Positions 1 to 64,000 of a stretch of DNA of 64,000 bases are shown here, piece after piece. The notes under the pieces were generated by a model. The model did no database searches. It worked only from the letters and a program-made list of their open reading frames with translations, and had not been told where the DNA came from. A program made the position numbers and the translations under genes. Source of the DNA: Paenisporosarcina antarctica (GTDB lineage: Bacteria; Bacillota; Bacilli; Bacillales_A; Planococcaceae); assembly GCF_004367585.1 (NCBI RefSeq), contig NZ_CP038015.1:1680001-1744000 (forward strand), given 5' to 3'. Within the stretch, counting starts at the first letter, position 1. The number at the start of each line of letters is the position of its first letter.

Positions 1-37
1 TATGTATTAGATAAGAACTCTAAAGGAGGGTTGCAAC

Positions 38-709
38 ATGATCGAAGTAAAGTACTTTTTCGTTCGACATTTGCTGAGTATTCCTATATTTATCGGAAGT
101 TGGACAGCATTACAATCAGGATTAGCCGTTCATTTCGCACTTGCAGGACTTTTATCAATTGGTACTTACGCCATTAGCAATCAGCTCATTAAAATGGTCC
201 AATCACGTATTATCGTTTCAAAGTTTGGATTGACCTTCACAGAGTATCGACATATTAAACTTCAGTTAAAGGAAGCTAAAATAAAACTTAAACAATTAAA
301 TGGATATTATTTGAAAGTACGTTCAATACGAGCTTTTAAACAACTTTTTGAAATGAATAACCTTTCAAAACGTATTTTCCAAATTGTTAAAACTAATCCG
401 AGCAAATTTTATCAAGTTGAAAGTTTTTTTTATGCTCACCTCGATACGGCAGTTGAACTTACGTCTAAATATACATTACTTGTTTCTCAGCCGGTGAAAG
501 CACTTGATGTACAAATTGCTTTACAAGATACTCGCGACACACTGCTTGAGCTTAATCAAGTAATGGAGAAAGACTTGCGTCAAGTTCTGTCTTCAGATAT
601 TGAACATTTAAAAATGGAACTAGATTTCGCCAAAATTTCACTTAAAAAACATGAAACTCCCCTACTGTTGAAAGGAGAATTACAAGATGACCGAAAATCA
701 ACCGGTTAA
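38..709 (+). CDS. xpaC: XpaC-family protein (5-bromo-4-chloroindolyl phosphate hydrolysis protein)
   Basis: A 223-aa protein of the XpaC family, whose biochemical role is not settled; the name comes from a phosphatase-indicator phenotype. Two hydrophobic segments sit near the N-terminus (about residues 8-25 and 30-48), followed by a long charged helical, probably coiled-coil, cytoplasmic part. The ATG follows a good ribosome binding site (AAAGGAGG, 9 nt upstream). Its last 23 bp overlap telA, so the two are translationally coupled. In Bacillales xpaC and telA are commonly paired. The promoter lies outside or at the very edge of the window. Confidence 0.8.
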   Translation: MIEVKYFFVRHLLSIPIFIGSWTALQSGLAVHFALAGLLSIGTYAISNQLIKMVQSRIIVSKFGLTFTEYRHIKLQLKEAKIKLKQLNGYYLKVRSIRAFKQLFEMNNLSKRIFQIVKTNPSKFYQVESFFYAHLDTAVELTSKYTLLVSQPVKALDVQIALQDTRDTLLELNQVMEKDLRQVLSSDIEHLKMELDFAKISLKKHETPLLLKGELQDDRKSTG

Positions 710-1874
710 TAGTCAAACAAGAACTTTAGATGATTTACTAAACGCACCTTTTGATTCAACACCACAAAAGATGAATCAAGACCCTATCAATGAACAGTTG
801 CCAGTGAAAATAGTAGATCGACTATCAAAAGAAGAAAGACAAAAAGCACAAGAAATTGCTTCTCAGCTTCCTGCAGGAAATTATGAAGCAATTCTTTCTT
901 TTGGAGCAAATGCACAAACAGAACTTTCGGGCTTCTCTCATCAAATGCTTGATCATGTTCAAAAGAATGATATTGGACCTGTAGGAGATATTCTAAAGGA
1001 TTTAATGGACAAGCTTGGACAATTAAATCCTGATGAATTAACAAACAAAAAAAAATCAGGCATTAAACGGTTATTTGGAAAAGTTTCTCGCTCTGTTCAA
1101 GAAATTATGACTAAATATCAAAAACTAAGTACACAAATCGATCGTATTGGTATCCAACTAGAACACTCTAAAAGAGGATTAATTGAAGATGTTCATATGT
1201 TAGATAAGTTGTATGATCAAAATAAAGCCTATTTCCAAGCATTAAATGTATACATTGCAGCAGCTGAAATAAAACGTGATGAAATTCTCAATGAAACAAT
1301 CCCTGCGATGCGTAAAAAAGCTGAAGCTTCATCTGATCAAATGGCTTATCAAGAAGTAAATGATATGGCCCAGTTTTTAGACCGTTTAGAAAAACGCTTA
1401 TATGATTTACAACTCTCCCGCCAAATTACAATACAAAGCGCTCCACAAATCCGTATGATTCAACAAACCAATCAGACGTTAGCTGAGAAAATTCAATCGT
1501 CTATCATGACGGCAATTCCTTTATGGAAGAATCAAATTGCAATTGCTTTAACACTAAATCGTCAAATGAAAGCAGTGGCATCACAAAAACAAGTGACTAG
1601 AACCACGAATGATTTACTCTTGAAAAACTCAGAAATGCTGAAAATGAATAGTATTGAAACAGCTAAAGAAAACGAGCGTGGCATTGTAGAGATTGATACC
1701 TTGAAACAAACGCAAGAAAATTTGCTACAAACGATTGAAGAGACATTGCGCATTCAAGCAGATGGACGTGTAAAACGAAAAGCAGCTGAAGTAGAAATTT
1801 CGCGTATGGAAGAACAGTTAAAACAGCGACTCTTAATCGTTCATCAAGAACAAGAAAACCGTCCTCATACTTGA
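687..1874 (+). CDS. telA: TelA-family toxic anion resistance protein
   Basis: A 395-aa soluble, almost entirely helical protein of the TelA family (tellurite/toxic anion resistance; related to B. subtilis YceH). No membrane segment is visible. The charged coiled-coil regions, for example the segment around residues 225-240 and the C-terminal third, are typical. The family is linked to tellurite and cell-envelope stress, but its molecular action is unknown. The start overlaps the end of xpaC by 23 bp and has its own AAAGGAG site. The stop codon lies inside the terminator hairpin at 1858-1887. Confidence 0.85.
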   Translation: MTENQPVNSQTRTLDDLLNAPFDSTPQKMNQDPINEQLPVKIVDRLSKEERQKAQEIASQLPAGNYEAILSFGANAQTELSGFSHQMLDHVQKNDIGPVGDILKDLMDKLGQLNPDELTNKKKSGIKRLFGKVSRSVQEIMTKYQKLSTQIDRIGIQLEHSKRGLIEDVHMLDKLYDQNKAYFQALNVYIAAAEIKRDEILNETIPAMRKKAEASSDQMAYQEVNDMAQFLDRLEKRLYDLQLSRQITIQSAPQIRMIQQTNQTLAEKIQSSIMTAIPLWKNQIAIALTLNRQMKAVASQKQVTRTTNDLLLKNSEMLKMNSIETAKENERGIVEIDTLKQTQENLLQTIEETLRIQADGRVKRKAAEVEISRMEEQLKQRLLIVHQEQENRPHT

Positions 1875-1888
1875 GGATGGTTTTTTAT
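1858..1888 (+). terminator. Intrinsic terminator of xpaC-telA
   Basis: A GC-rich hairpin (CCGTCCTCA / TGAGGATGG, four-base loop) is followed directly by a run of six T. It contains the telA stop codon, so it ends the xpaC-telA unit. Confidence 0.85.
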
Positions 1889-1939
1889 ATGTAGTAAGTT
1901 TATTTGCATGATAAACCTAAAGTTATCTTCCCAATCGTA

Positions 1940-3832
1940 TTATTTAACAACCAGATATAGCATACGACGTAGCAATCTCAACGTTTGGGTGGTGAATTCA
2001 TCAACATTTTTCGCGGTAGCTGTTTTTGAACCAAACATCATTTGAAATAATTGTAATTGCTCTTCTACTGGTTCTTCAGAACTTAAAAACAAATGAAGGA
2101 TGTGAATTCCCTTTTTCTCTACTTCAATAACGGCCTCAGCTGTATCGATAATCCCATTCGCCGCATAACCATATGCAGACGGTTCTCCATCAGAAAAAAA
2201 CAAGATGAATTTATGCTTCTCGCTTCGACTATAAAGTCGTTCTGCCATCCAACGAATGGCTAACCCGTCTCGATTATCTTCATGAGCATCCAATGAAAAA
2301 ATCGCTTCAGAGTGATCTTTTACACCATCTTCAACTTGATGACAAAATAAAAACGTGTTTGGCTGTTCGTTTTCAGATGCTTCGTAGGCATCTTCAAAAT
2401 AAGAAACAATATCATGTCGAATCCCTAAATTTCTCAATACATCATGGAATAAGAGCACTGCTTTTTTCGTCTCTTCCATTTTATCAATCATCGAAGCTGA
2501 ACTATCTACTAAAAGACCAAATACAGCATCCATTGGGAGCGATGGATTATTTTTTTTGTAAAAAGGTTTTGGCCTTTGATCCGTTATTAAAGAGGTCAGA
2601 TTTGGGGTTAATCTTCCTTTTGATAAACGTGTTCGTTTGCTTTCCTGCTTTTGATCTATTCGTTTGCGAATTTCTTTTGTAAATGCTTTAACTAAAGGTT
2701 TTTGTTGTAAACGAATGATCCCAATATTTTCTTTCACGTTAGAATCGGTTCGTAGATTAATTTTCTTTTCTTCGAACGTTACATTTTGATGTTCATCACC
2801 GAATCGTTCTCCTGATTGTTTTGTTCGTTTCTTATCAGTCTTTCCGTTGACTTCCCCTAATTGTTTACTTTTTTTATTTGATGTAGACGTACCTGTTCCC
2901 TCGTTATCAATTTCGTTTGATTCGTCGCCCTCTTCTATACGCCCATCATTTATCTTCCCTTTATTGCCTTTTGTCAATTCAAATTCAAGATGAGGTCCTT
3001 GTTGCTTTTTATTTTCTCGATGCCATGTTCTAAACATTTCTTCAATTGATTCACTAGATGGAGAATTATCTGAATTCTCCTGCTCAATTTGACGCTTGTT
3101 TTTATCTTCATAAACTGTCTCCTGTAAGTTTTCGTGAAGTGAAACGAATGTATGAGTTAAATCTTTCGTCAGCTCTTCTTCAAGAGCATACAGAATATCT
3201 AAACAAATTTGGCAACTATCTGCTGTACTCTTCGAATCAAAAACAAACTGCCATTTTGAAAGAATTCTTTTGAAATAGATAGGATATTCATCTACTAACA
3301 ATGTTATGTGTGAACCTTTTCGAAGCGCTATATACAAAAAACTAAATAGACTATCACTTATGAATCCTTTATTAAAATTTACAGTCATTTGTTGTTCATG
3401 AAAGATTGAATACACATCTTCACGTACGACAAATGCTGTTTCAGTTCCCGGACGTTGGTGTCTAATTAAATTAGAAAGTCTAAACTCTTCTGCACTCATA
3501 GCTAGCTGTAAGGCAAACTCTCTGATTGGTAGATGGTTCACTTCCTCTTTATATCGATTCCATGCTGATAAATCAAAATATCTCCAAAATCCAGCCGTAA
3601 GTAAATATAAATCAGACAATTGCCCTTTTTTTTCTATGTCAGAGTCACGATGTTTCCAAAAATGACTTATAGATATAGCTCCTTCTTTTGGTCGGAATTC
3701 CATCAGCTTTCGTACAGTCAATGTTAAGTAAGGACTACGACTTAACGCCCTAGCTAATTGTTCTAACTGAATCATGTGTTTGGCGTTTATCGTTTCATTA
3801 TTGAATTGAATAAATCGATTGACAGATGACAC
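1940..3832 (-). CDS. yojO: VWA-domain protein (YojO/CoxE/NorD-like), partner of MoxR ATPase
   Basis: About 630 aa with a C-terminal von Willebrand A domain. The metal-binding MIDAS motif DSSAS sits near residue 445 and is preceded by a low-complexity acidic/basic linker rich in E, K, N and G (about residues 250-390). Such proteins act with a MoxR AAA+ ATPase in metal-cofactor or complex maturation; the target here is unknown. The open frame extends further upstream, but a GTG at 3832 has a GAGGTG site that overlaps the stop of the upstream moxR gene, so I prefer it. The pair resembles yojO-yojN next to odhAB in B. subtilis. Confidence 0.8.
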   Translation of the reverse strand: MSSVNRFIQFNNETINAKHMIQLEQLARALSRSPYLTLTVRKLMEFRPKEGAISISHFWKHRDSDIEKKGQLSDLYLLTAGFWRYFDLSAWNRYKEEVNHLPIREFALQLAMSAEEFRLSNLIRHQRPGTETAFVVREDVYSIFHEQQMTVNFNKGFISDSLFSFLYIALRKGSHITLLVDEYPIYFKRILSKWQFVFDSKSTADSCQICLDILYALEEELTKDLTHTFVSLHENLQETVYEDKNKRQIEQENSDNSPSSESIEEMFRTWHRENKKQQGPHLEFELTKGNKGKINDGRIEEGDESNEIDNEGTGTSTSNKKSKQLGEVNGKTDKKRTKQSGERFGDEHQNVTFEEKKINLRTDSNVKENIGIIRLQQKPLVKAFTKEIRKRIDQKQESKRTRLSKGRLTPNLTSLITDQRPKPFYKKNNPSLPMDAVFGLLVDSSASMIDKMEETKKAVLLFHDVLRNLGIRHDIVSYFEDAYEASENEQPNTFLFCHQVEDGVKDHSEAIFSLDAHEDNRDGLAIRWMAERLYSRSEKHKFILFFSDGEPSAYGYAANGIIDTAEAVIEVEKKGIHILHLFLSSEEPVEEQLQLFQMMFGSKTATAKNVDEFTTQTLRLLRRMLYLVVK

Positions 3833-3842
3833 TTTACACACC

Positions 3843-4712
3843 TCACTTAAGCCAAGTATTCGCAAGTTCCATGACCAACGCTTTTTCACTTTCGTCTTCT
3901 AATTTTTCTGCAATTGCATAACGAATTGCTCGTTTTGGGTCAATATATTGAGCAAGTTCTGTTGCATCAAGCAAACTACGAATGGAAGCTGCTTCCTCGC
4001 TTAGTAATCCATTCTGGACTTGAATAAATGTATCTTCAGCAAGACTAAGCATTGTATTTATAAGTGACGGTTTAGCTTCTGGGAATTCTCGTACGAATAG
4101 TGCACGAAGTGGTTCGCCTGTTAAATAAGGAATAGAAAAAGAAATAAATCGATTTTTCAAGGCTTCATTTAATGGCGTTGTTCCAATGTAACCTTCATTA
4201 ATTGCAGCAATTACTGTGAAATCTTCATGTGCTTGTAAAACTTCTCCGGTATAAGGATTTGTAAGCATTCGTCTGTGATCGAGCACGCTGTGAAGAATAG
4301 GTAAAGTTTCAGGTTTCGCCATATTTATTTCATCGATATATAATATATGACCGTATCTCATAGCTTGGATAACAGGACCTTCCACAAAGTCGATAGCAGT
4401 CTGTCCATTATCTTGAATCAATGTTTTAAATCCAAGAAGTGCTTCAGCATCTAAATCAACAGAACAATTAATACTATGCATCGGTTGTTCAAAAAGAGAA
4501 GATATGGATTCGGCTAATTTCGTCTTACCAGATCCAGAGGGACCTTTTAGTAAGATATTTTTTTGCAACACAACACTAAGTAATAGGTCTTCCCATAAAT
4601 GTTCTAGTGGAGATACATAGCCCCCTTTTCCAATTAATACTGCGTGGTCTATCGTATGTTTTCTTTCTATTCGTTTTGTTTGTGACTTTTCGATGATGGA
4701 TTGTACCCTCAA
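3843..4712 (-). CDS. yojN: MoxR-family AAA+ ATPase (YojN-like)
   Basis: About 289 aa. The AAA+ core shows a Walker A motif (GPSGSGKTKL) in the first third, a Walker B motif (ILYIDEINM), sensor residues in AAINEG, and an arginine-rich lid. MoxR ATPases remodel or insert cofactors into client complexes together with a VWA protein, which is encoded immediately downstream. The frame is open to 4745, but a TTG at 4712 with GGAGG 7 nt upstream is the better start; the upstream extension would run through the terminator of the preceding gene. Confidence 0.85.
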   Translation of the reverse strand: MRVQSIIEKSQTKRIERKHTIDHAVLIGKGGYVSPLEHLWEDLLLSVVLQKNILLKGPSGSGKTKLAESISSLFEQPMHSINCSVDLDAEALLGFKTLIQDNGQTAIDFVEGPVIQAMRYGHILYIDEINMAKPETLPILHSVLDHRRMLTNPYTGEVLQAHEDFTVIAAINEGYIGTTPLNEALKNRFISFSIPYLTGEPLRALFVREFPEAKPSLINTMLSLAEDTFIQVQNGLLSEEAASIRSLLDATELAQYIDPKRAIRYAIAEKLEDESEKALVMELANTWLK

Positions 4713-4725
4713 AGTTAACCCTCCA

Positions 4726-4760
4726 ATTAAAAATAACCGACGCAAAAGTCATCGGTTATT
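4726..4760 (-). terminator. Terminator between the DUF6501 gene and yojN
   Basis: Read on the minus strand, AATAACCGA pairs with TCGGTTATT over a loop of 11 nt and is followed by TTTAAT. The stem includes the DUF6501 stop codon. It sits just ahead of the yojN ribosome binding site, so read-through may set yojN-yojO expression. Confidence 0.7.
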
Positions 4761-4953
4761 CAAAATATTCTTTATAATAGCCACCAATGTGACCAGTGTT
4801 ATCAATAACAAAAATGAATTCTTCTGTTTCATTTTTTACTTCATAGTTTTTACCTGAAGTTAAAACATTTGATACTGAGAATTTTGCTGCATTTGTATGT
4901 TTACAAGTAACCGTCTTAATCGTTATGGATTCTTTCCAATGGTTATGAATCAT
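4756..4953 (-). CDS. DUF6501-type small protein
   Basis: A 65-aa protein starting MIHNHWKE, ending GGYYKEYFE. It resembles a conserved small Bacillaceae family (I recall DUF6501) with the core pattern 'NETEEFIFVIDN.G..GGYYKEYFE'. Function unknown; the compact mixed beta pattern suggests a small SH3-like or KOW-like fold, which is inference. The frame is open further upstream, but the ATG at 4953 has an AGAGGG site 10 nt before it and matches the family start as I remember it. Confidence 0.7.
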   Translation of the reverse strand: MIHNHWKESITIKTVTCKHTNAAKFSVSNVLTSGKNYEVKNETEEFIFVIDNTGHIGGYYKEYFE

Positions 4954-5028
4954 GATGTATATGCCCTCTTTTCTATAATCTACATCTAGTATAAACAAGC
5001 TGAATCGGTTAATCAATAGATGGGATAT

Positions 5029-5637
5029 TTAGCTTGTTCTCTTTTTCATTTTCCACTGAATGATTAAATAACGGATAACAAATATACTAACAATTAATAG
5101 AGATAAACTAATTAAAAAAAGTTGGAGATTATCTAACATAAGTTTATAAGCATATGGAAACGTACGACCTAACTGAAAATAAATCATCATCCAAATAAAG
5201 CTTGGAAGAATCGAGTATTTCAAAAATAGTTTTAATGGAAATTTATTTGCACCGACTACATAAGGCATAGCCCATCGAAATCCTGGTAAAAAGAAACTTA
5301 AACCTATAGCAATATTTCCTCGTCTTTCTAAATATTTACTAAACGCGTGTATGGGTTTTTTAAGTCTTGTTCTATTTAGCCTATTAATCAATCTTGGACC
5401 TAATAGTCGCCCGATAGTATAGGCAAAAAAAGTCGCGCTAACTAATCCAAGATAGGCGGAAATAAAAGCGTAGATAGGATTAAAATCCTTAATTTCCGTT
5501 AGCACTCCTGTAAATGATGCAGCGACTTCATTTGGGATAGGTAATCCAAATAATAGGAGCCAGTTGAAGAGAAACATACTAAAATATCCAAACTTTTGTA
5601 CAAGTTCAATTAAAATTGTAAGATCCACTTTCTTCAA
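5029..5637 (-). CDS. DedA/VTT-domain (SNARE-associated) membrane protein
   Basis: A 202-aa polytopic membrane protein of the DedA superfamily. Hydrophobic segments lie at about residues 20-38, 55-80, 108-130, 135-160 and 170-192. The re-entrant VTT signature is visible in GLSFFLPGFRWAMPYVVGA, where the Pro-Gly-x-Arg core is conserved. DedA proteins include lipid-carrier flippases (UptA/PopT-type for undecaprenyl phosphate) and phospholipid scramblases; which one this is cannot be told from sequence alone. The TTG start at 5637 lacks a strong ribosome binding site, so the start is uncertain by a few codons. Confidence 0.75.
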   Translation of the reverse strand: MKKVDLTILIELVQKFGYFSMFLFNWLLLFGLPIPNEVAASFTGVLTEIKDFNPIYAFISAYLGLVSATFFAYTIGRLLGPRLINRLNRTRLKKPIHAFSKYLERRGNIAIGLSFFLPGFRWAMPYVVGANKFPLKLFLKYSILPSFIWMMIYFQLGRTFPYAYKLMLDNLQLFLISLSLLIVSIFVIRYLIIQWKMKKRTS

Positions 5638-5670
5638 CTACTTTCTATTATTCGTTTCTTCTATTTTGCC

Positions 5671-5710
5671 AAAAAAAAGACAGCTTCGCAAATGCGAAGC
5701 TGTTTTTTAT
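5671..5710 (-). terminator. Bidirectional terminator downstream of odhB
   Basis: A perfect 11-bp stem (ACAGCTTCGCA / TGCGAAGCTGT, 5680-5703) has a run of T on both sides: TTTTTT on the plus strand and eight T on the minus strand. On the minus strand it ends the odhA-odhB transcript about 100 nt after the odhB stop. Confidence 0.85.
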
Positions 5711-5802
5711 ACCAACGAGTATAAAGAATAAAACTATCGTTAAGGTTTTTAGACATTTACTCTATTCGGCGAGTAGAAAGAATGTACAATGCACTTTTCT
5801 TA

Positions 5803-7059
5803 TTAAGACTCTAATAGTAAATCTTCAGGGTTTTCGATAAGTTCTTTAATCGTTTTCAGGAATCCTACTGAATCTTTCCCGTCAATTACACGATGATCAT
5901 ATGATAGAGCTACATACATCATAGGACGAATTTGAACTTCGTCACCGATGGCAACTGGACGTTTTTGAATAGTATGCATTCCAAGAATTCCAACTTGTGT
6001 TCCATTTAATATTGGAGTAGACATAAGAGAACCAAATACGCCACCATTTGTAATTGTAAAAGATCCACCTGTCATGTCTGCAATTTGAAGTTTTTTGTCA
6101 CGCGCTTTTTTCGCTAACTCACCAATATTTGCTTCAATTTCAGCAAAGTTTTTATGATTTGTATCACGAACTATTGGCACAACTAAACCTTCTTCAGTAG
6201 AAACAGCAATTCCTATATCATAGAACTGTTTCAAAAGAACTTCGTCTCCATCAAGTTCTGCATTTACGTAAGGATATTTTTTCAATGCCGATGTAACTGC
6301 TTTCGTGAAAAATGACATAAATCCTAAACGAACATCATGAACTTCAAAGAATTTATCTTTTTTACGAGAGCGCAGAGCCATCACATTGGTCATATCTATT
6401 TCATTAAAAGTGGTTAACATTGCGGTTGATTGTTTCACTTCTAATAAACGTTTAGCGATTGTTTGACGACGACGAGACATTTTCTCGCGTTTCACTCTAC
6501 TATCTTCAGCTTTTGGAGCAACAGTAGCTGCAGCCGGAGCAGCAGGTGCTTGTTTCGGTGCATTTGAATGTGCGTCAACGTCTTGTACACGTACACGTCC
6601 CATCGGATCAACAGTCGAAACCGCTGTTAAATCAATGCCTTTTTCACGCGCTAATTTGCGTGCTGCGGGACTTGCAATCGTGCGATCTATTGAAGATGAT
6701 TCTTCTTTAGCCACTGGAGCAGAAGTCATCTGTTGAGTGGGTGCTTCTTGCACTTTTTTAACAGGTGCATCTGCTTCTGCAGGGTCTGCTTCAACTGGAT
6801 TATTAGTTGTGCTACCGTTTCCAGAACCTTCGCCGACAACTGCAATCACTTGACCAACTTGAACAGTATCACCCTCAGCAGCTAGTAATTCTTGAACTAC
6901 TCCTGCTTCTTCAGAAATAACTTCAACGTTTACTTTATCTGTTTCCAGTTCAACGATGAATTCACCTTTTTCAACTGTTTCACCTGGTTGCTTTAACCAT
7001 TGTGCTATCGTTCCTTCTGTAATTGACTCTGCTAATTCAGGTACTTTAATTTCTGCCAC
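5803..7059 (-). CDS. odhB: 2-oxoglutarate dehydrogenase E2, dihydrolipoyllysine-residue succinyltransferase
   Basis: A 418-aa E2 component that transfers succinyl from the lipoyl arm to CoA in the TCA cycle. Domains in order: one lipoyl domain (lipoylated Lys42 in ETDKVNVE), an Ala/Pro/Thr-rich linker, a peripheral subunit-binding domain (about 128-163, [15 protein letters not shown]), a second linker, and the catalytic acyltransferase domain with His389 and Asp393 in SYDHRVIDG. The GTG start is preceded by GAGGAGG. It follows odhA by 29 nt in one operon. Length and order match B. subtilis OdhB/SucB. Confidence 0.97.
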
Positions 7060-7088
7060 TATATTTTCCTCCTCTAATCAATCGATCT

Positions 7089-9899
7089 TTAACGTGAAAC
7101 CGCTTCTGTAATAATGCGAGATTGCTCCATTTTATGTGCTTCTCCATCGCCCTCAGCTGGACTTGAACGTTTAACACGTCCAATATAACGTACATTCTTC
7201 CCACCAGCTAAATCACGCAAATATGGATCTGCAAATGTCCATGAACCCATGTTTTGTGGTTCTTCTTGTACCCAAGCAATTTCTTTCGCATTCGGGAAAC
7301 GTTCAACAACCGCTTGAATTTTTTCAGAAGGGAATGGATACAACTGTTCAACTCGAATAATGTGAAGATGATCAAAATCAGTTCCATCCTTTACCTTATC
7401 AGCTAAATCAATGGCCATTTTCCCACTAGCAAGTAAAATACGTTCGACTTTTTTAGGCTGCTTTCCAAGACCTGGTTGTTCTAAGATGGTTTCAAACTGG
7501 CCAGTTGTCAAATCTGCTACTTTTGCCCCTACTTGTGGATGACGTAGCAATGATTTTGGCGCCATGATAATTAAAGGTCTCATCGTCTCATCACCAAGCA
7601 TTTTAGCCTGTCTACGTAATATATGGAAATAGTTCGCAGCACTGGAAAGGTTCGCAACAGTCCAGTTATTCTCCCCTGCCATTTGCAAGTATCTTTCTAA
7701 ACGAGCACTTGAGTGTTCTGCTCCTTGACCTTCGGAACCATGTGGAAGTAACATTACTAATCCAGATTTTTGACCCCATTTTGAGCGGGAAGAAGAAATA
7801 AATTGGTCAAACATGACTTGCGCCATGTTAGCGAAATCTCCATATTGGGCTTCCCAAATAACTAAGGCTTTTTCATTTTCTAAATTATAGCCAAATTCAT
7901 AACCTAGAACTGCAGATTCAGTTAATGGAGTATTATAAACGACAAATGAAGCATTTGCACCCGATATATGGTGAAGTGGAACAAGTTCAGCTCCCGTTTT
8001 CTCATCATGTAAGACAACATGTCTATGGGCAAAAGTTCCACGTTGTGCATCTTGACCAGTCAACCGAACAGGATTTCCATCTTGTAATATCGAGCCTATC
8101 GCCAATGTTTCTGCATGAGCCCAATCGATTTTTCCTTTTCCTTTAAAAGGCTCTTCACGACGTTTAAGTATTTTTTCAAGTTTCGTAAATGCTGCAAATT
8201 CTGCAGGCCAAGATAATAACTCTGCATTCATTTTAACAAGTGTCTCTTCTTCTACCCCTGTTTGAACTTCGGGATATCCATTTAACACTACTTCAGGAAT
8301 AATGATGTCTTGAAGCTTATTTTCAGGCAATTCTTTCACTTGATCGTAAGAATTTTGCATCGTTTTTTGAATGTCACTTTGTATATTCTTTACTTCTGTT
8401 TCTGTAAGGACATTATCTGACACTAATTGCTTACTATACAATTCACGGACCGTTGGATGTTTATGAATTGCATGGTACATCGTTGGATTAGTAACCAAAG
8501 GCTCATCCATTTCATTATGTCCAAAACGACGGTAACCCATTAAGTCTATTAAGATGTCTTTACCGAATTGTTCACGATATTCGAATGCTAGTCGAGCGAC
8601 TGCAATAACTGCTTCAACATCATCTGCATTTACATGAATAACGGGTACTTCAAATCCCTTTGCAGTATCTGACGAATAGTGAGTAGAACGTGAATCATAA
8701 TATTCTGTCGTAAAACCAATCATGTTGTTTGCAATGATATGAATTGATCCCCCAGTTTGATATCCACGGACACGGCTATAGTTAAACGTCTCTGCTACAA
8801 TACCTTGACCTGGGAAAGCGGCATCTCCGTGAATTAATACGGAATAGGCTGCTTTTGCATTTTGAACAGGTACACCTGTTTTAGATGTATCTTCTTGTGC
8901 GGAACGAGTTTGTCCAGTCACAATTGGACTAACAACTTCCAAGTGAGAGGGGTTATAAGCTAGTTTCACCTTCAAACCTGATTTAGCTGTGTGAGTAGCA
9001 CCCATGTGGTATTTCACATCACCATACCAGCCTGTTGTAATCTCGAGTGAATTATCTTTTGGCAAGAACGACTCATTTGGAACATGTGCAAAATCTGCAA
9101 ACATCATGTCGTATGGTTTGTTAATTACATGTGTTAAGACGTTTAAACGCCCTCGATGAGCCATACCAATTAATATTTCTTTAGTTTGTTTATTTTCAGA
9201 TTGACGAATTAATTCATCAAGGAATACGACTAATGTATCTAGTCCCTCAATTGAGAATCGTTTAGCACCAACAAATGTACGGTGAATGAATTTTTCAAAA
9301 CCCTCAATCTTAGATAAACGTGTAAGTAATACTTTACGTTCATCTTTAGAGAAAGCTACTTTCATAGATGAAGACTCAATTTTTGATTGAATCCATTGAC
9401 GTTCTTGTGGATTAATAATATGGGCAAACTCATAAGCAATTTTATCTGTATAAAATGATTTTAATTGCTCGATCGCTTGTAACCCATTTTGAATATTGCT
9501 TGGTACATTTTTCATTAACAAAGAAGCTGGAATCTCTAATAGGTCAGCTTCTGATAATCCGTATGAAGAAGGGTCCATTCTTGTGAAATCTTTTGGGCGA
9601 TCATTTAACGGATAAATATCCGCAGCTAAATGACCATGAGATCGAATTGCATCTGCTAATTGAACAGCTGCTAATACTTTCTCAAAGTTATTTGGTTCCA
9701 CATGTTGAATTGCTGAGATTTCAGCAACATTTTCATTCACTACTGATGGTGAGCCAAATTCTTTAAATAGTGCACCAAGATCCTCATCGACTGATTCTGG
9801 TGACTCAATAAACAAATCGTACATTTCTAATACATATCCTAAGTTTGGACCTGAAAGTTTAGTCCATGGTGAACCAATCGGTGTCCCGTTTTTCGACAT
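7089..9899 (-). CDS. odhA: 2-oxoglutarate dehydrogenase E1 component
   Basis: A 936-aa thiamine-diphosphate enzyme that decarboxylates 2-oxoglutarate and reductively succinylates the OdhB lipoyl group. The central TPP-binding fold is marked by IGMAHRGRLNVL and HGDAAFPGQG; the C-terminal transketolase-like domain carries the LVLLPHGSEGQGAEHSS block. The length is normal for the family (about 930-945 aa). The ATG has GGAGGG 9 nt upstream. First gene of the odhA-odhB operon; the E3 subunit (lipoamide dehydrogenase) is not in this window. Confidence 0.97.
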   Translation of the reverse strand: MSKNGTPIGSPWTKLSGPNLGYVLEMYDLFIESPESVDEDLGALFKEFGSPSVVNENVAEISAIQHVEPNNFEKVLAAVQLADAIRSHGHLAADIYPLNDRPKDFTRMDPSSYGLSEADLLEIPASLLMKNVPSNIQNGLQAIEQLKSFYTDKIAYEFAHIINPQERQWIQSKIESSSMKVAFSKDERKVLLTRLSKIEGFEKFIHRTFVGAKRFSIEGLDTLVVFLDELIRQSENKQTKEILIGMAHRGRLNVLTHVINKPYDMMFADFAHVPNESFLPKDNSLEITTGWYGDVKYHMGATHTAKSGLKVKLAYNPSHLEVVSPIVTGQTRSAQEDTSKTGVPVQNAKAAYSVLIHGDAAFPGQGIVAETFNYSRVRGYQTGGSIHIIANNMIGFTTEYYDSRSTHYSSDTAKGFEVPVIHVNADDVEAVIAVARLAFEYREQFGKDILIDLMGYRRFGHNEMDEPLVTNPTMYHAIHKHPTVRELYSKQLVSDNVLTETEVKNIQSDIQKTMQNSYDQVKELPENKLQDIIIPEVVLNGYPEVQTGVEEETLVKMNAELLSWPAEFAAFTKLEKILKRREEPFKGKGKIDWAHAETLAIGSILQDGNPVRLTGQDAQRGTFAHRHVVLHDEKTGAELVPLHHISGANASFVVYNTPLTESAVLGYEFGYNLENEKALVIWEAQYGDFANMAQVMFDQFISSSRSKWGQKSGLVMLLPHGSEGQGAEHSSARLERYLQMAGENNWTVANLSSAANYFHILRRQAKMLGDETMRPLIIMAPKSLLRHPQVGAKVADLTTGQFETILEQPGLGKQPKKVERILLASGKMAIDLADKVKDGTDFDHLHIIRVEQLYPFPSEKIQAVVERFPNAKEIAWVQEEPQNMGSWTFADPYLRDLAGGKNVRYIGRVKRSSPAEGDGEAHKMEQSRIITEAVSR

Positions 9900-10120
9900 T
9901 TAGAATACCCTCCAAATTTTTTCAAGCAGTATTTCCTATTTTCCCTTTATACAATCTATACTATTTTATCACGTTCCCTCCCGTTATAAAAGGAATCGAA
10001 CGTGACGAAACTCAGAACATTTTTTTCATTTCAATTTTACTACTTTCCTTAGAAAATACAATGCTTTTCAAACAAATTAAGCAATTATATGCGTTATGTC
10101 GAAATAATCCGATATTTAGA

Positions 10121-11536
10121 CTATAAATCTTCAAATAATAAGGGAAAAACCATTGTAAAAGTTGACCCTTTCCCTTCTTCACTTATTACGTGAATTGATC
10201 CACTTGCATTTTCAATTAGCATTTTTACAATGCTTAATCCTAATCCACTTCCACCTAAGTTTCGAGTTCGAACAGGGTCAACTCGATAAAATCGGTCGAA
10301 TATCTTCAAAACATGTTGTGGCGCAATCCCAATCCCATGATCTTTGACGTTAACGATGATTTCAAGTGGTGTTTTTTTATAGGAAATGCAAACGTGTGCT
10401 GGACTCTTACTATAACGAATAGCATTACTCAAGATGTTGCGGATAATTTGCTGATACGCATTTGATGAAATGAGTACTTCCATTTCCATTCTTGCAGGAA
10501 GAATATGTTCAATGTATGCGGATGGATGTATTTGACTTAGTTCTTTAATTACTTCAATTGTATACTCCACAATATTTGTAGGTGGACGTTCTTTTATTTG
10601 TTCCCCACGAGCAAGTTCTAGCATTTCATCAATTAAAGTTTTCATTTGATTTACTTCACGTAAAGATATTCCGAGCGACTCATCTAGAACTACAGGATCA
10701 TATTTGCCCCATCTGTTTAGTAATGCAAGATGCCCTTCTACAACCTGTATAGGAGTCCTTAGTTCGTGAGATGCATCAGCAATAAATTGTTGTTGCTGTT
10801 CAAAGGAAGACTTCAACTTAGCCATCATACTTGCATATACGTCAATTAATTCACCAATTTCATCCTTAGCATCATAAGAAATCGTTAAATCTTTTTCAAA
10901 ACCATGGGCAACGACATCATCCATCGTAACCTTTAAATCTTGAAGAGGTTTTAATAAATAACTAGCCAGAATATAACCAATCCATCCCGATAATAGTAAG
11001 GAACATAAACTAAAAAGCAACATGGCAGTTAATATATAAGTGATAATCGATTGAAAAGATTTTAGTGGATGTTCGAGTTGGACATATCCATTAAATCGTC
11101 CAAGCTTTACAATGCCGACAGCTGTTATGGAGGAAGAATCTCCAGTATTTATTAAATAACCTTTTCTTGGAAAATCGATTGAATTAAAAGGTTGAAAAGT
11201 AGAAGTCTTATTAATTCGTAGTATCTCAATTCCATCAATATTTAACAATCGAATCGTTTGATTTTTATTTACAATTGACGTCATTAATCCAGTATTTGCT
11301 TGAATATCCTGAACAGTTAAAAAATGACCTTGGGATTCAAAGAATGTCATTAAATCTACCATTGTTCGATTCACTTCTTGTTCTTCTTGTTGATACAACC
11401 ATCCTTTTAAGGCGATAAAGAGGATGATACTCATAGTGGCAAAACTCAAGAAAATAACTGTTGCCGAACTAAACGCCCATTTCTTTTTTAATGATTGAGA
11501 TGCAATTAATCGCTTCCACCAAATTATTGGATTCAT
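10121..11536 (-). CDS. arlS: HAMP-domain sensor histidine kinase, ArlS-like
   Basis: A 471-aa membrane sensor kinase. Layout: membrane segment about 23-45, extracytoplasmic sensor region about 46-163, second membrane segment about 165-190, HAMP about 190-245, dimerisation/phosphoacceptor helix with His257 in ADASHELRTP, and an HATPase domain with N, G1 and G2 boxes (NILSNAIRY, DHGIGI, GGSGLGLSI). Its start overlaps the response regulator stop by 4 bp. The assignment to ArlS rests on architecture and on its position next to odhA, as I recall for S. aureus; the stimulus is unknown. It could also be called YkoH-like. Confidence 0.75.
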   Translation of the reverse strand: MNPIIWWKRLIASQSLKKKWAFSSATVIFLSFATMSIILFIALKGWLYQQEEQEVNRTMVDLMTFFESQGHFLTVQDIQANTGLMTSIVNKNQTIRLLNIDGIEILRINKTSTFQPFNSIDFPRKGYLINTGDSSSITAVGIVKLGRFNGYVQLEHPLKSFQSIITYILTAMLLFSLCSLLLSGWIGYILASYLLKPLQDLKVTMDDVVAHGFEKDLTISYDAKDEIGELIDVYASMMAKLKSSFEQQQQFIADASHELRTPIQVVEGHLALLNRWGKYDPVVLDESLGISLREVNQMKTLIDEMLELARGEQIKERPPTNIVEYTIEVIKELSQIHPSAYIEHILPARMEMEVLISSNAYQQIIRNILSNAIRYSKSPAHVCISYKKTPLEIIVNVKDHGIGIAPQHVLKIFDRFYRVDPVRTRNLGGSGLGLSIVKMLIENASGSIHVISEEGKGSTFTMVFPLLFEDL

Positions 11537-12213
11537 TGACGCATCACATATCCAACACCTCTAACCGTTTCAATATAATTTGCAGATTCTCGAGGTAACT
11601 TTGAACGCAAATGGCGTATGTAGACATCTACGACATTTGTTTCGATGTCTACTAAATATCCCCAGACATTTTCCAAAATTAAGTTTCGTGTAACAACATG
11701 ATTTTTATGTTGAATTAAAAAGACTAGTAAATCATACTCAGTTTTCGTTAATTCTAGAGCTTTATTATTTATTTCAACAAGATGAGCATCCGTATCAATA
11801 GTAATATCTTTAAATTCTAGTCGGGTTATCACATCATTAAGTCTGTTTGTTCTTCTCAGTACAGAACGTATTCTGGCTAATAGTTCTTCAATAGCAAACG
11901 GTTTCACTATGTAATCATCAGCACCTGCATCAAGTCCAGCGACACGATCAACTATAGCGTCCCTAGCTGTTATTAATATAATGGGTAATTGTGAAAATAA
12001 GCGAATCCGTCGACATACTTCAATTCCATTTAACTCAGGCAACATGACATCTAGTAAAACCACATCAAAGTTCTGATCCTTTGCCGCTTTTAATCCTTCT
12101 CTGCCAGATATATGATGTACCACATCAAAATCTTCGTGACACAATTCCAATTCAATAAAACGGGCAATATTCTTTTCATCTTCTACAAGTAACACGCGGT
12201 TAGGGGTACGCAT
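11533..12213 (-). CDS. arlR: OmpR-family response regulator, ArlR-like
   Basis: A 226-aa regulator with a receiver domain (1-120; phosphoacceptor Asp55 in VVLLDVMLPE, acidic pocket at EDE11-13, conserved Lys in IVKPF) and a C-terminal winged-helix DNA-binding domain (about 130-226, ending with the usual IRTVRGVGY-type motif as IETVRGVGYVM). It is translationally coupled to the kinase downstream. In S. aureus ArlR controls autolysis, adhesion and virulence genes; targets in this organism cannot be deduced. Confidence 0.8.
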   Translation of the reverse strand: MRTPNRVLLVEDEKNIARFIELELCHEDFDVVHHISGREGLKAAKDQNFDVVLLDVMLPELNGIEVCRRIRLFSQLPIILITARDAIVDRVAGLDAGADDYIVKPFAIEELLARIRSVLRRTNRLNDVITRLEFKDITIDTDAHLVEINNKALELTKTEYDLLVFLIQHKNHVVTRNLILENVWGYLVDIETNVVDVYIRHLRSKLPRESANYIETVRGVGYVMRQ

Positions 12214-12272
12214 TTTCCACCTTCTTCATATTTGTCTAAAAATAGTTCCATAACGTGGTTGCTTTTTTAATT

Positions 12273-14303
12273 TCATTCAGAATAAACAAGTTGCTGATTT
12301 TTCCCCATTCGCTTCACTTCATACATAACCGTGTCAGCTTTTTCTAATAAATCCTCAACTGTGTTTCCGTGATCAGGGAAATAAGAAATTCCAATCGACG
12401 TAGTTGGAGTAAATATGGTTCCGCTTAATAACCAACCTGTTTTTAAAGAAGTTCTAATTCTACTAATGATGAGCGTCAATACTTCTAGTCTTTTATTGGG
12501 AACGTTTGGCAAACCTGTAAGAAGAATAACGAACTCATCCCCACCAACACGAGACACTAAGTCTTGTGTTCGCACACTCGATAAAAGGGCCTCACCAAAC
12601 ATTCGTATAAATTCATCACCAATATCATGACCATAAGTATCGTTTACCGATTTGAAGTCGTCTCCATCTAAATATAGAACTGCTATTGATGTTTCATCAA
12701 ATTCAGCTTGCTTGACCAATTTGGGGAATTCTTTCCACAGATGTCTTCGGTTAGGTAATTGCGTTAAGCTATCATGATATGCCATAAAGCTAAGATGTTC
12801 TTCTAATTTTTTGCGTTCTGTTATTTCTCTTGAAACAATGACATGCTTTAATTTACCTTGCCGTTCACGATCTTTTACGGCAACAATCGAAGTTTCGGTC
12901 CATAGCTGAAAATTATTTTTTTGAGTATATTGAAGTTCTAGTCGTATTTCTTCATCTTCATTGACTCGTTTTGACACGTCATTTTTCCATAAATTTAGAT
13001 ATTCATTTGTCAGCATGTCACTAAATTGTTTATTCAACATTGCTTCTTTTGATAAACCTAATATTCTATCGTGAGAAGGTGATGTATAAAGAATATATCC
13101 TTTCTCATCTGTAATCGCGATTAAATCATTGGTATTCTCTGTAATTAAATTAAACGTTTTTTCAATTGATTGTAGGTCAGTCATCATATTCTTTTTTTCT
13201 GTTATATCAAATTGAATGATAAGAATGTTTTCAATCTGCTGTTGTTCATTGTATAGCGGGATTATAGTTGTATCTCCCCAGTAAAAAGTCCCGTCACTTG
13301 CTCTATTTCGAAGCTCTCCACGCCATATTTTTTCGTGCATAACTTCTTTCCACAAGTGTCGCATTTGAATGTCATTATAGCGATCAATTTGCAATGTGCT
13401 AATATGTTGACCTATTACTTCTTGTTTCTTAAAGCCAGTTGTGGCAATAAACAAGTCATTGGCATATTCAATGACTCCGTTTTGAGTGGTCATTAACACC
13501 ATTGCAGCCTTACTAATCGCACGTTTATAACTCTCTAAAATATGTCTAGTATTACGAAGACTTTCCTTTAACTCGACTTCATCTGTAACTTCTTGTAACA
13601 AAATATACATGGCAACAGTTTCCTCATTTTTCTTTATAGGAGAGTAACTTACAAGAAATGTCCCATCGTCACCAGTCGATTTCATTCGTTGAACAAGTAC
13701 TGATGATTTCCCAGTACCTCGTAAATTTGTTTCAAAATGATATTCAACTTGACTATGCTCTTTCAAAGGGACGAATGGCAAGTTCAAGTAATGTTTTCCA
13801 CGCCACTCTGTCAGTTTATAGCCAAATATTTCTTCAAACTTAGGATTCATATCGAATATTTTACCGTCTTTAGTGACAATAATTGTTGGATCCACAATCA
13901 TATTCAGTAAAGATTGCATAAATAAATATTTTTCTTCTATTTCCTTTTGAGTTGAAACTTCTTTAGTCGTTGCAAGTATATATGTTCCTTGTACTGTTTG
14001 AATTGGTTTTATGGTAGTTTCATTTACTAATTCAACATCTGAAAACAAAAAGAAATCTTGATATATAACTACTTTATTTTCTTGAATGGCTATTAAGTAA
14101 TTCTCATAAATTTCTTCTAAGTGTGGAGATGTTAGAATATCGTGTAAATTGGAGTTAATTGGACTATCTTTAAAAATGAGCCTTGCACTTTCGTTGACAA
14201 ATAAATACTCAAAAGAGTGTTCTTTTTGAATTAAAAAAAACACTAAATCTGAGGTATCTCCATATAATAAATCAAATTGTGTTTGAGTGAAAAAATGTTT
14301 CAT
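12273..14303 (-). CDS. PAS-domain diguanylate cyclase (GGDEF)
   Basis: A 676-aa soluble signalling protein. An N-terminal PAS-like segment (about 1-115) is followed by three clearer PAS domains (about 130-245, 265-375 and 385-500) and a GGDEF domain (510-676). The catalytic motif GGDEF at 587-591 is intact, and an RxxD inhibitory site (RTQD, 578-581) sits exactly five residues upstream, so it probably makes c-di-GMP with product inhibition. No EAL domain or membrane segment is present. It lies 13 nt downstream of dapF, an odd partner; co-transcription is likely. Confidence 0.88.
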   Translation of the reverse strand: MKHFFTQTQFDLLYGDTSDLVFFLIQKEHSFEYLFVNESARLIFKDSPINSNLHDILTSPHLEEIYENYLIAIQENKVVIYQDFFLFSDVELVNETTIKPIQTVQGTYILATTKEVSTQKEIEEKYLFMQSLLNMIVDPTIIVTKDGKIFDMNPKFEEIFGYKLTEWRGKHYLNLPFVPLKEHSQVEYHFETNLRGTGKSSVLVQRMKSTGDDGTFLVSYSPIKKNEETVAMYILLQEVTDEVELKESLRNTRHILESYKRAISKAAMVLMTTQNGVIEYANDLFIATTGFKKQEVIGQHISTLQIDRYNDIQMRHLWKEVMHEKIWRGELRNRASDGTFYWGDTTIIPLYNEQQQIENILIIQFDITEKKNMMTDLQSIEKTFNLITENTNDLIAITDEKGYILYTSPSHDRILGLSKEAMLNKQFSDMLTNEYLNLWKNDVSKRVNEDEEIRLELQYTQKNNFQLWTETSIVAVKDRERQGKLKHVIVSREITERKKLEEHLSFMAYHDSLTQLPNRRHLWKEFPKLVKQAEFDETSIAVLYLDGDDFKSVNDTYGHDIGDEFIRMFGEALLSSVRTQDLVSRVGGDEFVILLTGLPNVPNKRLEVLTLIISRIRTSLKTGWLLSGTIFTPTTSIGISYFPDHGNTVEDLLEKADTVMYEVKRMGKNQQLVYSE

Positions 14304-14316
14304 CTACTTTCATCTC

Positions 14317-15303
14317 CTACAAATACTCATTACTAGACCATCCATCGTTTACATTTTTCTGTGCTTGTAGCTCTAATTCTTTATACTCATTAATTTCATG
14401 TTCATGAAGAATGACTGAATTAATGATAAATTCTCCGTCTTCAGTTAATTCACCCGAATAGGTAGCAAAAAATGTTGCATTGCCAATCAGTGATAAATGA
14501 ACATGATTTTCATTTTTTTCAATCTCGCACTTAACAAAACCACCTGGATTATATACCGTTATTTCACCATAAGGGACTAAATTAATTGTTGCAGACACTA
14601 ATGCAGAAGCCGTCATGGCAGTACCACATGCATTTGTAAACCCTACGCCTCGTTCGAAAGTTCGTACGAAAATACTCGACTCATCAACAGGATGAACAAA
14701 ACTAACATTAACGCCATCTGGAAAATGCTCATTATCTATATTAAAAGATGTAGCAAGTTGTTCTTGGAACTGTGTATCTTCAATATAATGAATAGGGACA
14801 ATACCGATTAAATGAGGGTTTGGGACCGACACTGCAGTAAAGTGAATATCCAAGGAGAATTCTGGCATTACTTCATTCACAATTTGCTTATGATTTTTAT
14901 GTTTCATTGGAAGTGAAGTAAGTTTAAACGACACGGGTGAAATTTCTACCTTATACGTATCTATACTTTTAAATATTGGTTCTACTTGTTGCACAGATAG
15001 TACGGCTTTCATCGTCTCAATCGTTGCTACAGTTACCCCTAATTTTGTTAAAACAAATCTTGCTACACATCTTAACCCATTTCCACACATGGATGCTTCA
15101 GACCCATCTGCATTATAAACGCGCATTTTCGCATCTGCTTTAGTTGACTGTGAAATAATTAATAAACCATCTGCTCCATTTTCATTAGAGGGGTTGCACA
15201 TTTTTTGTGCAGTTAAAGGCCAATTATAAAACATGTTTGGTATTTCTTCGTGTAAGTAAAATGTATTGCCAGAACCGTGCACTTTATGAAAAATGATTGT
15301 CAT
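14317..15303 (-). CDS. dapF: Diaminopimelate epimerase
   Basis: A 328-aa enzyme converting LL- to meso-diaminopimelate for lysine and peptidoglycan synthesis. The two catalytic cysteines are Cys73 (SMCGNGLRC) and Cys226 (FTNACGTAM). The two-fold DapF barrel is complete, and the protein is about 40 residues longer than the usual 275-285, because of a charged C-terminal tail (about 285-328) of unknown role. The ATG has GGAGG 9 nt upstream. First gene of a likely dapF-GGDEF transcript. Confidence 0.9.
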   Translation of the reverse strand: MTIIFHKVHGSGNTFYLHEEIPNMFYNWPLTAQKMCNPSNENGADGLLIISQSTKADAKMRVYNADGSEASMCGNGLRCVARFVLTKLGVTVATIETMKAVLSVQQVEPIFKSIDTYKVEISPVSFKLTSLPMKHKNHKQIVNEVMPEFSLDIHFTAVSVPNPHLIGIVPIHYIEDTQFQEQLATSFNIDNEHFPDGVNVSFVHPVDESSIFVRTFERGVGFTNACGTAMTASALVSATINLVPYGEITVYNPGGFVKCEIEKNENHVHLSLIGNATFFATYSGELTEDGEFIINSVILHEHEINEYKELELQAQKNVNDGWSSNEYL

Positions 15304-15486
15304 GATAATACCTCCAAGATTCTATATCTTCATATTAAATCTAATAATAAATGGTTACAACTATTCCCTAAAATTTCTATCTGAAATCCCAATAAAATTT
15401 ACATGAATTTCACAATTTTTTTGTTTTCATTTTAAATAAAAATTAGTATAGTAATAAAGAAAAGTAATAAGAAAATAATTTTATAG

Positions 15487-15661
15487 AACGATTTATTGAT
15501 CGTAAATCGTTAGGGAAGGCAAATGGTGCGCCACCAGTTTTATGACTGGTTCTAGTGGGTTCGATTCCCACCCCGGAATTTTTTATGCACTACAAAATGA
15601 AAAATTTCGAGGGGCTAGAGCTAGACTTCTGTCTTTATCTGCCCCGATACGGAGGCGTTAA
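15487..15661 (+). ncRNA. Structured leader with a tRNA-like fold ahead of the GNAT gene
   Basis: The 360 bp between dapF and the acetyltransferase hold several paired elements: AACGATTTA/TAAATCGTT (15487-15511); a near-complete cloverleaf at 15509-15578; and GGGGC/GCCCC enclosing AGAC/GTCT (15611-15645), just before the GGAGG site. The T-arm (15155+400 to 15571, i.e. 15555-15571) is textbook: five pairs, loop TTCGATT, all invariant bases. D-loop GG, a five-base variable region and seven-base acceptor strands are also there. But the anticodon loop has 6 bases, the acceptor has two mismatches and no CCA follows. It is either a decayed tRNA gene or a regulatory leader; I matched it to no known family. 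Confidence 0.45.
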
Positions 15662-15663
15662 TT

Positions 15664-16215
15664 GTGATTAAAAGACGAGAATTGCACGAATGTGGCTCTT
15701 TGTTTGAGTATTTAACTCACCCATCTGTCTTTCCTTTCGTTCGACAAAAAGCAACTTCAACTGATGAATTCTTATTTATGACGAAACAATTAATGGAAGA
15801 AGAAGAATGTGGAAAAGTTATTTCACGCACGATTACTGATGATTATGGGATGCCAATAGGAACAATAAATTTATATGATATTCAAGATCAAGCTGGTTTT
15901 CTAGGAACTTGGATTGGTCATCCTTTCCAAGGAAAAGGATTCAATCTAAAAGCGAAAAATCTATTTTTAGAAGAGCTTTTTTATCAACATAATATCAATA
16001 CAGTTTTTGTGAGGATTAAAAAGCATAATGAAAAGTCTATTCGTGCAACAGAGAAACTAGCATACAGTATGAACGCTAAAGATACTCATCCTACTTTATT
16101 TGAAGAAATTAATGCAGGAGACCATAAATATGAGCTGTATCAAATAACTAAAGACTTATTCTACTTAGCAACAGCTGCATCTAGATTTGTTGAAGAAGAA
16201 GAACATGCAATTTAA
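15664..16215 (+). CDS. GNAT-family N-acetyltransferase (RimJ/RimL type)
   Basis: A 183-aa acetyltransferase of the RimJ/RimL subgroup (Acetyltransf_3-like). The acetyl-CoA loop is seen as WIGHPFQGKGFNLKAK (about 81-96) and the following VRIKKHNEKSIRATEKLAY segment is the standard motif B. The substrate (a protein N-terminus, an amino acid or an aminoacyl group) cannot be told. The start is GTG with GGAGGCG 6 nt upstream, right after a hairpin. It is the only plus-strand gene between telA and the MATE exporter, next to murG. Confidence 0.8.
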   Translation: MIKRRELHECGSLFEYLTHPSVFPFVRQKATSTDEFLFMTKQLMEEEECGKVISRTITDDYGMPIGTINLYDIQDQAGFLGTWIGHPFQGKGFNLKAKNLFLEELFYQHNINTVFVRIKKHNEKSIRATEKLAYSMNAKDTHPTLFEEINAGDHKYELYQITKDLFYLATAASRFVEEEEHAI

Positions 16216-16221
16216 TTTAAT

Positions 16222-16260
16222 ATACCGCCCACACATATAATCGTGTAGGCGGTTTTTTTA
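16222..16260. terminator. Bidirectional terminator between GNAT gene and murG
   Basis: ACCGCC(C)ACAC pairs with GTGT(A)GGCGGT around an eight-base loop, followed by seven T. It separates convergent genes and touches the murG stop codon. Confidence 0.85.
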
Positions 16261-17334
16261 TTTTGAATATGAATTAATCAATTTTACCATTTCATCCGGT
16301 TTTTTTGTGTGATCAGAGCTTTCCATCAAAATTCGTATTTCATTTGCTTGACCATTTAGATCTTTTAAGGACGACAAAAATAATTTAGGTGTAACATCTT
16401 CTTCTTCAAGCACCGAGGCCCACCCTTGTTTTTTGAAAATTTCAGCATTTAGTACTTGATCTCCCCGACTTTTTTGTTTTGATAAAGGTATTAATAACAT
16501 CGGTTTACGTAAAGCTAAAAATTCGAAAATTGAATTTGAGCCAGCTCTTGATACAATTAAATCTGATGCGTGTATTAAATCAGGTAATTCTTTAGTCACG
16601 TATTCAAATTGTTTATATCCTGGAATTTTAAGTAAAGAGTCATCTACTTTACCTTTTCCGCAGAGGTGTATGATATCAAACATTTCAAGAAGTTGCGGTA
16701 AATTGCTGCGAATAGCTTCATTAACTACCACTGAACCTTGACTACCACCCATGATGAGAAGGACAGGTTTCCAACCTGTAAAGTCACAAAATTGAAGACC
16801 CACTTGTTTTTTCCCATCAAATAACTCTGAACGAATAATGGAGCCAGAACAACTTGATTTTTCAGGAGGTAAATGTTGTAATGTCTCTTGAAATACAGTA
16901 AATATGTGATGAGCCATGGGAATCGCAATTTTATTTGCTAAACCGGGAGTTACATCGGATTCGTGAATTACAACCGGAATTTTAGATAACTTCCCTGCCA
17001 AAACAACAGGAACTGATACGAATCCTCCTTTTGAAAAAATAACAGATGGTTTTACTTTTCTAACAATTAATAAAGCTTCAATAAGTCCTTTTCCCACGCG
17101 AAAAGGATCTGTAAAGTTTTTTACAGAGGCGTAACGTCTAAATTTCCCACTTGAAATCGCATGGTACAAAACATTAGGAAAGGCATCACGTATTAATTCC
17201 AATTCTATACCATCTTTAGATCCTATGTAATGGATTTCAAAACCTTGCTCTACTAATGCTGGGATGATTGCTTGGTTAAGTGAGACGTGACCGGCAGTTC
17301 CTCCACCTGTTAATACAATTGATTTTTTATTCAT
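16258..17334 (-). CDS. murG: UDP-GlcNAc:undecaprenyl-PP-MurNAc-pentapeptide GlcNAc transferase (MurG)
   Basis: About 358 aa. MurG makes lipid II from lipid I at the inner face of the membrane. The N-terminal glycine loop is TGGGTAGHVSLN (Ala replaces the usual second Gly), the C-domain donor site shows LLIMGGSQGS and SRAGSNSIFEFLAL. It resembles the S. aureus form closely in wording (SSGKxRRY, FSKGGFVSVPVV, IHESDxTPGLANKIA) and is not in a dcw-type cluster, so the genome may have a second murG there. The ATG at 17334 with AGGAGAT is preferred over an upstream in-frame ATG. Confidence 0.9.
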   Translation of the reverse strand: MNKKSIVLTGGGTAGHVSLNQAIIPALVEQGFEIHYIGSKDGIELELIRDAFPNVLYHAISSGKFRRYASVKNFTDPFRVGKGLIEALLIVRKVKPSVIFSKGGFVSVPVVLAGKLSKIPVVIHESDVTPGLANKIAIPMAHHIFTVFQETLQHLPPEKSSCSGSIIRSELFDGKKQVGLQFCDFTGWKPVLLIMGGSQGSVVVNEAIRSNLPQLLEMFDIIHLCGKGKVDDSLLKIPGYKQFEYVTKELPDLIHASDLIVSRAGSNSIFEFLALRKPMLLIPLSKQKSRGDQVLNAEIFKKQGWASVLEEEDVTPKLFLSSLKDLNGQANEIRILMESSDHTKKPDEMVKLINSYSK

Positions 17335-17554
17335 ATGTATATCTCCTATCTTTATTATCATTCTTTAAGGTAAGATTTTAAAATCTATTTTTGCAATACA
17401 TCAGACATTGTTCGTATCCTCTACATAATATACACCATTTAAAGAGACGACAGAAACGATATCTGTTAAAAGTAACTAAACTCAATTAAAATACTAAACA
17501 TGGATAGATTGAAAAATCCGATAAATTACACAACCTCTTTGTCGGTATAAAATG

Positions 17555-17563
17555 TGCTATAAT
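17555..17563 (+). promoter_or_regulatory. Extended -10 promoter of the MATE gene
   Basis: TGCTATAAT forms a consensus extended -10 element (TG, one base, TATAAT) 35 nt ahead of the start codon. No good -35 hexamer is visible at 17 nt, which fits an extended -10 promoter. Confidence 0.6.
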
Positions 17564-17597
17564 AATTGGAAATTTGCAGAATACAGGGTGATCTAGT

Positions 17598-18953
17598 ATG
17601 TACGAAACTACACAGCTTAAAGAGAAATGGTCGCTCATGTTCAAAATCGTATTTCCTATATTAGTCACACAAGTTGCTTTATATTTAATCTCATTCTTTG
17701 ATATTTTAATGTCAAGTAGATACGGGAGTGAAGACTTAGCTGGTGTAGCGATAGGTTCATCGTTATGGATACCTGTATATACCGGATTAGCAGGTATACT
17801 AATTGCAATCACACCTATTGTGGCACAATTAGTCGGTGCGAAAAAAAAGGATGAAGTCAGACTTATAGTTCAACAAGGATTATTATTATCTTTGGCATTA
17901 TCTATTTTTATTTCAATTGGTCTGTTCTTTGTGTTAGAACCTATTCTTCAAATAATGACTTTAGAAATTCGAGTTGAAAAAATCGCCAAATCATATTTAC
18001 TTGCAATGATTATAGGTATTATCCCACTATTTGCTTACACTGTTTTACGGTCTTACATGGATGCCTTGGGTAAAACGCGGGTTACGATGATCATCACATT
18101 ACTCTCCGCTCCAATAAATGTATGCTTTAATTATGTGCTCATTTTCGGGAAATTCGGTTTTCCTGAACTTGGTGGAGCTGGAGCTGGTTATGCTTCAGCC
18201 ATAACTTATTGGCTAGTTTTCTTAATCACTGTTGGTATTGCTCATAAACAAAGACCATTTCAGCAATATGAACTGTTTAAGAATTGGCAGCGTGTACAGT
18301 TTTCAAAATGGAAGGATATTAGTACAATTGGAATTCCTATTGGATTGTCTATTTTTGCAGAAACAAGTATTTTTTCTGCTGTTACCTTAATGATGAGTAC
18401 TTATAGTACAGAAGTTATTTCAGCTCACCAGATTGCTTTAAACTTCACTTCGTTACTTTACATGATTCCTTTAAGTATTTCATTTGGTGCAACAGTATTA
18501 ATAGGATATGAAGTCGGCGCGAAACGTTTTAAAGATGCACAAACATATAGTTGGTTAAGTGTTAGTACAGCGATATTATTTAGCTTCTTCTCCGCGTGTA
18601 TTTTATTTTTTTTCAGAGAACAAATTGCAGGAATATATACGACTGACGAAACGGTTATTCAATTAACGGTTCAATTCTTCGTATTTGCAGCACTTTTCCA
18701 ATTGTCAGATGCCATCCAAGCACCAGTTCAAGGGGCTTTAAGAGGTTATAAAGATGTTAACGTTACGTTTATTATGGCCATTATCTCTTATTGGGTCATT
18801 GGTTTGCCAATTGGCTATCTCTTGTCGAAATTTACTGATTTCGGACCTTTTGGATACTGGATAGGATTAATTGTTGGGTTAACTGCAGGTGCTATTACTT
18901 TGACATATCGACTCATTCGTATTCAACGCAAAAAACAAGACGCAGCCCACTAG
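17598..18953 (+). CDS. MATE-family efflux transporter (NorM-like)
   Basis: A 451-aa protein with about twelve membrane segments in two MATE halves. Family signs are the first-helix region LMSSRYGSEDLAGVAIGSSLW and the second-half equivalent EVISAHQIALNFTSLLYM, plus GYEVGAKRFKDA. NorM/FepA-type members export cationic drugs and fluoroquinolones or multidrug substrates using Na+ or H+. ATG preceded by AGGGTGAT. Monocistronic, with its own promoter and terminator. Confidence 0.9.
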   Translation: MYETTQLKEKWSLMFKIVFPILVTQVALYLISFFDILMSSRYGSEDLAGVAIGSSLWIPVYTGLAGILIAITPIVAQLVGAKKKDEVRLIVQQGLLLSLALSIFISIGLFFVLEPILQIMTLEIRVEKIAKSYLLAMIIGIIPLFAYTVLRSYMDALGKTRVTMIITLLSAPINVCFNYVLIFGKFGFPELGGAGAGYASAITYWLVFLITVGIAHKQRPFQQYELFKNWQRVQFSKWKDISTIGIPIGLSIFAETSIFSAVTLMMSTYSTEVISAHQIALNFTSLLYMIPLSISFGATVLIGYEVGAKRFKDAQTYSWLSVSTAILFSFFSACILFFFREQIAGIYTTDETVIQLTVQFFVFAALFQLSDAIQAPVQGALRGYKDVNVTFIMAIISYWVIGLPIGYLLSKFTDFGPFGYWIGLIVGLTAGAITLTYRLIRIQRKKQDAAH

Positions 18954-18972
18954 GGGTTTGCGTCTTGTTTTC
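18936..18972 (+). terminator. Terminator of the MATE gene
   Basis: CAAGACGCA pairs with TGCGTCTTG, with an inner CCC/GGG, and is followed by TTTTCATTT. It overlaps the last codons. No separate terminator is seen for glgA on the other strand, so it may also stop that transcript. Confidence 0.75.
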
Positions 18973-19085
18973 ATTTATGGACGATTTTAGAATTGATTCA
19001 AACCTTAATGTAATACTCCAGTAGTTTTCATTTTCACTTCAAAATACCAGTCCTCTTTTAAGCTAGGTCTGTGGAGCTTTTTCTG

Positions 19086-20519
19086 TCAGTTATTGTTTAG
19101 AAGCTCTTTATATATTTTGAAATATTCCTGCGAAGATTTAGCCCAACTAAAATCAAGTGTCATGGCTTTATCTACTAAAGTCGCCCACTTGTCAGGGTGG
19201 TTAAGGTAAATATTTACAGCCCGCTCAATCGTATGCAGCATATCGTGTGCATTATAATTAGCGAAACTAAAACCATTTCCTTGTTCTGTAAATTCGTTAT
19301 AATTTATCACAGTGTCTTTTAGTCCGCCTGTTTCACGAACGAGCGGCAGGGTTCCATAGCGAAGTGCAAGTAACTGTCCGATGCCACATGGTTCAAATTG
19401 AGATGGCATCAGAAAAAGATCAGAACCAGCATAGATTTTTCTAGCCATTGCTTCATCAAAGTAAAGGTTGGTTGACACTTTATCAGGATAATTATCAGCA
19501 AAGTATTTAAACGACTCTTCATATTGATGATCTCCGGTGCCTAATAAAACAAACTGTACATTCAATTCCAGTATTTCATGAAAAACATGGAGAATTAGAT
19601 CTATGCCTTTTTGATCAACAAGTCTGGTAACCATAGAAATTATGGGTATATCAGCATTTACAGGAAGCGCTAGCGTTTCTTGTAGGTTCTTTTTATTTTC
19701 AATTTTCCCCTCATAATCATTGAATGGAAGCATTATAAATTCGTCACGTTTAGGATCGTAGACCACATTGTCAATGCCGTTCACAATTCCATGAAGTTCG
19801 GCACCTCTTCTTCGTAAAAAACCATCAAGCCCTTCTCCGTAAAAGGGAGTCTGTATCTCGGATGCATAAGTAGCGCTTACTGTTGTTATACGATCAGCAA
19901 AGGCTAGACCTGCTTTAAGATAACTGACATTCCCATAAAACTCCAAGCCGTCCGGGTGAAAATAATGCTCATTTAAATCCAGTAAATCATAAAGGACTGA
20001 TTTTGAATAGACACCCTGGTAGCGCAAATTATGAATCGTAAATAACGTTTTAATTCCTTGATAATACGAGTTATTTTCATAATGAGCTTTCAAAAGAACA
20101 GGTATCAGGCCTGTTTGCCAATCATGGCAATGAATGATATCAGGTCTTTCCTCTAAGTATGGCAATACCTCAAGCACAGCTCGGGAGAAGAACGCAAACC
20201 TTTCTCCATCATCATCAAAACCATAGCTACCATGTCTTTTAAAATAATATTCGTTATCGAGGAAGTAGACTGTTATTCCTTGATAATCAAATTTTTCAAT
20301 GCCGCAGAACTGATTTCTCCAGCCTACAGGTACTTCGATACTTTTGATCCATTGCAATTGTTCTGTATAGTGCAATGAAAGATCTCCATATTTAGGTAAT
20401 ATTACGCTGACATTTACCCCCTCTTTATGTAAAGAGTGAGGCAAGGCACCAATAACATCGCCTAGTCCCCCTGTCTTAATGAAAGGTGCACACTCTGAGG
20501 CTGCAAATAAAATATTCAT
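19086..20519 (-). CDS. glgA: Glycogen synthase (ADP-glucose type)
   Basis: A 477-aa GT5 glycosyltransferase that extends alpha-1,4-glucan from ADP-glucose. The N-terminal KTGGLGDV loop (residues 16-23) binds the donor; the C-terminal domain shows FLMPSQFEPCGIGQLLALRYG, with the catalytic Glu pair region and the GGL(K)DT motif. Length is standard. It is the last gene of glgB-glgC-glgD-glgA; ATG with GGAGGG 7 nt upstream. The usual next gene, glgP (glycogen phosphorylase), is missing. Confidence 0.96.
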   Translation of the reverse strand: MNILFAASECAPFIKTGGLGDVIGALPHSLHKEGVNVSVILPKYGDLSLHYTEQLQWIKSIEVPVGWRNQFCGIEKFDYQGITVYFLDNEYYFKRHGSYGFDDDGERFAFFSRAVLEVLPYLEERPDIIHCHDWQTGLIPVLLKAHYENNSYYQGIKTLFTIHNLRYQGVYSKSVLYDLLDLNEHYFHPDGLEFYGNVSYLKAGLAFADRITTVSATYASEIQTPFYGEGLDGFLRRRGAELHGIVNGIDNVVYDPKRDEFIMLPFNDYEGKIENKKNLQETLALPVNADIPIISMVTRLVDQKGIDLILHVFHEILELNVQFVLLGTGDHQYEESFKYFADNYPDKVSTNLYFDEAMARKIYAGSDLFLMPSQFEPCGIGQLLALRYGTLPLVRETGGLKDTVINYNEFTEQGNGFSFANYNAHDMLHTIERAVNIYLNHPDKWATLVDKAMTLDFSWAKSSQEYFKIYKELLNNN

Positions 20520-20534
20520 GCTAGTTTCCCTCCA

Positions 20535-21641
20535 TTAAATAACTTCTGCTTTTTTGATTACAGTTGGCTGATGCCTAGCTTTTAATACCTGTCCCTTAGT
20601 AATGATAACTTGTTTATCGGTGATAATATTCTCTATATGTGCTCCTTCTTCTATATCACCTCTCTGCATGATGATACTATTTTTCACTACAGCCCCTTTT
20701 TTAACCTGCACCCCACGGAAAATAATACTGTTTTCAACGATTCCTTCGATATTACAGCCATTAGCAATTAAGGAATTGGATACTTCAGATGAAATGGCAT
20801 AGTTAGTAGGTGCTTCATGCTTAATTTTTGTGAAAACTTCCCAAGAACCATAAAAATAGGTATTTAGAATTTCAGGATTTAGAAATTCCATATTACTAGT
20901 ATGGTAAGTTTCAAGAGAATGAATGAACGGCATATGGCCCTTAAATTCATATCCTTGCACCCGGAGATCCCTTAAGTTTGCCTTTACCACATCTTTCAAA
21001 AAATCATATTCTTCATTATCCACACATTTTTTAATTAAGTCTATTAACAGTTGCTTTCCAATCACATAAGTTTCTAAACATACATGGTCTCCTCTATTAG
21101 GAGATGTATAAAGCTCAATATCAAGAACTTCACCATTTATATCAAGTGAACATTGGTGATAAAGCGGTTTGCGCATCGGTTTTCCGTCATAATCCTTATA
21201 CAGAACTGTTATATCAGCTTCATTGCTTTCATGTTCTTTTATCACTTCGTTAAAGTCAATTTTACAAATATGATGACCAGGAGCAATAATAACCGTGTCA
21301 GCATTTGCTCGCTGAAAGAATTCTAAATGATCAAAGAATTGCTGTAAATCCCCTTTAATCTTTTCATCAGGATGACTTGGAGGCAATATGAATAATCCTT
21401 GTGAACGGTGATCAAGATCCCACTCTTTACCAGAACCAAGATGATCCATGACCGATCGATATTTATCCTTAGTAAAAATCGCAACTTTGCTGACGCTAAC
21501 ATTCATAAAGTTTGACATGGTGAAATCAATCATCCGATAGCGACCTCCAAAGGGTACTGAAGCTAGGCAACGATGTTGAGTCAGTTCTTTCAATATAGGT
21601 TTTTCATTTACGAGATTAATTACCCCTAATACGTTATTCAT
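20535..21641 (-). CDS. glgD: GlgD, non-catalytic glucose-1-phosphate adenylyltransferase-like subunit
   Basis: A 368-aa paralogue of GlgC. The nucleotide-binding GGxGxRL loop is absent (it reads GVINLVNEKPILKEL), which is the mark of GlgD; the nucleotidyltransferase fold and C-terminal left-handed beta helix (hexapeptide repeats from about residue 280) remain. GlgD forms a heteromer with GlgC and raises its activity. ATG with AGGGGGAG upstream, 25 nt after glgC. Confidence 0.94.
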   Translation of the reverse strand: MNNVLGVINLVNEKPILKELTQHRCLASVPFGGRYRMIDFTMSNFMNVSVSKVAIFTKDKYRSVMDHLGSGKEWDLDHRSQGLFILPPSHPDEKIKGDLQQFFDHLEFFQRANADTVIIAPGHHICKIDFNEVIKEHESNEADITVLYKDYDGKPMRKPLYHQCSLDINGEVLDIELYTSPNRGDHVCLETYVIGKQLLIDLIKKCVDNEEYDFLKDVVKANLRDLRVQGYEFKGHMPFIHSLETYHTSNMEFLNPEILNTYFYGSWEVFTKIKHEAPTNYAISSEVSNSLIANGCNIEGIVENSIIFRGVQVKKGAVVKNSIIMQRGDIEEGAHIENIITDKQVIITKGQVLKARHQPTVIKKAEVI

Positions 21642-21666
21642 TTAAGCTCCCCCTTTTATTTAGATT

Positions 21667-22815
21667 CTAAAGTTTGGCATATGTCGGAGAAATCCGTTGA
21701 TTTTCTCCGATTAGGGTAATTCCCTGTTTATTGACACCAATAACAGCTCCGTCTTCAATAATTGTGCCGCTACCAATAATCGCCTTTTCTATCGTTACAT
21801 TTTTGCCGATTTTCACATTTGGCATGATAACGGAATCCTTAATTGTAGATCCTTTTCCAACTTGCACGTTATAGGAAAGAACGGAATGCTCGACTTTGCC
21901 AAATACCAAACATCCTTCATTAATTAAGGATTGTAAGACTTCAGCCTCTTGAGAGATATATTGTGGGGGATGATTAGCATTACCTGCATATATTTGCCAG
22001 TTAGCATCTCCTAGATCAAAAGCGGGTGGTTCTCCCAATAAGTCCATATGAGCTTCCCAAAGGCTTTCGACTGTTCCGACGTCCTTCCAGTAATCTTTAA
22101 ATCTATAAGCTTGCACATGAGCCCCTTCATCAATCATCTTTGGAATAATATCTTTTCCAAAGTCATTGGTAGAACCGATGGTATTTTCATCTTCAGTTAA
22201 ATATTTTTTAAGGTGTTTCCAGTTAAAGAGATAAACACCCATCGAAGCCAGATTGCTTTTTGGATGTTCTGGTTTCTCGTCAAATTCTATAATTTGATCG
22301 GTATCATCAGTATTCATAATACCAAATCGATTAGCCTCATTCCAGGGCACCTCAATGACAGCAATTGTAGCAAGGGCTCCGTTCTCGACATGGTCCTCTA
22401 GCATCTTATTATAATCCATCTTGTATATATGATCTCCTGAGATGACAAGCACGTATTCCGGCTCATATTGGTCAATAAAATGAAAATTTTGATACACTGC
22501 ATTGGCTGTTCCTTTGTACCATTCACCACCATCTTTACCCTTATAAGGTGGAAGCATTGCAACACCTCCGTAATTGCGATCGAGATCCCATGTTCTCCCA
22601 TTCCCTACATATGAGTTTAAAATATGCGGTCGATATTGTGTGAGTATTCCTACCGTATCAATACCAGAATGTGTACAGTTGCTTAACGTAAAATCAATAA
22701 TTCGGTATTTCCCACCAAACGGAACTGCGGGTTTAGCTAAGTCACTTGTCAATTCTCCTAGTCTTGAACCTTGACCACCCGCTAAGAGCATTGCCACCCA
22801 TTTTTTAGATGCCAT
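21667..22815 (-). CDS. glgC: Glucose-1-phosphate adenylyltransferase (ADP-glucose pyrophosphorylase)
   Basis: A 382-aa enzyme making ADP-glucose from ATP and glucose-1-phosphate, the committed step of glycogen synthesis. The intact [10 protein letters not shown] loop (12-21), the sugar-phosphate Asp/Lys region ([14 protein letters not shown]) and the C-terminal beta helix are visible. The ATG overlaps the end of glgB by 11 bp and has AAGGGGAG upstream. Confidence 0.96.
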
Positions 22816-24754
22816 TTATATTGACTCCCCTTTGTCTTGTTTTTGTTTGCTTCATAAATATCACAATACCTAATGGCGGTACGGTTATTTCAATACTGCA
22901 CGGCTGGTTATGACTCGCATCCTTACTCGCAATGATTGGAGCTGAATTCCCCTGACCAGAACCGCCATATGATAAGGCATCACTATTAAATGCTTCATAA
23001 TATTTCCCGAAAGATGGAACTCCAATTTGATAATTATGGTATACATCGGCTGAAAAATTACAAACAACAATGCAATAGTCTCCCTTGCGTTTTCCTTTTC
23101 TCATAAAAGTAATCACGCTTTGGTCTGCATTGTCTGCATCGATCCACTGAAAGCCAGCTTCCTCATGATCGAGACGCCAAAGTGAATTTGTTTCCTGATA
23201 GAATTTATTTATTTCTTTAAAGTAATGATAGAAATTGGAGTGAGATTCAAAACCTAAAAGCATCCAATCCATTTCTTCTGCGTATTTCCATTCGTCAAAC
23301 TGACCAAATTCACTACCCATAAATAAAAGTTTTTTACCAGGATGTGTAAATAAATACCCTAAAAGCAAACGTAAATTCGCGAATTTTTGCCAGTAATCCC
23401 CAGGCATTTTATTAAGTAATGACCGTTTTCCATGAACCATCTCATCATGAGAAAATGGAAGTACATAATTTTCAGAGAATGCGTAAAAGAATGAAAATGT
23501 CAACAGATGATGATGCCTTGGACGTTCACTTACATCAAATTTCATATACTTAAGCACGTCATTAGACCAGCCCATATTCCACTTATAATTAAATCCAAGC
23601 CCACCTTCACTAGTCGGTCTTGTAACTAGCGGCCACTCGGTTGATTCCTCTGCCATCATCAAAACGCCTGGATACTTATGGAAAATAGTTTCATTTAACT
23701 TTTTCAAGAACTTGACAGCTTCTATGTTTTCTCCACCTCCATATTGATTCTTTAATTTAATAGGAAGTGGATTATCATGATTTAAATAAACAATTGAAGA
23801 AACTGCATCAACCCGGAATCCATCAACATGATAGACATCCATCCAAAACATAGCGTTAGAAATTAGAAAGCTGACAACTTCCGGCTTGCTGTAGTCAAAG
23901 CTATACGTTCCCCAGATAGGCCGCTCTGCACGCATGGGATCTGCTGATTCATAGAGAGGAGTTCCATCAAAACGACCAAGACCTTGAATATCCTTACAAA
24001 AATGTGCAGGCACCCAATCTAGGATTACACCAAGTCCCTTTTGATGGCACTGGTCGATGAAATACATTAATTGCTCTGGTGTACCATATCGGCTTGTCGC
24101 CGAATAAAATCCAGTTATTTGGTAGCCCCATGAACCATCAAATGGGTGTTCCATAATGGGCATCAACTCAATATGTGTAAAGCCATTTCTCACTGCATAA
24201 TCAACTAGTTCGTCGGCGAGTTCTTGATACGTATAAAACTCACCATCTTTTTTTTGCTTCCAGGAAGCCAAGTGTACCTCGTAAATCATCATCGGTTTAT
24301 GGTATATATCTGTCTTTATTCGCTGAGCCATCCATTTTTGATCATGCCATTCATAAGAATCTAATTTATAGATAACAGAAGCCGTTGCGGGTCGCAGCTC
24401 CGAATAAAATGCGAAAGGGTCTGCCTTTAATTCCTTATGCCCATCCGGTCCAGTAACCTCATATTTATATATGTCTCCCTGTTTAAGCTCGGGAATAAAT
24501 AAAATCCAAATTCCTGAATTGTTCATACGCTCCATCTCACTATTAAAGCCATTCCAATTATTAAAATCACCTACGACGGTTACCCGCTTTGCATGTGGTG
24601 CCCAAACTGCAAATCTCACACCTTGAAATTCGTTGTGTGAAAGGAGATGTGAACCGAGTATTTTATAGCTTTCATACAGTGAACCTTCATGGAAAAGGTA
24701 TACATCAAGATCACTCGGGTATAGCTGCTTTGGGAACTTAATCATTTTTTCCAC
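22805..24754 (-). CDS. glgB: 1,4-alpha-glucan branching enzyme
   Basis: A 649-aa GH13 branching enzyme. An N-terminal CBM48 domain (about 35-120, [20 protein letters not shown]) precedes the catalytic barrel with the four GH13 regions: DWVPAHF, GFRVDAV (nucleophile Asp), MAEEST (acid/base Glu) and [11 protein letters not shown]. Start is GTG with GGAG 8 nt upstream; an ATG three codons later is the alternative. First gene of the glg operon, under the promoter at 24850-24879. Confidence 0.96.
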
Positions 24755-24849
24755 ATTTCCATCTCCTTCACCTTATGATTATTCTATTTTTTTACCATCT
24801 CTAACTTAAATTATTCGCCACTTATTAAAATACTCCTTTATAATGATGA

Positions 24850-24880
24850 ATTTTATGTGGAAAAGTTAATTTAAGACAAA
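24850..24880 (-). promoter_or_regulatory. Probable glgB promoter with shared 19-bp element
   Basis: On the minus strand TTGTCT and TAAAAT are 18 bp apart, giving a fair sigma-A promoter about 95 nt ahead of glgB. The -35 lies in a 19-bp block, TTTTGTCTWAAATYAACTT, that recurs upstream of the GH15-like gene (26163-26181). The rest of the 326-bp gap between glgB and the GH15-like gene holds nothing I recognise. Confidence 0.5.
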
Positions 24881-25080
24881 AATAAAAAACCCAACAGGAA
24901 ATGAAGGATTTTTTAGAATGTACTATTTGGACGTGAAGTATTGCTGAACAATACAACTTTTAAGATTAGACCGTCCCATTAATTATAATCGGCAGTCCCC
25001 TTACACTTTCCTATTTTTCTTCCACAGACTAACTATTCCAAGTTTATGGGACTAATAAATATTACTACTATTGTTTTTGT

Positions 25081-26109
25081 TTAAGCATTATCATTACCTG
25101 TCAATTGTGAAGGGCTAATACTTCTCATTCTGTTTAAAAATAGATAAGAAAGAGAAACCGACCATGCTAAAGGAGTGTTTCCATTTGGCACATTTTTCCC
25201 CCCAATATATAATTCAGGAATTTCCCAATTATCAGGAATAATTCGTTCCGTTTTATTTATATATTCATAAGCTTTATTATACAGACCCAGTTCAAAATAA
25301 CATAATCCCATCCAAGGTAGTCCGAAGCACCATTCAGCTTCGCTTCCTTCGTTATAATACTGATCATTTTGATAACGGATACATCCATTTGTACGTTCTA
25401 AGCGTTCGGATACCATTTCAATAATCTTAAGGGCCATTTTTCTTTCTACAATTCGATATGGATATATAAGTGACAGCAGCGCTAAATCGGTTTCTTTTGT
25501 TTCACTTTCCCGTGGCAATAGAAAACGTAACGTTTCTTCCCCTTTTCGAATTAGTTCGGGCTTAACGTTTACTAGCATTTTCACCGCGTGTAAGCCTGCC
25601 ACGCATGCACCGACACTTGAAGCATGCAGTTCTATATTTTCTTCCCACATTCCATTATCCTGTGCCTGCCAGTATTGGAGACATTCTAAGTAGTCGACAA
25701 GCTTCTGTACGATAGCGAGATCTTTGTCATCACGGATGACCTTTTGCCCGTTGCTCACACCTTCTCCGACTCCCCATAAGAAGGCTCCAATCGCATCATT
25801 TTGAGCATGACCCCACTCTTGGCTAAGTTCCTTTAACTCTGTGGAATATCTTGAGTGTATATGTTCAAAAAGATAAAACGGTTTCTTTTCCCGGTGAATA
25901 TCAATTTTCCATTCATACCTCTTAAATAGGTCAAATAAAGCATGATAGGCTTTTTCATATCTGTCTGAGCGGCTTTGTAAAAATGGCAAAACCGTATAAA
26001 CGACATCACGTATCCAAACGTAATTATAGTCATTTGAGATACTTGCAGTGTAAGCACCATTTGGAAGTCGCATCCGATCTAAAACTTCAATTGCATTGTT
26101 AATTTTCAT
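25081..26109 (-). CDS. GH15-like glucan glucohydrolase (alpha/alpha barrel)
   Basis: A 342-aa protein resembling GH15 glucoamylases/glucodextranases and the phosphorylase-kinase alpha domain. Recognisable pieces: YNYVWIRDVVYTVLPFL near the N-terminus (substrate-binding WIRD), MWEE(N) around residue 155 with a candidate catalytic Glu, and EWCFGLPWMGL plus PELY near the C-terminus for the second acid. No signal peptide, so it probably acts on intracellular glucan or maltodextrin. With no glgP beside it, it may be the route by which glycogen is degraded (inference). ATG start with GGGGGTG 7 nt upstream. Confidence 0.7.
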   Translation of the reverse strand: MKINNAIEVLDRMRLPNGAYTASISNDYNYVWIRDVVYTVLPFLQSRSDRYEKAYHALFDLFKRYEWKIDIHREKKPFYLFEHIHSRYSTELKELSQEWGHAQNDAIGAFLWGVGEGVSNGQKVIRDDKDLAIVQKLVDYLECLQYWQAQDNGMWEENIELHASSVGACVAGLHAVKMLVNVKPELIRKGEETLRFLLPRESETKETDLALLSLIYPYRIVERKMALKIIEMVSERLERTNGCIRYQNDQYYNEGSEAEWCFGLPWMGLCYFELGLYNKAYEYINKTERIIPDNWEIPELYIGGKNVPNGNTPLAWSVSLSYLFLNRMRSISPSQLTGNDNA

Positions 26110-26162
26110 ATTCGAGACACCCCCATAATTTATTTCCTAACATTTAGCGTTAACTATATAAG

Positions 26163-26181
26163 TTGATTTTAGACAAAAAAT
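26163..26181 (-). promoter_or_regulatory. 19-bp element shared with the glgB promoter
   Basis: TTTTGTCTAAAATCAACTT matches the glgB copy at 17 of 19 positions and lies at a similar place, about 55-70 nt before the GH15-like start. It may be a binding site for a common regulator or a conserved promoter core. Confidence 0.45.
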
Positions 26182-26195
26182 TCACTTACAATAAA

Positions 26196-26209
26196 TGAAA
26201 ACGTTTTCA
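26196..26209 (-). promoter_or_regulatory. cre site (CcpA operator)
   Basis: TGAAAACGTTTTCA is a perfect palindrome and fits the catabolite-responsive-element consensus TGWAANCGNTNWCA at every position. It is centred about 94 bp upstream of the GH15-like gene. CcpA control of a glucan-degrading gene is expected biology; whether it activates or represses here is not known. Confidence 0.7.
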
Positions 26210-26620
26210 TTTTAAAGTTGGCTTTTTAAATCAATATAAGCCGTATGATTGGTATTACTTATATTTTATGTAGAAATTCAAATTTTTTATAAGCAAGAAG
26301 ACTCAATTGAGAGCGTAAAATACCATGTATAAATGAATATAAATAGAAAAATCTTGGCTTTGCCTGAAAAGTATTCATGCTCATGAAGTTTTATTTGTAT
26401 ACTTCATTACTATATAGAGATTGTGAATAGAATTAATCACATTTTACCACTATTAAACGAATACGAATAGACACAATATGCTAAATAATCTATTTAAATA
26501 AATAACTTCCGACGCAATACGACATAATCAGAGAGAAAAAGACAAATAACATAGGGTTGATCACATATGAATATATAAGTATGAGTGTGCTTAAACTCCA
26601 AATCCAGATTTTTTTACAAT
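26210..26620. other. AT-rich gap without a recognised gene
   Basis: About 410 bp between the cre site and the CAP-gene terminator. It is AT-rich, with stops in all frames; no convincing start with a ribosome binding site was found. It may mark one edge of the accessory glycogen block. Confidence 0.4.
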
Positions 26621-26623
26621 AGA

Positions 26624-26662
26624 AAAACGGTCATCTCTAAAAGTGAGATGACCGTTTTTTAT
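26624..26662 (-). terminator. Strong terminator of the CAP-domain gene
   Basis: A perfect 14-bp stem (AAAACGGTCATCTC / GAGATGACCGTTTT) with loop TAAAAGT and T-rich flanks on both strands. Confidence 0.9.
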
Positions 26663-26672
26663 TTTCTACTTA

Positions 26673-27524
26673 TTATTTTTGAATAAATTGTTGTGTCCAG
26701 TAATGACCTTGTGCATCGTAGCCAATTCCAATATGAGTGAAATTTGCTTTCATGATATTCTCACGATGACCTGGTGAGTCCATCCATGCTTTTACGACTT
26801 CATCCGCTGATTTTTGACCCATTGCGATATTTTCTCCGGCTGCACGGTAATCGATACCAAGAGCTTTCATACGATCGAATGGTGAACCAAATGTAGGACT
26901 AGTATGTGAGAAGTATTTATTTGTTCTCATATCTGTTGATTTTTCACGTGCTGCATTCATTAATTTAGCATCTGTTGCAAGAGCTTTTAATCCTGCTTTA
27001 GCTCGTTCTTGATTGGTTAAAGTTAGTACTTGTTGTTCAATGTTTGAAATAGAACCTGCTTGTTCTGTTGCTTGAGTTGCTGGTTTTTCTGCAGTCGGTT
27101 TAGCTGTTGGTGCTGGTTTTTCTGCCACTGGTTTAGCTGTTGGTGCCGGTTTTTCTGCAGTTGGTGCTGGTTTTTCTGAAACTGGTTTAGCCGTTGGTGC
27201 TGGTTTTTCTACAGCTGGTTTAGCCGTTGGTGCTGGCTTTTCTGCAACTGGTTTAGCCGTTGGTACTGGCTTTTCTGCTATAAATTTCTCGAAATCAAAT
27301 TTAAATCCTGATGCAGCAAGTTGTGCGAAAATTTCTTCCAACGTCTGTTGCTGTGAGGCTGTATATGATTCAACCTGTTTTGATTGAGTATTTTTCGTCC
27401 AATTATTAGTAGCTTGAGTCAGAAAATTTTCTGCATTATGTGAAGATGATGCTTCTGCAGTTGTAACTTGACCAAATGAGAAAACCATAACTCCCATTGT
27501 TAATCCTAGTAACCATTTCTTCAT
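26673..27524 (-). CDS. Secreted CAP-domain protein (YkwD-like) with Pro/Lys/Ala repeats
   Basis: About 283 aa. A signal peptide (MKKWLLGLTMGVMVFSFGQ..., cleavage likely after AEA) is followed by a short helical region, about seven copies of an 11-residue EKPAPTAKPxA unit, and a C-terminal CAP/SCP domain (about 165-283; HTSPTFGSPFDRMK, AGENIAMGQ, WMDSPGHRENIMK, HIGIGY). CAP proteins in spore formers include spore-coat and cell-wall-associated proteins; the activity is unknown. Two starts compete: GTG at 27533, too near its GAGGAG site, and ATG at 27524, chosen for spacing. Confidence 0.85.
   Translation of the reverse strand: MKKWLLGLTMGVMVFSFGQVTTAEASSSHNAENFLTQATNNWTKNTQSKQVESYTASQQQTLEEIFAQLAASGFKFDFEKFIAEKPVPTAKPVAEKPAPTAKPAVEKPAPTAKPVSEKPAPTAEKPAPTAKPVAEKPAPTAKPTAEKPATQATEQAGSISNIEQQVLTLTNQERAKAGLKALATDAKLMNAAREKSTDMRTNKYFSHTSPTFGSPFDRMKALGIDYRAAGENIAMGQKSADEVVKAWMDSPGHRENIMKANFTHIGIGYDAQGHYWTQQFIQK
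27058..27280 (-). repeat. In-frame 33-bp tandem repeats coding the EKPAPTAKP spacer
   Basis: Seven head-to-tail units of about 33 bp encode AEKPAPTAKPV-like 11-mers; one unit is shortened by four residues (SEKPAPT then AEKPAPTAKPV). The region probably forms an extended wall-spanning spacer and should vary in copy number between strains. Confidence 0.85.
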
Positions 27525-27686
27525 TTCATCCACTCTCCTCTTCTGCCACTTAGTCTATCTTTAAATTCTACTATAATAAAAACTAGTTGTTACCAATTTC
27601 ACCAGTAGAAATAGAAAGATAGTCTCTATGCACATTCAAGGACTTTATAATTGTGTGGTTTTAGATTAATTACCATATGTTTCAAT

Positions 27687-27947
27687 TCAAAAGGTATTGA
27701 CGGTTTTAAAAACATCCCCATATACCTGTTTCAATTGCATTTTTAAGAGGTTATTTAAATTACTTTTTTCTATTCTCTCGTATGCTATTTGTAGTTTTTC
27801 AGCTGAGTTTTTCCGAACACGTGGGTGCGTTAACTCATCTAATAACTCAATTCGAATACTAACTTCTAATTGTTCTAAAGATATCAATGTTGTTGTCTCG
27901 TGTCGAAATGGAAATAAAGTTTGGTATGCTTGTATTATTTCAATCAT
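27687..27947 (-). CDS. Small conserved-looking protein downstream of the COG0523 GTPase
   Basis: An 86-aa, mostly helical protein I do not recognise; no Cys/His cluster or membrane segment. The ATG is 7 nt after the GTPase stop and its GGAAGTGAG site overlaps that stop, so it is translationally coupled and very probably real. It may assist the GTPase, but nothing in its sequence shows a metal site. Confidence 0.55.
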   Translation of the reverse strand: MIEIIQAYQTLFPFRHETTTLISLEQLEVSIRIELLDELTHPRVRKNSAEKLQIAYERIEKSNLNNLLKMQLKQVYGDVFKTVNTF

Positions 27948-27953
27948 AAGTTA

Positions 27954-28850
27954 TTACTCACTTCCAGGAATCTTTAAATCAGCAATTTTTTCTCCAATAA
28001 TTACTATGACCGGATCCATTTTTACATACTCTGGTAACCACTGAACCATTCCATAAGAATATTGGAAGAGCATGGGGTTTTTAGTACCTTTGATTGGAAC
28101 AAAGCCCTTCATCCGGTATATAGTAGATGGTATTGTTCGTAACCAGTCTTCAAATTCGACTTTACCGACAGATTCCTTAAATGAAATTATTCGAGTTGAC
28201 AACGTAAGTTGCTCCCCTATTCTAGCTTCATTCACTTTTTTCTCACTAACAGTGCCTTTTAATCTTTCTAACATCGACAATGGACATTTGCCATGGGAAG
28301 TCTGAATTAAGGTTGCAGTTGAATTGAAACTTTGTAACTCAAAAGTAATCTTTGCTTGTAGATCTTCAGATAATAAATCCATTTTGTTTGCTAAAAGCAA
28401 ATGTGCGTGGCGAATTTGTTCTAAAAAAAGAGATCTCATCTGCGGTGAAAGCAAGTGTCGATCCAACCATCGTTTACTATCAACAACTGTCACAATTCCT
28501 TTAACATTTAATTGCTTAGCAAATAGAGGAGAGTAAACTGCATCTAAAGCTTCAACTGGATGAGCTGCACCAGTCGTTTCAATAATAAGCACGTCAAAAT
28601 CTTCACCCGCTAACAGTGTTTGAAGCTGTGCTTCTGTTTTCTCTGATCCGGTACAACAAATACATCCTTCTAGCATTTCTTTTAGTGGTATATCATCTTC
28701 TATAGCCTTTGAATCAAAAGGAAGTTTTCCTAATTCATTCATCAGTACAGCTGGCTTTAAGCCTCTTTCTTTTAACTGTCGTATTGTGTCAGTTAATAGA
28801 GAAGTCTTTCCACTTCCTAAAAAGCCACTAAATAAATACACATCCTTCAT
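27954..28850 (-). CDS. COG0523 (CobW/Zng1-type) GTPase metallochaperone
   Basis: About 298 aa. The G domain shows the P-loop GFLGSGKTSLL (9-19), the zinc-binding CxCC motif in EGCICCTG (about 67-70), and NKMD for guanine recognition; a CobW C-terminal domain follows (about 190-298). Such GTPases deliver Zn2+ or other metals to client enzymes under limitation. No Zur box was recognised nearby. The frame is open upstream, but the ATG at 28850 with AAAGGAT is at the family position; the preceding codons run through the ctpA terminator. Confidence 0.85.
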   Translation of the reverse strand: MKDVYLFSGFLGSGKTSLLTDTIRQLKERGLKPAVLMNELGKLPFDSKAIEDDIPLKEMLEGCICCTGSEKTEAQLQTLLAGEDFDVLIIETTGAAHPVEALDAVYSPLFAKQLNVKGIVTVVDSKRWLDRHLLSPQMRSLFLEQIRHAHLLLANKMDLLSEDLQAKITFELQSFNSTATLIQTSHGKCPLSMLERLKGTVSEKKVNEARIGEQLTLSTRIISFKESVGKVEFEDWLRTIPSTIYRMKGFVPIKGTKNPMLFQYSYGMVQWLPEYVKMDPVIVIIGEKIADLKIPGSE

Positions 28851-28867
28851 ATTAATACATCCTTTCT

Positions 28868-28908
28868 CGAAACAAAAGCCGACCTCAAATTGCAGGCCAG
28901 CTTTTTGT
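28868..28908 (-). terminator. Terminator after ctpA
   Basis: On the minus strand AAAAGCTGGCCT pairs with AGGTCGGCTTTT (two G-T pairs, loop GCAATTTG), followed by TTTTGTTT. It separates ctpA from the GTPase gene. Confidence 0.75.
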
Positions 28909-30396
28909 TTATTTTGCAAGTACTTTTAATATTAAATCCTTAGCCTTTAATAACTGTGGATCTTCTTTTTCAATTTTCTCCCGTAAACGATCCATTAGGG
29001 CGTAAGTAGTATCACCAGTTAAGATGCCTGTTTCTTTAAGTTCTTCTTCTTTTTGCAATTGCTTTATAGCGGCCTCTGTTTGATCGTCGAATAGTCCGTC
29101 CACTTTACCAGTGTCAATACCAACAGCTGTAAGCATTTCTTCTGCTGATTTGACTTGATCTGATAATAAGCCATTTTTTATTTCTATAGAAGCATCTAAA
29201 AAAGGTAATTTAGTATAAGATGGATATTCAACTTTTACATCAGGTGCAATACCCTTTTCATGAATCCAATTACCATCTGGGGTTAACCATTTTGCAGTTG
29301 TGAATTTCATATTTGATCCGTCGGTTAATTCATTTGCGGTTTGAACCGTTCCTTTACCAAAGGTATTTATGCCAACAAGTTGTGTTCCAGCAGATTCTCT
29401 CATAGCTGCTGCAAGAATTTCTGAAGCAGAAGCACTACCCTCATCAATTAATAATGATACTGGTACTTTTACTTTAGATCCGCCCGTAGCTGAGAAGACT
29501 TCTGCATCTTTTCCTTTTTCTTTAGTTTGGAACAAAGTTTTTCCATCCTCAACAAATAAATTTGAGATATTGATGGCTGAATTTAATAATCCGCCTGGAT
29601 TTCGCCTCACATCAAGGACCATCGCTTTCATTCCGGATTCTTCCATGTCAGTAATAGCTGCAAGAAGTTCATCATACGTATTTTCAGAAAAACTTGTAAT
29701 TTGAATGTGTGCCACATTATCTTCAAGCATTTCTGCATATACCGTTTCTATTGGTATCTCATCACGGACAATAGTAATTTCCATTGGGTCGCTCTGTTCA
29801 CCACGTTGAATTGTTAAGGTTACAGATGTACCTTTTTCTCCTCGTATTAAAAGAACGGCTTCAGATGCACTCATCCCAATAATATCTTCACCATCAACTG
29901 CGGTGATACTATCATTTGTTAAAATACCAGCTTTTTCAGCAGGTGAGTTTTTGATTGGTGAAACAACTGAAATAACGCCATTACGTTCTTGTATTTCAGC
30001 ACCTATTCCCTGGAAACTTGATGAAATACTTTCTTTAAACTGTGAGGCCTCATCCTGATTCATATAATCTGAATAAGGATCTCCGAGAGAATCAATCATT
30101 CCATTAATTGCCCCATTAACTAATAATTCTTGATCAATATCTGCATAATAATCTGCTTTTAACTGGTCATACGCTTGATATAACTTTTGGAACTCTCGTC
30201 TTTCAGGTGCCCCTACTTCAACTACTTTTTCATCGCCAAATGTTAAAGCAAATATCGTTAATCCTGCGGAACTTAAGATCAAAGTAAAGATAAGCATGAT
30301 GAAAAAGAAAGGTTTCAAACGAATATATTTACCCGCGTGCGAATCTTGGTGATTATGTTCTACTTGTTGTTCAGGAGTATTTTGCTTCTCATCCAT
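28909..30396 (-). CDS. ctpA: S41 C-terminal processing protease (CtpA/CtpB type)
   Basis: About 495 aa. One N-terminal membrane anchor (about 30-52), a PDZ domain (about 110-195, QGIGAEIQERNGVISVVSPI), the S41 protease core with catalytic Ser in DEGSASASEIL and Lys in FGKGTVQ, and a C-terminal peptidoglycan-binding domain (about 420-480, GLFDDQTEAAIKQLQ). It acts outside the membrane, cleaving wall-associated or signalling proteins. ATG at 30396 with GTGGTGA is preferred over an upstream TTG. The ctpA/ctpB choice is not certain; the position near msrA and murG favours the S. aureus-type CtpA. Confidence 0.87.
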   Translation of the reverse strand: MDEKQNTPEQQVEHNHQDSHAGKYIRLKPFFFIMLIFTLILSSAGLTIFALTFGDEKVVEVGAPERREFQKLYQAYDQLKADYYADIDQELLVNGAINGMIDSLGDPYSDYMNQDEASQFKESISSSFQGIGAEIQERNGVISVVSPIKNSPAEKAGILTNDSITAVDGEDIIGMSASEAVLLIRGEKGTSVTLTIQRGEQSDPMEITIVRDEIPIETVYAEMLEDNVAHIQITSFSENTYDELLAAITDMEESGMKAMVLDVRRNPGGLLNSAINISNLFVEDGKTLFQTKEKGKDAEVFSATGGSKVKVPVSLLIDEGSASASEILAAAMRESAGTQLVGINTFGKGTVQTANELTDGSNMKFTTAKWLTPDGNWIHEKGIAPDVKVEYPSYTKLPFLDASIEIKNGLLSDQVKSAEEMLTAVGIDTGKVDGLFDDQTEAAIKQLQKEEELKETGILTGDTTYALMDRLREKIEKEDPQLLKAKDLILKVLAK

Positions 30397-30482
30397 ATCA
30401 TTCACCACTTTCAAATCGAAACCATTAGATTTAATGCTTCAATGTTTATGTATAGTTTATCAGGTAAGACGCATATACGGGA

Positions 30483-30522
30483 AGAAAAAGGCTGTCAAGA
30501 AAATATCTGACAGCCTTTTCTG
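30483..30522 (-). terminator. Terminator of deoD
   Basis: AAAAAGGCTGTCA pairs with TGACAGCCTTTT; on the minus strand the stem is followed by a T run (TTTTTCTT). It starts right at the deoD stop. Confidence 0.85.
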
Positions 30523-30523
30523 A

Positions 30524-31228
30524 TTACTCTTGAATAGCCGCTTCTAATGCTACTTCAATCATTTCGTTAAATGTCAATTGACGCTCTTCTGAAGTTGTAA
30601 CTTCACCAGTCAATAAGTGATCACTTACCGTTAATATAGAAAGTGCTTGACGACCGAATTTAGCAGCTAATGTATAAAGTGCTGAAGATTCCATTTCAAG
30701 CGCTAGGATTCCATATTGAGCCCATTTTTCATGCTCTGCATGCTCATTGTAGAATACATCTTCTGTAAATACATTACCTACCTTAAGATTTAAGCCTTTT
30801 TCAATTCCTGCATTATATGCTTTTAATAATAAGTCAAAATCTGCAGTAGGTGCAAAGTTTATGCCGCTGAAAATGATTTCATTCATTTTCGAGTCAGTTG
30901 AAGCAGTTTGTGCAAGAATAACGTCGCGTACTTTCACGTCTTTGTGAATTGATCCACATGTACCTACGCGGATTAATTTTTGAACATCATATTCAGCCAT
31001 TAATTCCGTAATGTATATAGAGATAGATGGAACACCCATTCCTGTTCCTTGAACTGAAATACGTTTTCCTTTGTAAGTACCAGTATATCCAAACATGTTA
31101 CGAACTTCATTGTATTGAACAACGTCTTCTAAAAACGTTTCTGCAATGTATTTTGCACGTAATGGATCTCCTGGTAGTAAAATCGTATCGGCGATATCGC
31201 CTTTTTTAGCATTAATATGAACACTCAT
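30524..31228 (-). CDS. deoD: Purine nucleoside phosphorylase, DeoD type
   Basis: A 234-aa hexameric-type phosphorylase that splits purine (deoxy)nucleosides with phosphate. Seen motifs: the phosphate-binding [10 protein letters not shown] near residue 20, the [12 protein letters not shown] signature at about 62, RVGTCGS at about 87, [11 protein letters not shown] near 180, and catalytic Asp in [10 protein letters not shown]. Full length. Monocistronic with a good promoter at 31263-31291. Confidence 0.96.
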
Positions 31229-31262
31229 TTTTTTACCCTCACTTTATAGACATTTCCGTACT

Positions 31263-31291
31263 ATCATACTGTTTTTCAAGTCTAGATGCAA
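31263..31291 (-). promoter_or_regulatory. deoD sigma-A promoter
   Basis: On the minus strand TTGCAT and TATGAT are separated by exactly 17 bp and lie 35 nt before the deoD ATG. Confidence 0.65.
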
Positions 31292-31388
31292 ATGAAGTTA
31301 CGTATTACTCGAATTTATCCACGGTATTCTTCACGTAATCAAGTATTTGTTCCGATTTTTACAGAGTTACAAATGAATTAATTTCTTT

Positions 31389-31619
31389 CTACGATTGAAA
31401 AGCTATATTTGTTTCATATAGCAACCACATTTCATCAAAAATAATTGCGGATATATCTGAATGAGCCAATTCTTCAATATACCTAGATATTTCTTCAAAA
31501 TCTTTTGATTGCTTAGGAAAAGTTAAATCATAAAACATTGCTTCTGCAAACACGGCTTTACCATCTGATTTTTTACCACCCCTAAAAGTAAGGGCATATT
31601 TATAGAATGATTGATTCAT
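31389..31619 (-). CDS. yozE: YozE-family (UPF0346) small protein
   Basis: A 76-aa protein of the YozE SAM-like-fold family: SFYKYALTFRGG at the N-terminus, DLTFPKQSKDFEEISRYIE in the middle and FDEMWLLYE at the end match the family layout. Function unknown. ATG at 31619 has ATGGAGG 6 nt upstream; an in-frame upstream ATG overlaps that site and is less likely. Confidence 0.85.
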   Translation of the reverse strand: MNQSFYKYALTFRGGKKSDGKAVFAEAMFYDLTFPKQSKDFEEISRYIEELAHSDISAIIFDEMWLLYETNIAFQS

Positions 31620-31693
31620 ATTATCCTCCATTTTTTATTTTTGTCTACTATATATATACATGATTTTGATCCTCATGTACAAAAACAATACAA

Positions 31694-31736
31694 AAAATAA
31701 AAAGCTAAACTCTAAAAAGAGTTTTGCCTTTTATTT
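31694..31736 (-). terminator. Terminator of msrA-msrB
   Basis: On the minus strand AAAGGCAAAACTC folds with GAGTTTAGCTTTTT, followed by an AT tail; it overlaps the msrB stop. Confidence 0.65.
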
Positions 31737-32157
31737 AGAAGTGTGAAACGTATTCACTATATCCTTCTTCTTCTAATTTTTCTTTAGGAATAAATTTTAA
31801 AGCGGCTGAATTAATGCAATAACGCAATCCTTCTGGACCAGGACCGTCTGGAAATACATGACCTAAATGTGAGTTGGCTGTTTTACTTCTTACCTCTGTT
31901 CTTCTCATACCTAGAGAATAGTCAGAAAACTCCGTCACTTCAGGTCCAGCTATTGGCTTACTAAAGCTTGGCCATCCACAGCCTGCATCGTATTTATCTT
32001 TTGAACTGAATAAAGCTTTGCCTGAAACAATATCAACGTAAATACCTTCATTAAAATTCTGATCATATTCATTACGATGAGGTGGTTCCGTTCCATTTTC
32101 TTGAGTCACATGATATTGCATAGATGTTAGACTATTTCTTAAGTCTTTTTTTGTCAT
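31735..32157 (-). CDS. msrB: Peptide-methionine (R)-S-oxide reductase
   Basis: A 140-aa MsrB that reduces methionine-R-sulfoxide in proteins. Catalytic Cys113 is in [10 protein letters not shown] and the resolving Cys60 in CGWPSF. The paired CxxC zinc motifs of some MsrB are absent, so this is the metal-free form. It starts 2 nt after msrA and is co-transcribed with it. Confidence 0.96.
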
Positions 32158-32159
32158 AT

Positions 32160-32684
32160 TCAGTCACCCCACATTTTTTGTTTGAATCCAGCTCTGCCTG
32201 AACCGACTTGATAATTGTCATAGTGTGCTGGATTTTTTTTGTAATAATCTTGATGGTATTTTTCTGCTGGATAGAATGGTTTTGCTTCTATAATTGATGT
32301 AACAATTGGTTTTGAAAATTTCCCGCTAGCTTGCAATTCATTTTTTGCTGTTTCAGCAATTTCTCTTTGTGCTTCACTATGATAAAAGATGGCAGTTTCA
32401 TAAGAAGAACCTCTATCAAAGAATTGCCCACCTGCATCAGTAGGGTCAATTTGCATCCAAAATAGTCGTACGATTTGTTCATATGGAAAGATGCTAGCAT
32501 CAAATGTAATTTGGACTGCTTCTTTATGACCTGTTAAATTGGTGCATACTTGTTCGTATGTTGGATTTACCATATCTCCACCTGTGTATCCTGAAATAAC
32601 AGAATGAATACCTTCATAAGAATCAAATGGTTTAACCATGCACCAAAAACATCCTCCTGCAAAAGTTGCTTTTTCTAAGTTCAT
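32160..32684 (-). CDS. msrA: Peptide-methionine (S)-S-oxide reductase
   Basis: A 174-aa MsrA that reduces methionine-S-sulfoxide. Catalytic Cys12 lies in the AGGCFWC signature; the substrate-binding [18 protein letters not shown] segment follows. ATG with AAAGGAGG 8 nt upstream. It is read after the ypmS gene with a 14-nt gap, so ypmR-ypmS-msrA-msrB may form one transcript. Confidence 0.96.
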
Positions 32685-32698
32685 ATATACGACCTCCT

Positions 32699-33271
32699 TT
32701 AATTATATGGAATAAGAATTTCAAGTGTAATTTCATCTTGTTCCAAATTAAATTCTTTAGCCCTAACTTCGACATCTGATTTCATAGGTATGCGCGATAA
32801 ATCGATATAAACATCCTCTTCATCAGGGCGCACTATCATCCATTCAGGTAAAGCAACGGAATCTTTTAGCAATTTTAACACGGTTTTGGGTGGGATATCT
32901 AATTTGCCGACTTCAACACCCGTTTGAAGCAATCTCAAGTTTCCATCTGGCTCAACAATAGGATCGAATTTCATAATTACTGGTAGATTAATCGAAAAAA
33001 TTGTGAGTTCTGTTGTTAATAGGATTTGATTCTCGACGCTTATTTTTACAGGTAAAGGTTGCGTTTTTAATGCATCCCTTATGTAGGTGTTTGCAATGCC
33101 TTCAAAATTTTCCTTGGTGGTCTTAAGCGTAAAAACATTCCCTTCGGAAGTTGCTATTGGCTCAGACATGTCTGTTTTTGCTGGAGGAGAACTAACCCAG
33201 AGAACAAACATGACTATTACGGTAGATAATAGCGCGATTAGTAGGAAAAATGCAACTTTCCAACGGTTCAT
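32699..33271 (-). CDS. ypmS: YpmS-family membrane-anchored protein (DUF2140)
   Basis: A 190-aa protein with one N-terminal membrane anchor (about 7-27) and an extracytoplasmic beta-rich domain. The C-terminal part (KFDPIVEPDGNLRLLQ, VGKLDIPPKTVLKLLK) matches YpmS as I recall it. Function unknown; it pairs with the lipoprotein YpmR in many Bacillales. Confidence 0.8.
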   Translation of the reverse strand: MNRWKVAFFLLIALLSTVIVMFVLWVSSPPAKTDMSEPIATSEGNVFTLKTTKENFEGIANTYIRDALKTQPLPVKISVENQILLTTELTIFSINLPVIMKFDPIVEPDGNLRLLQTGVEVGKLDIPPKTVLKLLKDSVALPEWMIVRPDEEDVYIDLSRIPMKSDVEVRAKEFNLEQDEITLEILIPYN

Positions 33272-33298
33272 AAAATATTCAACTCCTTAAAAGTCCAT

Positions 33299-34105
33299 TT
33301 ATCCATTTGATACTTGTTTTAACCCACAAGTTTTTAGGGATTTTAGAATGCGATCAGTCATTTGTTCATAGCCTTTACTATTTGGGTGGAAAAAATCCGT
33401 ATGATAAACCATATTTGAGTTTGAATTAAATAAATCATCGACTGGAACAAAACATGCATTAATGTCACTATAAGCAAAATTACTAATTGCTTGATTCCAG
33501 TTAATTAATATTTGGTCAAACTCATTGTCCTCATCCGTAACAATTGAAAATGGGTTATATAAACCTACTAAGATAATTGATGCATCTGGATTGAGTATAC
33601 GAATTTCCTTTAATATATCTTCGTAGCGTTTTGTAAATTTAATTAACTCTTTCTCAAATGCAACGACGCGTAATCGAAATATATCTTGTTTCACAATACG
33701 CATAATATCATTTCCACCGATTGTCATAACAATGATATCCGCTTTTTTAATAGTATTATCTATCTTCCCAGATTTAAGTTGAGTTAAAAGTTGATCACTT
33801 CGTCTCCCTCGCTTGGCTTCGTTCTGTACCTCAATGTCAAGAACACCTTCGAAATCCGCCAATTCAATTGCTAATCTACTTAAGTAACCACCCATTTTAC
33901 GTTCATCTCCAACACCTTGTGTTAATGAATCTCCTATTCCAACAAGCGTTTTATTTTCTGGTATAAACATTTCATTTATTTTAAAATTTTCCATTTCAAG
34001 AAACTGGCGAGCTGTAAAATCTGCTGTTGCCCCTGGTTGATCAAATTGACATCCTGTCAAGATGAATAGACTCACCAAGAAGACAAGTATCAATCTTTTT
34101 TTCAT
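33299..34105 (-). CDS. ypmR: YpmR-type SGNH/GDSL lipase-like lipoprotein
   Basis: A 268-aa lipoprotein: lipobox LTGC with Cys19 as the lipidation site. SGNH hydrolase blocks are present: GIGDSLTQGVGD (catalytic Ser and block I), GGND (block III) and HTDFFHPNSKGY, giving the Asp-x-x-His pair of block V. It probably deacylates or deacetylates an envelope substrate. First gene of the ypmR-ypmS unit. Confidence 0.87.
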   Translation of the reverse strand: MKKRLILVFLVSLFILTGCQFDQPGATADFTARQFLEMENFKINEMFIPENKTLVGIGDSLTQGVGDERKMGGYLSRLAIELADFEGVLDIEVQNEAKRGRRSDQLLTQLKSGKIDNTIKKADIIVMTIGGNDIMRIVKQDIFRLRVVAFEKELIKFTKRYEDILKEIRILNPDASIILVGLYNPFSIVTDEDNEFDQILINWNQAISNFAYSDINACFVPVDDLFNSNSNMVYHTDFFHPNSKGYEQMTDRILKSLKTCGLKQVSNG

Positions 34106-34589
34106 TATTTTCTCTCCTTCTCTTTAGTTAAGCGAGAATCTTGTTTGTTTACAAGTATTCAAGGATTGCTGCATCTTGTTAAAATTATGCGTGCTGTAAC
34201 TTAAATTAATTAATCATATGATTTAAAACACGATTCATTCAGTTGAACAACCGAAATATTAATAACCACTTTGCAGACTCTAAAATTGCATTCATAGTTA
34301 ATTTGAAATTAATTTTATCCTAATTCACAAAAAATTACTGCCATTACATTACGGGTAAAGAACTTTTTCAAATGACAGTTTGTCAAATAAATAAATCCGC
34401 TTTAAAGTCTACTTTATTAACATATGTTATACCATCAACTTCAATCGTTAATGGCATAGCAAGAATCGAATATTTCGTTTTTAGTTATAAAATTGGCTAC
34501 TGTAAAAATTGGTCGAGCCTCTAGTCTGTACTTTATTATAAAAACTGCTTAAGGTTTTGAGAACTAAAGTAGTATTATAGGTAATCAAT
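34106..34589. other. Gene-free stretch between ypmR and the dfrA terminator
   Basis: About 480 bp with no supported gene. A 24-codon minus-strand frame (34383-34457) reads MPLTIEVDGITYVNKVDF before a stop and may be the remains of a longer gene. The ypmR promoter should lie at the left end but I could not pick one hexamer pair with confidence. Confidence 0.35.
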
Positions 34590-34629
34590 CTAAAACCCAA
34601 ATGCTATATTTTTAGCATTTGGGTTTTAG
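34590..34629 (-). terminator. Long hairpin downstream of thyA-dfrA
   Basis: A perfect 17-bp inverted repeat (CTAAAACCCAAATGCTA and its complement, six-base loop) lies 61 nt after the dfrA stop. The trailing T run is inside the stem foot, so it is a terminator of ordinary to moderate strength. Confidence 0.65.
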
Positions 34630-34689
34630 TTAGAGTAATAGTTCGATTCAGCCGTTAACATTCTTTGAATAATAATACATTTGTACATC

Positions 34690-35187
34690 TTAACGTTTTG
34701 TAAGAAGTTTTACTCTTCGTTTATAGATGAGATATGCGTAATGAATTCCGGTGTCAGTGATCATGGTGTCTGATGTAGAAGTGATTTCCCAATTATCATA
34801 CGGTGGAAAATACGTGTCTCCCTCATAATCCTGTTGAATGAGCGTAACGTAAATAAGATCAGCATAGGGTAAGACTTCTTTAAAAATTTGTTCCCCACCA
34901 ATAATCATGACTTCTTCATGGTGTTTTTTTGCAATTTTAATTGCTTCTTTAATAGAATGAACAACTGTAACCCCTTGATGCTCATACTCAGGGTTTCGTG
35001 TAATGACAATGTTTAAACGGCCAGGAAGTGGCCGACCAATTGATTCAAATGTGTTACGTCCCATAACGATCGCTTTCCCCATTGTTTTCTCTTTAAAATA
35101 AGCAAGTTCATTTGGAATATGCCACGGCATTTTATTATCCTTACCAATAACACGATTAAGATCATGGGCTACTATTAGTGAAATCAT
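34690..35187 (-). CDS. dfrA: Dihydrofolate reductase
   Basis: A 165-aa NADPH-dependent enzyme regenerating tetrahydrofolate. Typical blocks: MISLIVAHDLNRVIGKDN (substrate loop), MPWHIPNELAYFKE with the WHIP(N/E) site, GRNTFESIGRPLPGR (cofactor), and IGGEQIFKE. Asn replaces the more usual Glu/Asp near 'P-N-E-L', with the acidic residue at the next position. It follows thyA by 17 nt in the classic thyA-dfrA pair. Confidence 0.95.
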   Translation of the reverse strand: MISLIVAHDLNRVIGKDNKMPWHIPNELAYFKEKTMGKAIVMGRNTFESIGRPLPGRLNIVITRNPEYEHQGVTVVHSIKEAIKIAKKHHEEVMIIGGEQIFKEVLPYADLIYVTLIQQDYEGDTYFPPYDNWEITSTSDTMITDTGIHYAYLIYKRRVKLLTKR

Positions 35188-35204
35188 GATGATATACCTA
35201 CTTT

Positions 35205-36149
35205 CTATACTGCAATTGGCGCTTTAATTCGAGGATGTGGATCGTAACCTTCTATTGTAATATCATTTGTTTCCAAATCAAATATGGACTCTTTATCATT
35301 TGAAATCGTAAGTGTTGGTAGTTCTCGAGGTTGTCGTGAAAGTTGCTCATGTACTTGATCCATATGGTTTGAATAGATATGCGCGTCTCCTAGAGTATGT
35401 ACAAAGTCACCAACTTCTAGATTACATTCTTTCGCAATTAAATGAGTTAATAAAGCGTAAGAAGCAATATTAAATGGAACACCGAGAAATACATCTGCAC
35501 TACGTTGGTATAATTGACAAGATAATTTTCCATCTGCTACATAAAACTGGAAAAATGTATGACAAGGAGGAAGCGCCATTTGATCTACTTCAGAGGGGTT
35601 CCAGGCGGTGACAATATGTCTTCTTGAGTCAGGGTTATTTTTAATCGATTTAATAACATTTTTCAACTGATCAATAGTCTGCCCATTAGTTGAAGGCCAA
35701 GAACGCCACTGACGACCGTAAACTGGTCCTAAATCTCCATATTTATTCGCAAAATCGTCATCTGATAAGATTTTTTTTCTGAAAATATTCATTTGTTCAT
35801 CCAGAATTTGTTTGAATTCCTCTTCTTGTGCAGCACGCAAGCCAAAATCATTCATATCTGGTCCATTATAATCTTCACTTTTTACCCATTTTTCAAATGC
35901 CCATTCATCCCATATGTGATTTCGCTCGGCAATTAAAGTTTTAACATTTGTGTCACCTTTAATAAACCATAGCAATTCAGATGTAATAAGGCGCATCGCC
36001 GTCTTTTTTGTGGTCACTAAAGGAAATCCTTTGGTTAAATCAAATCTTAATTGATGTCCGAAAATACTTTTCGTTCCAGTTCCTGTACGGTCATCTTTCA
36101 CCGCTCCATCTGCTAATATAGTTTTACATAGTTGTAAGTATTGTTCCAT
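35205..36149 (-). CDS. thyA: Thymidylate synthase
   Basis: A 314-aa ThyA converting dUMP to dTMP with methylene-tetrahydrofolate. Catalytic Cys in [12 protein letters not shown], phosphate-binding [10 protein letters not shown], and the C-terminal IKAPIAV closing the active site are intact. Its product dihydrofolate is recycled by DfrA encoded next. ATG with AGGAGG 8 nt upstream. Confidence 0.97.
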
Positions 36150-36174
36150 ATGTATGTCCTCCTATGAAAATAAA

Positions 36175-36216
36175 TGTGAAAAAGCCTTTTTCAATTGTAA
36201 CTTGAAAAAGGCTTTA
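36175..36216 (-). terminator. Terminator of ypjP
   Basis: A perfect 14-bp stem AAAGCCTTTTTCAA / TTGAAAAAGGCTTT, loop of seven, followed on the minus strand by TTTTTCAC. It lies between ypjP and thyA, so thyA has its own promoter or depends on read-through. Confidence 0.8.
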
Positions 36217-36226
36217 GGTGTTAGTG

Positions 36227-36805
36227 TTAAGATAACCACTTTGGTGGCATATTCTTTGACCAATAAATATCACCTAATTTATAGTGTTTGGCAAATTGAT
36301 CTGAAGCCGTGTGGTAATGAAAATTAAAGAAATAACCATCTTGAGGCTTGAGGTCCGTTCTTACATGGAAACGAATAACATCTGATCCGGTAGCCGTTTC
36401 AATAATATGAAAAATTTTTTCACTACGATCACCCGATGGATTTTCACTTATAGCTAATGATTTAAGAGCAGCCTTGTCCATATCAAGTAATGTAAATTCA
36501 ATTGCTTCTTGAATTTTCGGGAAAATATATGTATCAAACTCATTTGTAATAACTGGACCAATGCGTGATCCGAATTTTTGTAATGACAGTTCTTTTGCTT
36601 GGCTAATGGCATCTTCAATAAAATTAGAAGGTTGTTCATCGGACCATTCTACCTCATATGTATAATCTGGATTGTGAGAAGAAATCGATTTTTGGTCAGC
36701 TTTATCATCTAGTAAGTTTTCCCATATAATATGGTTTGGAGAAATTACACCAAATGTTAAGAGAGCCACTGAGATGACTAACGTTTTCTGAATCCAACTT
36801 TTCAT
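36227..36805 (-). CDS. ypjP: YpjP-like secreted/anchored protein
   Basis: A 192-aa protein with an N-terminal signal or anchor segment (about 8-24), then a mixed domain ending in YFFNFHYHTASDQFAKHYKLGDIYWSKN. I recall the same arrangement (ypjP next to thyB-dfrA) in B. subtilis. Function unknown. ATG with TAGGTGA upstream. Confidence 0.7.
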   Translation of the reverse strand: MKSWIQKTLVISVALLTFGVISPNHIIWENLLDDKADQKSISSHNPDYTYEVEWSDEQPSNFIEDAISQAKELSLQKFGSRIGPVITNEFDTYIFPKIQEAIEFTLLDMDKAALKSLAISENPSGDRSEKIFHIIETATGSDVIRFHVRTDLKPQDGYFFNFHYHTASDQFAKHYKLGDIYWSKNMPPKWLS

Positions 36806-36953
36806 AAACTATCACCTACTAGTTTCACATTTTTTTACAAGCTTTCATATAGTAGTACGATTTTATTAGCTAAAGGTTTCATCTTTAATGTATTCATTGT
36901 ACAATAATATGTAGAAACATACATCTTCGTTTTTAAGTAGGAGGAATTATATA

Positions 36954-37031
36954 GTGGATATGCATTTAGTTATTGGAATTGGGTTCTTACTATTACTTGG
37001 TTATTTGACTTCTTTAAACTTTACACACTGA
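36954..37031 (+). CDS. Candidate 25-aa single-span membrane peptide
   Basis: Starts GTG (or ATG two codons later) after a strong AGGAGG site and reads MDMHLVIGIGFLLLLGYLTSL.. to a TGA, followed at once by a terminator hairpin. Nearly all residues form one membrane helix. The strong ribosome binding site and the terminator argue that it is expressed, though no homologue comes to mind. Confidence 0.5.
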   Translation: MDMHLVIGIGFLLLLGYLTSLNFTH

Positions 37032-37036
37032 ATATG

Positions 37037-37072
37037 AAAAGCTGCCCATCAATTATTGAGGGCAGCTTTTTC
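37037..37072. terminator. Bidirectional terminator
   Basis: AAAAGCTGCCC pairs with GGGCAGCTTTTT around a 12-base loop. It serves the 25-aa gene on the plus strand and the methyltransferase on the minus strand, whose stop codon lies in the loop. Confidence 0.85.
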
Positions 37073-37843
37073 TATGAATCCATAATGGAATTTAGTATTG
37101 GGTCGAATAATTTGATTGAATCCAAACTCTTTAAACCAAGAAGACCGAAAATGAGCTTTTAATACGACACGCTTTTTTGCAACTCGTAAGGCCTCATGTA
37201 TCCATTCAGAACTTAATGATTCTCGTACCCCTAGAGATCGCAGTGGTCCAATAGAGTCTGACTCTTTAATTAAAGTTTCGAACATTGGATCCATATAGAT
37301 AACATCAAAAGAATTCTCGTCTAATTGCTTCAAATACGAAAGAGCGTCAGAAGAAATAATTTGAATTTGATTCATTAATGATTCAAATTCAACATAATCT
37401 GTTCTTCCTTTATGAAAAGCTTCCTGTAAAATAAAGGCCAGCACTGGATTTGCTTCGCATCCTTTTATATACCCCGTATCACCAATTGCAAAGGCGGCAA
37501 CTAAACTATCCGAACCAAAACCAAGCGTACAGTCTAGGAATGAATCACCTGCTTGTAATTGGCAAACTTCAAGTAGAGGATCTCTTTCCCCCCTCGCTAA
37601 ACGCTTTAAACGAAACTTCGCTGAACTTGGATGAAAAAAGAAAGGTTCTGATGAATTTAATCCATGGCACTCCCATCGACTCTTCGTTGCAACTAAAACA
37701 TCACTTTGAAAATGTTGTTGTAATTGTATTATGTTCCTTTTCTGACGGTCAACGTAAGACAAGCCTAATTGAGTTGCTGCATTTTGAGCAAGTTGCTTTG
37801 TATATTCAGTTCTTCGTCCAGCAGTTGTGACAATGGTTTTCAC
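37049..37843 (-). CDS. Class I SAM-dependent methyltransferase, RsmJ-like
   Basis: A 264-aa protein with a Rossmann methyltransferase core (LDCTLGFGSDSLVAAFAIGD, motif I) and VIYMDPMFET in place of the N/DPPY-type catalytic motif, as in RsmJ (16S rRNA m2G1516) relatives. The N-terminal TTAGRRTEYTKQLAQNAATQLGL is shared with Bacillales YpiP-like proteins. Target is inferred only. Start GTG overlaps the bacilliredoxin stop by 4 bp. Confidence 0.75.
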   Translation of the reverse strand: MKTIVTTAGRRTEYTKQLAQNAATQLGLSYVDRQKRNIIQLQQHFQSDVLVATKSRWECHGLNSSEPFFFHPSSAKFRLKRLARGERDPLLEVCQLQAGDSFLDCTLGFGSDSLVAAFAIGDTGYIKGCEANPVLAFILQEAFHKGRTDYVEFESLMNQIQIISSDALSYLKQLDENSFDVIYMDPMFETLIKESDSIGPLRSLGVRESLSSEWIHEALRVAKKRVVLKAHFRSSWFKEFGFNQIIRPNTKFHYGFIEKAALNN

Positions 37844-38277
37844 GAAGCGGTAACTTGATTAAGTACCGTAACTAAATGTTCTTTTATATGTTCCATTGAA
37901 AACCCTTCAATTTGTTCACGAGGTATGAAATATGCTAGCTTGCCATCTTTCACAATCGCAATTGAAGGAGAGCTTGGTGGTACTTCTTCGAAGAATGCAC
38001 GCATTTGATAAGTTGCTTCTTGATCTTGACCTGCAAAGACAGTCACTATATGTTCAGGTTTGTTCGTCACTTCAGTCAGTGCTTGAGCAACAGCAGGACG
38101 TGCTAAACCAGCTGCACAACCACAAACGGAATTAATCATAATTAAGGAAGTACCTGTAGCTTGTGTCATATGTTCGCTAACCATTTCCGCATTAGTTAAT
38201 TCTTTAAAACCAACACTTACAAGCTCTGCTCTCATTGGTTTTACTATTTCTTTCATGTACTCATCGTAAGCATTCAT
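37840..38277 (-). CDS. brxA: BrxA/BrxB-family bacilliredoxin
   Basis: A 145-aa thioredoxin-fold protein with the CGC active site (Cys52-Gly-Cys54, in NSVCGCAAG). Bacilliredoxins remove bacillithiol from protein thiols after oxidative stress. The N-terminal NAYDEYMKEIVKPMR and SSPSIAI.KDGK segments fit the YphP (BrxA) subgroup better than YqiW, from memory. It is translationally coupled to the methyltransferase. ATG with GAGGGA upstream. Confidence 0.88.
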   Translation of the reverse strand: MNAYDEYMKEIVKPMRAELVSVGFKELTNAEMVSEHMTQATGTSLIMINSVCGCAAGLARPAVAQALTEVTNKPEHIVTVFAGQDQEATYQMRAFFEEVPPSSPSIAIVKDGKLAYFIPREQIEGFSMEHIKEHLVTVLNQVTAS

Positions 38278-38848
38278 TTATTATCCCTCTTTCTTTTTCT
38301 ACTCGCGCTTGATATTTATGCCTTTACATTACCATCATAACTTGTATTTCTTATCTTTTCACGTAATCGTGTTATTTTTGTTCGTTTATTGTTAGTTTTT
38401 TTGAAATTAAATAATTCGTTACAATCTTTTCATTTATGCTCTGCTTTATTTTAACATAAATACGGAGCCCAATATAGGACTCCGTATTTATATAAACAGT
38501 CAAGATTTAAGGCTTTTATATGGATAGTTCTATTCATTCATTCCTATTTATTAAGGACTCGATTAAAAATCCTTATTCTCATAATCTTTACACTTCCGGT
38601 GCATTATTAACCTTTCGTTTTTTTTTCGTTTATAAAGCTCTGATGGATCAGTGAATATTCATACCAATTGGCTAGCCCATTTTTCTCTTTTAATACTTTA
38701 GTCCACAGTATGTAAGTATTGCTCTGATTTCGGGCTTCATTCTTCACTACGTTTTATGGTGTCGAGCTGTTCACTACCCAATAAAATGGAAGCACAGTCT
38801 CACTCATTACTATGGTATAATTACCCAAAATGAGAGGAGGGTTCATAA
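38278..38848. other. Gap with a hairpin and a likely gene remnant
   Basis: A perfect 10-bp hairpin (AAATACGGAG / CTCCGTATTT, 38458-38489) lies near the left end. On the minus strand, 38607-38747 reads 46 codons (VKNEARNQSNTYILWTKVL...) that look protein-like but have no ribosome binding site and are bounded by stops, suggesting the tail of a lost gene. Nothing else is supported. Confidence 0.4.
38814..38821 (+). promoter_or_regulatory. Extended -10 promoter of the 47-aa gene
   Basis: TGG before TATAAT gives TGnTATAAT about 28 nt ahead of the ATG at 38849. A recognisable -35 hexamer is lacking. Confidence 0.5.
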
Positions 38849-38992
38849 ATGAGCGGTGATGCATTTTTTGCTATTATACCAATCTTAAGTATTTTCTTTT
38901 ACTTAGCGCCAGTTTTATTTGTTAATATACAGAAGGATAAAAACAAAATTCTAAGTACTATTTCTGACAAGTTAGAAAAGCTAAATAATTAG
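38849..38992 (+). CDS. Candidate 47-aa membrane peptide
   Basis: ATG with a very strong AGAGGAGGG site 8 nt upstream. The product starts MSGDAFFAIIPILSIFFYLAP, with one membrane helix over residues 5-28, and ends in a charged amphipathic tail (QKDKNKILSTISDKLEKLNN). The promoter-like TGGTATAAT and good ribosome binding site support expression. No function is known to me. Confidence 0.6.
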   Translation: MSGDAFFAIIPILSIFFYLAPVLFVNIQKDKNKILSTISDKLEKLNN

Positions 38993-39207
38993 ACGGGGAA
39001 TCCGATCTCTTTTTATATCACAGTATTCTTTTCCCAGTACTTATAAAGGAATATGAGTTTTATTAGATTGAAGTTTATCATGCCATTTATTAAATATGAG
39101 ATAATAAAGCATCCGACGTTGATTTTTCACAATCGAAAAATCCGTTTCATTAGCCTAGTAGAATTGCATGAAACAACCCCTCACAACTTTATGAACTTCT
39201 GTATCAG
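38993..39207. other. Short gap without a recognised feature
   Basis: About 215 bp, AT-rich, between the 47-aa gene and the terminator of the CvfC-like gene; I see nothing in it. Confidence 0.3.
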
Positions 39208-39248
39208 AAAAAGGTAGTGAAAAGTGAGTACATCACTTTTCACTACCT
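39208..39248 (-). terminator. Terminator of the ypgQ-yfmR-cvfC operon
   Basis: A perfect 15-bp stem (GGTAGTGAAAAGTGA and its complement, five-base loop) followed on the minus strand by TTTTT, 24 nt after the CvfC-like stop. Confidence 0.85.
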
Positions 39249-39270
39249 CTTCACATTGTATATCCTACAA

Positions 39271-40386
39271 TTATTTTCTGGATTCGGTCATTTGTTTCCA
39301 AACGGAACCTTTAGCTTCTTCGCCTTGCTCGATTCGAGCAATTGCCATATTTACTTGTAATTTCACTTCAAATTCAGTATCTTCCTTAGCTTCATGAAGA
39401 GCAGGAAGTGATTTTTCCGTTCCAGTTTCATATAAAAACATGGCTGCTCTCCAGCGTACGAGCTTATTTCTATCTTTCAAAGCTTGTTGCATAGCATCTT
39501 CAAATTGTGGGAACCCAAGATCGCTCATACAATCTCCAGCAGTACGTCGAACTGAAGAACTTTTGTCCTTCAAAGCATTTTCCATGTGAGGGATGACATT
39601 TTCATTATCTATCATTCCTAAATAGACGGTAGCTAAACGACGAATTGACATTTGTTCATCTTGAAGAGCCTCAGAAAGAAGGGGCAAATTGCTAACAGAT
39701 GGATTCGCCAATTGATCAAGTAATTGGAATCGTTCTTGCCAAGAATCTACTTGAAAATCTTCTAAAGACACTTGACGTCCATATGCAAGCACTTCACTTT
39801 TTGGACTATTCGCTTCTTCTATCAATTGTTGTAATCGTGAATCAGGGTAGGTTGCTTCAATTTCTTCTCTGAGTTGTTCGGCAATATCTTTTTTTTCGCC
39901 GTAACGCACACCAAAGTCAGCCCATTTACGCTGTAAGATGTAATTTTCGTCATTTTCTTTCATACTCGCATTCATCGCTTCTACAAAGCGAGGTGAAAGT
40001 GCTATACGTTCTTCAGTTGTTTGGTCGAATACTTTGACTTGAAGTGGAATACCTTTAATTTGTTGGACATGAACATAAACTTCACCGAAATGTTCGTTTA
40101 ATTGGTTTTCACTTTCAACTGATGCATGATTCTCCCCAAAAGCATTACGAACTTCGACTAAAATTTGTTCCCAGTTATTTTTTGCAAGACGTTCAATTGC
40201 TAAAAAATCTGCAACATGATAAATTCCTTTTACACCTTGAATATTTAATATGGATATAATTTCTTTTGGTGCATCTAAGTTTTCATCTTTTTTATAATTA
40301 AAACTTTTCCCAAAAGGGAGTTCATGATCCACAATAACTTTCATTGTATTTGGACTTGGTGTTGGTTCAATTGTTAGTATTTTCAC
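39271..40386 (-). CDS. CvfC/YpgR-like protein: NifU-N domain plus HEAT repeats
   Basis: A 371-aa protein. The N-terminal 80 residues (TIEPTPSPNTMKVIVD...) match the Nfu/NifU N-terminal scaffold domain; residues about 230-360 form HEAT/PBS-type repeats (DEQMSIRRLATVYLGMI, DKSSSVRRTAGDCMSDLG, DRNKLVRWRAAMFLYETG). The family is called conserved virulence factor C in staphylococci and YpgR in B. subtilis; its molecular role is unknown. Start GTG with AGGAGG 8 nt upstream. Last gene of the operon with the ABC-F and HD genes. Confidence 0.8.
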   Translation of the reverse strand: MKILTIEPTPSPNTMKVIVDHELPFGKSFNYKKDENLDAPKEIISILNIQGVKGIYHVADFLAIERLAKNNWEQILVEVRNAFGENHASVESENQLNEHFGEVYVHVQQIKGIPLQVKVFDQTTEERIALSPRFVEAMNASMKENDENYILQRKWADFGVRYGEKKDIAEQLREEIEATYPDSRLQQLIEEANSPKSEVLAYGRQVSLEDFQVDSWQERFQLLDQLANPSVSNLPLLSEALQDEQMSIRRLATVYLGMIDNENVIPHMENALKDKSSSVRRTAGDCMSDLGFPQFEDAMQQALKDRNKLVRWRAAMFLYETGTEKSLPALHEAKEDTEFEVKLQVNMAIARIEQGEEAKGSVWKQMTESRK

Positions 40387-40415
40387 GCAATATCCCTCCT
40401 ACCCATATTGTACCA

Positions 40416-42290
40416 TTAGCTACTAATTTCTTGCAGATATGTCCATCGCTCAATAAATTGATTGTATTGCTCATTTAATGCTTCTAAATGATTCGTAGCT
40501 TTTTGAAGTTTTTCGAAATCTGAACCAGCAGATTCCACATCTTTTTCGGCAGCAATAATCGCTCCCTCCACTTTTTCGATATCAGCTTCGATGGTTTCCC
40601 ATTCTTTTTGTTCTTTAAAGGATAATTTTTTCTTTTGTTCTTTAATCTTTATTGGTTCTGGTTCTTCAAATACAACTTCTTCTACCTTAAGTTCTGGTAC
40701 TTGATCAAGAAAATCCGAATAAATTTCTTGAACCTCACGTGTATTCCCTTTACCATCTAATACCCACAGCTTTTTCGCGATACGATCTAAGAAGAATCGA
40801 TCATGGGAAATCGTAATAACAACACCTGGAAATTGTTCTATAAAATCTTCTAGAACTGATAATGTTTGAATGTCTAAATCATTTGTTGGCTCATCTAATA
40901 ACAAAACATTTGGCTGTTCCATTAATAATTTCAATAAATGAAGTCTTTTGCGCTCTCCCCCTGATAACTTACCAATGAGCGTACCGTGAACTTTAAGTGG
41001 GAATAAGAATTTCTCTAACATCTGAGCGGCTGAATGTCTTACTCCATCTGATCCTTCAATATCATTTGAAGATTCTCTAACATACTCAATCATTCGCGTC
41101 ATAGGATTCATTGGAGGAATGGTTTGTTCAAAATAAGCAATTTTTACGGTTTGACCAGTACTCAATTCACCACTATCAGGCTGAATTTTCTCAGCCAACA
41201 TATTGATTAATGTACTTTTCCCAGCACCATTAGGACCGACAATACCAATTCGATCACCCGGTTGAAGTAAAAAAGAAAAATTCTGAATGATTTTTTTGTC
41301 TTCATAAGCTTTTGATAAATCTATCCCTTCAAGAACTTTTTTACCTAGTCGAGTGGTTGCAATTTTCATGTCTAAAGACGAATTGTCATTATTTCGGTCC
41401 ATTGACTCATCCAACTTATCAAAGCGCTGTATACGTGCTTTTTGTTTTGTGGTTCTTGCTTTTGCTCCTCGTCGAATCCATTTAAGTTCTGAACGGAAGT
41501 GATTTTCCTGTTTAACCTGAGAAGAGGCTGCCATTTCTTCTCGAATTGCTTTCGCTTCTAAATAATCACCATAATTACCACGATGTGTATACATAGTTTG
41601 ATCTGCAATTTCATAGATATGAGTAGATACGCCATCTAAGAAATAGCGATCATGTGTGACAAAAATAATGGCGCTAGAAAGTCTTGCTAAACTTTCTTGT
41701 AACCACTGTGACGATTTTACATCTAAATGGTTGGTAGGTTCATCTAATAAAATTAAATCAGCTGGTTCAACTAGTACTTTTGCTAACGCAACCCTTTTAA
41801 GTTGACCACCTGAAAGTTCATTCACTTTGCGATCGAACATATCAATCCCAAGCTTTTGTAACGCAGTCTTAGCCATTGAATTAATATCCCATGCATTATA
41901 AAGATCCATTTCTGATTGAATTTCCATATATGCATCTTGGTATTCTACAGATGAAGAATCCTCGTTTAATTTATCCAAAGCATCTTCATATTTTCTGTTT
42001 ATCTGTAATGCAGGTGAGTCCCCGCTAAAGACAGCTTGAAGAACTGTTAAATCGTCATCAAACTGAGGATCTTGTTCTAAAATTGCAATGCGATATTGAT
42101 TTGGATGGTCCATTGATAGACTATCTGCCTCAAGTTGATTCGCAAGAATGGAAAGGAACGTTGATTTTCCAGTTCCGTTTACTCCGATTAAGCCTGCACG
42201 TTCTCCTGCATATATCGTAAAATCGATATTTTCAAATAATGTCTTTACTCCAACCGTTTTTGTTAAATTTGATACAATTAAATGACTCAA
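40416..42290 (-). CDS. yfmR: ABC-F family ATPase (YfmR/Uup-like)
   Basis: A 624-aa soluble protein with two ABC domains: Walker A GVNGTGKST (about 37-45) with signature LSGGQLKR, and GPNGAGKST (about 348-356) with signature LSGGERKR, joined by the charged ABC-F linker, plus a C-terminal coiled coil (about 545-624). No membrane part. ABC-F proteins bind the ribosomal E site and relieve stalled translation; the coiled-coil tail points to the Uup/YfmR subgroup. Start TTG overlaps the ypgQ stop by 4 bp. Confidence 0.85.
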   Translation of the reverse strand: MSHLIVSNLTKTVGVKTLFENIDFTIYAGERAGLIGVNGTGKSTFLSILANQLEADSLSMDHPNQYRIAILEQDPQFDDDLTVLQAVFSGDSPALQINRKYEDALDKLNEDSSSVEYQDAYMEIQSEMDLYNAWDINSMAKTALQKLGIDMFDRKVNELSGGQLKRVALAKVLVEPADLILLDEPTNHLDVKSSQWLQESLARLSSAIIFVTHDRYFLDGVSTHIYEIADQTMYTHRGNYGDYLEAKAIREEMAASSQVKQENHFRSELKWIRRGAKARTTKQKARIQRFDKLDESMDRNNDNSSLDMKIATTRLGKKVLEGIDLSKAYEDKKIIQNFSFLLQPGDRIGIVGPNGAGKSTLINMLAEKIQPDSGELSTGQTVKIAYFEQTIPPMNPMTRMIEYVRESSNDIEGSDGVRHSAAQMLEKFLFPLKVHGTLIGKLSGGERKRLHLLKLLMEQPNVLLLDEPTNDLDIQTLSVLEDFIEQFPGVVITISHDRFFLDRIAKKLWVLDGKGNTREVQEIYSDFLDQVPELKVEEVVFEEPEPIKIKEQKKKLSFKEQKEWETIEADIEKVEGAIIAAEKDVESAGSDFEKLQKATNHLEALNEQYNQFIERWTYLQEISS

Positions 42291-42922
42291 TATTCTTCAC
42301 TCGTTTCTATTTTAAGTTGGTCAATAAATGCCAACATATATTCATGACGTTGTAAGGCAAGTTTTTTTCCTGTCTTGGTAACCATTAAATCTTTTAATAA
42401 CAATAATTTTTCATAAAAATGAGTAACTGATGATGTATCTTTAGTGTGGTATTCTTTTTCGGACATGTTTAATCTTGCAGTTTCTGACCAATCATAAAGA
42501 TTTCTACCTCGGGCACCACCAAAAGCAAATGTTCGGGCAATTCCTATTGCACCCATTGCATCAAGTCTATCTGCATCTCTAACAATTTTCGCTTCAATTG
42601 AAGTTGCTTCTTTTTCATTGCCACCATTAAAAGAAACTGATTCAATAATTTCAACAATCCGCTTTCTGTCTAAAGGTGACAGCTCCAATTGATTTATAAT
42701 AGCTGTCTCTTGTTTTTTCCCTTCAGTCCCACTATATTTGACATCACTAATATCATGAAGAAGTACAGCAAGTTCAATTAAATCGTTACGTACATTTCCT
42801 TCTTGGCCACTAATAATATGTGCATTTCTTCTTACTCGTTGAATATGTTGAAAGTCATGACTTGCATCAAATTTATCATAAATAACTTTCACTAAATTTT
42901 CACATCTCTCAATAGAGTTCAA
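42287..42922 (-). CDS. ypgQ: HD-domain phosphohydrolase (YpgQ-like)
   Basis: A 211-aa HD-fold protein with H...HD...D metal ligands: HDFQHIQRV (about 17-25), LLHDISD (about 58-64) and RDADRLDAMGAIG (about 125). YpgQ is reported as a Mn2+-dependent (d)NTP pyrophosphohydrolase; this protein has the same signature and the same neighbour (ypgR) as in B. subtilis. Start TTG with GGAAGG 8 nt upstream. First gene of the operon. Confidence 0.83.
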   Translation of the reverse strand: MNSIERCENLVKVIYDKFDASHDFQHIQRVRRNAHIISGQEGNVRNDLIELAVLLHDISDVKYSGTEGKKQETAIINQLELSPLDRKRIVEIIESVSFNGGNEKEATSIEAKIVRDADRLDAMGAIGIARTFAFGGARGRNLYDWSETARLNMSEKEYHTKDTSSVTHFYEKLLLLKDLMVTKTGKKLALQRHEYMLAFIDQLKIETSEEY

Positions 42923-43016
42923 ATTTACCGTCCTTCCTTAACGTGCTATTACAACTAACTACCTGTATCATTGCATAGATATGGTTCTAATCGCAACAGA
43001 ATGATTCGACAGATAA

Positions 43017-43045
43017 TTGACTAGTTTCGACAAATCATGTATAGT
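43017..43045 (+). promoter_or_regulatory. Strong sigma-A promoter of the first cold-shock gene
   Basis: TTGACT and TATAGT with a 17-bp spacer. Transcription would start near 43052, leaving an 75-80 nt leader before the ATG, the long untranslated region typical of cold-shock genes. Confidence 0.75.
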
Positions 43046-43128
43046 ATAGCCATCCATTCACAGAATATTTAATGTTTTGAGGATCAGGAAATTGACATTT
43101 CACTCTAATATTTTGAGGAGGAACGTTC

Positions 43129-43335
43129 ATGCACCAAGGCAAAGTAAAATGGTTTAACATTGAAAAAGGATACGGCTTTATCGAATACAATAATGGTGAT
43201 GATGTGTTCGTCCATTTTACTGGAATCCAAAGTGATGGATTTCGAACGTTAGAAGAAGGTCAAAATGTTACTTTCGAAATAATCGAAGGCAACCGAGGTC
43301 CACAAGCCGCAAATGTATTATTAATTTCAAAATAA
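43129..43335 (+). CDS. Cold-shock protein (CspA family)
   Basis: A 68-aa single cold-shock domain with RNP1 (KGYGFIE) and RNP2 (VFVHFT). It is an RNA chaperone that keeps mRNA unfolded. Ile replaces the usual Ser at KWFN(I)EKGYG and Tyr the Phe of GFGFI, so it is slightly unlike the second copy at 45629. Own promoter and terminator. ATG with GAGGAGG 6 nt upstream. Confidence 0.93.
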
Positions 43336-43337
43336 GT

Positions 43338-43370
43338 TGACCCACCAATTTTTGATTGGTGGGTTTTATG
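43338..43370 (+). terminator. Terminator of the first cold-shock gene
   Basis: Perfect 10-bp stem ACCCACCAAT / ATTGGTGGGT, loop TTTTG, followed by TTTAT. Confidence 0.85.
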
Positions 43371-43380
43371 TTCTCGATAT

Positions 43381-43575
43381 TTAGTTTTTAGTTTTTACTT
43401 TACTGAGTTCTTTCCCTAAAAACTGTAACTGATCACCAACAGTACAACCGCTGATACAAAAACGGTGTGCCAATGTTTTTCCACCTTTATTATTGAGCTC
43501 TCTTTTAATAAAGCAACCATCGCAATATGTTCCAAGTAAATTATCGATTTCACGAATAACTGTTTTTTTGTTCAC
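43381..43575 (-). CDS. ypeQ: YpeQ-like zinc-finger protein
   Basis: A 64-aa protein with four cysteines spaced as one zinc site: Cys18-x2-Cys21 and Cys40-x3-Cys44 (YCDGC, FCISGC). This family sits beside cspD and ypdP in B. subtilis as I recall. Function unknown. Start GTG with AAAGGATG 5-6 nt upstream. Confidence 0.75.
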   Translation of the reverse strand: MNKKTVIREIDNLLGTYCDGCFIKRELNNKGGKTLAHRFCISGCTVGDQLQFLGKELSKVKTKN

Positions 43576-43656
43576 TTGCTACATCCTTTCAACGCAATCC
43601 TCCAATATCCTTTTCGATTATCTTAATTTACAGTATAACTTTATTTTACACCTTCG

Positions 43657-43685
43657 TTGCAATTGCTGGCAACTGACATTATAAT
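43657..43685 (+). promoter_or_regulatory. Sigma-A promoter of ypdP-rnh
   Basis: TTGCAA and TATAAT are 17 bp apart. The transcript would start near 43692 and carry the candidate preQ1 switch in its leader of about 75 nt. Confidence 0.75.
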
Positions 43686-43718
43686 AATCAAGTTGGAAAA
43701 TATGCCGTTTTTTATTAT

Positions 43719-43759
43719 CAGTGGTTCCTAAAATCCCGCGTTATCAAAACTACAGGAGG
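43719..43759 (+). promoter_or_regulatory. Candidate preQ1-I riboswitch, translational type
   Basis: Directly before ypdP: stem GTGG/CCGC (43721-43724 with 43736-43739), loop TTCCTAAAATC ending in the C that would pair with preQ1, then an A-rich tail ATCAAAACTACAGG. CCT in the loop (43727-43729) can pair with AGG of the Shine-Dalgarno AGGAGG (43754-43759), forming the H-type pseudoknot that would shut the site when ligand is bound. Layout, size and the gene controlled (queuosine-precursor transporter) all fit. The short P1 and non-identical loop keep it a candidate. Confidence 0.65.
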
Positions 43760-43766
43760 ACTTATT

Positions 43767-44450
43767 TTGTTTAATGAAGTACTTGGATTAGCTTTTGCAA
43801 TTTTAAATATGATATTCGTTTTAATCATGTATAAATTTTTCGGAAAAACAGGGTTATTTGTATGGGTTGGATTTGCCACTGTACTAGCAAACATTCAAGT
43901 AGTAAAACTTATTGAAATTTTTGGATTAACAGCTACTCTTGGAAATGCAGTATATGGAAGTATTTTTTTAGTTACTGATATATTAAATGAGAAGTACGGA
44001 AAAAAAGAAGCTAAAAAAGCAGTCTGGTTAGGATTTTCGTCTTTAATTATGATGACAATCATCATGCAACTAGTGATACAATTTCAGCCAGCCCCTGATG
44101 ATTTTGCGCAAGACTCCCTGGAAACTATTTTCGGATTGATCCCGCGAATCGCACTTGGTAGCTTAATTGCATATATCATAAGTCAATATACGGATGTAAT
44201 AATTTTTAGTTTCTTACGTAAGGTATTCCCTGCTGATGGGGCATTCTGGATACGAAATAACGGATCTACAATGATTAGTCAGTTATTAGATACTCTTATA
44301 TTTACAACTATTGCGTTCGTAGGTGTTTTTCCGAAAGAAATTTGGCTAAGTGTATTTATTTCGACGTATGCATTGAAATTCCTCGTCTCAATTATTGGTA
44401 CGCCATTTGGATATTTGGCGAAACGTATAACGCCTGTCGATGAAAAATAA
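43767..44450 (+). CDS. ypdP: Queuosine precursor transporter (VUT/YhhQ family)
   Basis: A 227-aa membrane protein with about six helices. VUT-family signs: NAVYGSIFLVTDILNEKYGKKEAKKAVWLGF and the late ISQYTDVIIFSFLRK...WIRNNGSTMISQLLDTLIF. YhhQ members import preQ0/preQ1 for queuosine in tRNA. Start TTG has AGGAGG 8 nt upstream, and that site is part of the preQ1 candidate. It is followed by the RNase H gene 12 nt later. Confidence 0.88.
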   Translation: MFNEVLGLAFAILNMIFVLIMYKFFGKTGLFVWVGFATVLANIQVVKLIEIFGLTATLGNAVYGSIFLVTDILNEKYGKKEAKKAVWLGFSSLIMMTIIMQLVIQFQPAPDDFAQDSLETIFGLIPRIALGSLIAYIISQYTDVIIFSFLRKVFPADGAFWIRNNGSTMISQLLDTLIFTTIAFVGVFPKEIWLSVFISTYALKFLVSIIGTPFGYLAKRITPVDEK

Positions 44451-44462
44451 GGAGTTGATTTC

Positions 44463-44858
44463 ATGCTTGAAGTGTATATTGATGGAGCAAGTGCTGGAAA
44501 TCCAGGCCCGAGCGGAATTGGAATTTACATTAAAGGTGAAGGACATCAACTTCGATTGTCTGAATATGTTGGAATTTATGATAACCACACAACAGAATTT
44601 ATTGCTTTGGTAAGAGGTTTAGAAGAAGCACGAAAACTTTCTAAGGAATTCATTTCCGTAAGATCCGATTCACAAGTTGTGGTAGCTGCAGTTGAAAAAC
44701 GATACATCAAAAACCCAGTTTACAAAGAATTCCTTGACCAAGCACTAGAAATTGCAGATACATTTGATTTCTTCTTTATTAAATGGGTGAAGAGTAACTC
44801 AAATCTCACGGCTGATCAATTAGCACGACAGGCTCTTCAACGAAAAAAGGACTCATGA
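44463..44858 (+). CDS. ypdQ: Ribonuclease HI-like protein (YpdQ type)
   Basis: A 131-aa RNase H fold with a full DEDD set: Asp7 (YIDGASAGNPG), Glu45 (TTEFIAL), Asp69 (VRSDSQVV) and Asp118 (LTADQLA). It lacks the basic handle of E. coli RNase HI, like B. subtilis YpdQ and other short homologues, several of which are weakly active or inactive on RNA/DNA hybrids. Co-transcribed with ypdP. Confidence 0.87.
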   Translation: MLEVYIDGASAGNPGPSGIGIYIKGEGHQLRLSEYVGIYDNHTTEFIALVRGLEEARKLSKEFISVRSDSQVVVAAVEKRYIKNPVYKEFLDQALEIADTFDFFFIKWVKSNSNLTADQLARQALQRKKDS

Positions 44859-44888
44859 GCGTTTAATTGCTCTCGTGAGTCCTTTTCC
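44845..44888. terminator. Bidirectional terminator between ypdQ and the phosphoesterase
   Basis: AAAAAAGGACTCATGAGC folds with GCTCTCGTGAGTCCTTTTCC (small bulge). It includes the ypdQ stop and sits at the end of the convergent phosphoesterase gene. Confidence 0.75.
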
Positions 44889-45471
44889 TTGCTTTCATAA
44901 AAGAGATTGTCATGCGTTCATCATCATATAAAAGCCATTCCCGATTATCAACTACTGAACCCACGTTAACTTGATATTGAAAGTGTTGTAACTTTATTTC
45001 CTGATTGTGAAAATACGGAATCTGTTTATGTCTTTCCATTAATCCAGATTTATGACTATGCCCATAAAATAAAATTTTATCTTCAGTATTAAATATTTTA
45101 GGTATTGAAATTTTTTCTTTCCATTGATGACCGTGAATTATAATTCCGTGCGGCAAATCAATGGTTTCGGGAAGATTTTTCAACACATAATAAAATTTAT
45201 CATTTGTAATTGTAATGTCAAGTATTCTTTGCTCTTGATTTCCACGTACAGATGGAAATGTAAGCAGACTTGTAAATGCTTTTGAATTTTTCATGACCTT
45301 CGATAATGATTCAAATCTTTCTGTGATTGCTCTTTTTTTACCAATCACACACTCAAATATATCGCCTATACCAACTAATTTCGCTTCTGGGGAAATTTTA
45401 GTAATATGCATAAGAACATCCTTTGTGTCTGACAAACTGGAATGTAAATCACCTAATAATGCATATTTCAT
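44863..45471 (-). CDS. Calcineurin-like metallophosphoesterase
   Basis: A 202-aa phosphoesterase: DLH (residues 8-10), GIGDIFE, RGNQEQ, IIHGH and YGHSHKSG supply the five metal-binding blocks. In block III the usual GNH-D/E is GNQ-E, so the catalytic His is replaced by Gln; this could lower or change activity. Short size suggests a YfcE/MJ0936-like or PrpE-like enzyme; substrate unknown. ATG with AGGAG 6 nt upstream. Confidence 0.82.
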   Translation of the reverse strand: MKYALLGDLHSSLSDTKDVLMHITKISPEAKLVGIGDIFECVIGKKRAITERFESLSKVMKNSKAFTSLLTFPSVRGNQEQRILDITITNDKFYYVLKNLPETIDLPHGIIIHGHQWKEKISIPKIFNTEDKILFYGHSHKSGLMERHKQIPYFHNQEIKLQHFQYQVNVGSVVDNREWLLYDDERMTISFMKARKRTHESN

Positions 45472-45581
45472 GTCTTACTCCTACCTTTTCATTAATAAAG
45501 TGATGTTCCCTCTAATAATTACCATAAATTGCACACATTATTTATGGTAGTTATTTAATATCTTCACTACATTTTAATACA

Positions 45582-45614
45582 AAAAAACAGACCCTCTGAG
45601 AGAGTCTGTTTATA
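45582..45614 (-). terminator. Terminator of the second cold-shock gene
   Basis: AAACAGAC pairs with GTCTGTTT around a loop that itself contains CTCT/AGAG; on the minus strand seven T follow. Confidence 0.85.
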
Positions 45615-45628
45615 GGTTAATTTTAAAA

Positions 45629-45829
45629 TTAAGCTTTGTTTACGTTAGTAGCTTGAAGACCGCGTTGGCCTTGCTCGATTTCAAAAGTAACTTCTTGACC
45701 TTCGTCAAGAGATTTAAAACCTTCGCTTTGAATAGCGCTGAAATGTACGAATACATCGTCTCCGCCGTCACGTTCGATAAATCCAAAACCTTTTTCTGAG
45801 TTAAACCATTTCACTTTACCTTGTTCCAT
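45629..45829 (-). CDS. cspD: Cold-shock protein (CspB/CspD type)
   Basis: A 66-aa cold-shock domain with standard RNP1 (KGFGFIE) and RNP2 (VFVHFS). Closer to the B. subtilis CspB/CspD consensus than the copy at 43129. A long leader (about 100 nt or more) precedes it. GAGGAGG site 8 nt before ATG. The choice of letter (B, C or D) is from memory and uncertain. Confidence 0.93.
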
Positions 45830-45845
45830 AATATGTTTCCTCCTC

Positions 45846-45860
45846 GTGTACTAAGTACAC
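45846..45860 (-). promoter_or_regulatory. Hairpin abutting the cspD Shine-Dalgarno
   Basis: GTGTACTTAGTACAC is a perfect six-pair hairpin with a three-base loop ending next to GAGGAGG. It may stabilise the leader or modulate ribosome access with temperature. Confidence 0.4.
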
Positions 45861-46019
45861 ATTGTGTTACTATCCTTGCTCAAATCGTGGAGATAAAATC
45901 TCATACAAGTATTACTCATATCCGAACAAAAATAATCCTCTATTAATGTAACATTAAAATCATTTCATTGCAAACGAAAAGTTGAATTATTTCCCTATTA
46001 TTCATCATATAAATTAGTA

Positions 46020-46850
46020 TTAATTCTCTTTTCTTATGCTTAATAAAGCGCCTATAGCCCCACTATAACCATTATCACGCAAAAATATAGGTGTACGATT
46101 TTTGCGTTTTGTATAATTCCCAATTATATTTTGTAAAGGAATATTTCCTGATAAAGTAGAACCAATATATACAATATGCTCGACGTCTTCAGCAAAAGCA
46201 CATTGTATGCTTAGAGTTGAAATAACTTCCCCAACTAAACCTTGAACTGTAGCTAGAATGTCCTCTTTCGATCGTTCCATTAATGGTGTCAATCCTGCAG
46301 CTCCAAAATTACTAGCAGTTAACCCCCCATCAATCGGTGTTTTATTCCCAAAATATATATCACTTACTAGCATATCGACTTCTGAACGACTCCCTCTGGC
46401 TGAAAGCTGTACAATTTCATCAAATTGATGAATGCCTGTCATTAATGCTGACATCCCAAGTAAAGTTCCCCCACCAATACCAGTTCCGGAGATTCGTTTA
46501 TGTTCATCTCCCCTATGGTAATGAATAGATGTACCTGTTCCTATATTTGTAATCACTGCATCAGGAAAATTTTTACCATCCTTTTGTAATTGATAATTAA
46601 CACCTGCAACTGTCGCATCAAACTCCACTAAATAATGAAGATTATCATGACAACGTAAAAATGTCTTTAACTGCTCAGCGCGGCCACCTGTTAGACCAAT
46701 TTTAACGTCATCATCAAATAAAGCAATCCAATCACTAACTCTCTGTAAATCGTCAGACAGAAAATACAAAAAAGTTAATTTTTGGTTATCGTCAAAGAAA
46801 GCAACTTTTGTTAATGTGCCCCCTACATCTATTCCAATCGCATGAACCAT
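46020..46850 (-). CDS. coaW: Type II pantothenate kinase
   Basis: About 276 aa. An ASKHA-fold kinase for the first step of CoA synthesis. The ATP loop GIDVGGTLTKVAFF at residues 5-18 and ISGTGIGGGTLLGM (about 128-141) are typical of the staphylococcal type II enzyme, which is not feedback-inhibited by CoA. ATG at 46850 with AAGGGAG is preferred over a start seven codons upstream. Confidence 0.92.
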   Translation of the reverse strand: MVHAIGIDVGGTLTKVAFFDDNQKLTFLYFLSDDLQRVSDWIALFDDDVKIGLTGGRAEQLKTFLRCHDNLHYLVEFDATVAGVNYQLQKDGKNFPDAVITNIGTGTSIHYHRGDEHKRISGTGIGGGTLLGMSALMTGIHQFDEIVQLSARGSRSEVDMLVSDIYFGNKTPIDGGLTASNFGAAGLTPLMERSKEDILATVQGLVGEVISTLSIQCAFAEDVEHIVYIGSTLSGNIPLQNIIGNYTKRKNRTPIFLRDNGYSGAIGALLSIRKEN

Positions 46851-46871
46851 AATCGCACTCCCTTTAACCAT

Positions 46872-46916
46872 GAAAAGACGTCACTTCACAAAATCAATTG
46901 TGAAGCTGACGTCTTC
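46872..46916 (-). terminator. Hairpin between the SRPBCC gene and coaW
   Basis: GAAGACGTCAGCTTCACAA folds with TTGTGAAGTGACGTCTT (one bulged base), followed on the minus strand by TTCATGG; T tail is weak, so termination may be partial and coaW partly read through. Confidence 0.65.
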
Positions 46917-47373
46917 AAACCATTTCATAATTTTTTTCAGCTACTTGTTTGATATGTTCTACAAATTTCACAATTGTTTTTTCGGTCGCAAATAGCAACA
47001 TTAAATGAACAAACCATTTCAATGCTTTGTTAGTCGCTGTGTATGTTAGTCGAGTTTTAGATTCAGAAATAAATTCCAATTCATATTTTGCGCTAATTTC
47101 AAAGTAATTGGCCAAAATAAAAGTAATTTTCATCTTTTTATGTGTGTAATCATTGATGTACTCTTTTACATGTACATCATAGGTTTCAACACGATTTCCT
47201 TCTCGATATTGCTGACTGTATACACTCCCAACTACATCATCAGTGATGGTTACAGGTGTATAGCTAACGACATTTGGCATAATTTCTTGCATTTTAGCTA
47301 AATCTCCATCAACGTATTGCCATACTTCATCAATAGGGACATCAATTTCAATTGATTTTGTCCATGATTTCAA
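46915..47373 (-). CDS. SRPBCC-fold (START/polyketide-cyclase-like) protein
   Basis: About 152 aa. Opening strand SWTKSIEIDVPIDEVWQYVDG and the C-terminal helix (FVEHIKQVAEKNYE) define an SRPBCC hydrophobic-ligand-binding fold. Ligand unknown. The frame is open for 21 more codons, but a TTG at 47373 with GAGGAAG 8 nt upstream gives the normal SRPBCC N-terminus. Confidence 0.75.
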   Translation of the reverse strand: MKSWTKSIEIDVPIDEVWQYVDGDLAKMQEIMPNVVSYTPVTITDDVVGSVYSQQYREGNRVETYDVHVKEYINDYTHKKMKITFILANYFEISAKYELEFISESKTRLTYTATNKALKWFVHLMLLFATEKTIVKFVEHIKQVAEKNYEMV

Positions 47374-47459
47374 GTGGGCACTTCCTCTCAAACAACCTAC
47401 ATTCAGTGTAGTGAAAATTATACAGTTTAACAACATTTAATTTTACATATTAACTAAGA

Positions 47460-48383
47460 TTATTTACGGTACACATGAATAGTGTACATATCCCATTGTT
47501 CTTCAAGTTCTCTCATATGAACAGTTTTCCAAGGATTAAAGAATGACTGTCCATTTTTATTAAAAAAGTATTGTTGCTTGATATGAAAACTTGCATGAAC
47601 AATTAGTTTCTGATCGTCTTTCCAAATGATAATATCATGTGGGAACATGGCATCTTTTGAAAGTGGTACTTCTTTATAACCAAGTTGTGTTATCCCATTC
47701 ATAAATGTGGTCGGATGTACCCATTCTCTTATTAACCAATCAAGTGTTACCCCCGCCTCTAATGAAGCAGCGACGAACAACGTAGAAGATAAACAATTGG
47801 AACCATGTTGATTTGGATAGGTATTAACATACGTACTTGTAACACTTTCCGTTGGAACATAGGGATCATATATTCCTGGCGTATCATAATCAAAGGCAAT
47901 GCGGTTTAGTAAATCCGACTTTAGTGATTTTGGAATTTTATTCCACACTTCTTTTTGAATAGCTATATATTGTAGATTATTTGAGACAAACTCATATGGT
48001 GCTAGTAAAGACTTTGCAGGTTCTCTTAAAATCCCCTCGAAATAGTGAGTTTCAAAAATTAGTCCTCTTCCAATTTGTTGTTGGATCTTTAAAATGTCTG
48101 TTTTAACTGAATCTTTCAAAGACGGGAAAACACGATGAGGTAATACAACAACCATTGTAATGTCTTTTGATAAGGTCCAGTATTTATAGCAACTTCTATA
48201 TGATACAGCTGTATATGTAGGATGTTTCATAAATTCTTCTTTAGAGAACAATAAACAATTAATCCCAAACTCTTTTACTAAATGATAATCTTCATCTCTT
48301 AGAAAAAACAAATCTTTTTCAGGTACAAATGATTCTTCCCATTTTTCTAGTTTACCTTGACTTAAGTTTATTCGTTTATTCAA
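47460..48383 (-). CDS. Orphan 307-aa protein with a possible NlpC/P60-like Cys-His pair
   Basis: I do not recognise this family. No signal peptide or membrane segment is seen. The C-terminal half has NQHGSNCLSSTLFVAAS (a Cys at the start of a helix) and, about 70 residues later, LIVHASFHIKQQYFFNKNGQ (a His at the start of a strand). That order, and the W-x-x-V-x-M-R-E-L-E end, recall the papain-like NlpC/P60 fold. Enzyme activity is inference. TTG start with GGTGGT upstream; directly downstream of the helicase gene, separated by 66 nt. Confidence 0.55.
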   Translation of the reverse strand: MNKRINLSQGKLEKWEESFVPEKDLFFLRDEDYHLVKEFGINCLLFSKEEFMKHPTYTAVSYRSCYKYWTLSKDITMVVVLPHRVFPSLKDSVKTDILKIQQQIGRGLIFETHYFEGILREPAKSLLAPYEFVSNNLQYIAIQKEVWNKIPKSLKSDLLNRIAFDYDTPGIYDPYVPTESVTSTYVNTYPNQHGSNCLSSTLFVAASLEAGVTLDWLIREWVHPTTFMNGITQLGYKEVPLSKDAMFPHDIIIWKDDQKLIVHASFHIKQQYFFNKNGQSFFNPWKTVHMRELEEQWDMYTIHVYRK

Positions 48384-48449
48384 AAAATACCACCAACTTC
48401 TATAGATTCCTAACTATAGTAACAACTTTATGTTTCATTCTTGTAACAA

Positions 48450-50612
48450 TCACTTAACAATCGGGCTAACCAGGTCTAGTGTCATCTTTTTTGCTAAGTA
48501 TCCTTTGTCAATCATCATTTGAATAGATAATTTTTTTTGGGATTCTCCAAATTGAAGGATTACACGATCACTTTCAATACGAATGATGTGTCCTTCCCCA
48601 AACTTAGTATGAATAATGGTTAGACCAACAATGAGACCACTGACATCGCGTATAGTATGTGGATTTTCAGGTTCCGGTTTGTTGATTATTAACTCTTTTT
48701 GACTCTGTTTTAGCAAAATGTTTCTCACTTCTTTAATAAAACGAGATTCAACCTTTTCTTTCCCATCTTTTGTTGCATAAGTTAACAATTCAAGATGATG
48801 TCTTGCTCTTGTCATCCCTACATAAAATAAGCGTCTGGCTTCTTCGAGTTTGTCTATATCACGCATATCTTCTTCCGAAGGGATTGTTCCATTATGACAA
48901 TCGATCATATAAACTTGATCAAACTCCAACCCTTTCGCACTATGGAAAGTGGATAATGTTACTGCATTTGGATCTTTTGTTTTTTTTGCTTCTTGAGTAA
49001 CAGCATCTAATTCTTTAATGCGTTTCGCAAATGCTTCCATTGTAGTATAAGGCTCAGCAATTTGCTCGAGTATGCGAATCATATCGAGTAACACTTCAAT
49101 GCGAAATCCGAATTTTTCAGCACGACTCTGTAATACTTGTTCATAACCTAATTGTTCTTTAATAAGGCGGATAACGGTTTTAGGTCTCGCGTTCTTTATT
49201 TGCTCATATGTCTTTGCATACGTTAGTAGAGACTGCATTTGATAATCTTTTAATTGAACACTTCGGGAGAGTAGTTGAAATACATTACCTTGTTCTTCAT
49301 TACGCTCAAATTTCCGAATTTGATCATTTGACAAATACAAATTAAACTTGCGTGCAATCTTTATAAAAATATCCTTACGTTCTAAATTAAAACTTAGACG
49401 CATGAAATTCAAAATATCTTCAACAATCCAATGAGAAAAAAACCGTTGATCGACATCTTTCATATAAAATGGGATGCCTCTTCGTTCAAGTTCACTTATA
49501 TAAAGAATTGCACTCGCATTATTGCGAAATAGAATGGCCGCGCTTCCCGTATCTTTTAAATCGAGTAGACCATAAATGACATAACGCATTTGAGCTTGAT
49601 CGTCATGTAATTGTTTTAATTGGATGTCCTGGCAACTGTTATTTTCTGTGAACATCTCTTTTTTGTATCGCTTTGTATTTCTTTTAATTAATTGATTTGC
49701 TACAGTTACAATATTTGGTGATGAGCGGTAGTTTTGTTCCATTTTAAGAATTTTAGCATTTGGGTAAGCATCTTTAAATTTAAGTAAATACGTCGGATCA
49801 GCAGCACGCCAGGAGTAGATAGTCTGATCATCATCTGCAACTACACATAAATTTTGGTGTGAGAAAACAAGCTGTTCGATGATTGCATGCTGAAGTCTTG
49901 ATGTATCTTGACTTTCATCCGTTAGCACATAATCATACAAGTGCGAAAAAGAAACTTGCATGTTTTTATCCTTACATAAGGCTTCAAATGCAAGTACCAG
50001 TAAATCGTCAAAATCGAGCCATATATGCGACGGATTCCGTGTTTTAATTTCTTCATATTGTAAGGTTATGTTGACCGCTTCTTTATTTGGAAGCGATTCC
50101 TGATCCCACTGAATTTGAGGGACCATATTGTTTTTAATAAAACTTATGAAATGTGTTAATTCTTGCAATTGATCGTCCGAACAATCCTCATTCATTGCTT
50201 GTTTATATAAATCCTTCAAAATTTGTGATTTTGAAGGAACGTTTGAAATAGGTTTGCCCTCAATTAGAGTAAAAGTTATTCCTTGATTCCTCAAATATCG
50301 AGATGTGATTGAAAATGCTAAGCTATGAATCGTAGAAAATTCTACTTGAGCTAATGAAGGAAAAAACTGGTCATACCGTAATTTCATATCCTGTGCTGCT
50401 GCACGACTAAAAGTAATCGCTTTAATTCGTTTTGCGGATACACCTTTTTCTTCTATTAAATAGCCGATACGCATAATTAATGTTGTCGTTTTCCCAGAAC
50501 CTGGGCAAGCCAATAATAAAAGTGGTCCTTGCGTTTGTAGAATAGCTTTTTGTTGTATTTTATTCAAACGAACGTTATGAAGTTTCGCTTGTCTTTCAAA
50601 AAAATCAGTCAT
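48450..50612 (-). CDS. UvrD/PcrA-like superfamily 1 DNA helicase
   Basis: About 720 aa. SF1A helicase motifs in order: Q-motif region (LNKIQQKAI), I (ACPGSGKTTT, about 27-36), Ia (AITFSRAAA), II (LTDESQDTS, DESQ form), III (VVADDDQTIYSWR), IV (KMEQNYRSSPNI), V (STFHSAKGLEF) and VI (FYVGMTRAR). It is more divergent than housekeeping PcrA and likely a paralogue. The C-terminal tail (about 660-720) has a PcrA-like DNA/RNAP-binding beta domain (GLTIIHTKFGEGHIIRIE). ATG at 50612 has AAAGGAG 8 nt upstream. Confidence 0.88.
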   Translation of the reverse strand: MTDFFERQAKLHNVRLNKIQQKAILQTQGPLLLLACPGSGKTTTLIMRIGYLIEEKGVSAKRIKAITFSRAAAQDMKLRYDQFFPSLAQVEFSTIHSLAFSITSRYLRNQGITFTLIEGKPISNVPSKSQILKDLYKQAMNEDCSDDQLQELTHFISFIKNNMVPQIQWDQESLPNKEAVNITLQYEEIKTRNPSHIWLDFDDLLVLAFEALCKDKNMQVSFSHLYDYVLTDESQDTSRLQHAIIEQLVFSHQNLCVVADDDQTIYSWRAADPTYLLKFKDAYPNAKILKMEQNYRSSPNIVTVANQLIKRNTKRYKKEMFTENNSCQDIQLKQLHDDQAQMRYVIYGLLDLKDTGSAAILFRNNASAILYISELERRGIPFYMKDVDQRFFSHWIVEDILNFMRLSFNLERKDIFIKIARKFNLYLSNDQIRKFERNEEQGNVFQLLSRSVQLKDYQMQSLLTYAKTYEQIKNARPKTVIRLIKEQLGYEQVLQSRAEKFGFRIEVLLDMIRILEQIAEPYTTMEAFAKRIKELDAVTQEAKKTKDPNAVTLSTFHSAKGLEFDQVYMIDCHNGTIPSEEDMRDIDKLEEARRLFYVGMTRARHHLELLTYATKDGKEKVESRFIKEVRNILLKQSQKELIINKPEPENPHTIRDVSGLIVGLTIIHTKFGEGHIIRIESDRVILQFGESQKKLSIQMMIDKGYLAKKMTLDLVSPIVK

Positions 50613-50634
50613 ACTAAAACTCCTTTTTAACACA

Positions 50635-50668
50635 AAAAATCGCTATCTTAAGTAAGACAACGATTTAA
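50635..50668 (-). terminator. Hairpin in the helicase leader
   Basis: On the minus strand AAATCGTTGTCTTA folds with TAAGATAGCGATTT and is followed by TTTTG, just ahead of the helicase ribosome binding site. It is either the terminator of a lost upstream gene or an attenuator. Confidence 0.5.
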
Positions 50669-50669
50669 T

Positions 50670-51160
50670 ATACTATATATTATAACAGAGCAATTATTTA
50701 CTCACCAATATTCCTTCTTTTATAGAACGTCCCTTCACGCTTATCTTTAAGGCTTTATTGCCTTTAAAGGTTGACCAGTCTCTAAATAACTCTTTAAATT
50801 ATCTTATGATCGCTGGCAAACCGTTACTTAAACCAACAAAAGTATTCGTTTCTTGAACAATAACTCCTTGTAACAACTCCCCAATTAAATTCACTAGTTG
50901 TCAAAGCTTCCTAAAAACGCGTTTGTTGTGGATAAATAGGTCGTATAAGTCAAGGGTTAATTTGTCATTTTCTTACCTTGCAACATTTAATTTTAAATTG
51001 AATTTGCTGAGTCGATTCTTTATAAATTGTATATTCAGCAATTCTTCCAGAAATTCTTTTTTAAGATCATAATATGATGGTCGTTGCATGTATTTTTAAA
51101 AAACTCCGTTTTACTCCGCATTTACCCTAGCTCTGTCTACTTTATTTCCATATTATAAAA
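50670..51160. other. Gap with a possible short remnant
   Basis: About 490 bp without a supported gene. The minus-strand frame 50799-50899 reads LVNLIGELLQGVIVQETNTF, then 13 further residues and a stop; it looks like the tail of a decayed gene. Nothing else recognised. Confidence 0.35.
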
Positions 51161-51188
51161 ACAATCATTTAGAAAGGTGGTGTTATCA

Positions 51189-51344
51189 ATGGGCTATGGT
51201 GGTTACGGTCCTTACGGTCCTTGCCCTCCTGGTTATGGAGTTGGACCCGGTCCAGTTCGTCCAAGTCACGGGAATACGTTTGCATTAATTATTGTACTCT
51301 TCATCTTGTTAATAATTATTGGAGCTACTTTTGTTAAATATTAA
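51189..51344 (+). CDS. YjcZ-family sporulation peptide
   Basis: A 51-aa peptide: Gly/Tyr/Pro-rich N-terminus (MGYGGYGPYGPCPPGYG) and one C-terminal membrane helix (NTFALIIVLFILLIIIGATF), the signature of YjcZ/SscA-like sporulation proteins. Start ATG with AAAGGTGG 7 nt upstream. A sequence CATATTATA upstream (about 51150) fits the sigma-K -10 pattern CATAnnnTA, but no good -35 was found. Supports a spore-forming host. Confidence 0.85.
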   Translation: MGYGGYGPYGPCPPGYGVGPGPVRPSHGNTFALIIVLFILLIIIGATFVKY

Positions 51345-51415
51345 AGTCATGAACAAAGACAAGTCATAATATATGATTTGAGACCTAATTGGTCGTTCTA
51401 TTTTAACATTGTACT

Positions 51416-51445
51416 TTGAGCGCTTACTTGCGCTCAATTTTTTTG
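51416..51445 (+). terminator. Terminator of the YjcZ-like gene
   Basis: Perfect stem TTGAGCGC / GCGCTCAA, loop TTACTT, followed by seven T. Confidence 0.92.
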
Positions 51446-51589
51446 TTTATTTATATCCATATTTGTTGAGTTAGATTCTTCCTTTAGTACAGAGATAGAA
51501 TAATTGACTAATGTTTTTTTTTCAAAAATGAATAAAAACTATATGAAGCAATCCCACAATTTAAGCTAGGCGTACTTATGGGTAGGCAG

Positions 51590-52390
51590 GACAAGCTACG
51601 GTTGAAAATTCTTTATCTTTATTAGTAGGGACTATTGCGATGCAATTGTCATAAATTAACCATTGTACAAACACATTCTACTGAAGAATTTAAACAAGCA
51701 TGCATAAACGCATCAAATGCAGATGTCATATTTTTAATAGGTGGGGATAGAAAATGTTAATGAATTCCCCATCATTGGATTACTCCCTAGTGGCACCTGT
51801 AATGATTTTGCAAGGACTTTAGGAATTCCTCTTTCTCTTGCGGAAGCCGCAAGAGCACATGTCAATGGAGATACTAAACACATTGATATTGCACAAATCA
51901 ATAACAATCTATTTATTAATTTTGTATCGGCTTAATTACCGAAGTTTCCGAGAATATTCACCCTGATTGAAAAGAGCAATATGGAAAGTTAAGCTATTTT
52001 ATGAGTGCCTTGCAATTTGGTAAACAGAGTGAACCATTTTCACTTCACTTTGAGATTGATGGTATTTCATAAAATGAAGACAGTAATATTATTAGTCATG
52101 AACGGAAATTCTATTGATATGTATTCCTTCCCACTCGACACCATTAATCCAAGTGACGGACAACTGAAGGTACTATTAATTCAATAACCACAATACTAGC
52201 CATTCGCGAATGGTTATCACTTACTCACCCCGATACTCTCCCGAATAAATTATCAAATGTCTCCCATTACACTGGAAAGCATATAGTTATTCATACAGTT
52301 GAACCTAAAAATTGGTACCGATGAAGAAATATATTTAAAAATACCTATTGAGATTCGAGTTAAGCCAAATTTTATAAGGTTCTTAGATCC
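51590..52390 (+). pseudogene. Decayed YegS/DagK-like lipid kinase gene
   Basis: Frames together spell a diacylglycerol-kinase-family protein, but it is broken. NADVIFLIGGD ends at the catalytic GGDG(T) loop, where a deletion and frameshift occur; the next frame gives FPIIGLLPSGTCNDFARTLGI (core lipid-binding motif) up to a stop at 51933; then another frame shows GLITEVSENI, a stop, YGKLSYFMSALQ, FEIDGIS, another stop. At least two frameshifts and three in-frame stops rule out function. The end is ill-defined, near 52390. Confidence 0.8.
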
Positions 52391-52400
52391 AAATGAAAAT

Positions 52401-52445
52401 AAATATAAAAGCAGCTACCAAAAGACGGAAACTGCTTTTATATTT
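52401..52445. terminator. Hairpin between the pseudogene and dbpA
   Basis: A 14-bp perfect stem (AAATATAAAAGCAG / CTGCTTTTATATTT) with a 17-base loop, about 60 nt after the dbpA stop. Confidence 0.65.
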
Positions 52446-52506
52446 ATTAAAACTATAGTGATTAGTTAATCTTTGTAAGGAACCTTATTTAGTTTACATA
52501 ATATTA

Positions 52507-53952
52507 TTATTTATTCGCGACGTGAACTTTAAGTAACTTACCTTTAATTGTTGTATCTCTCATTAATTTCAAAACAAGAGAACCTTTTCCGTTTAATATT
52601 TCTACATACGAAACATTATCTTGAATGGTGATGATGCCTATATCTTGTGATGTTAATCCATCCAGTTTTGCAATAGTACCTACAAAATCAACGGCACGAA
52701 TTTTCTTCTTCTTGCCACCGTTAAAATACAATTTCGTGATATCTTCATTCAACTGCTCTTTTTTATCCACTTTAATTTCAGGCTCTTCATTCATTTTTTG
52801 CTTAAATTCTGTTCTCGCTATTACCACATCTTGTTTTGATGGAGCATCTTTTTGATCAATATTAAAACCAATATATTTTTCAACTGCAGCAAGGAATTTG
52901 TCTTCATAAGGCGTTACAAGAGTAATTGCTTTACCTACTTCTCCAGCTCTTCCTGTTCGACCTGTACGGTGAACATAGCTTTCTTTTTCAAGTGGCATAT
53001 CATAATTAATTACATGTGTAATACGATCAATATCAATTCCCCGTGCAGCAACATCAGTAGCAACTAAATAACGGAAATCCCCACGTTTAAAATCATTCAT
53101 GACATTAAAACGTTCATTTTGTTCCATTCCACCATGAATTTTATCTACTGTATAACCTTCTTCATCTAATAAATCTACTAATTGATCGACATTATCTTTT
53201 GTTCTACAAAAAATGATGCAGCTATCAGGATTTTCCACTACCGTAATGTCTTTTAACAAAGCAAATTTTGCTGCTTCTTTGACAACATATACGGAATGTT
53301 CAATATGCTCATTCACTTGCTCGGTTTTTTCAATTTCAATGTCCAGTGGATTGTCCATATATTTGTGACAAAGTTTTTCTACGTCTTTTGGAAGTGTTGC
53401 AGAAAATAACATGGTTAAACGTTTTTTCGGCAAATGTGTAATAATGGATTCTACAAGTTCAATAAAGCCCATGCTCAACATTTCATCTGCTTCATCAATA
53501 ACTAAAATTTCCACTTTACTTAAATCTAATGTATGTCGTTCTATATGGTCCATTACACGTCCAGGAGTCCCTACTACAACATGCGATTTTTGTTTTAATT
53601 CTGAACGTTGATAAGCAAAAGGTTGTTTACCATAAATAGCCGTTGCTTTTATTCGTTTAAAACGCCCAAAACTCATAATGTCTTGTGATACTTGCATAGC
53701 TAACTCACGTGTCGGTGTTAAAACTAATGCTTGAGGTTTGTTTTCATCCCAGTCTACGATTTCACAGATGGGAATACCGAATGCTGCTGTTTTCCCACTA
53801 CCAGTTTGAGATTTTACAGATACATCTCTTCTAGTTAGTGCAACTGGAATAACTTTAGTTTGTACTTCTGTTGGGGCCGTAAATCCTAATCCTTCTAATG
53901 CGCGAGTAATGTCATCTGAAATACCGAAATCTTTAAAGTGTATGTTTGTCAT
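52507..53952 (-). CDS. dbpA: DEAD-box RNA helicase, DbpA/YxiN type
   Basis: A 481-aa DEAD-box protein. Motifs: Q ([10 protein letters not shown] region), I ([10 protein letters not shown]), DEAD (VIDEADEML), SAT (FSATLP), and VI ([10 protein letters not shown]). The C-terminal DbpA RNA-binding domain (about 405-481, [17 protein letters not shown]) binds hairpin 92 of 23S rRNA, pointing to late 50S assembly or cold adaptation. ATG with AAGGGAG 7 nt upstream. Confidence 0.92.
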
Positions 53953-54043
53953 TTAGCTCTCCCTTTATATAAGAGTATTGAAACTCTTCTTTGTTCCTTT
54001 AGTATAACAAGGAATTAGCTGAATAGATTAAAACAGAAAACTA

Positions 54044-54052
54044 TGTTATAAT
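54044..54052 (+). promoter_or_regulatory. Extended -10 promoter of the DUF2187 gene
   Basis: TG, one base, TATAAT at 54044-54052; the transcript has a leader of about 105 nt before the ATG, unusually long for so small a gene. Confidence 0.55.
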
Positions 54053-54162
54053 GATAAAATAATAACTTCATAATGCGTCAATGGATTCATGAGAATTATT
54101 TGGCTCTTATTGAGCATTTTTTATTCGAATTGAAATCAGTGTTATAGAAATGGGGAATTCAA

Positions 54163-54387
54163 ATGACGTTTCAAAAACATGAAAAAATAGTATCCGAATT
54201 TGTTCAAGCTCGAAGAATTAGAGAAAAAATCTCATTTGTTCGTCGTGATGTAGAAGTTGAAGGTACAATTTTCAAAATACTGGAAAATTCTTGTATTGTT
54301 GAAATTTCTCAAGACGATGCCAAAAAGATTGGTGCAGCTTCAAACTTAACTGTAGTATCACATAAAAAATATAAAGTATTCTCTTAA
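54163..54387 (+). CDS. DUF2187 (YkvS-like) small protein
   Basis: A 74-aa protein: a helical N-terminus of about 20 residues (RRIREK) and a small SH3/KOW-like beta domain ending in VVSHKKYKVF, matching YkvS/DUF2187 whose end reads VVNHKRYRI. Function unknown. ATG with TGGGGA 7 nt upstream, moderate. Confidence 0.75.
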   Translation: MTFQKHEKIVSEFVQARRIREKISFVRRDVEVEGTIFKILENSCIVEISQDDAKKIGAASNLTVVSHKKYKVFS

Positions 54388-54390
54388 TCA

Positions 54391-54449
54391 AAAAAAAAAA
54401 GGTAAAGCGAGTAATTCATTAACTTGGATTACTCGCTTTATTTTTTTAG
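54391..54449. terminator. Bidirectional terminator between DUF2187 gene and sulfurtransferase
   Basis: AAAGCGAGTAAT pairs with ATTACTCGCTTT (12 bp), followed by seven T on the plus strand and preceded by ten A (T run on the minus strand). Confidence 0.88.
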
Positions 54450-55258
54450 TTTTTTTCCACAGGGTAAGTTGTTATCCAATCACTGTAACTTCCTACATAT
54501 AATTTAACTTTTGGATACCCAGCTTCTTTTAACATCGCATACAACGGAGCGGCTGTTACACCACTTCCACAATATACAGTAATATCTTCATTTTTACTTA
54601 CAACGGATGTTAACACTGGTAAAGCTAATTCAATATCTTTAAACTGTCCCTGTTCTTTTAGCAATTCCCAGTCCAAGTTTCTAGATGATGGAATGTGGCC
54701 AGCTACAGCATCAATAGGTTCATGATGACCTGCATATCTTTCCGCTGAACGGGCATCTAGAAGAACCCCTTGTTTACTTTCAGTAACGTCCTTTACTTGC
54801 TGACGAGTTGAAAATATATTTTCATTCCATTGAAGTGCTAGGGAAGAAATACTATTACTTGCCTTGTCAATTGTAACTTTAAATCCTATATTAACTAATG
54901 CTTCATACCCTTCTCTAACCAAAGTGATCTTCGGGAAACCAGCATAACTAAACAACCAATAAGCACGAGGGGCAAACGGCATTCCGCCCTGGTCATATAT
55001 CACAATATGATCTGTATATTCAAATCCATGAGCTTCAAAAAGATTTTTGATGATTTCTTTATCTGGAAGAGGATGACGTCCAGCTGTTTTATTCATATCT
55101 GATAAGTCTTTTTCAAGATCAAGATAAACAGCTCCGAAAAGATGTCCTTCGTCAAACATCTTCTTACCGGCTTTTACGTCCTGTAATGAAAATCGAGTAT
55201 CCACCCACCGAACAGTTGAATCTTTTAAGTCTTTTGCAGATTTCCAAACTTCTCCCAA
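54446..55258 (-). CDS. Two-domain sulfurtransferase (rhodanese/3-mercaptopyruvate type)
   Basis: About 270 aa with two rhodanese domains. The C-terminal one carries the active Cys in the loop CGSGVTAAP (about 236-244); CGSGVT is the 3-mercaptopyruvate sulfurtransferase-type loop. The N-terminal one (DTRFSLQDVKAGKKMFDEGHLFGAVYLD) lacks a Cys. It moves sulfur to thiophilic acceptors. A TTG at 55258 with AGGAG 9 nt upstream, overlapping the end of dynA, is the probable start; 4 nt separate the genes. Confidence 0.85.
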   Translation of the reverse strand: MGEVWKSAKDLKDSTVRWVDTRFSLQDVKAGKKMFDEGHLFGAVYLDLEKDLSDMNKTAGRHPLPDKEIIKNLFEAHGFEYTDHIVIYDQGGMPFAPRAYWLFSYAGFPKITLVREGYEALVNIGFKVTIDKASNSISSLALQWNENIFSTRQQVKDVTESKQGVLLDARSAERYAGHHEPIDAVAGHIPSSRNLDWELLKEQGQFKDIELALPVLTSVVSKNEDITVYCGSGVTAAPLYAMLKEAGYPKVKLYVGSYSDWITTYPVEKN

Positions 55259-55262
55259 AACG

Positions 55263-58200
55263 TCACTCTCCTTTAGATAATTTCTCGTATACAACTTTCC
55301 ACTCTTCTAGTCGGTTACTTTCTTGCATGGCAATGCGTTGCGATTCGATTTGTTGTATCGATTCATGAAGTAAATGTTGTCTTAAACCTTCCGCTTCTAA
55401 ATCTATCACATGCGAAGCCCATTCACGTAAACGGGTATTTTGTTGTGATAAATATATTTCGGCATCCGGTTTTGTTGCTGTTTGAAGAGCATCTCTTAGC
55501 TTTTCTTTATCATTTTTTTCAAAGAATGACTTATTATTTTTATAATAAGATTTCACATGTACATAAGGTGTTGAATCTTTAAAAGGTCCTTCAAATTCAA
55601 GTAATTTCTCTTCTGTCATTTCATATGGTACAAACGAAAAACTACTATTGGTTTCTTTTAATTCAAGAATGTCATCTTGTTGACGTAGCTTCAAAGCTTT
55701 GCCTATCCACTGATTTAGACGGAAATTTGTTACCCGCATTTCTTGTTCAAAATCAAAACTTAACATAGCAAGTGTTTCTTTCAATGCAAAATCTAGCGCA
55801 TCTGCTGAAGTTTTGTTAGCAAATACTGACGGATTGTATGATTCTTTAAAGAAGTCAGGGTATCTGTAATACACACGCTGTAAAACATAATACAATAGTT
55901 CATCTAATTCTTGGTAAGTATTTTTAATGACAACACTCGCTGATGAACTTACAAAACGTTGACGAACCTTTTGTTCCAATTGACGAAGTTCTTGCAAACG
56001 ATCTTCTTTTCTTAGTAAGTTCGCTTCGGTTTGACTTATTAAAGAAGCTAAACGACCTACTGTCTTTTCCGTTTCTTCAGCTAATGATAAAATGGCCATT
56101 GCTTTTAAATCTTCAGTTAAGAAGTGTTGAAACGAATGCTCAAAAACGTTCATACCTGAATTTAAGTTTATCGATTCTTCTTTTTCTTGTAAGGCTTGTA
56201 AACTAGAAACTCCATAAACTCTTGGGAAGCGAATACTAAATTTTTGCAGTTCAGTCGTTACATAGTTTTTCACATCTTCGGCTTCGGCTTCGTTTTCGGC
56301 TAAGTCAATTGCATTTACAATAAAGAACATTTTATCTAACTCAAATGCATCTTTTACACGACCCAATTGAATTAAAAATTCACGGTCTGCACGTGCAAAT
56401 GCGTGATTGTAATACGTAATAAAGAGGATGGCGTCAGCATTTCTAATATAATCAAAAGCGACACCCGTATGTCTAGCGTTAATTGAATCCGCACCTGGAG
56501 TATCGACCAAAGTTACTCCCATCCTAGTTAAGAGACAATCATAATAGAAATCAACGGTATCAACAAAACAGCTTTTATTTTCTTGTGCTACAAATCCTTC
56601 AAATTCGTTTCGTCCTACTCGCAAAGTATTTCCTAATTGGTCTTTAAAAGTAGGATATCCCTCTTTAAATGCTCTAATAAACGCTTTATGCACTTGCAAT
56701 CCTTCATTTTGTAAAGGTAATCCTTCTACCTTATCCGCTTTTGCGTAAGCTTCATCTAAAGAATCAACTTCAATTCCTATAGCTTGAAACGATGAAACAA
56801 CATCCGTTAAGAATTGATCATGCGTTTTCAACTTAACATCAGCGGTTTCATGCGGATGATTTTCTGTAACAGGACGAATTTTATTAATTGCTGCAGTCGT
56901 AGGGTTAGGTGAAACGGGTAAGACATTTGCACCCATCAACGCATTAGAAAAAGACGACTTTCCTGCACTAAATGCACCAAATAAAGCAATTGTGAAATCT
57001 TGATTCTCTAAGCGTTGTGATTTTGTTTGCAAATATCGAGAGACTTCAGAAAAACCTTGAATATGTTCGATTTGATTCGCAATATATTTCGCACGTGATA
57101 GTGTCTCTTTTAATGGAACAACTTCAGTTTGATGATTCTCAACTATTTCTTCTACTGAGGTTTCTACACTTTTGGTTACCTTGATCATAGATGGATTAAA
57201 TGGAACCATTTGTTGTTCTGCTAACAAGTGATCTACTGCCCAATTCTTCACTAATTCTATCGAAACATTCTGTATATTGTTTGATGGAGTTGACCATTCT
57301 TTATGAAAATGATCAAGTTGCTTGTTTAACTGTTCGAGAGTTTCAATTGCTAATACTTTTTCTTGATAGGCATGAGATTTAGTATCTGCTTGACCTGATT
57401 CATCTTCAGGCAAGTCATCAATACATTTAGCTTGCTTTGTTTTCCATCCGTCTGTTTGTTGAACAAACCATTTTTTTGTCGTATCGGCTACTCGATTAGC
57501 AAAGTTTAATACTGAGTCAGCTGTAACAAGCGTCCCTTTTTTTATTTGCTCATCAATTAAGTATAAAGGTGGATGAAATTTTATTTGATCTATGGTTAGC
57601 GATTGTTCATCACTCAATAATCCAACATCTTTTAACGCCTGTTTCATTAATGAACGCATGTGACCGGAAATTTGAGATTGAATAACTACATCATACTCTC
57701 TTTCAACTAGCTGTCCACGTATGCTTCTTTCTTCTTCTGTCTTCTTCCCACTAAAGAAAAGTCCAACTTTGAAATTTTCTTGTTTGGCTTCTAAATAAGT
57801 TTTTAATTTATCACGTAATTCATATGGCATCATGTTCGCATTGTCGAGTAGTTTTTTTCGAGTAACTTCAAACGAATCAACCCAAACTTTTGAAGTAAGT
57901 AAAGTTGATTGCTTTTTATAATGAGCGGCCGTTTTACGGATATCGTCTCTCATCGCCCATTCTTCGTCAGACAACACACTCGAGAATGTTTGTTGGCACT
58001 CTTCTTTTTCACTTTGTAAATATTCGATATGTTCATCATGTAATTTTTTCAACGAGTTATTTGAAGAAATCACTAATTGTTGTTGCCAATTTGTCATGCT
58101 GTATGTCAGGATTCGTTGAACTTCCTTAAAATCATTAAATACGTGATTGCTATCTTTTAGCGAAGTGAAAAAGATATCTTTAGGAATGACACCCCATGCT

Positions 58201-58877
58201 TTAAATGAAGAATGTACTGATTCTTTAAATTTCTCAAAAGTTAGTTCATTTTCACGGTGTTTATCAATTTGGTTAACAATTAAATATACATTGTCATTGT
58301 ATTTCATGAGTTGTTTTGTAAATCCGAAGTTCAATTCAGATTGTACATGGTTATAATCCATCATATAGAACACAATATCTGCTAGATGGAGGGAAGATTC
58401 TGTTGAAATACGGTGAGCATCATCGGTGGAGTCTACTCCAGGAGTATCCATAACGGTAATTCCTTCCGGTAATACAGAAGATTCATGCCCTATTTCGATT
58501 TGAGAAACTGCATCCCCATCTTTGCAAAATTCTTTAACTGTTTCAAAATCGTAGTTTCCTGAAAATTTAACCGGTTGTTGATTTTGCATGTACACAATAG
58601 CAAAATTTTCTTTTGCTTTATGTATTTTTACGATATTTGCACTTGTCGGAATTGGACTAGACGGTAGTAGCTGTTCTCCGGTTAAAGCATTGATCATACT
58701 TGATTTCCCCGCTGAAAAATGCCCAGCAAACCCGATAGTAAATTCACGATTCATTAATTTTTGAGCAAATAATAAGGTTTTGTTTATTCGTTCCACATCA
58801 TTCGCTTGTTGAAATAAGGTATAAGCTTGGGCTGTTTTATGTAATGTTTGTTCTATTTTGTCATCAAATGATTGCAT
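55263..58877 (-). CDS. dynA: Tandem dynamin-like GTPase DynA (YpbR)
   Basis: About 1204 aa, built as two fused dynamin-like units. Each has a P-loop: GHFSAGKSSMINAL near residue 50 and GAFSAGKSSFSNAL near 630, with switch-II DTPGVDS and DTPGADS motifs, NQID and VNAID base motifs, and long helical stalks. B. subtilis DynA has the same length and tandem layout; it tethers and fuses membranes and protects against pore-forming agents and phage lysis. ATG at 58877 with AAAGGAG is preferred to an upstream start. Promoter not identified. Confidence 0.93.
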   Translation of the reverse strand: MQSFDDKIEQTLHKTAQAYTLFQQANDVERINKTLLFAQKLMNREFTIGFAGHFSAGKSSMINALTGEQLLPSSPIPTSANIVKIHKAKENFAIVYMQNQQPVKFSGNYDFETVKEFCKDGDAVSQIEIGHESSVLPEGITVMDTPGVDSTDDAHRISTESSLHLADIVFYMMDYNHVQSELNFGFTKQLMKYNDNVYLIVNQIDKHRENELTFEKFKESVHSSFKAWGVIPKDIFFTSLKDSNHVFNDFKEVQRILTYSMTNWQQQLVISSNNSLKKLHDEHIEYLQSEKEECQQTFSSVLSDEEWAMRDDIRKTAAHYKKQSTLLTSKVWVDSFEVTRKKLLDNANMMPYELRDKLKTYLEAKQENFKVGLFFSGKKTEEERSIRGQLVEREYDVVIQSQISGHMRSLMKQALKDVGLLSDEQSLTIDQIKFHPPLYLIDEQIKKGTLVTADSVLNFANRVADTTKKWFVQQTDGWKTKQAKCIDDLPEDESGQADTKSHAYQEKVLAIETLEQLNKQLDHFHKEWSTPSNNIQNVSIELVKNWAVDHLLAEQQMVPFNPSMIKVTKSVETSVEEIVENHQTEVVPLKETLSRAKYIANQIEHIQGFSEVSRYLQTKSQRLENQDFTIALFGAFSAGKSSFSNALMGANVLPVSPNPTTAAINKIRPVTENHPHETADVKLKTHDQFLTDVVSSFQAIGIEVDSLDEAYAKADKVEGLPLQNEGLQVHKAFIRAFKEGYPTFKDQLGNTLRVGRNEFEGFVAQENKSCFVDTVDFYYDCLLTRMGVTLVDTPGADSINARHTGVAFDYIRNADAILFITYYNHAFARADREFLIQLGRVKDAFELDKMFFIVNAIDLAENEAEAEDVKNYVTTELQKFSIRFPRVYGVSSLQALQEKEESINLNSGMNVFEHSFQHFLTEDLKAMAILSLAEETEKTVGRLASLISQTEANLLRKEDRLQELRQLEQKVRQRFVSSSASVVIKNTYQELDELLYYVLQRVYYRYPDFFKESYNPSVFANKTSADALDFALKETLAMLSFDFEQEMRVTNFRLNQWIGKALKLRQQDDILELKETNSSFSFVPYEMTEEKLLEFEGPFKDSTPYVHVKSYYKNNKSFFEKNDKEKLRDALQTATKPDAEIYLSQQNTRLREWASHVIDLEAEGLRQHLLHESIQQIESQRIAMQESNRLEEWKVVYEKLSKGE

Positions 58878-58981
58878 ACGCTCTTTAACTCCTTTATTCA
58901 AAACTATTACTATCATATCATGTTTGAAACAGCTCATCACATAGGAATACCCAGTAGCAGAGATTTTGTGAATTTAAAAGG

Positions 58982-59011
58982 TTGCTCAAATTCATAGTTA
59001 AATGGTATGTT
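58982..59011 (+). promoter_or_regulatory. Probable promoter of the plus-strand amino-acid transporter
   Basis: TTGCTC and TATGTT, 18 bp apart with TG before the -10 (TGGTATGTT), about 33 nt before the ATG. Confidence 0.5.
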
Positions 59012-59043
59012 TTATAGCGGATTACATTTAAGGGAGGCAAATT

Positions 59044-59886
59044 ATGAAGAATTTCATGAAAAACCAGCGATTTGTATTAATCACTGGCATAATCTCTATA
59101 TTTCTATTAGCTGCGTGCACAAACGATAGTGGTTCAAGTGAATCACAGAAATCTACTGCATGGGATAAAATTCAAGATCAAGGTTCATTGAAAGTAGCTA
59201 CATCTGGCACTCTTTTCCCAACTTCTTACCATGAAGGAGATTCAGATAAGTTAACGGGATTTGAAGTGGAAGTTGTACGTGAAGTCGCAAAACGTTTAGA
59301 ACTTGAAGTGAATTTTACAGAGCTTGGTTTTGATGAAATGCTGACAAGTGTTAACACAGGTCAAGTAGATTTGGCAGCAAATGATATTGAAATTTCAGAA
59401 GATCGTAAAGAGAAATTTATTTTTTCCATACCATTTAAACATTCTTACGGAATTGCAGTCGTACGCAAGGATGATTTATCTGGAATCGAAAAATTAGAAG
59501 ATTTGAAAGGTAAAAAAGCAGCAGGTGCTTCGACTTCTGTCTATATGGAACTTGCTCGAGAATATGGTGCGGAAGAAGTTACCTATGATAATGCTTCAAA
59601 TGAAGTATATTTGCGTGACGTATCAATCGGTCGTACCGATGTTATATTAAATGATTTCTATCTATCATCTCTTGGCGTTGCTGCATTTCCTGATTTGAAT
59701 ATCACGGTTCACCCTGATATTAAATACAGCCCTTCTGAAGTTGGGTTTGTTATGAATAAAGAAAATACAGAGCTTGAAAAAAACGTTAATCGAGTAATTG
59801 AAGAAATGTTAGAAGATGGAACAATTTCAACACTGTCAGCTGAGTTCTTTAACGCTGATGTTACTCAAAAGGCTGACATTGATTAA
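59044..59886 (+). CDS. Polar amino-acid ABC transporter, substrate-binding lipoprotein
   Basis: A 280-aa family 3 solute-binding protein. Lipobox LAAC puts the lipidated Cys at 25. The SBP_bac_3 fold shows LTGFEVEVVREVAKRLELEVNF, LTSVNTGQVDLAANDIEISEDRKEKFIFS and DLKGKKAAGAS. The VAANDI..SEDR signature is of the cystine/glutamine group; ligand not certain. ATG with AAGGGAGG 8 nt upstream; permease follows after 21 nt. Confidence 0.9.
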   Translation: MKNFMKNQRFVLITGIISIFLLAACTNDSGSSESQKSTAWDKIQDQGSLKVATSGTLFPTSYHEGDSDKLTGFEVEVVREVAKRLELEVNFTELGFDEMLTSVNTGQVDLAANDIEISEDRKEKFIFSIPFKHSYGIAVVRKDDLSGIEKLEDLKGKKAAGASTSVYMELAREYGAEEVTYDNASNEVYLRDVSIGRTDVILNDFYLSSLGVAAFPDLNITVHPDIKYSPSEVGFVMNKENTELEKNVNRVIEEMLEDGTISTLSAEFFNADVTQKADID

Positions 59887-59907
59887 TAAAACCCGGGAGA
59901 ATTACTG

Positions 59908-60585
59908 ATGAATGAAATTAAATGGGGACTCCTCTTTGATCCTCAATTAGCTATAGATGCTTTTCCCTATGTTCTCGGTGGAATTTGGTATACGCTCTTA
60001 ATCTCGCTTGTCAGTATGATGATTGGGTTAGTCATCGGTTTTTTCCTTGCTCTTGCACGTACATCTAGATTCACTATATTACAGTGGCCAGCTAGATTAT
60101 ATATCTCATTTATGCGCGGTGTCCCAATTCTCGTTATTTTATTTTTGTTATATTTCGGATTTCCAGTCATCGGAATCGAATTTTCGGCCGTACAAGCTGC
60201 TATGATTGGCTTCAGTTTAAACAGCGCTGCATACATTGCTGAAATATTGCGTTCTTCCCTATCGTCGGTTGATATTGGGCAATGGGAATCATCAAAAGCA
60301 CTTGGACTTTCTTACTGGCAATCGATGAAAAGAATTATTTTGCCACAATCTATAAGAATTGCCATTCCCCCACTATCAAATGTGTTGATGGATTTAATTA
60401 AAGCTTCTTCTCTTGCAGCCATGATTACGGTACCTGAAATGTTTCAAAAAGCACGTATAGTAGGTGCTCGAGAATATGATTTATTAACACTTCTAATTCT
60501 TGTGGCACTTATGTATTGGGCAATTTGTTCTGCGATGACTGTCCTACAAAACTATTTAGAAAAACGTTATACAAAATATCTATAA
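59908..60585 (+). CDS. Polar amino-acid ABC transporter permease (plus strand)
   Basis: A 225-aa HisM/GlnP-like permease with about five helices. The coupling (EAA) loop is EILRSSLSSVDIGQWESSKALGLSYWQSMKRIILPQS. No ATPase gene follows on this strand; the nearest one is convergent at 60711-61433, so it may share that or an unlinked subunit. ATG with GGGAGA 7 nt upstream. Confidence 0.9.
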   Translation: MNEIKWGLLFDPQLAIDAFPYVLGGIWYTLLISLVSMMIGLVIGFFLALARTSRFTILQWPARLYISFMRGVPILVILFLLYFGFPVIGIEFSAVQAAMIGFSLNSAAYIAEILRSSLSSVDIGQWESSKALGLSYWQSMKRIILPQSIRIAIPPLSNVLMDLIKASSLAAMITVPEMFQKARIVGAREYDLLTLLILVALMYWAICSAMTVLQNYLEKRYTKYL

Positions 60586-60593
60586 GACCTAAG

Positions 60594-60619
60594 AGGTACC
60601 TTGTGTATCTCTTTTTTTG
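60594..60619 (+). terminator. Terminator of the plus-strand transporter genes
   Basis: AGAGGTAC pairs with GTATCTCT (one mismatch) and is followed by seven T. Confidence 0.75.
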
Positions 60620-60635
60620 TTCCCTACAATTACTA

Positions 60636-60693
60636 AACAAAAAACCACCTCGCTTAAAAGCGTAAAAGATGCTTAGCGAGATGGTTTTTAATA
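60636..60693 (-). terminator. Terminator of the minus-strand transporter genes
   Basis: AAAACCATCTCGCTAA folds with TTAAGCGAGGTGGTTTT (about 15 pairs), with AGC/GCT in the loop, followed on the minus strand by TTTTGTTT. Confidence 0.85.
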
Positions 60694-60710
60694 TTTTTTT
60701 ATTGAAAAAA

Positions 60711-61433
60711 TTATAAGACTTTACTTAAGAATGCTTTAGTTCGCTCATGTTGCGGATCATTAAATATTTGGTCGGGTATTCCTTCTTCTACGAGGACCCC
60801 TTGATCCATAAATAAAACCCGGTCTCCCATTTCTCTTGCAAAGCCCATTTCGTGCGTTACAACAACCATGGTCATACCTTCATACGCAAGTTGTTTCATA
60901 ACATCCAACACTTCGTTTACCATCTCCGGATCAAGTGCAGAAGTAGGCTCATCGAATAGCATAATTTTAGGTTGCATGGCTAATGCCCTCGCTATTGCCA
61001 CTCGCTGCATTTGACCTCCAGATAATTGTTCGGGATAAACATTTGCTTTATCACGTAGTCCTACTTTTTCCAGTAATTCATAAGCTAGTTTTTTAGCATC
61101 TGCTGGGTTCATTTTTCTGATTTTAATTGGTGCAATTGTGATATTTTCCAACACCCGCATATGCGGAAAGAGATTAAACTGTTGAAAAACCATCCCTACT
61201 TCTTTTCGAATGGCATTAATATCTGTTTTGGAATCATTTACTTTTACACCATCAATAAAGACTTCACCTGCAGTAACCTCTTCTAACATATTAATACATC
61301 GCAAAAATGTACTTTTTCCTGAGCCACTTGGGCCAATTACACAAATAATTTCTTTTTCCTTTACTTCATAATCAATGCCTTTAAGCACTTCTAGTTTGCC
61401 AAACGATTTATGCAATCCATTGATTTTAATCAT
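60711..61433 (-). CDS. Polar amino-acid ABC transporter ATP-binding protein (GlnQ/HisP-like)
   Basis: A 240-aa ATPase: Walker [10 protein letters not shown] (about 32-40), signature [16 protein letters not shown], Walker [16 protein letters not shown]-loop [13 protein letters not shown]. It is the classic GlnQ/ArtP type. Last gene of SBP-permease-ATPase on the minus strand (19 nt after the permease). The only ATPase for two transporter sets in this region. Confidence 0.93.
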
Positions 61434-61452
61434 CTGTTCACCTTCCTAATCG

Positions 61453-62178
61453 TTAACGCCGAGTTGAGAACATTCCTTTTTTCTGTTTAGGAACAAAACT
61501 ATTACTAAAGCGCTTTTCTATATAAGTAATAATTTTTCCGAATACATATGTTAGGCATAAGTAAAGGATTGCAACGGTAATATAAGGTTCCCAAAAGCGT
61601 TGATAGGCACCCGCAACTACTTTACCTGCATATAATATATCACTTGCTGCAATTACAGTTACTAGAGAAGAATCTTTTAACAAGGCAATTAATTCATTTC
61701 CAAGTGGTGGAATCATTCGACGCAACGCTTGAGGTAAAATAATATGTCTCATTGCTATATTATTTGGCATGCCTAGTGATCTTGCTGCTTCCATTTGACC
61801 TTTTTCAATCGACTGAATCCCAGCACGGATAATTTCTGCATTATATGCAGCACTATTTAAAATAAGTGCAACTGAACCTGATACAAAATAACCTAAAGAG
61901 TGCCCGAAAATTCCAGGTATTATGGCTAAATGTATTAGTAGAATTTGAACAAGCAACGGTGTGCCTCGAAAGAAATCGACAAAGTACTTACTTGGGTAAT
62001 AAACCCATTTTTTCTTTGAAAGCTTACCCATTCCAATAAATAAACCTAATACAATGCCTCCTAGATAACCGACAATTGTAAGCCCTAATGTAACCCAAAT
62101 CCCTCTAATAAATAATTCTCTGTAATCCCAAATTATGTCCCATCTTATTTCGGGGAAATCCAATTCAATCACCTCCAT
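61453..62178 (-). CDS. Polar amino-acid ABC transporter permease (minus strand)
   Basis: A 241-aa HisM/GlnP-type permease. Coupling loop AEIIRAGIQSIEKGQMEAARSLGMPNNIAMRHIILPQALRR; the remainder forms about five helices. It pairs with the lipoprotein encoded 42 nt upstream. The start lies in VMEVIELDF and is ATG with weak upstream GAG; the operon order makes coupling plausible. Confidence 0.92.
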   Translation of the reverse strand: MEVIELDFPEIRWDIIWDYRELFIRGIWVTLGLTIVGYLGGIVLGLFIGMGKLSKKKWVYYPSKYFVDFFRGTPLLVQILLIHLAIIPGIFGHSLGYFVSGSVALILNSAAYNAEIIRAGIQSIEKGQMEAARSLGMPNNIAMRHIILPQALRRMIPPLGNELIALLKDSSLVTVIAASDILYAGKVVAGAYQRFWEPYITVAILYLCLTYVFGKIITYIEKRFSNSFVPKQKKGMFSTRR

Positions 62179-62220
62179 TACTCAGTAAGATGTAAGTTAA
62201 TAAATTCGAATTTTGAATAG

Positions 62221-63009
62221 TTATTCTACATCAAACCCAGTGATTTCTTTTAATTTCCCATTTGCTTTTATTTTTTCAATTCCTTCGTTTAATAATTCGA
62301 TTAACTCTACATTTCCTTTTTTAACCATTAATCCATAATACTCTTTTTCAAAAGTATCATCTTCAACTGTTTTCAATTTTACATCCGGATTATTTTTTAC
62401 ATATTCATTTATTACTGCGTTGTCTCCAATAGCAGCATCTGCATTTCCGTTAATCATTTCACTGATTGCTAGAGGCATTGATTCAGGAGCGACAATTTTA
62501 GAACTCGTCTTTCCAAGTAATCCTTTTACTACTTCATGACCCGTGGTATTAATTTGTACAGAAATTCTCATATCTTTCAAGTCATCAAATTTAGTAACAG
62601 TTGAATCTTCCGGTACAAGAATTAATTGATTTGCCGCGTAATAAGGTTCAGTAAAGTCAAATGTTTGTTTTCGCTCGTCTGTAATCGTTATAGAGGATAC
62701 AGCAAAGTCTACTTCCTCATTTTTTACTGCTGAGAATAATGGTTCCCAACCATAATTTTTAAACTCTACTTCAATACCTAATTCGTCTGCAATAGCATTA
62801 ACGATGTCGATGTCTGTACCAACTATATTTCCGTCTTTATCCATATACTCCATTGGAGCGTACGTTGCATCTGTCGCGATTATATATTTCTTATCTTCCC
62901 CGGTATCCCCATTCTCACTTGTTGAGGTTCCTGTACCACACCCAAACAAAGCTAAACTTACACTAGATAAAATAATTCCAACTGAAAAAATACGTTTCAA
63001 ACTTTTCAA
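62221..63009 (-). CDS. Polar amino-acid ABC transporter, substrate-binding lipoprotein
   Basis: A 262-aa SBP_bac_3 protein. Lipobox LFGC, Cys24. Ligand-binding signatures TYAPMEYMDKDGNIVGTDIDIVNAIADELGIEVEF and AVSSITITDERKQTFDFTEPYY (with the amino-acid-binding Arg) are those of the glutamine/arginine/lysine-type family. First gene of the operon. ATTG/ATG region with GGGGGCAT upstream; start is a TTG or ATG in the same frame. Confidence 0.92.
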   Translation of the reverse strand: MKSLKRIFSVGIILSSVSLALFGCGTGTSTSENGDTGEDKKYIIATDATYAPMEYMDKDGNIVGTDIDIVNAIADELGIEVEFKNYGWEPLFSAVKNEEVDFAVSSITITDERKQTFDFTEPYYAANQLILVPEDSTVTKFDDLKDMRISVQINTTGHEVVKGLLGKTSSKIVAPESMPLAISEMINGNADAAIGDNAVINEYVKNNPDVKLKTVEDDTFEKEYYGLMVKKGNVELIELLNEGIEKIKANGKLKEITGFDVE

Positions 63010-63036
63010 TGAGATGCCCCCTTATAATGTCCCTTT

Positions 63037-63080
63037 AATTATCCGAACAGTATTTTATTCTCTGAATATTTCGGATAATT
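63037..63080 (-). repeat. 11-bp inverted repeat and CodY-like box in the transporter leader
   Basis: AATTATCCGAA (63037-63047) and TTCGGATAATT (63070-63080) are perfect inverted repeats 22 bp apart, at the expected start of the transcript. Between them TATTCTCTGAATATT (63056-63070) matches the CodY consensus AATTTTCWGAAAATT at 12 of 15 positions. Amino-acid transporter operons are usual CodY targets. Either a regulator operator or a 5' stem-loop. Confidence 0.45.
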
Positions 63081-63086
63081 ATTTTA

Positions 63087-63115
63087 ATTATATAGGAAGC
63101 TTATTGCCTATTCAA
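63087..63115 (-). promoter_or_regulatory. Sigma-A promoter of the minus-strand transporter operon
   Basis: On the minus strand TTGAAT and TATAAT are exactly 17 bp apart; the expected start is near 63080, giving a leader of about 70 nt before the lipoprotein gene. Confidence 0.75.
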
Positions 63116-63119
63116 TAGT

Positions 63120-64000
63120 AATAAATGGGGTGTCTTTTGAATTATTGTTAATAGATCCCTATACCAACACCTCTTTTATATATACATTATGCATAAAAAG
63201 GGAATTAAAATGAAGAACAATAATCACACTACTAGGAAGTGCAGGAGGACTTCCATTATTGATTACGGAATGAATCCAGGAGTCTTTCATTGAACTACTA
63301 AGACAGATTAATCAGAGAAAAAGCCAATTAAGTGGTGTATTGTTGAGCATGACATCTTGTTTTATAAGAATCGGCAAAGCTAACAAGGACGTTATACCAC
63401 ATGGTCACCTGAATATTTTTTGATCAGGCTACTCTAAGCTTTCCTTTGTTCATGAAGCATCATAATCCCCTCTTCTTCTATGAGAAAGTCTATGGACTTA
63501 AATTTAAGGAAACTTTAGGAAATAAACAATTTTATGGATGCTTAATACCTCTGTGGAAGTTTATACCTCTGTAAACTTTAAGATTGGAAGTCCGGTTCTT
63601 GTACAAGTTAAATGAAAATACTACTAAGTTAATCGATAAAAATTTAGAAGGATAAATTGTGGGATTTTGATATAAAGGTGTTTGACCCTCGAGATGCTGC
63701 TTAGACGGTCAGAATTTAGTCGGTGTATTAATGGTTTATCCGTGTAAGGAACGCGATATGTACAATTTATTCTCATTGTGTATTTTGGGTTTATACTTCT
63801 ATTTGCTTACTACTCTGAGACCAATACCTAAATGCGCTTACTGCGTAGATGAACTGTTGGTAAAAACGGAGAACTTTTATTTTTAATGTATTATTTGACT
63901 GACTTTGTCATAAGAGAAAATGAACAGACAGACAGCCTGCTGCCTCAGCGAATGCAAAATCATCGAAAATCGGATTCGACAGACAAGTAACGCTCTTTGT
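63120..64000. other. Right-end stretch without an intact gene
   Basis: About 880 bp with stops in all frames and no convincing ribosome binding site plus frame. On the plus strand 63215-63420 frames read ITLLGSAGGLPLLI and IDYGMNPGV, and then LLSMTSCFIRIGKAN; this could be the wreck of a dehydrogenase-like gene, but it is weak. The last 500 bp show no feature. Confidence 0.3.

Follow-up and report, generated by a model that had tools for sequence, protein, structure and literature searches.

The window analysed here, a stretch of 64,000 nucleotides from Paenisporosarcina antarctica, holds on its plus strand a gene for a GNAT family N-acetyltransferase – presumably ykwB – and, directly 5' of it, a leader with a tRNA-like domain (Table 1). 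The first-pass annotation had already placed the element there, and the parts that it listed – T-arm, D-stem, anticodon-like arm, CCCC, GGGGC and GCCCC – all lie where it put them. When folded, the window's leader beats all 200 of its dinucleotide shuffles (z -3.84). It may be transcribed from a promoter-like site which, as the consensus scan returned 2 sites against 2.1 expected in shuffles, is not significant alone; own-family relatives have TTTGCA...TATAGT at the matching place (read by eye), and conservation is weak, such a site being found in 64 of 96 relatives versus 42 after shuffling.

Table 1. Features of the GNAT leader, with positions in the window
Feature	Position	Strand	Remarks
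Promoter-like site TTTTCA - 17 nt - TATAGT	15424–15452	+	Consensus scan
5' hairpin AACGATTTA...TAAATCGTT	15487–15511	+	Lineage-specific; found in the window's genus, not generally conserved
tRNA-like domain	15513–15574	+	98.5% of cells paired in 96 distinct relatives, 7 double-change pairs
GGG:CCC stem of the tRNA-like domain	15513–15515 with 15572–15574	+	
D-arm	15518–15532	+	Stem GGC 15518–15520 with GCC 15530–15532; GG in loop
Anticodon-like arm	15534–15549	+	Six-base loop TTTATG
Linker GGTTCTAG	15548–15555	+	Proposed OFF-state partner of tail CTAGAGCT; 26/26 TAG-bearing tails keep the variable-position pair
Variable region of the tRNA-like domain	15550–15554	+	
T-arm	15555–15571	+	
CCCC strand at cloverleaf 3' end	15571–15574	+	
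A+T-rich hairpin CGGAATTTTTT...AAAAATTTC	15574–15608	+	99.5% of cells paired; A-U to U-A exchange in 25/96
Switching strand GAGGGGCTAGAGC	15609–15621	+	Anti-sequestor 5' side, or partner of CCCC 15571–15574; GGGGC = 15611–15615
C-rich strand TCTGCCCC	15638–15645	+	Anti-sequestor 3' side or Shine-Dalgarno sequestor; GCCCC = 15641–15645
Shine-Dalgarno (SD) GGAGGC	15651–15656	+	
GNAT family N-acetyltransferase gene, GTG start	15664–16215	+	Pfam PF13302, E 2.5e-14

The encoded protein is predicted with confidence to be a compact acetyltransferase (AlphaFold2 mean pLDDT 92.9). Its fold matches, mostly at 13–16% identity, are headed by the polyamine acetyltransferase SpeG, with FdhC and RimJ close, and its sequence-profile matches among solved structures by MccE (2.5e-7), followed by RimJ/RimL-type enzymes and SpeG. 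MccE acetylates aminoacyl-nucleotides, and the match may keep open a link to aminoacyl-tRNA; that a GNAT acting on aminoacyl-tRNA is connected with this leader is speculation. Our literature search, which had most subscription journals outside its scope, found no report of the leader, nor is one present in the portions of PMC11109978 and PMC4342826 accessible to us; the name ykwB returned only papers unrelated to a Bacillus gene.

Distribution and association with the acetyltransferase gene

A first DNA search matched 19 of 61 genomes, of which 18 (the window's own and 17 relatives) carry the element and one (L019) has a different sequence without it. A covariance model, R1, whose E-values are rough, was built from the elements of 17 of these 18 genomes. 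With it, 48 of 261 genomes of the own family score at least 51.9 bits, and 34 of 398 genomes in an even sample of the class Bacilli score at least 81 bits: 8 from the own family and 26 from twelve others, making 13 families in total. Of 398 genomes sampled evenly from the phylum, 6 match at 1e-7, all within the same class. Weak hits (30–38 bits) were tRNA genes in the three cases inspected, so the model itself is very tRNA-like.

The element is strictly tied to one gene. The GNAT (E 1e-30 or better) occurs in 101 of the 398 Bacilli genomes; all 34 element genomes carry both, adjacent to each other, the 297 genomes without the GNAT contain no element, and 67 of the 101 with it are element-free. 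At 190 of 193 loci the GNAT start lies 127–206 nt 3' of the element, the other three stretches ending before the gene; for one of them (L091), a longer sequence shows element and GNAT together. Across loci the protein ranges from 43.7 to 99.5% identity and the gene neighbours vary, falling into 13 upstream and 43 downstream clusters; one annotated record has the order amidohydrolase, unannotated element, GNAT, YflJ, MurG. Searches for mobile copies gave no phage match and, with one exact pattern, none in viral_contigs; the plasmid search gave a single match, an unannotated element before a GNAT on a 690-kb Cytobacillus spongiae record.

For comparison, an exact-pattern scan of named genomes yielded at least 120 stretches – all used – from many genera of Bacillaceae and Planococcaceae. 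As the pattern covers the 5' half of the element and later extraction used a similar one, invariance in that half is partly built in; 28 of the 49 invariant positions lie outside the pattern. Removal of 35 duplicate or too-short rows from the 193 loci left 158 sequences, which were thinned to 96.

According to the GNAT tree, the own-family members that lack the element cluster together (92/79) within the element-bearing ones (starred fork, 97/89), which is best read as a single probable loss; resolution is poor at the deeper forks, and the element label needs six changes overall. One element-free genus or sub-clade of the own family keeps worn fragments of the element in a leader that looks decayed. 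Three genomes have strongly diverged elements with the GNAT still directly downstream. These sequences (L246, L247 and L248, genus g10), read by eye, have an altered GGG:CCC stem and a longer acceptor-like one (TTTTAG with CTGAAA); their third arm reads ACTAAC/GTTAGT, and another hairpin precedes the SD. Also by eye, four element-free GNAT orthologues of family f16 (L236, L237, L238 and L239) share a different conserved leader, marked by a GCGGTTC(G/A)AAC motif plus a GCGGTC repeat ahead of the SD.

The tRNA-like fold

The cloverleaf covaries. In the 96 thinned sequences, aligned blind to structure, 98.5% of 2,297 cells of the cloverleaf and A+T-rich hairpin are paired, against at most 64.6% when the partner strands are slid out of register; 7 pairs have changes on both sides versus 3.1 in shuffles, and 0 of 500 shuffles reach the covariation score. 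In the anticodon-like arm, the first pair beyond the fixed CC:GG is kept in all 104 distinct inserts of at least 7 nt (swapped mean 93.6). Compensating changes in relatives, for which the first-pass annotation had proposed to look, are thus present in the covarying stems, in the anticodon-like arm and in the linker–tail pair described below, and its suggestion of a new regulatory RNA is supported. Two of its structural details fared less well: the seven-base acceptor shrinks, across relatives, to the three-pair GGG:CCC stem, and the added 5' stem is essentially local to the window's genus. A stem of at least 7 pairs just 5' of GGG occurs in 18 of 96 thinned sequences versus 64 of 480 shuffled ones, and the 5' hairpin was rejected as a core part of the element.

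Two loop features are those of a tRNA: TTCRA in the T-loop – canonical TTCGATT in the element – and GG in the D-loop are invariant in 96/96 sequences, the former outside and the latter inside the locus-search pattern. By Rfam the likeness to tRNA is modest. The tRNA model (RF00005) gives 26.3 bits (E 0.0022 in a 421-base search) at the domain, short of its gathering score of 29, and no family reaches its gathering score anywhere in the window. With the cut-off relaxed to E 5, nothing but tRNA and two weakly matching families (one sRNA, one miRNA) turns up for the leader. Among 20 element loci searched with E up to 1, the tRNA or tRNA-Sec models hit just 2, and 3 have short tmRNA matches.

The tRNA scan and Rfam check proposed by the first-pass annotation thus found no ordinary tRNA, ARAGORN calling none in the 64-kb window. 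A seven-base anticodon loop with a usable anticodon is absent; across 106 distinct inserts the third-arm loop measures 3–14 nt and shares no common sequence, and such a freely changing insert argues strongly against a decoding role. The acceptor has three conserved pairs in place of seven, and the window has no CCA. A recent origin from a tRNA was rejected, the best match among the 59 tRNAs of the own genome being 41 of 68 identical positions. In 7 of the 158 sequences (L055, L045, L047, L057, L062, L081 and L113), ARAGORN does report the element as a tRNA gene (Lys, Gln, Asn or undetermined), so some genome annotations may contain spurious tRNA genes here. The element is not a functional tRNA, nor is it the relic of one in decay.

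Competing pairings and a proposed translational switch

The strand 3' of the A+T-rich hairpin reads GAGGGG in the window and mostly GAGGGTGG in relatives. Its pairing with the C-rich strand, the anti-sequestor, comes to -13.31 for each sequence's own strands, compared with -8.62 for shuffled strands (z -24) and -11.44 for strands swapped between species (best of 100 swaps, -12.13). The SD sequestor, formed by the C-rich strand and the SD, likewise beats both (own -9.36, shuffled -7.37, swapped between species -8.87, best swap -9.14). The extended hairpin, in which the GAGGGG-type strand pairs with CCCC, does not beat swapping (own -12.21, swapped -12.07, best swap -12.26); 90% of its cells are paired over the alignment, with few double changes (3 cells), and in one sequence (L125) a T-stem pair and its downstream partner have changed together. 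Of what a riboswitch should have – a conserved aptamer-like domain and an expression platform whose pairings exclude one another – the domain and the anti-sequestor are supported, the extended hairpin more weakly.

In the window itself, the 20-base piece with GCCCCG-ATA-CGGAGGC folds at -8.0 kcal/mol, GCCCCG pairing with CGG-A-GGC; L004 has CCA/TGG in place of CCG/CGG. The linker GGTTCTAG finds its partner, within the own family, in tails resembling CTAGARCY, the variable position being C with G in 15, T with A in 9 and T with G in 2 of the 26 TAG-bearing tails; when all 12 nt of the linker are set against the tail, own pairings are not clearly better than swapped ones (own -9.54, swapped -9.33, best swap -9.92). 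Over the 158 sequences, mean SD openness is 0.52 with the tRNA-like pairs forced versus 0.22 with the extended hairpin forced; it is higher by more than 0.2 in the former state in 89 sequences, shows no such difference in 68 and is reversed in 1. Secondary structure alone favours the latter (OFF) state by a median of 8.3 kcal/mol, so the former (ON) needs tertiary contacts, a ligand or other signal, or a favourable folding order.

Taken together, the computed features – conservation, stems, strict gene association and complementarities – make it probable that the leader is a cis-acting translational switch of the GNAT mRNA, with the tRNA-like fold as its ON and a refolded state as its OFF position. 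In the ON state, the 5' domain would form a small cloverleaf from the three-pair GGG:CCC stem, the D-arm, a decoding-incompetent third arm and the T-arm, whose T-loop could dock on the D-loop GG; with CCCC held by the cloverleaf, GAGGGG would pair with the C-rich strand upstream of the gene, leaving the SD free. In the OFF state, CCCC and GAGGGG would instead join over the A+T-rich hairpin, at the cost of the GGG:CCC stem and further parts of the cloverleaf – in the own family, GGUUCUAG would also pair with CUAGARCY – and the freed C-rich strand would pair with the SD, as it could in the window. A factor recognising the tRNA-like fold would then shift the balance. The choice of GGGGC between the acceptor CCCC and the GCCCC near the start, which the first-pass annotation had pointed out, is supported and looks like the switch itself.

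A separate observation concerns positions 15524–15536, where a perfect small hairpin (TGGTG-CGC-CACCA) within the D-arm region is a rival of the cloverleaf and might belong to the OFF state; with so little variation in its columns, it is indistinguishable from the D-arm.

As to the signal, we rank a small molecule first, at a likelihood just short of even; a tRNA-binding protein, perhaps the GNAT itself, comes second as a somewhat weaker candidate, and the ribosome or co-transcriptional folding alone third, as a rather unlikely one. A polyamine is a candidate metabolite because SpeG leads the fold matches, and an aminoacyl-nucleotide because MccE leads the sequence-profile matches. It is possible, though doubtful, that the leader represents a new class of riboswitch in which a true tRNA cloverleaf, its D- and T-loops canonical, acts as the aptamer for a metabolite acetylated by the downstream GNAT; the tRNA fold would then be a metabolite sensor inside an mRNA.

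Other explanations are less probable. The cloverleaf might be a constitutive translation enhancer: folded during transcription, it would interact with the ribosome so that more GNAT is made, and the alternative pairings would be incidental. The tRNA-like domain would indeed be transcribed first, and the accessible part of PMC9142559 reports higher translation in vitro when yjdF aptamers, or authentic tRNAs, stand in front of an SD. An enhancer alone, however, needs neither the anti-sequestor and SD-sequestor complementarities, which beat between-species swaps, nor a linker that covaries with the tail, and we regard it as improbable. Less so, if still unlikely, is a protein operator working by tRNA mimicry, the cloverleaf being bound by the GNAT, or by some other protein with affinity for tRNA, and GNAT translation being controlled in this way – a reading that overlaps with the switch. 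It would suit the strict one-to-one tie to one gene, and MccE, with its aminoacyl-nucleotide activity, is the best sequence-profile match among solved structures; on the other hand, the predicted structure is compact and consists of a single domain, with no RNA-binding domain attached, and many GNAT orthologues have no element.

The hallmark T- and D-loops might also make the domain a processing signal, recognised by RNase P or RNase Z, which would cut the leader. This we consider very unlikely, given a three-pair acceptor without conserved extension, the missing CCA, an unconserved sequence 5' of GGG and later switching strands that would be superfluous. The tRNA relic offered by the first-pass annotation is not supported, and one without function is scarcely credible: the occasional ARAGORN calls and the decayed-looking leader of one own-family sub-clade fit it, but covariation and conservation over 13 families already contradict it, as does the lack of a close tRNA among the 59 of the own genome.

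Relation to known leaders

To our knowledge, tRNA-like folds acting as mRNA switches are rare, and yjdF is the riboswitch example known to us. If the proposed switch is real, it would be a second tRNA-like switch class, independent of yjdF in sequence, whose D- and T-loops are canonical and whose partner gene is always the one uncharacterised acetyltransferase. The element offers a handle on this orphan GNAT, and makes it testable whether a tRNA fold can sense a signal and gate translation.

Among other leaders, the E. coli thrS operator controls translation by tRNA mimicry, binding threonyl-tRNA synthetase and copying the anticodon arm of its tRNA; mimicry in a leader is what the element shares with it, whereas the element's third loop has no conserved sequence. 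With T-box leaders it has in common a place in Bacillota leaders, alternative pairing and a T-loop motif; T-box does not reach its gathering score in the window and is not among the leader's Rfam matches at E up to 5. The tRNA-Other of Bacillus cereus is, in the available portion of PMC3399842, a pseudo-tRNA within a longer RNA, unused in translation, with a Trp anticodon, beside a thioesterase gene and an island, and followed by a terminator at a distance of 523 nt; that portion describes no GNAT for it, and this description sets it apart.

The closest parallel is the yjdF (azaaromatic) riboswitch, RF01764. The accessible parts of PMC9142559 and PMC10987639 describe a 5' leader of tRNA-like shape with a D/T-loop contact and a dispensable third loop, whose OFF state sequesters the SD and which occasionally has acetyltransferases downstream. 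Its structure is debated, the crystal structure showing, in that part of PMC10987639, five stems and a T-loop-like P2b in place of a plain cloverleaf. By analogy with the mechanism reported in the accessible part of PMC9142559, we propose that the element may work like yjdF: both are 5' leaders of tRNA-like shape, with a third loop that is dispensable in yjdF and variable in the element, and the SD-sequestering OFF state reported for yjdF is here proposed for the element. Unlike yjdF as described in these sources, the element has a canonical TTCGATT T-loop and the GNAT downstream in every locus where the gene is visible, and its SD would pair with a separate C-rich strand, as judged from complementarity, and not with the T-arm. 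Membership of yjdF was rejected, RF01764 missing the element in 8 carrier genomes at E up to 10; two of these genomes have true RF01764 copies elsewhere, above the Rfam cut-off (G294:C19:6785-6888 and G454:C15:30921-31024).
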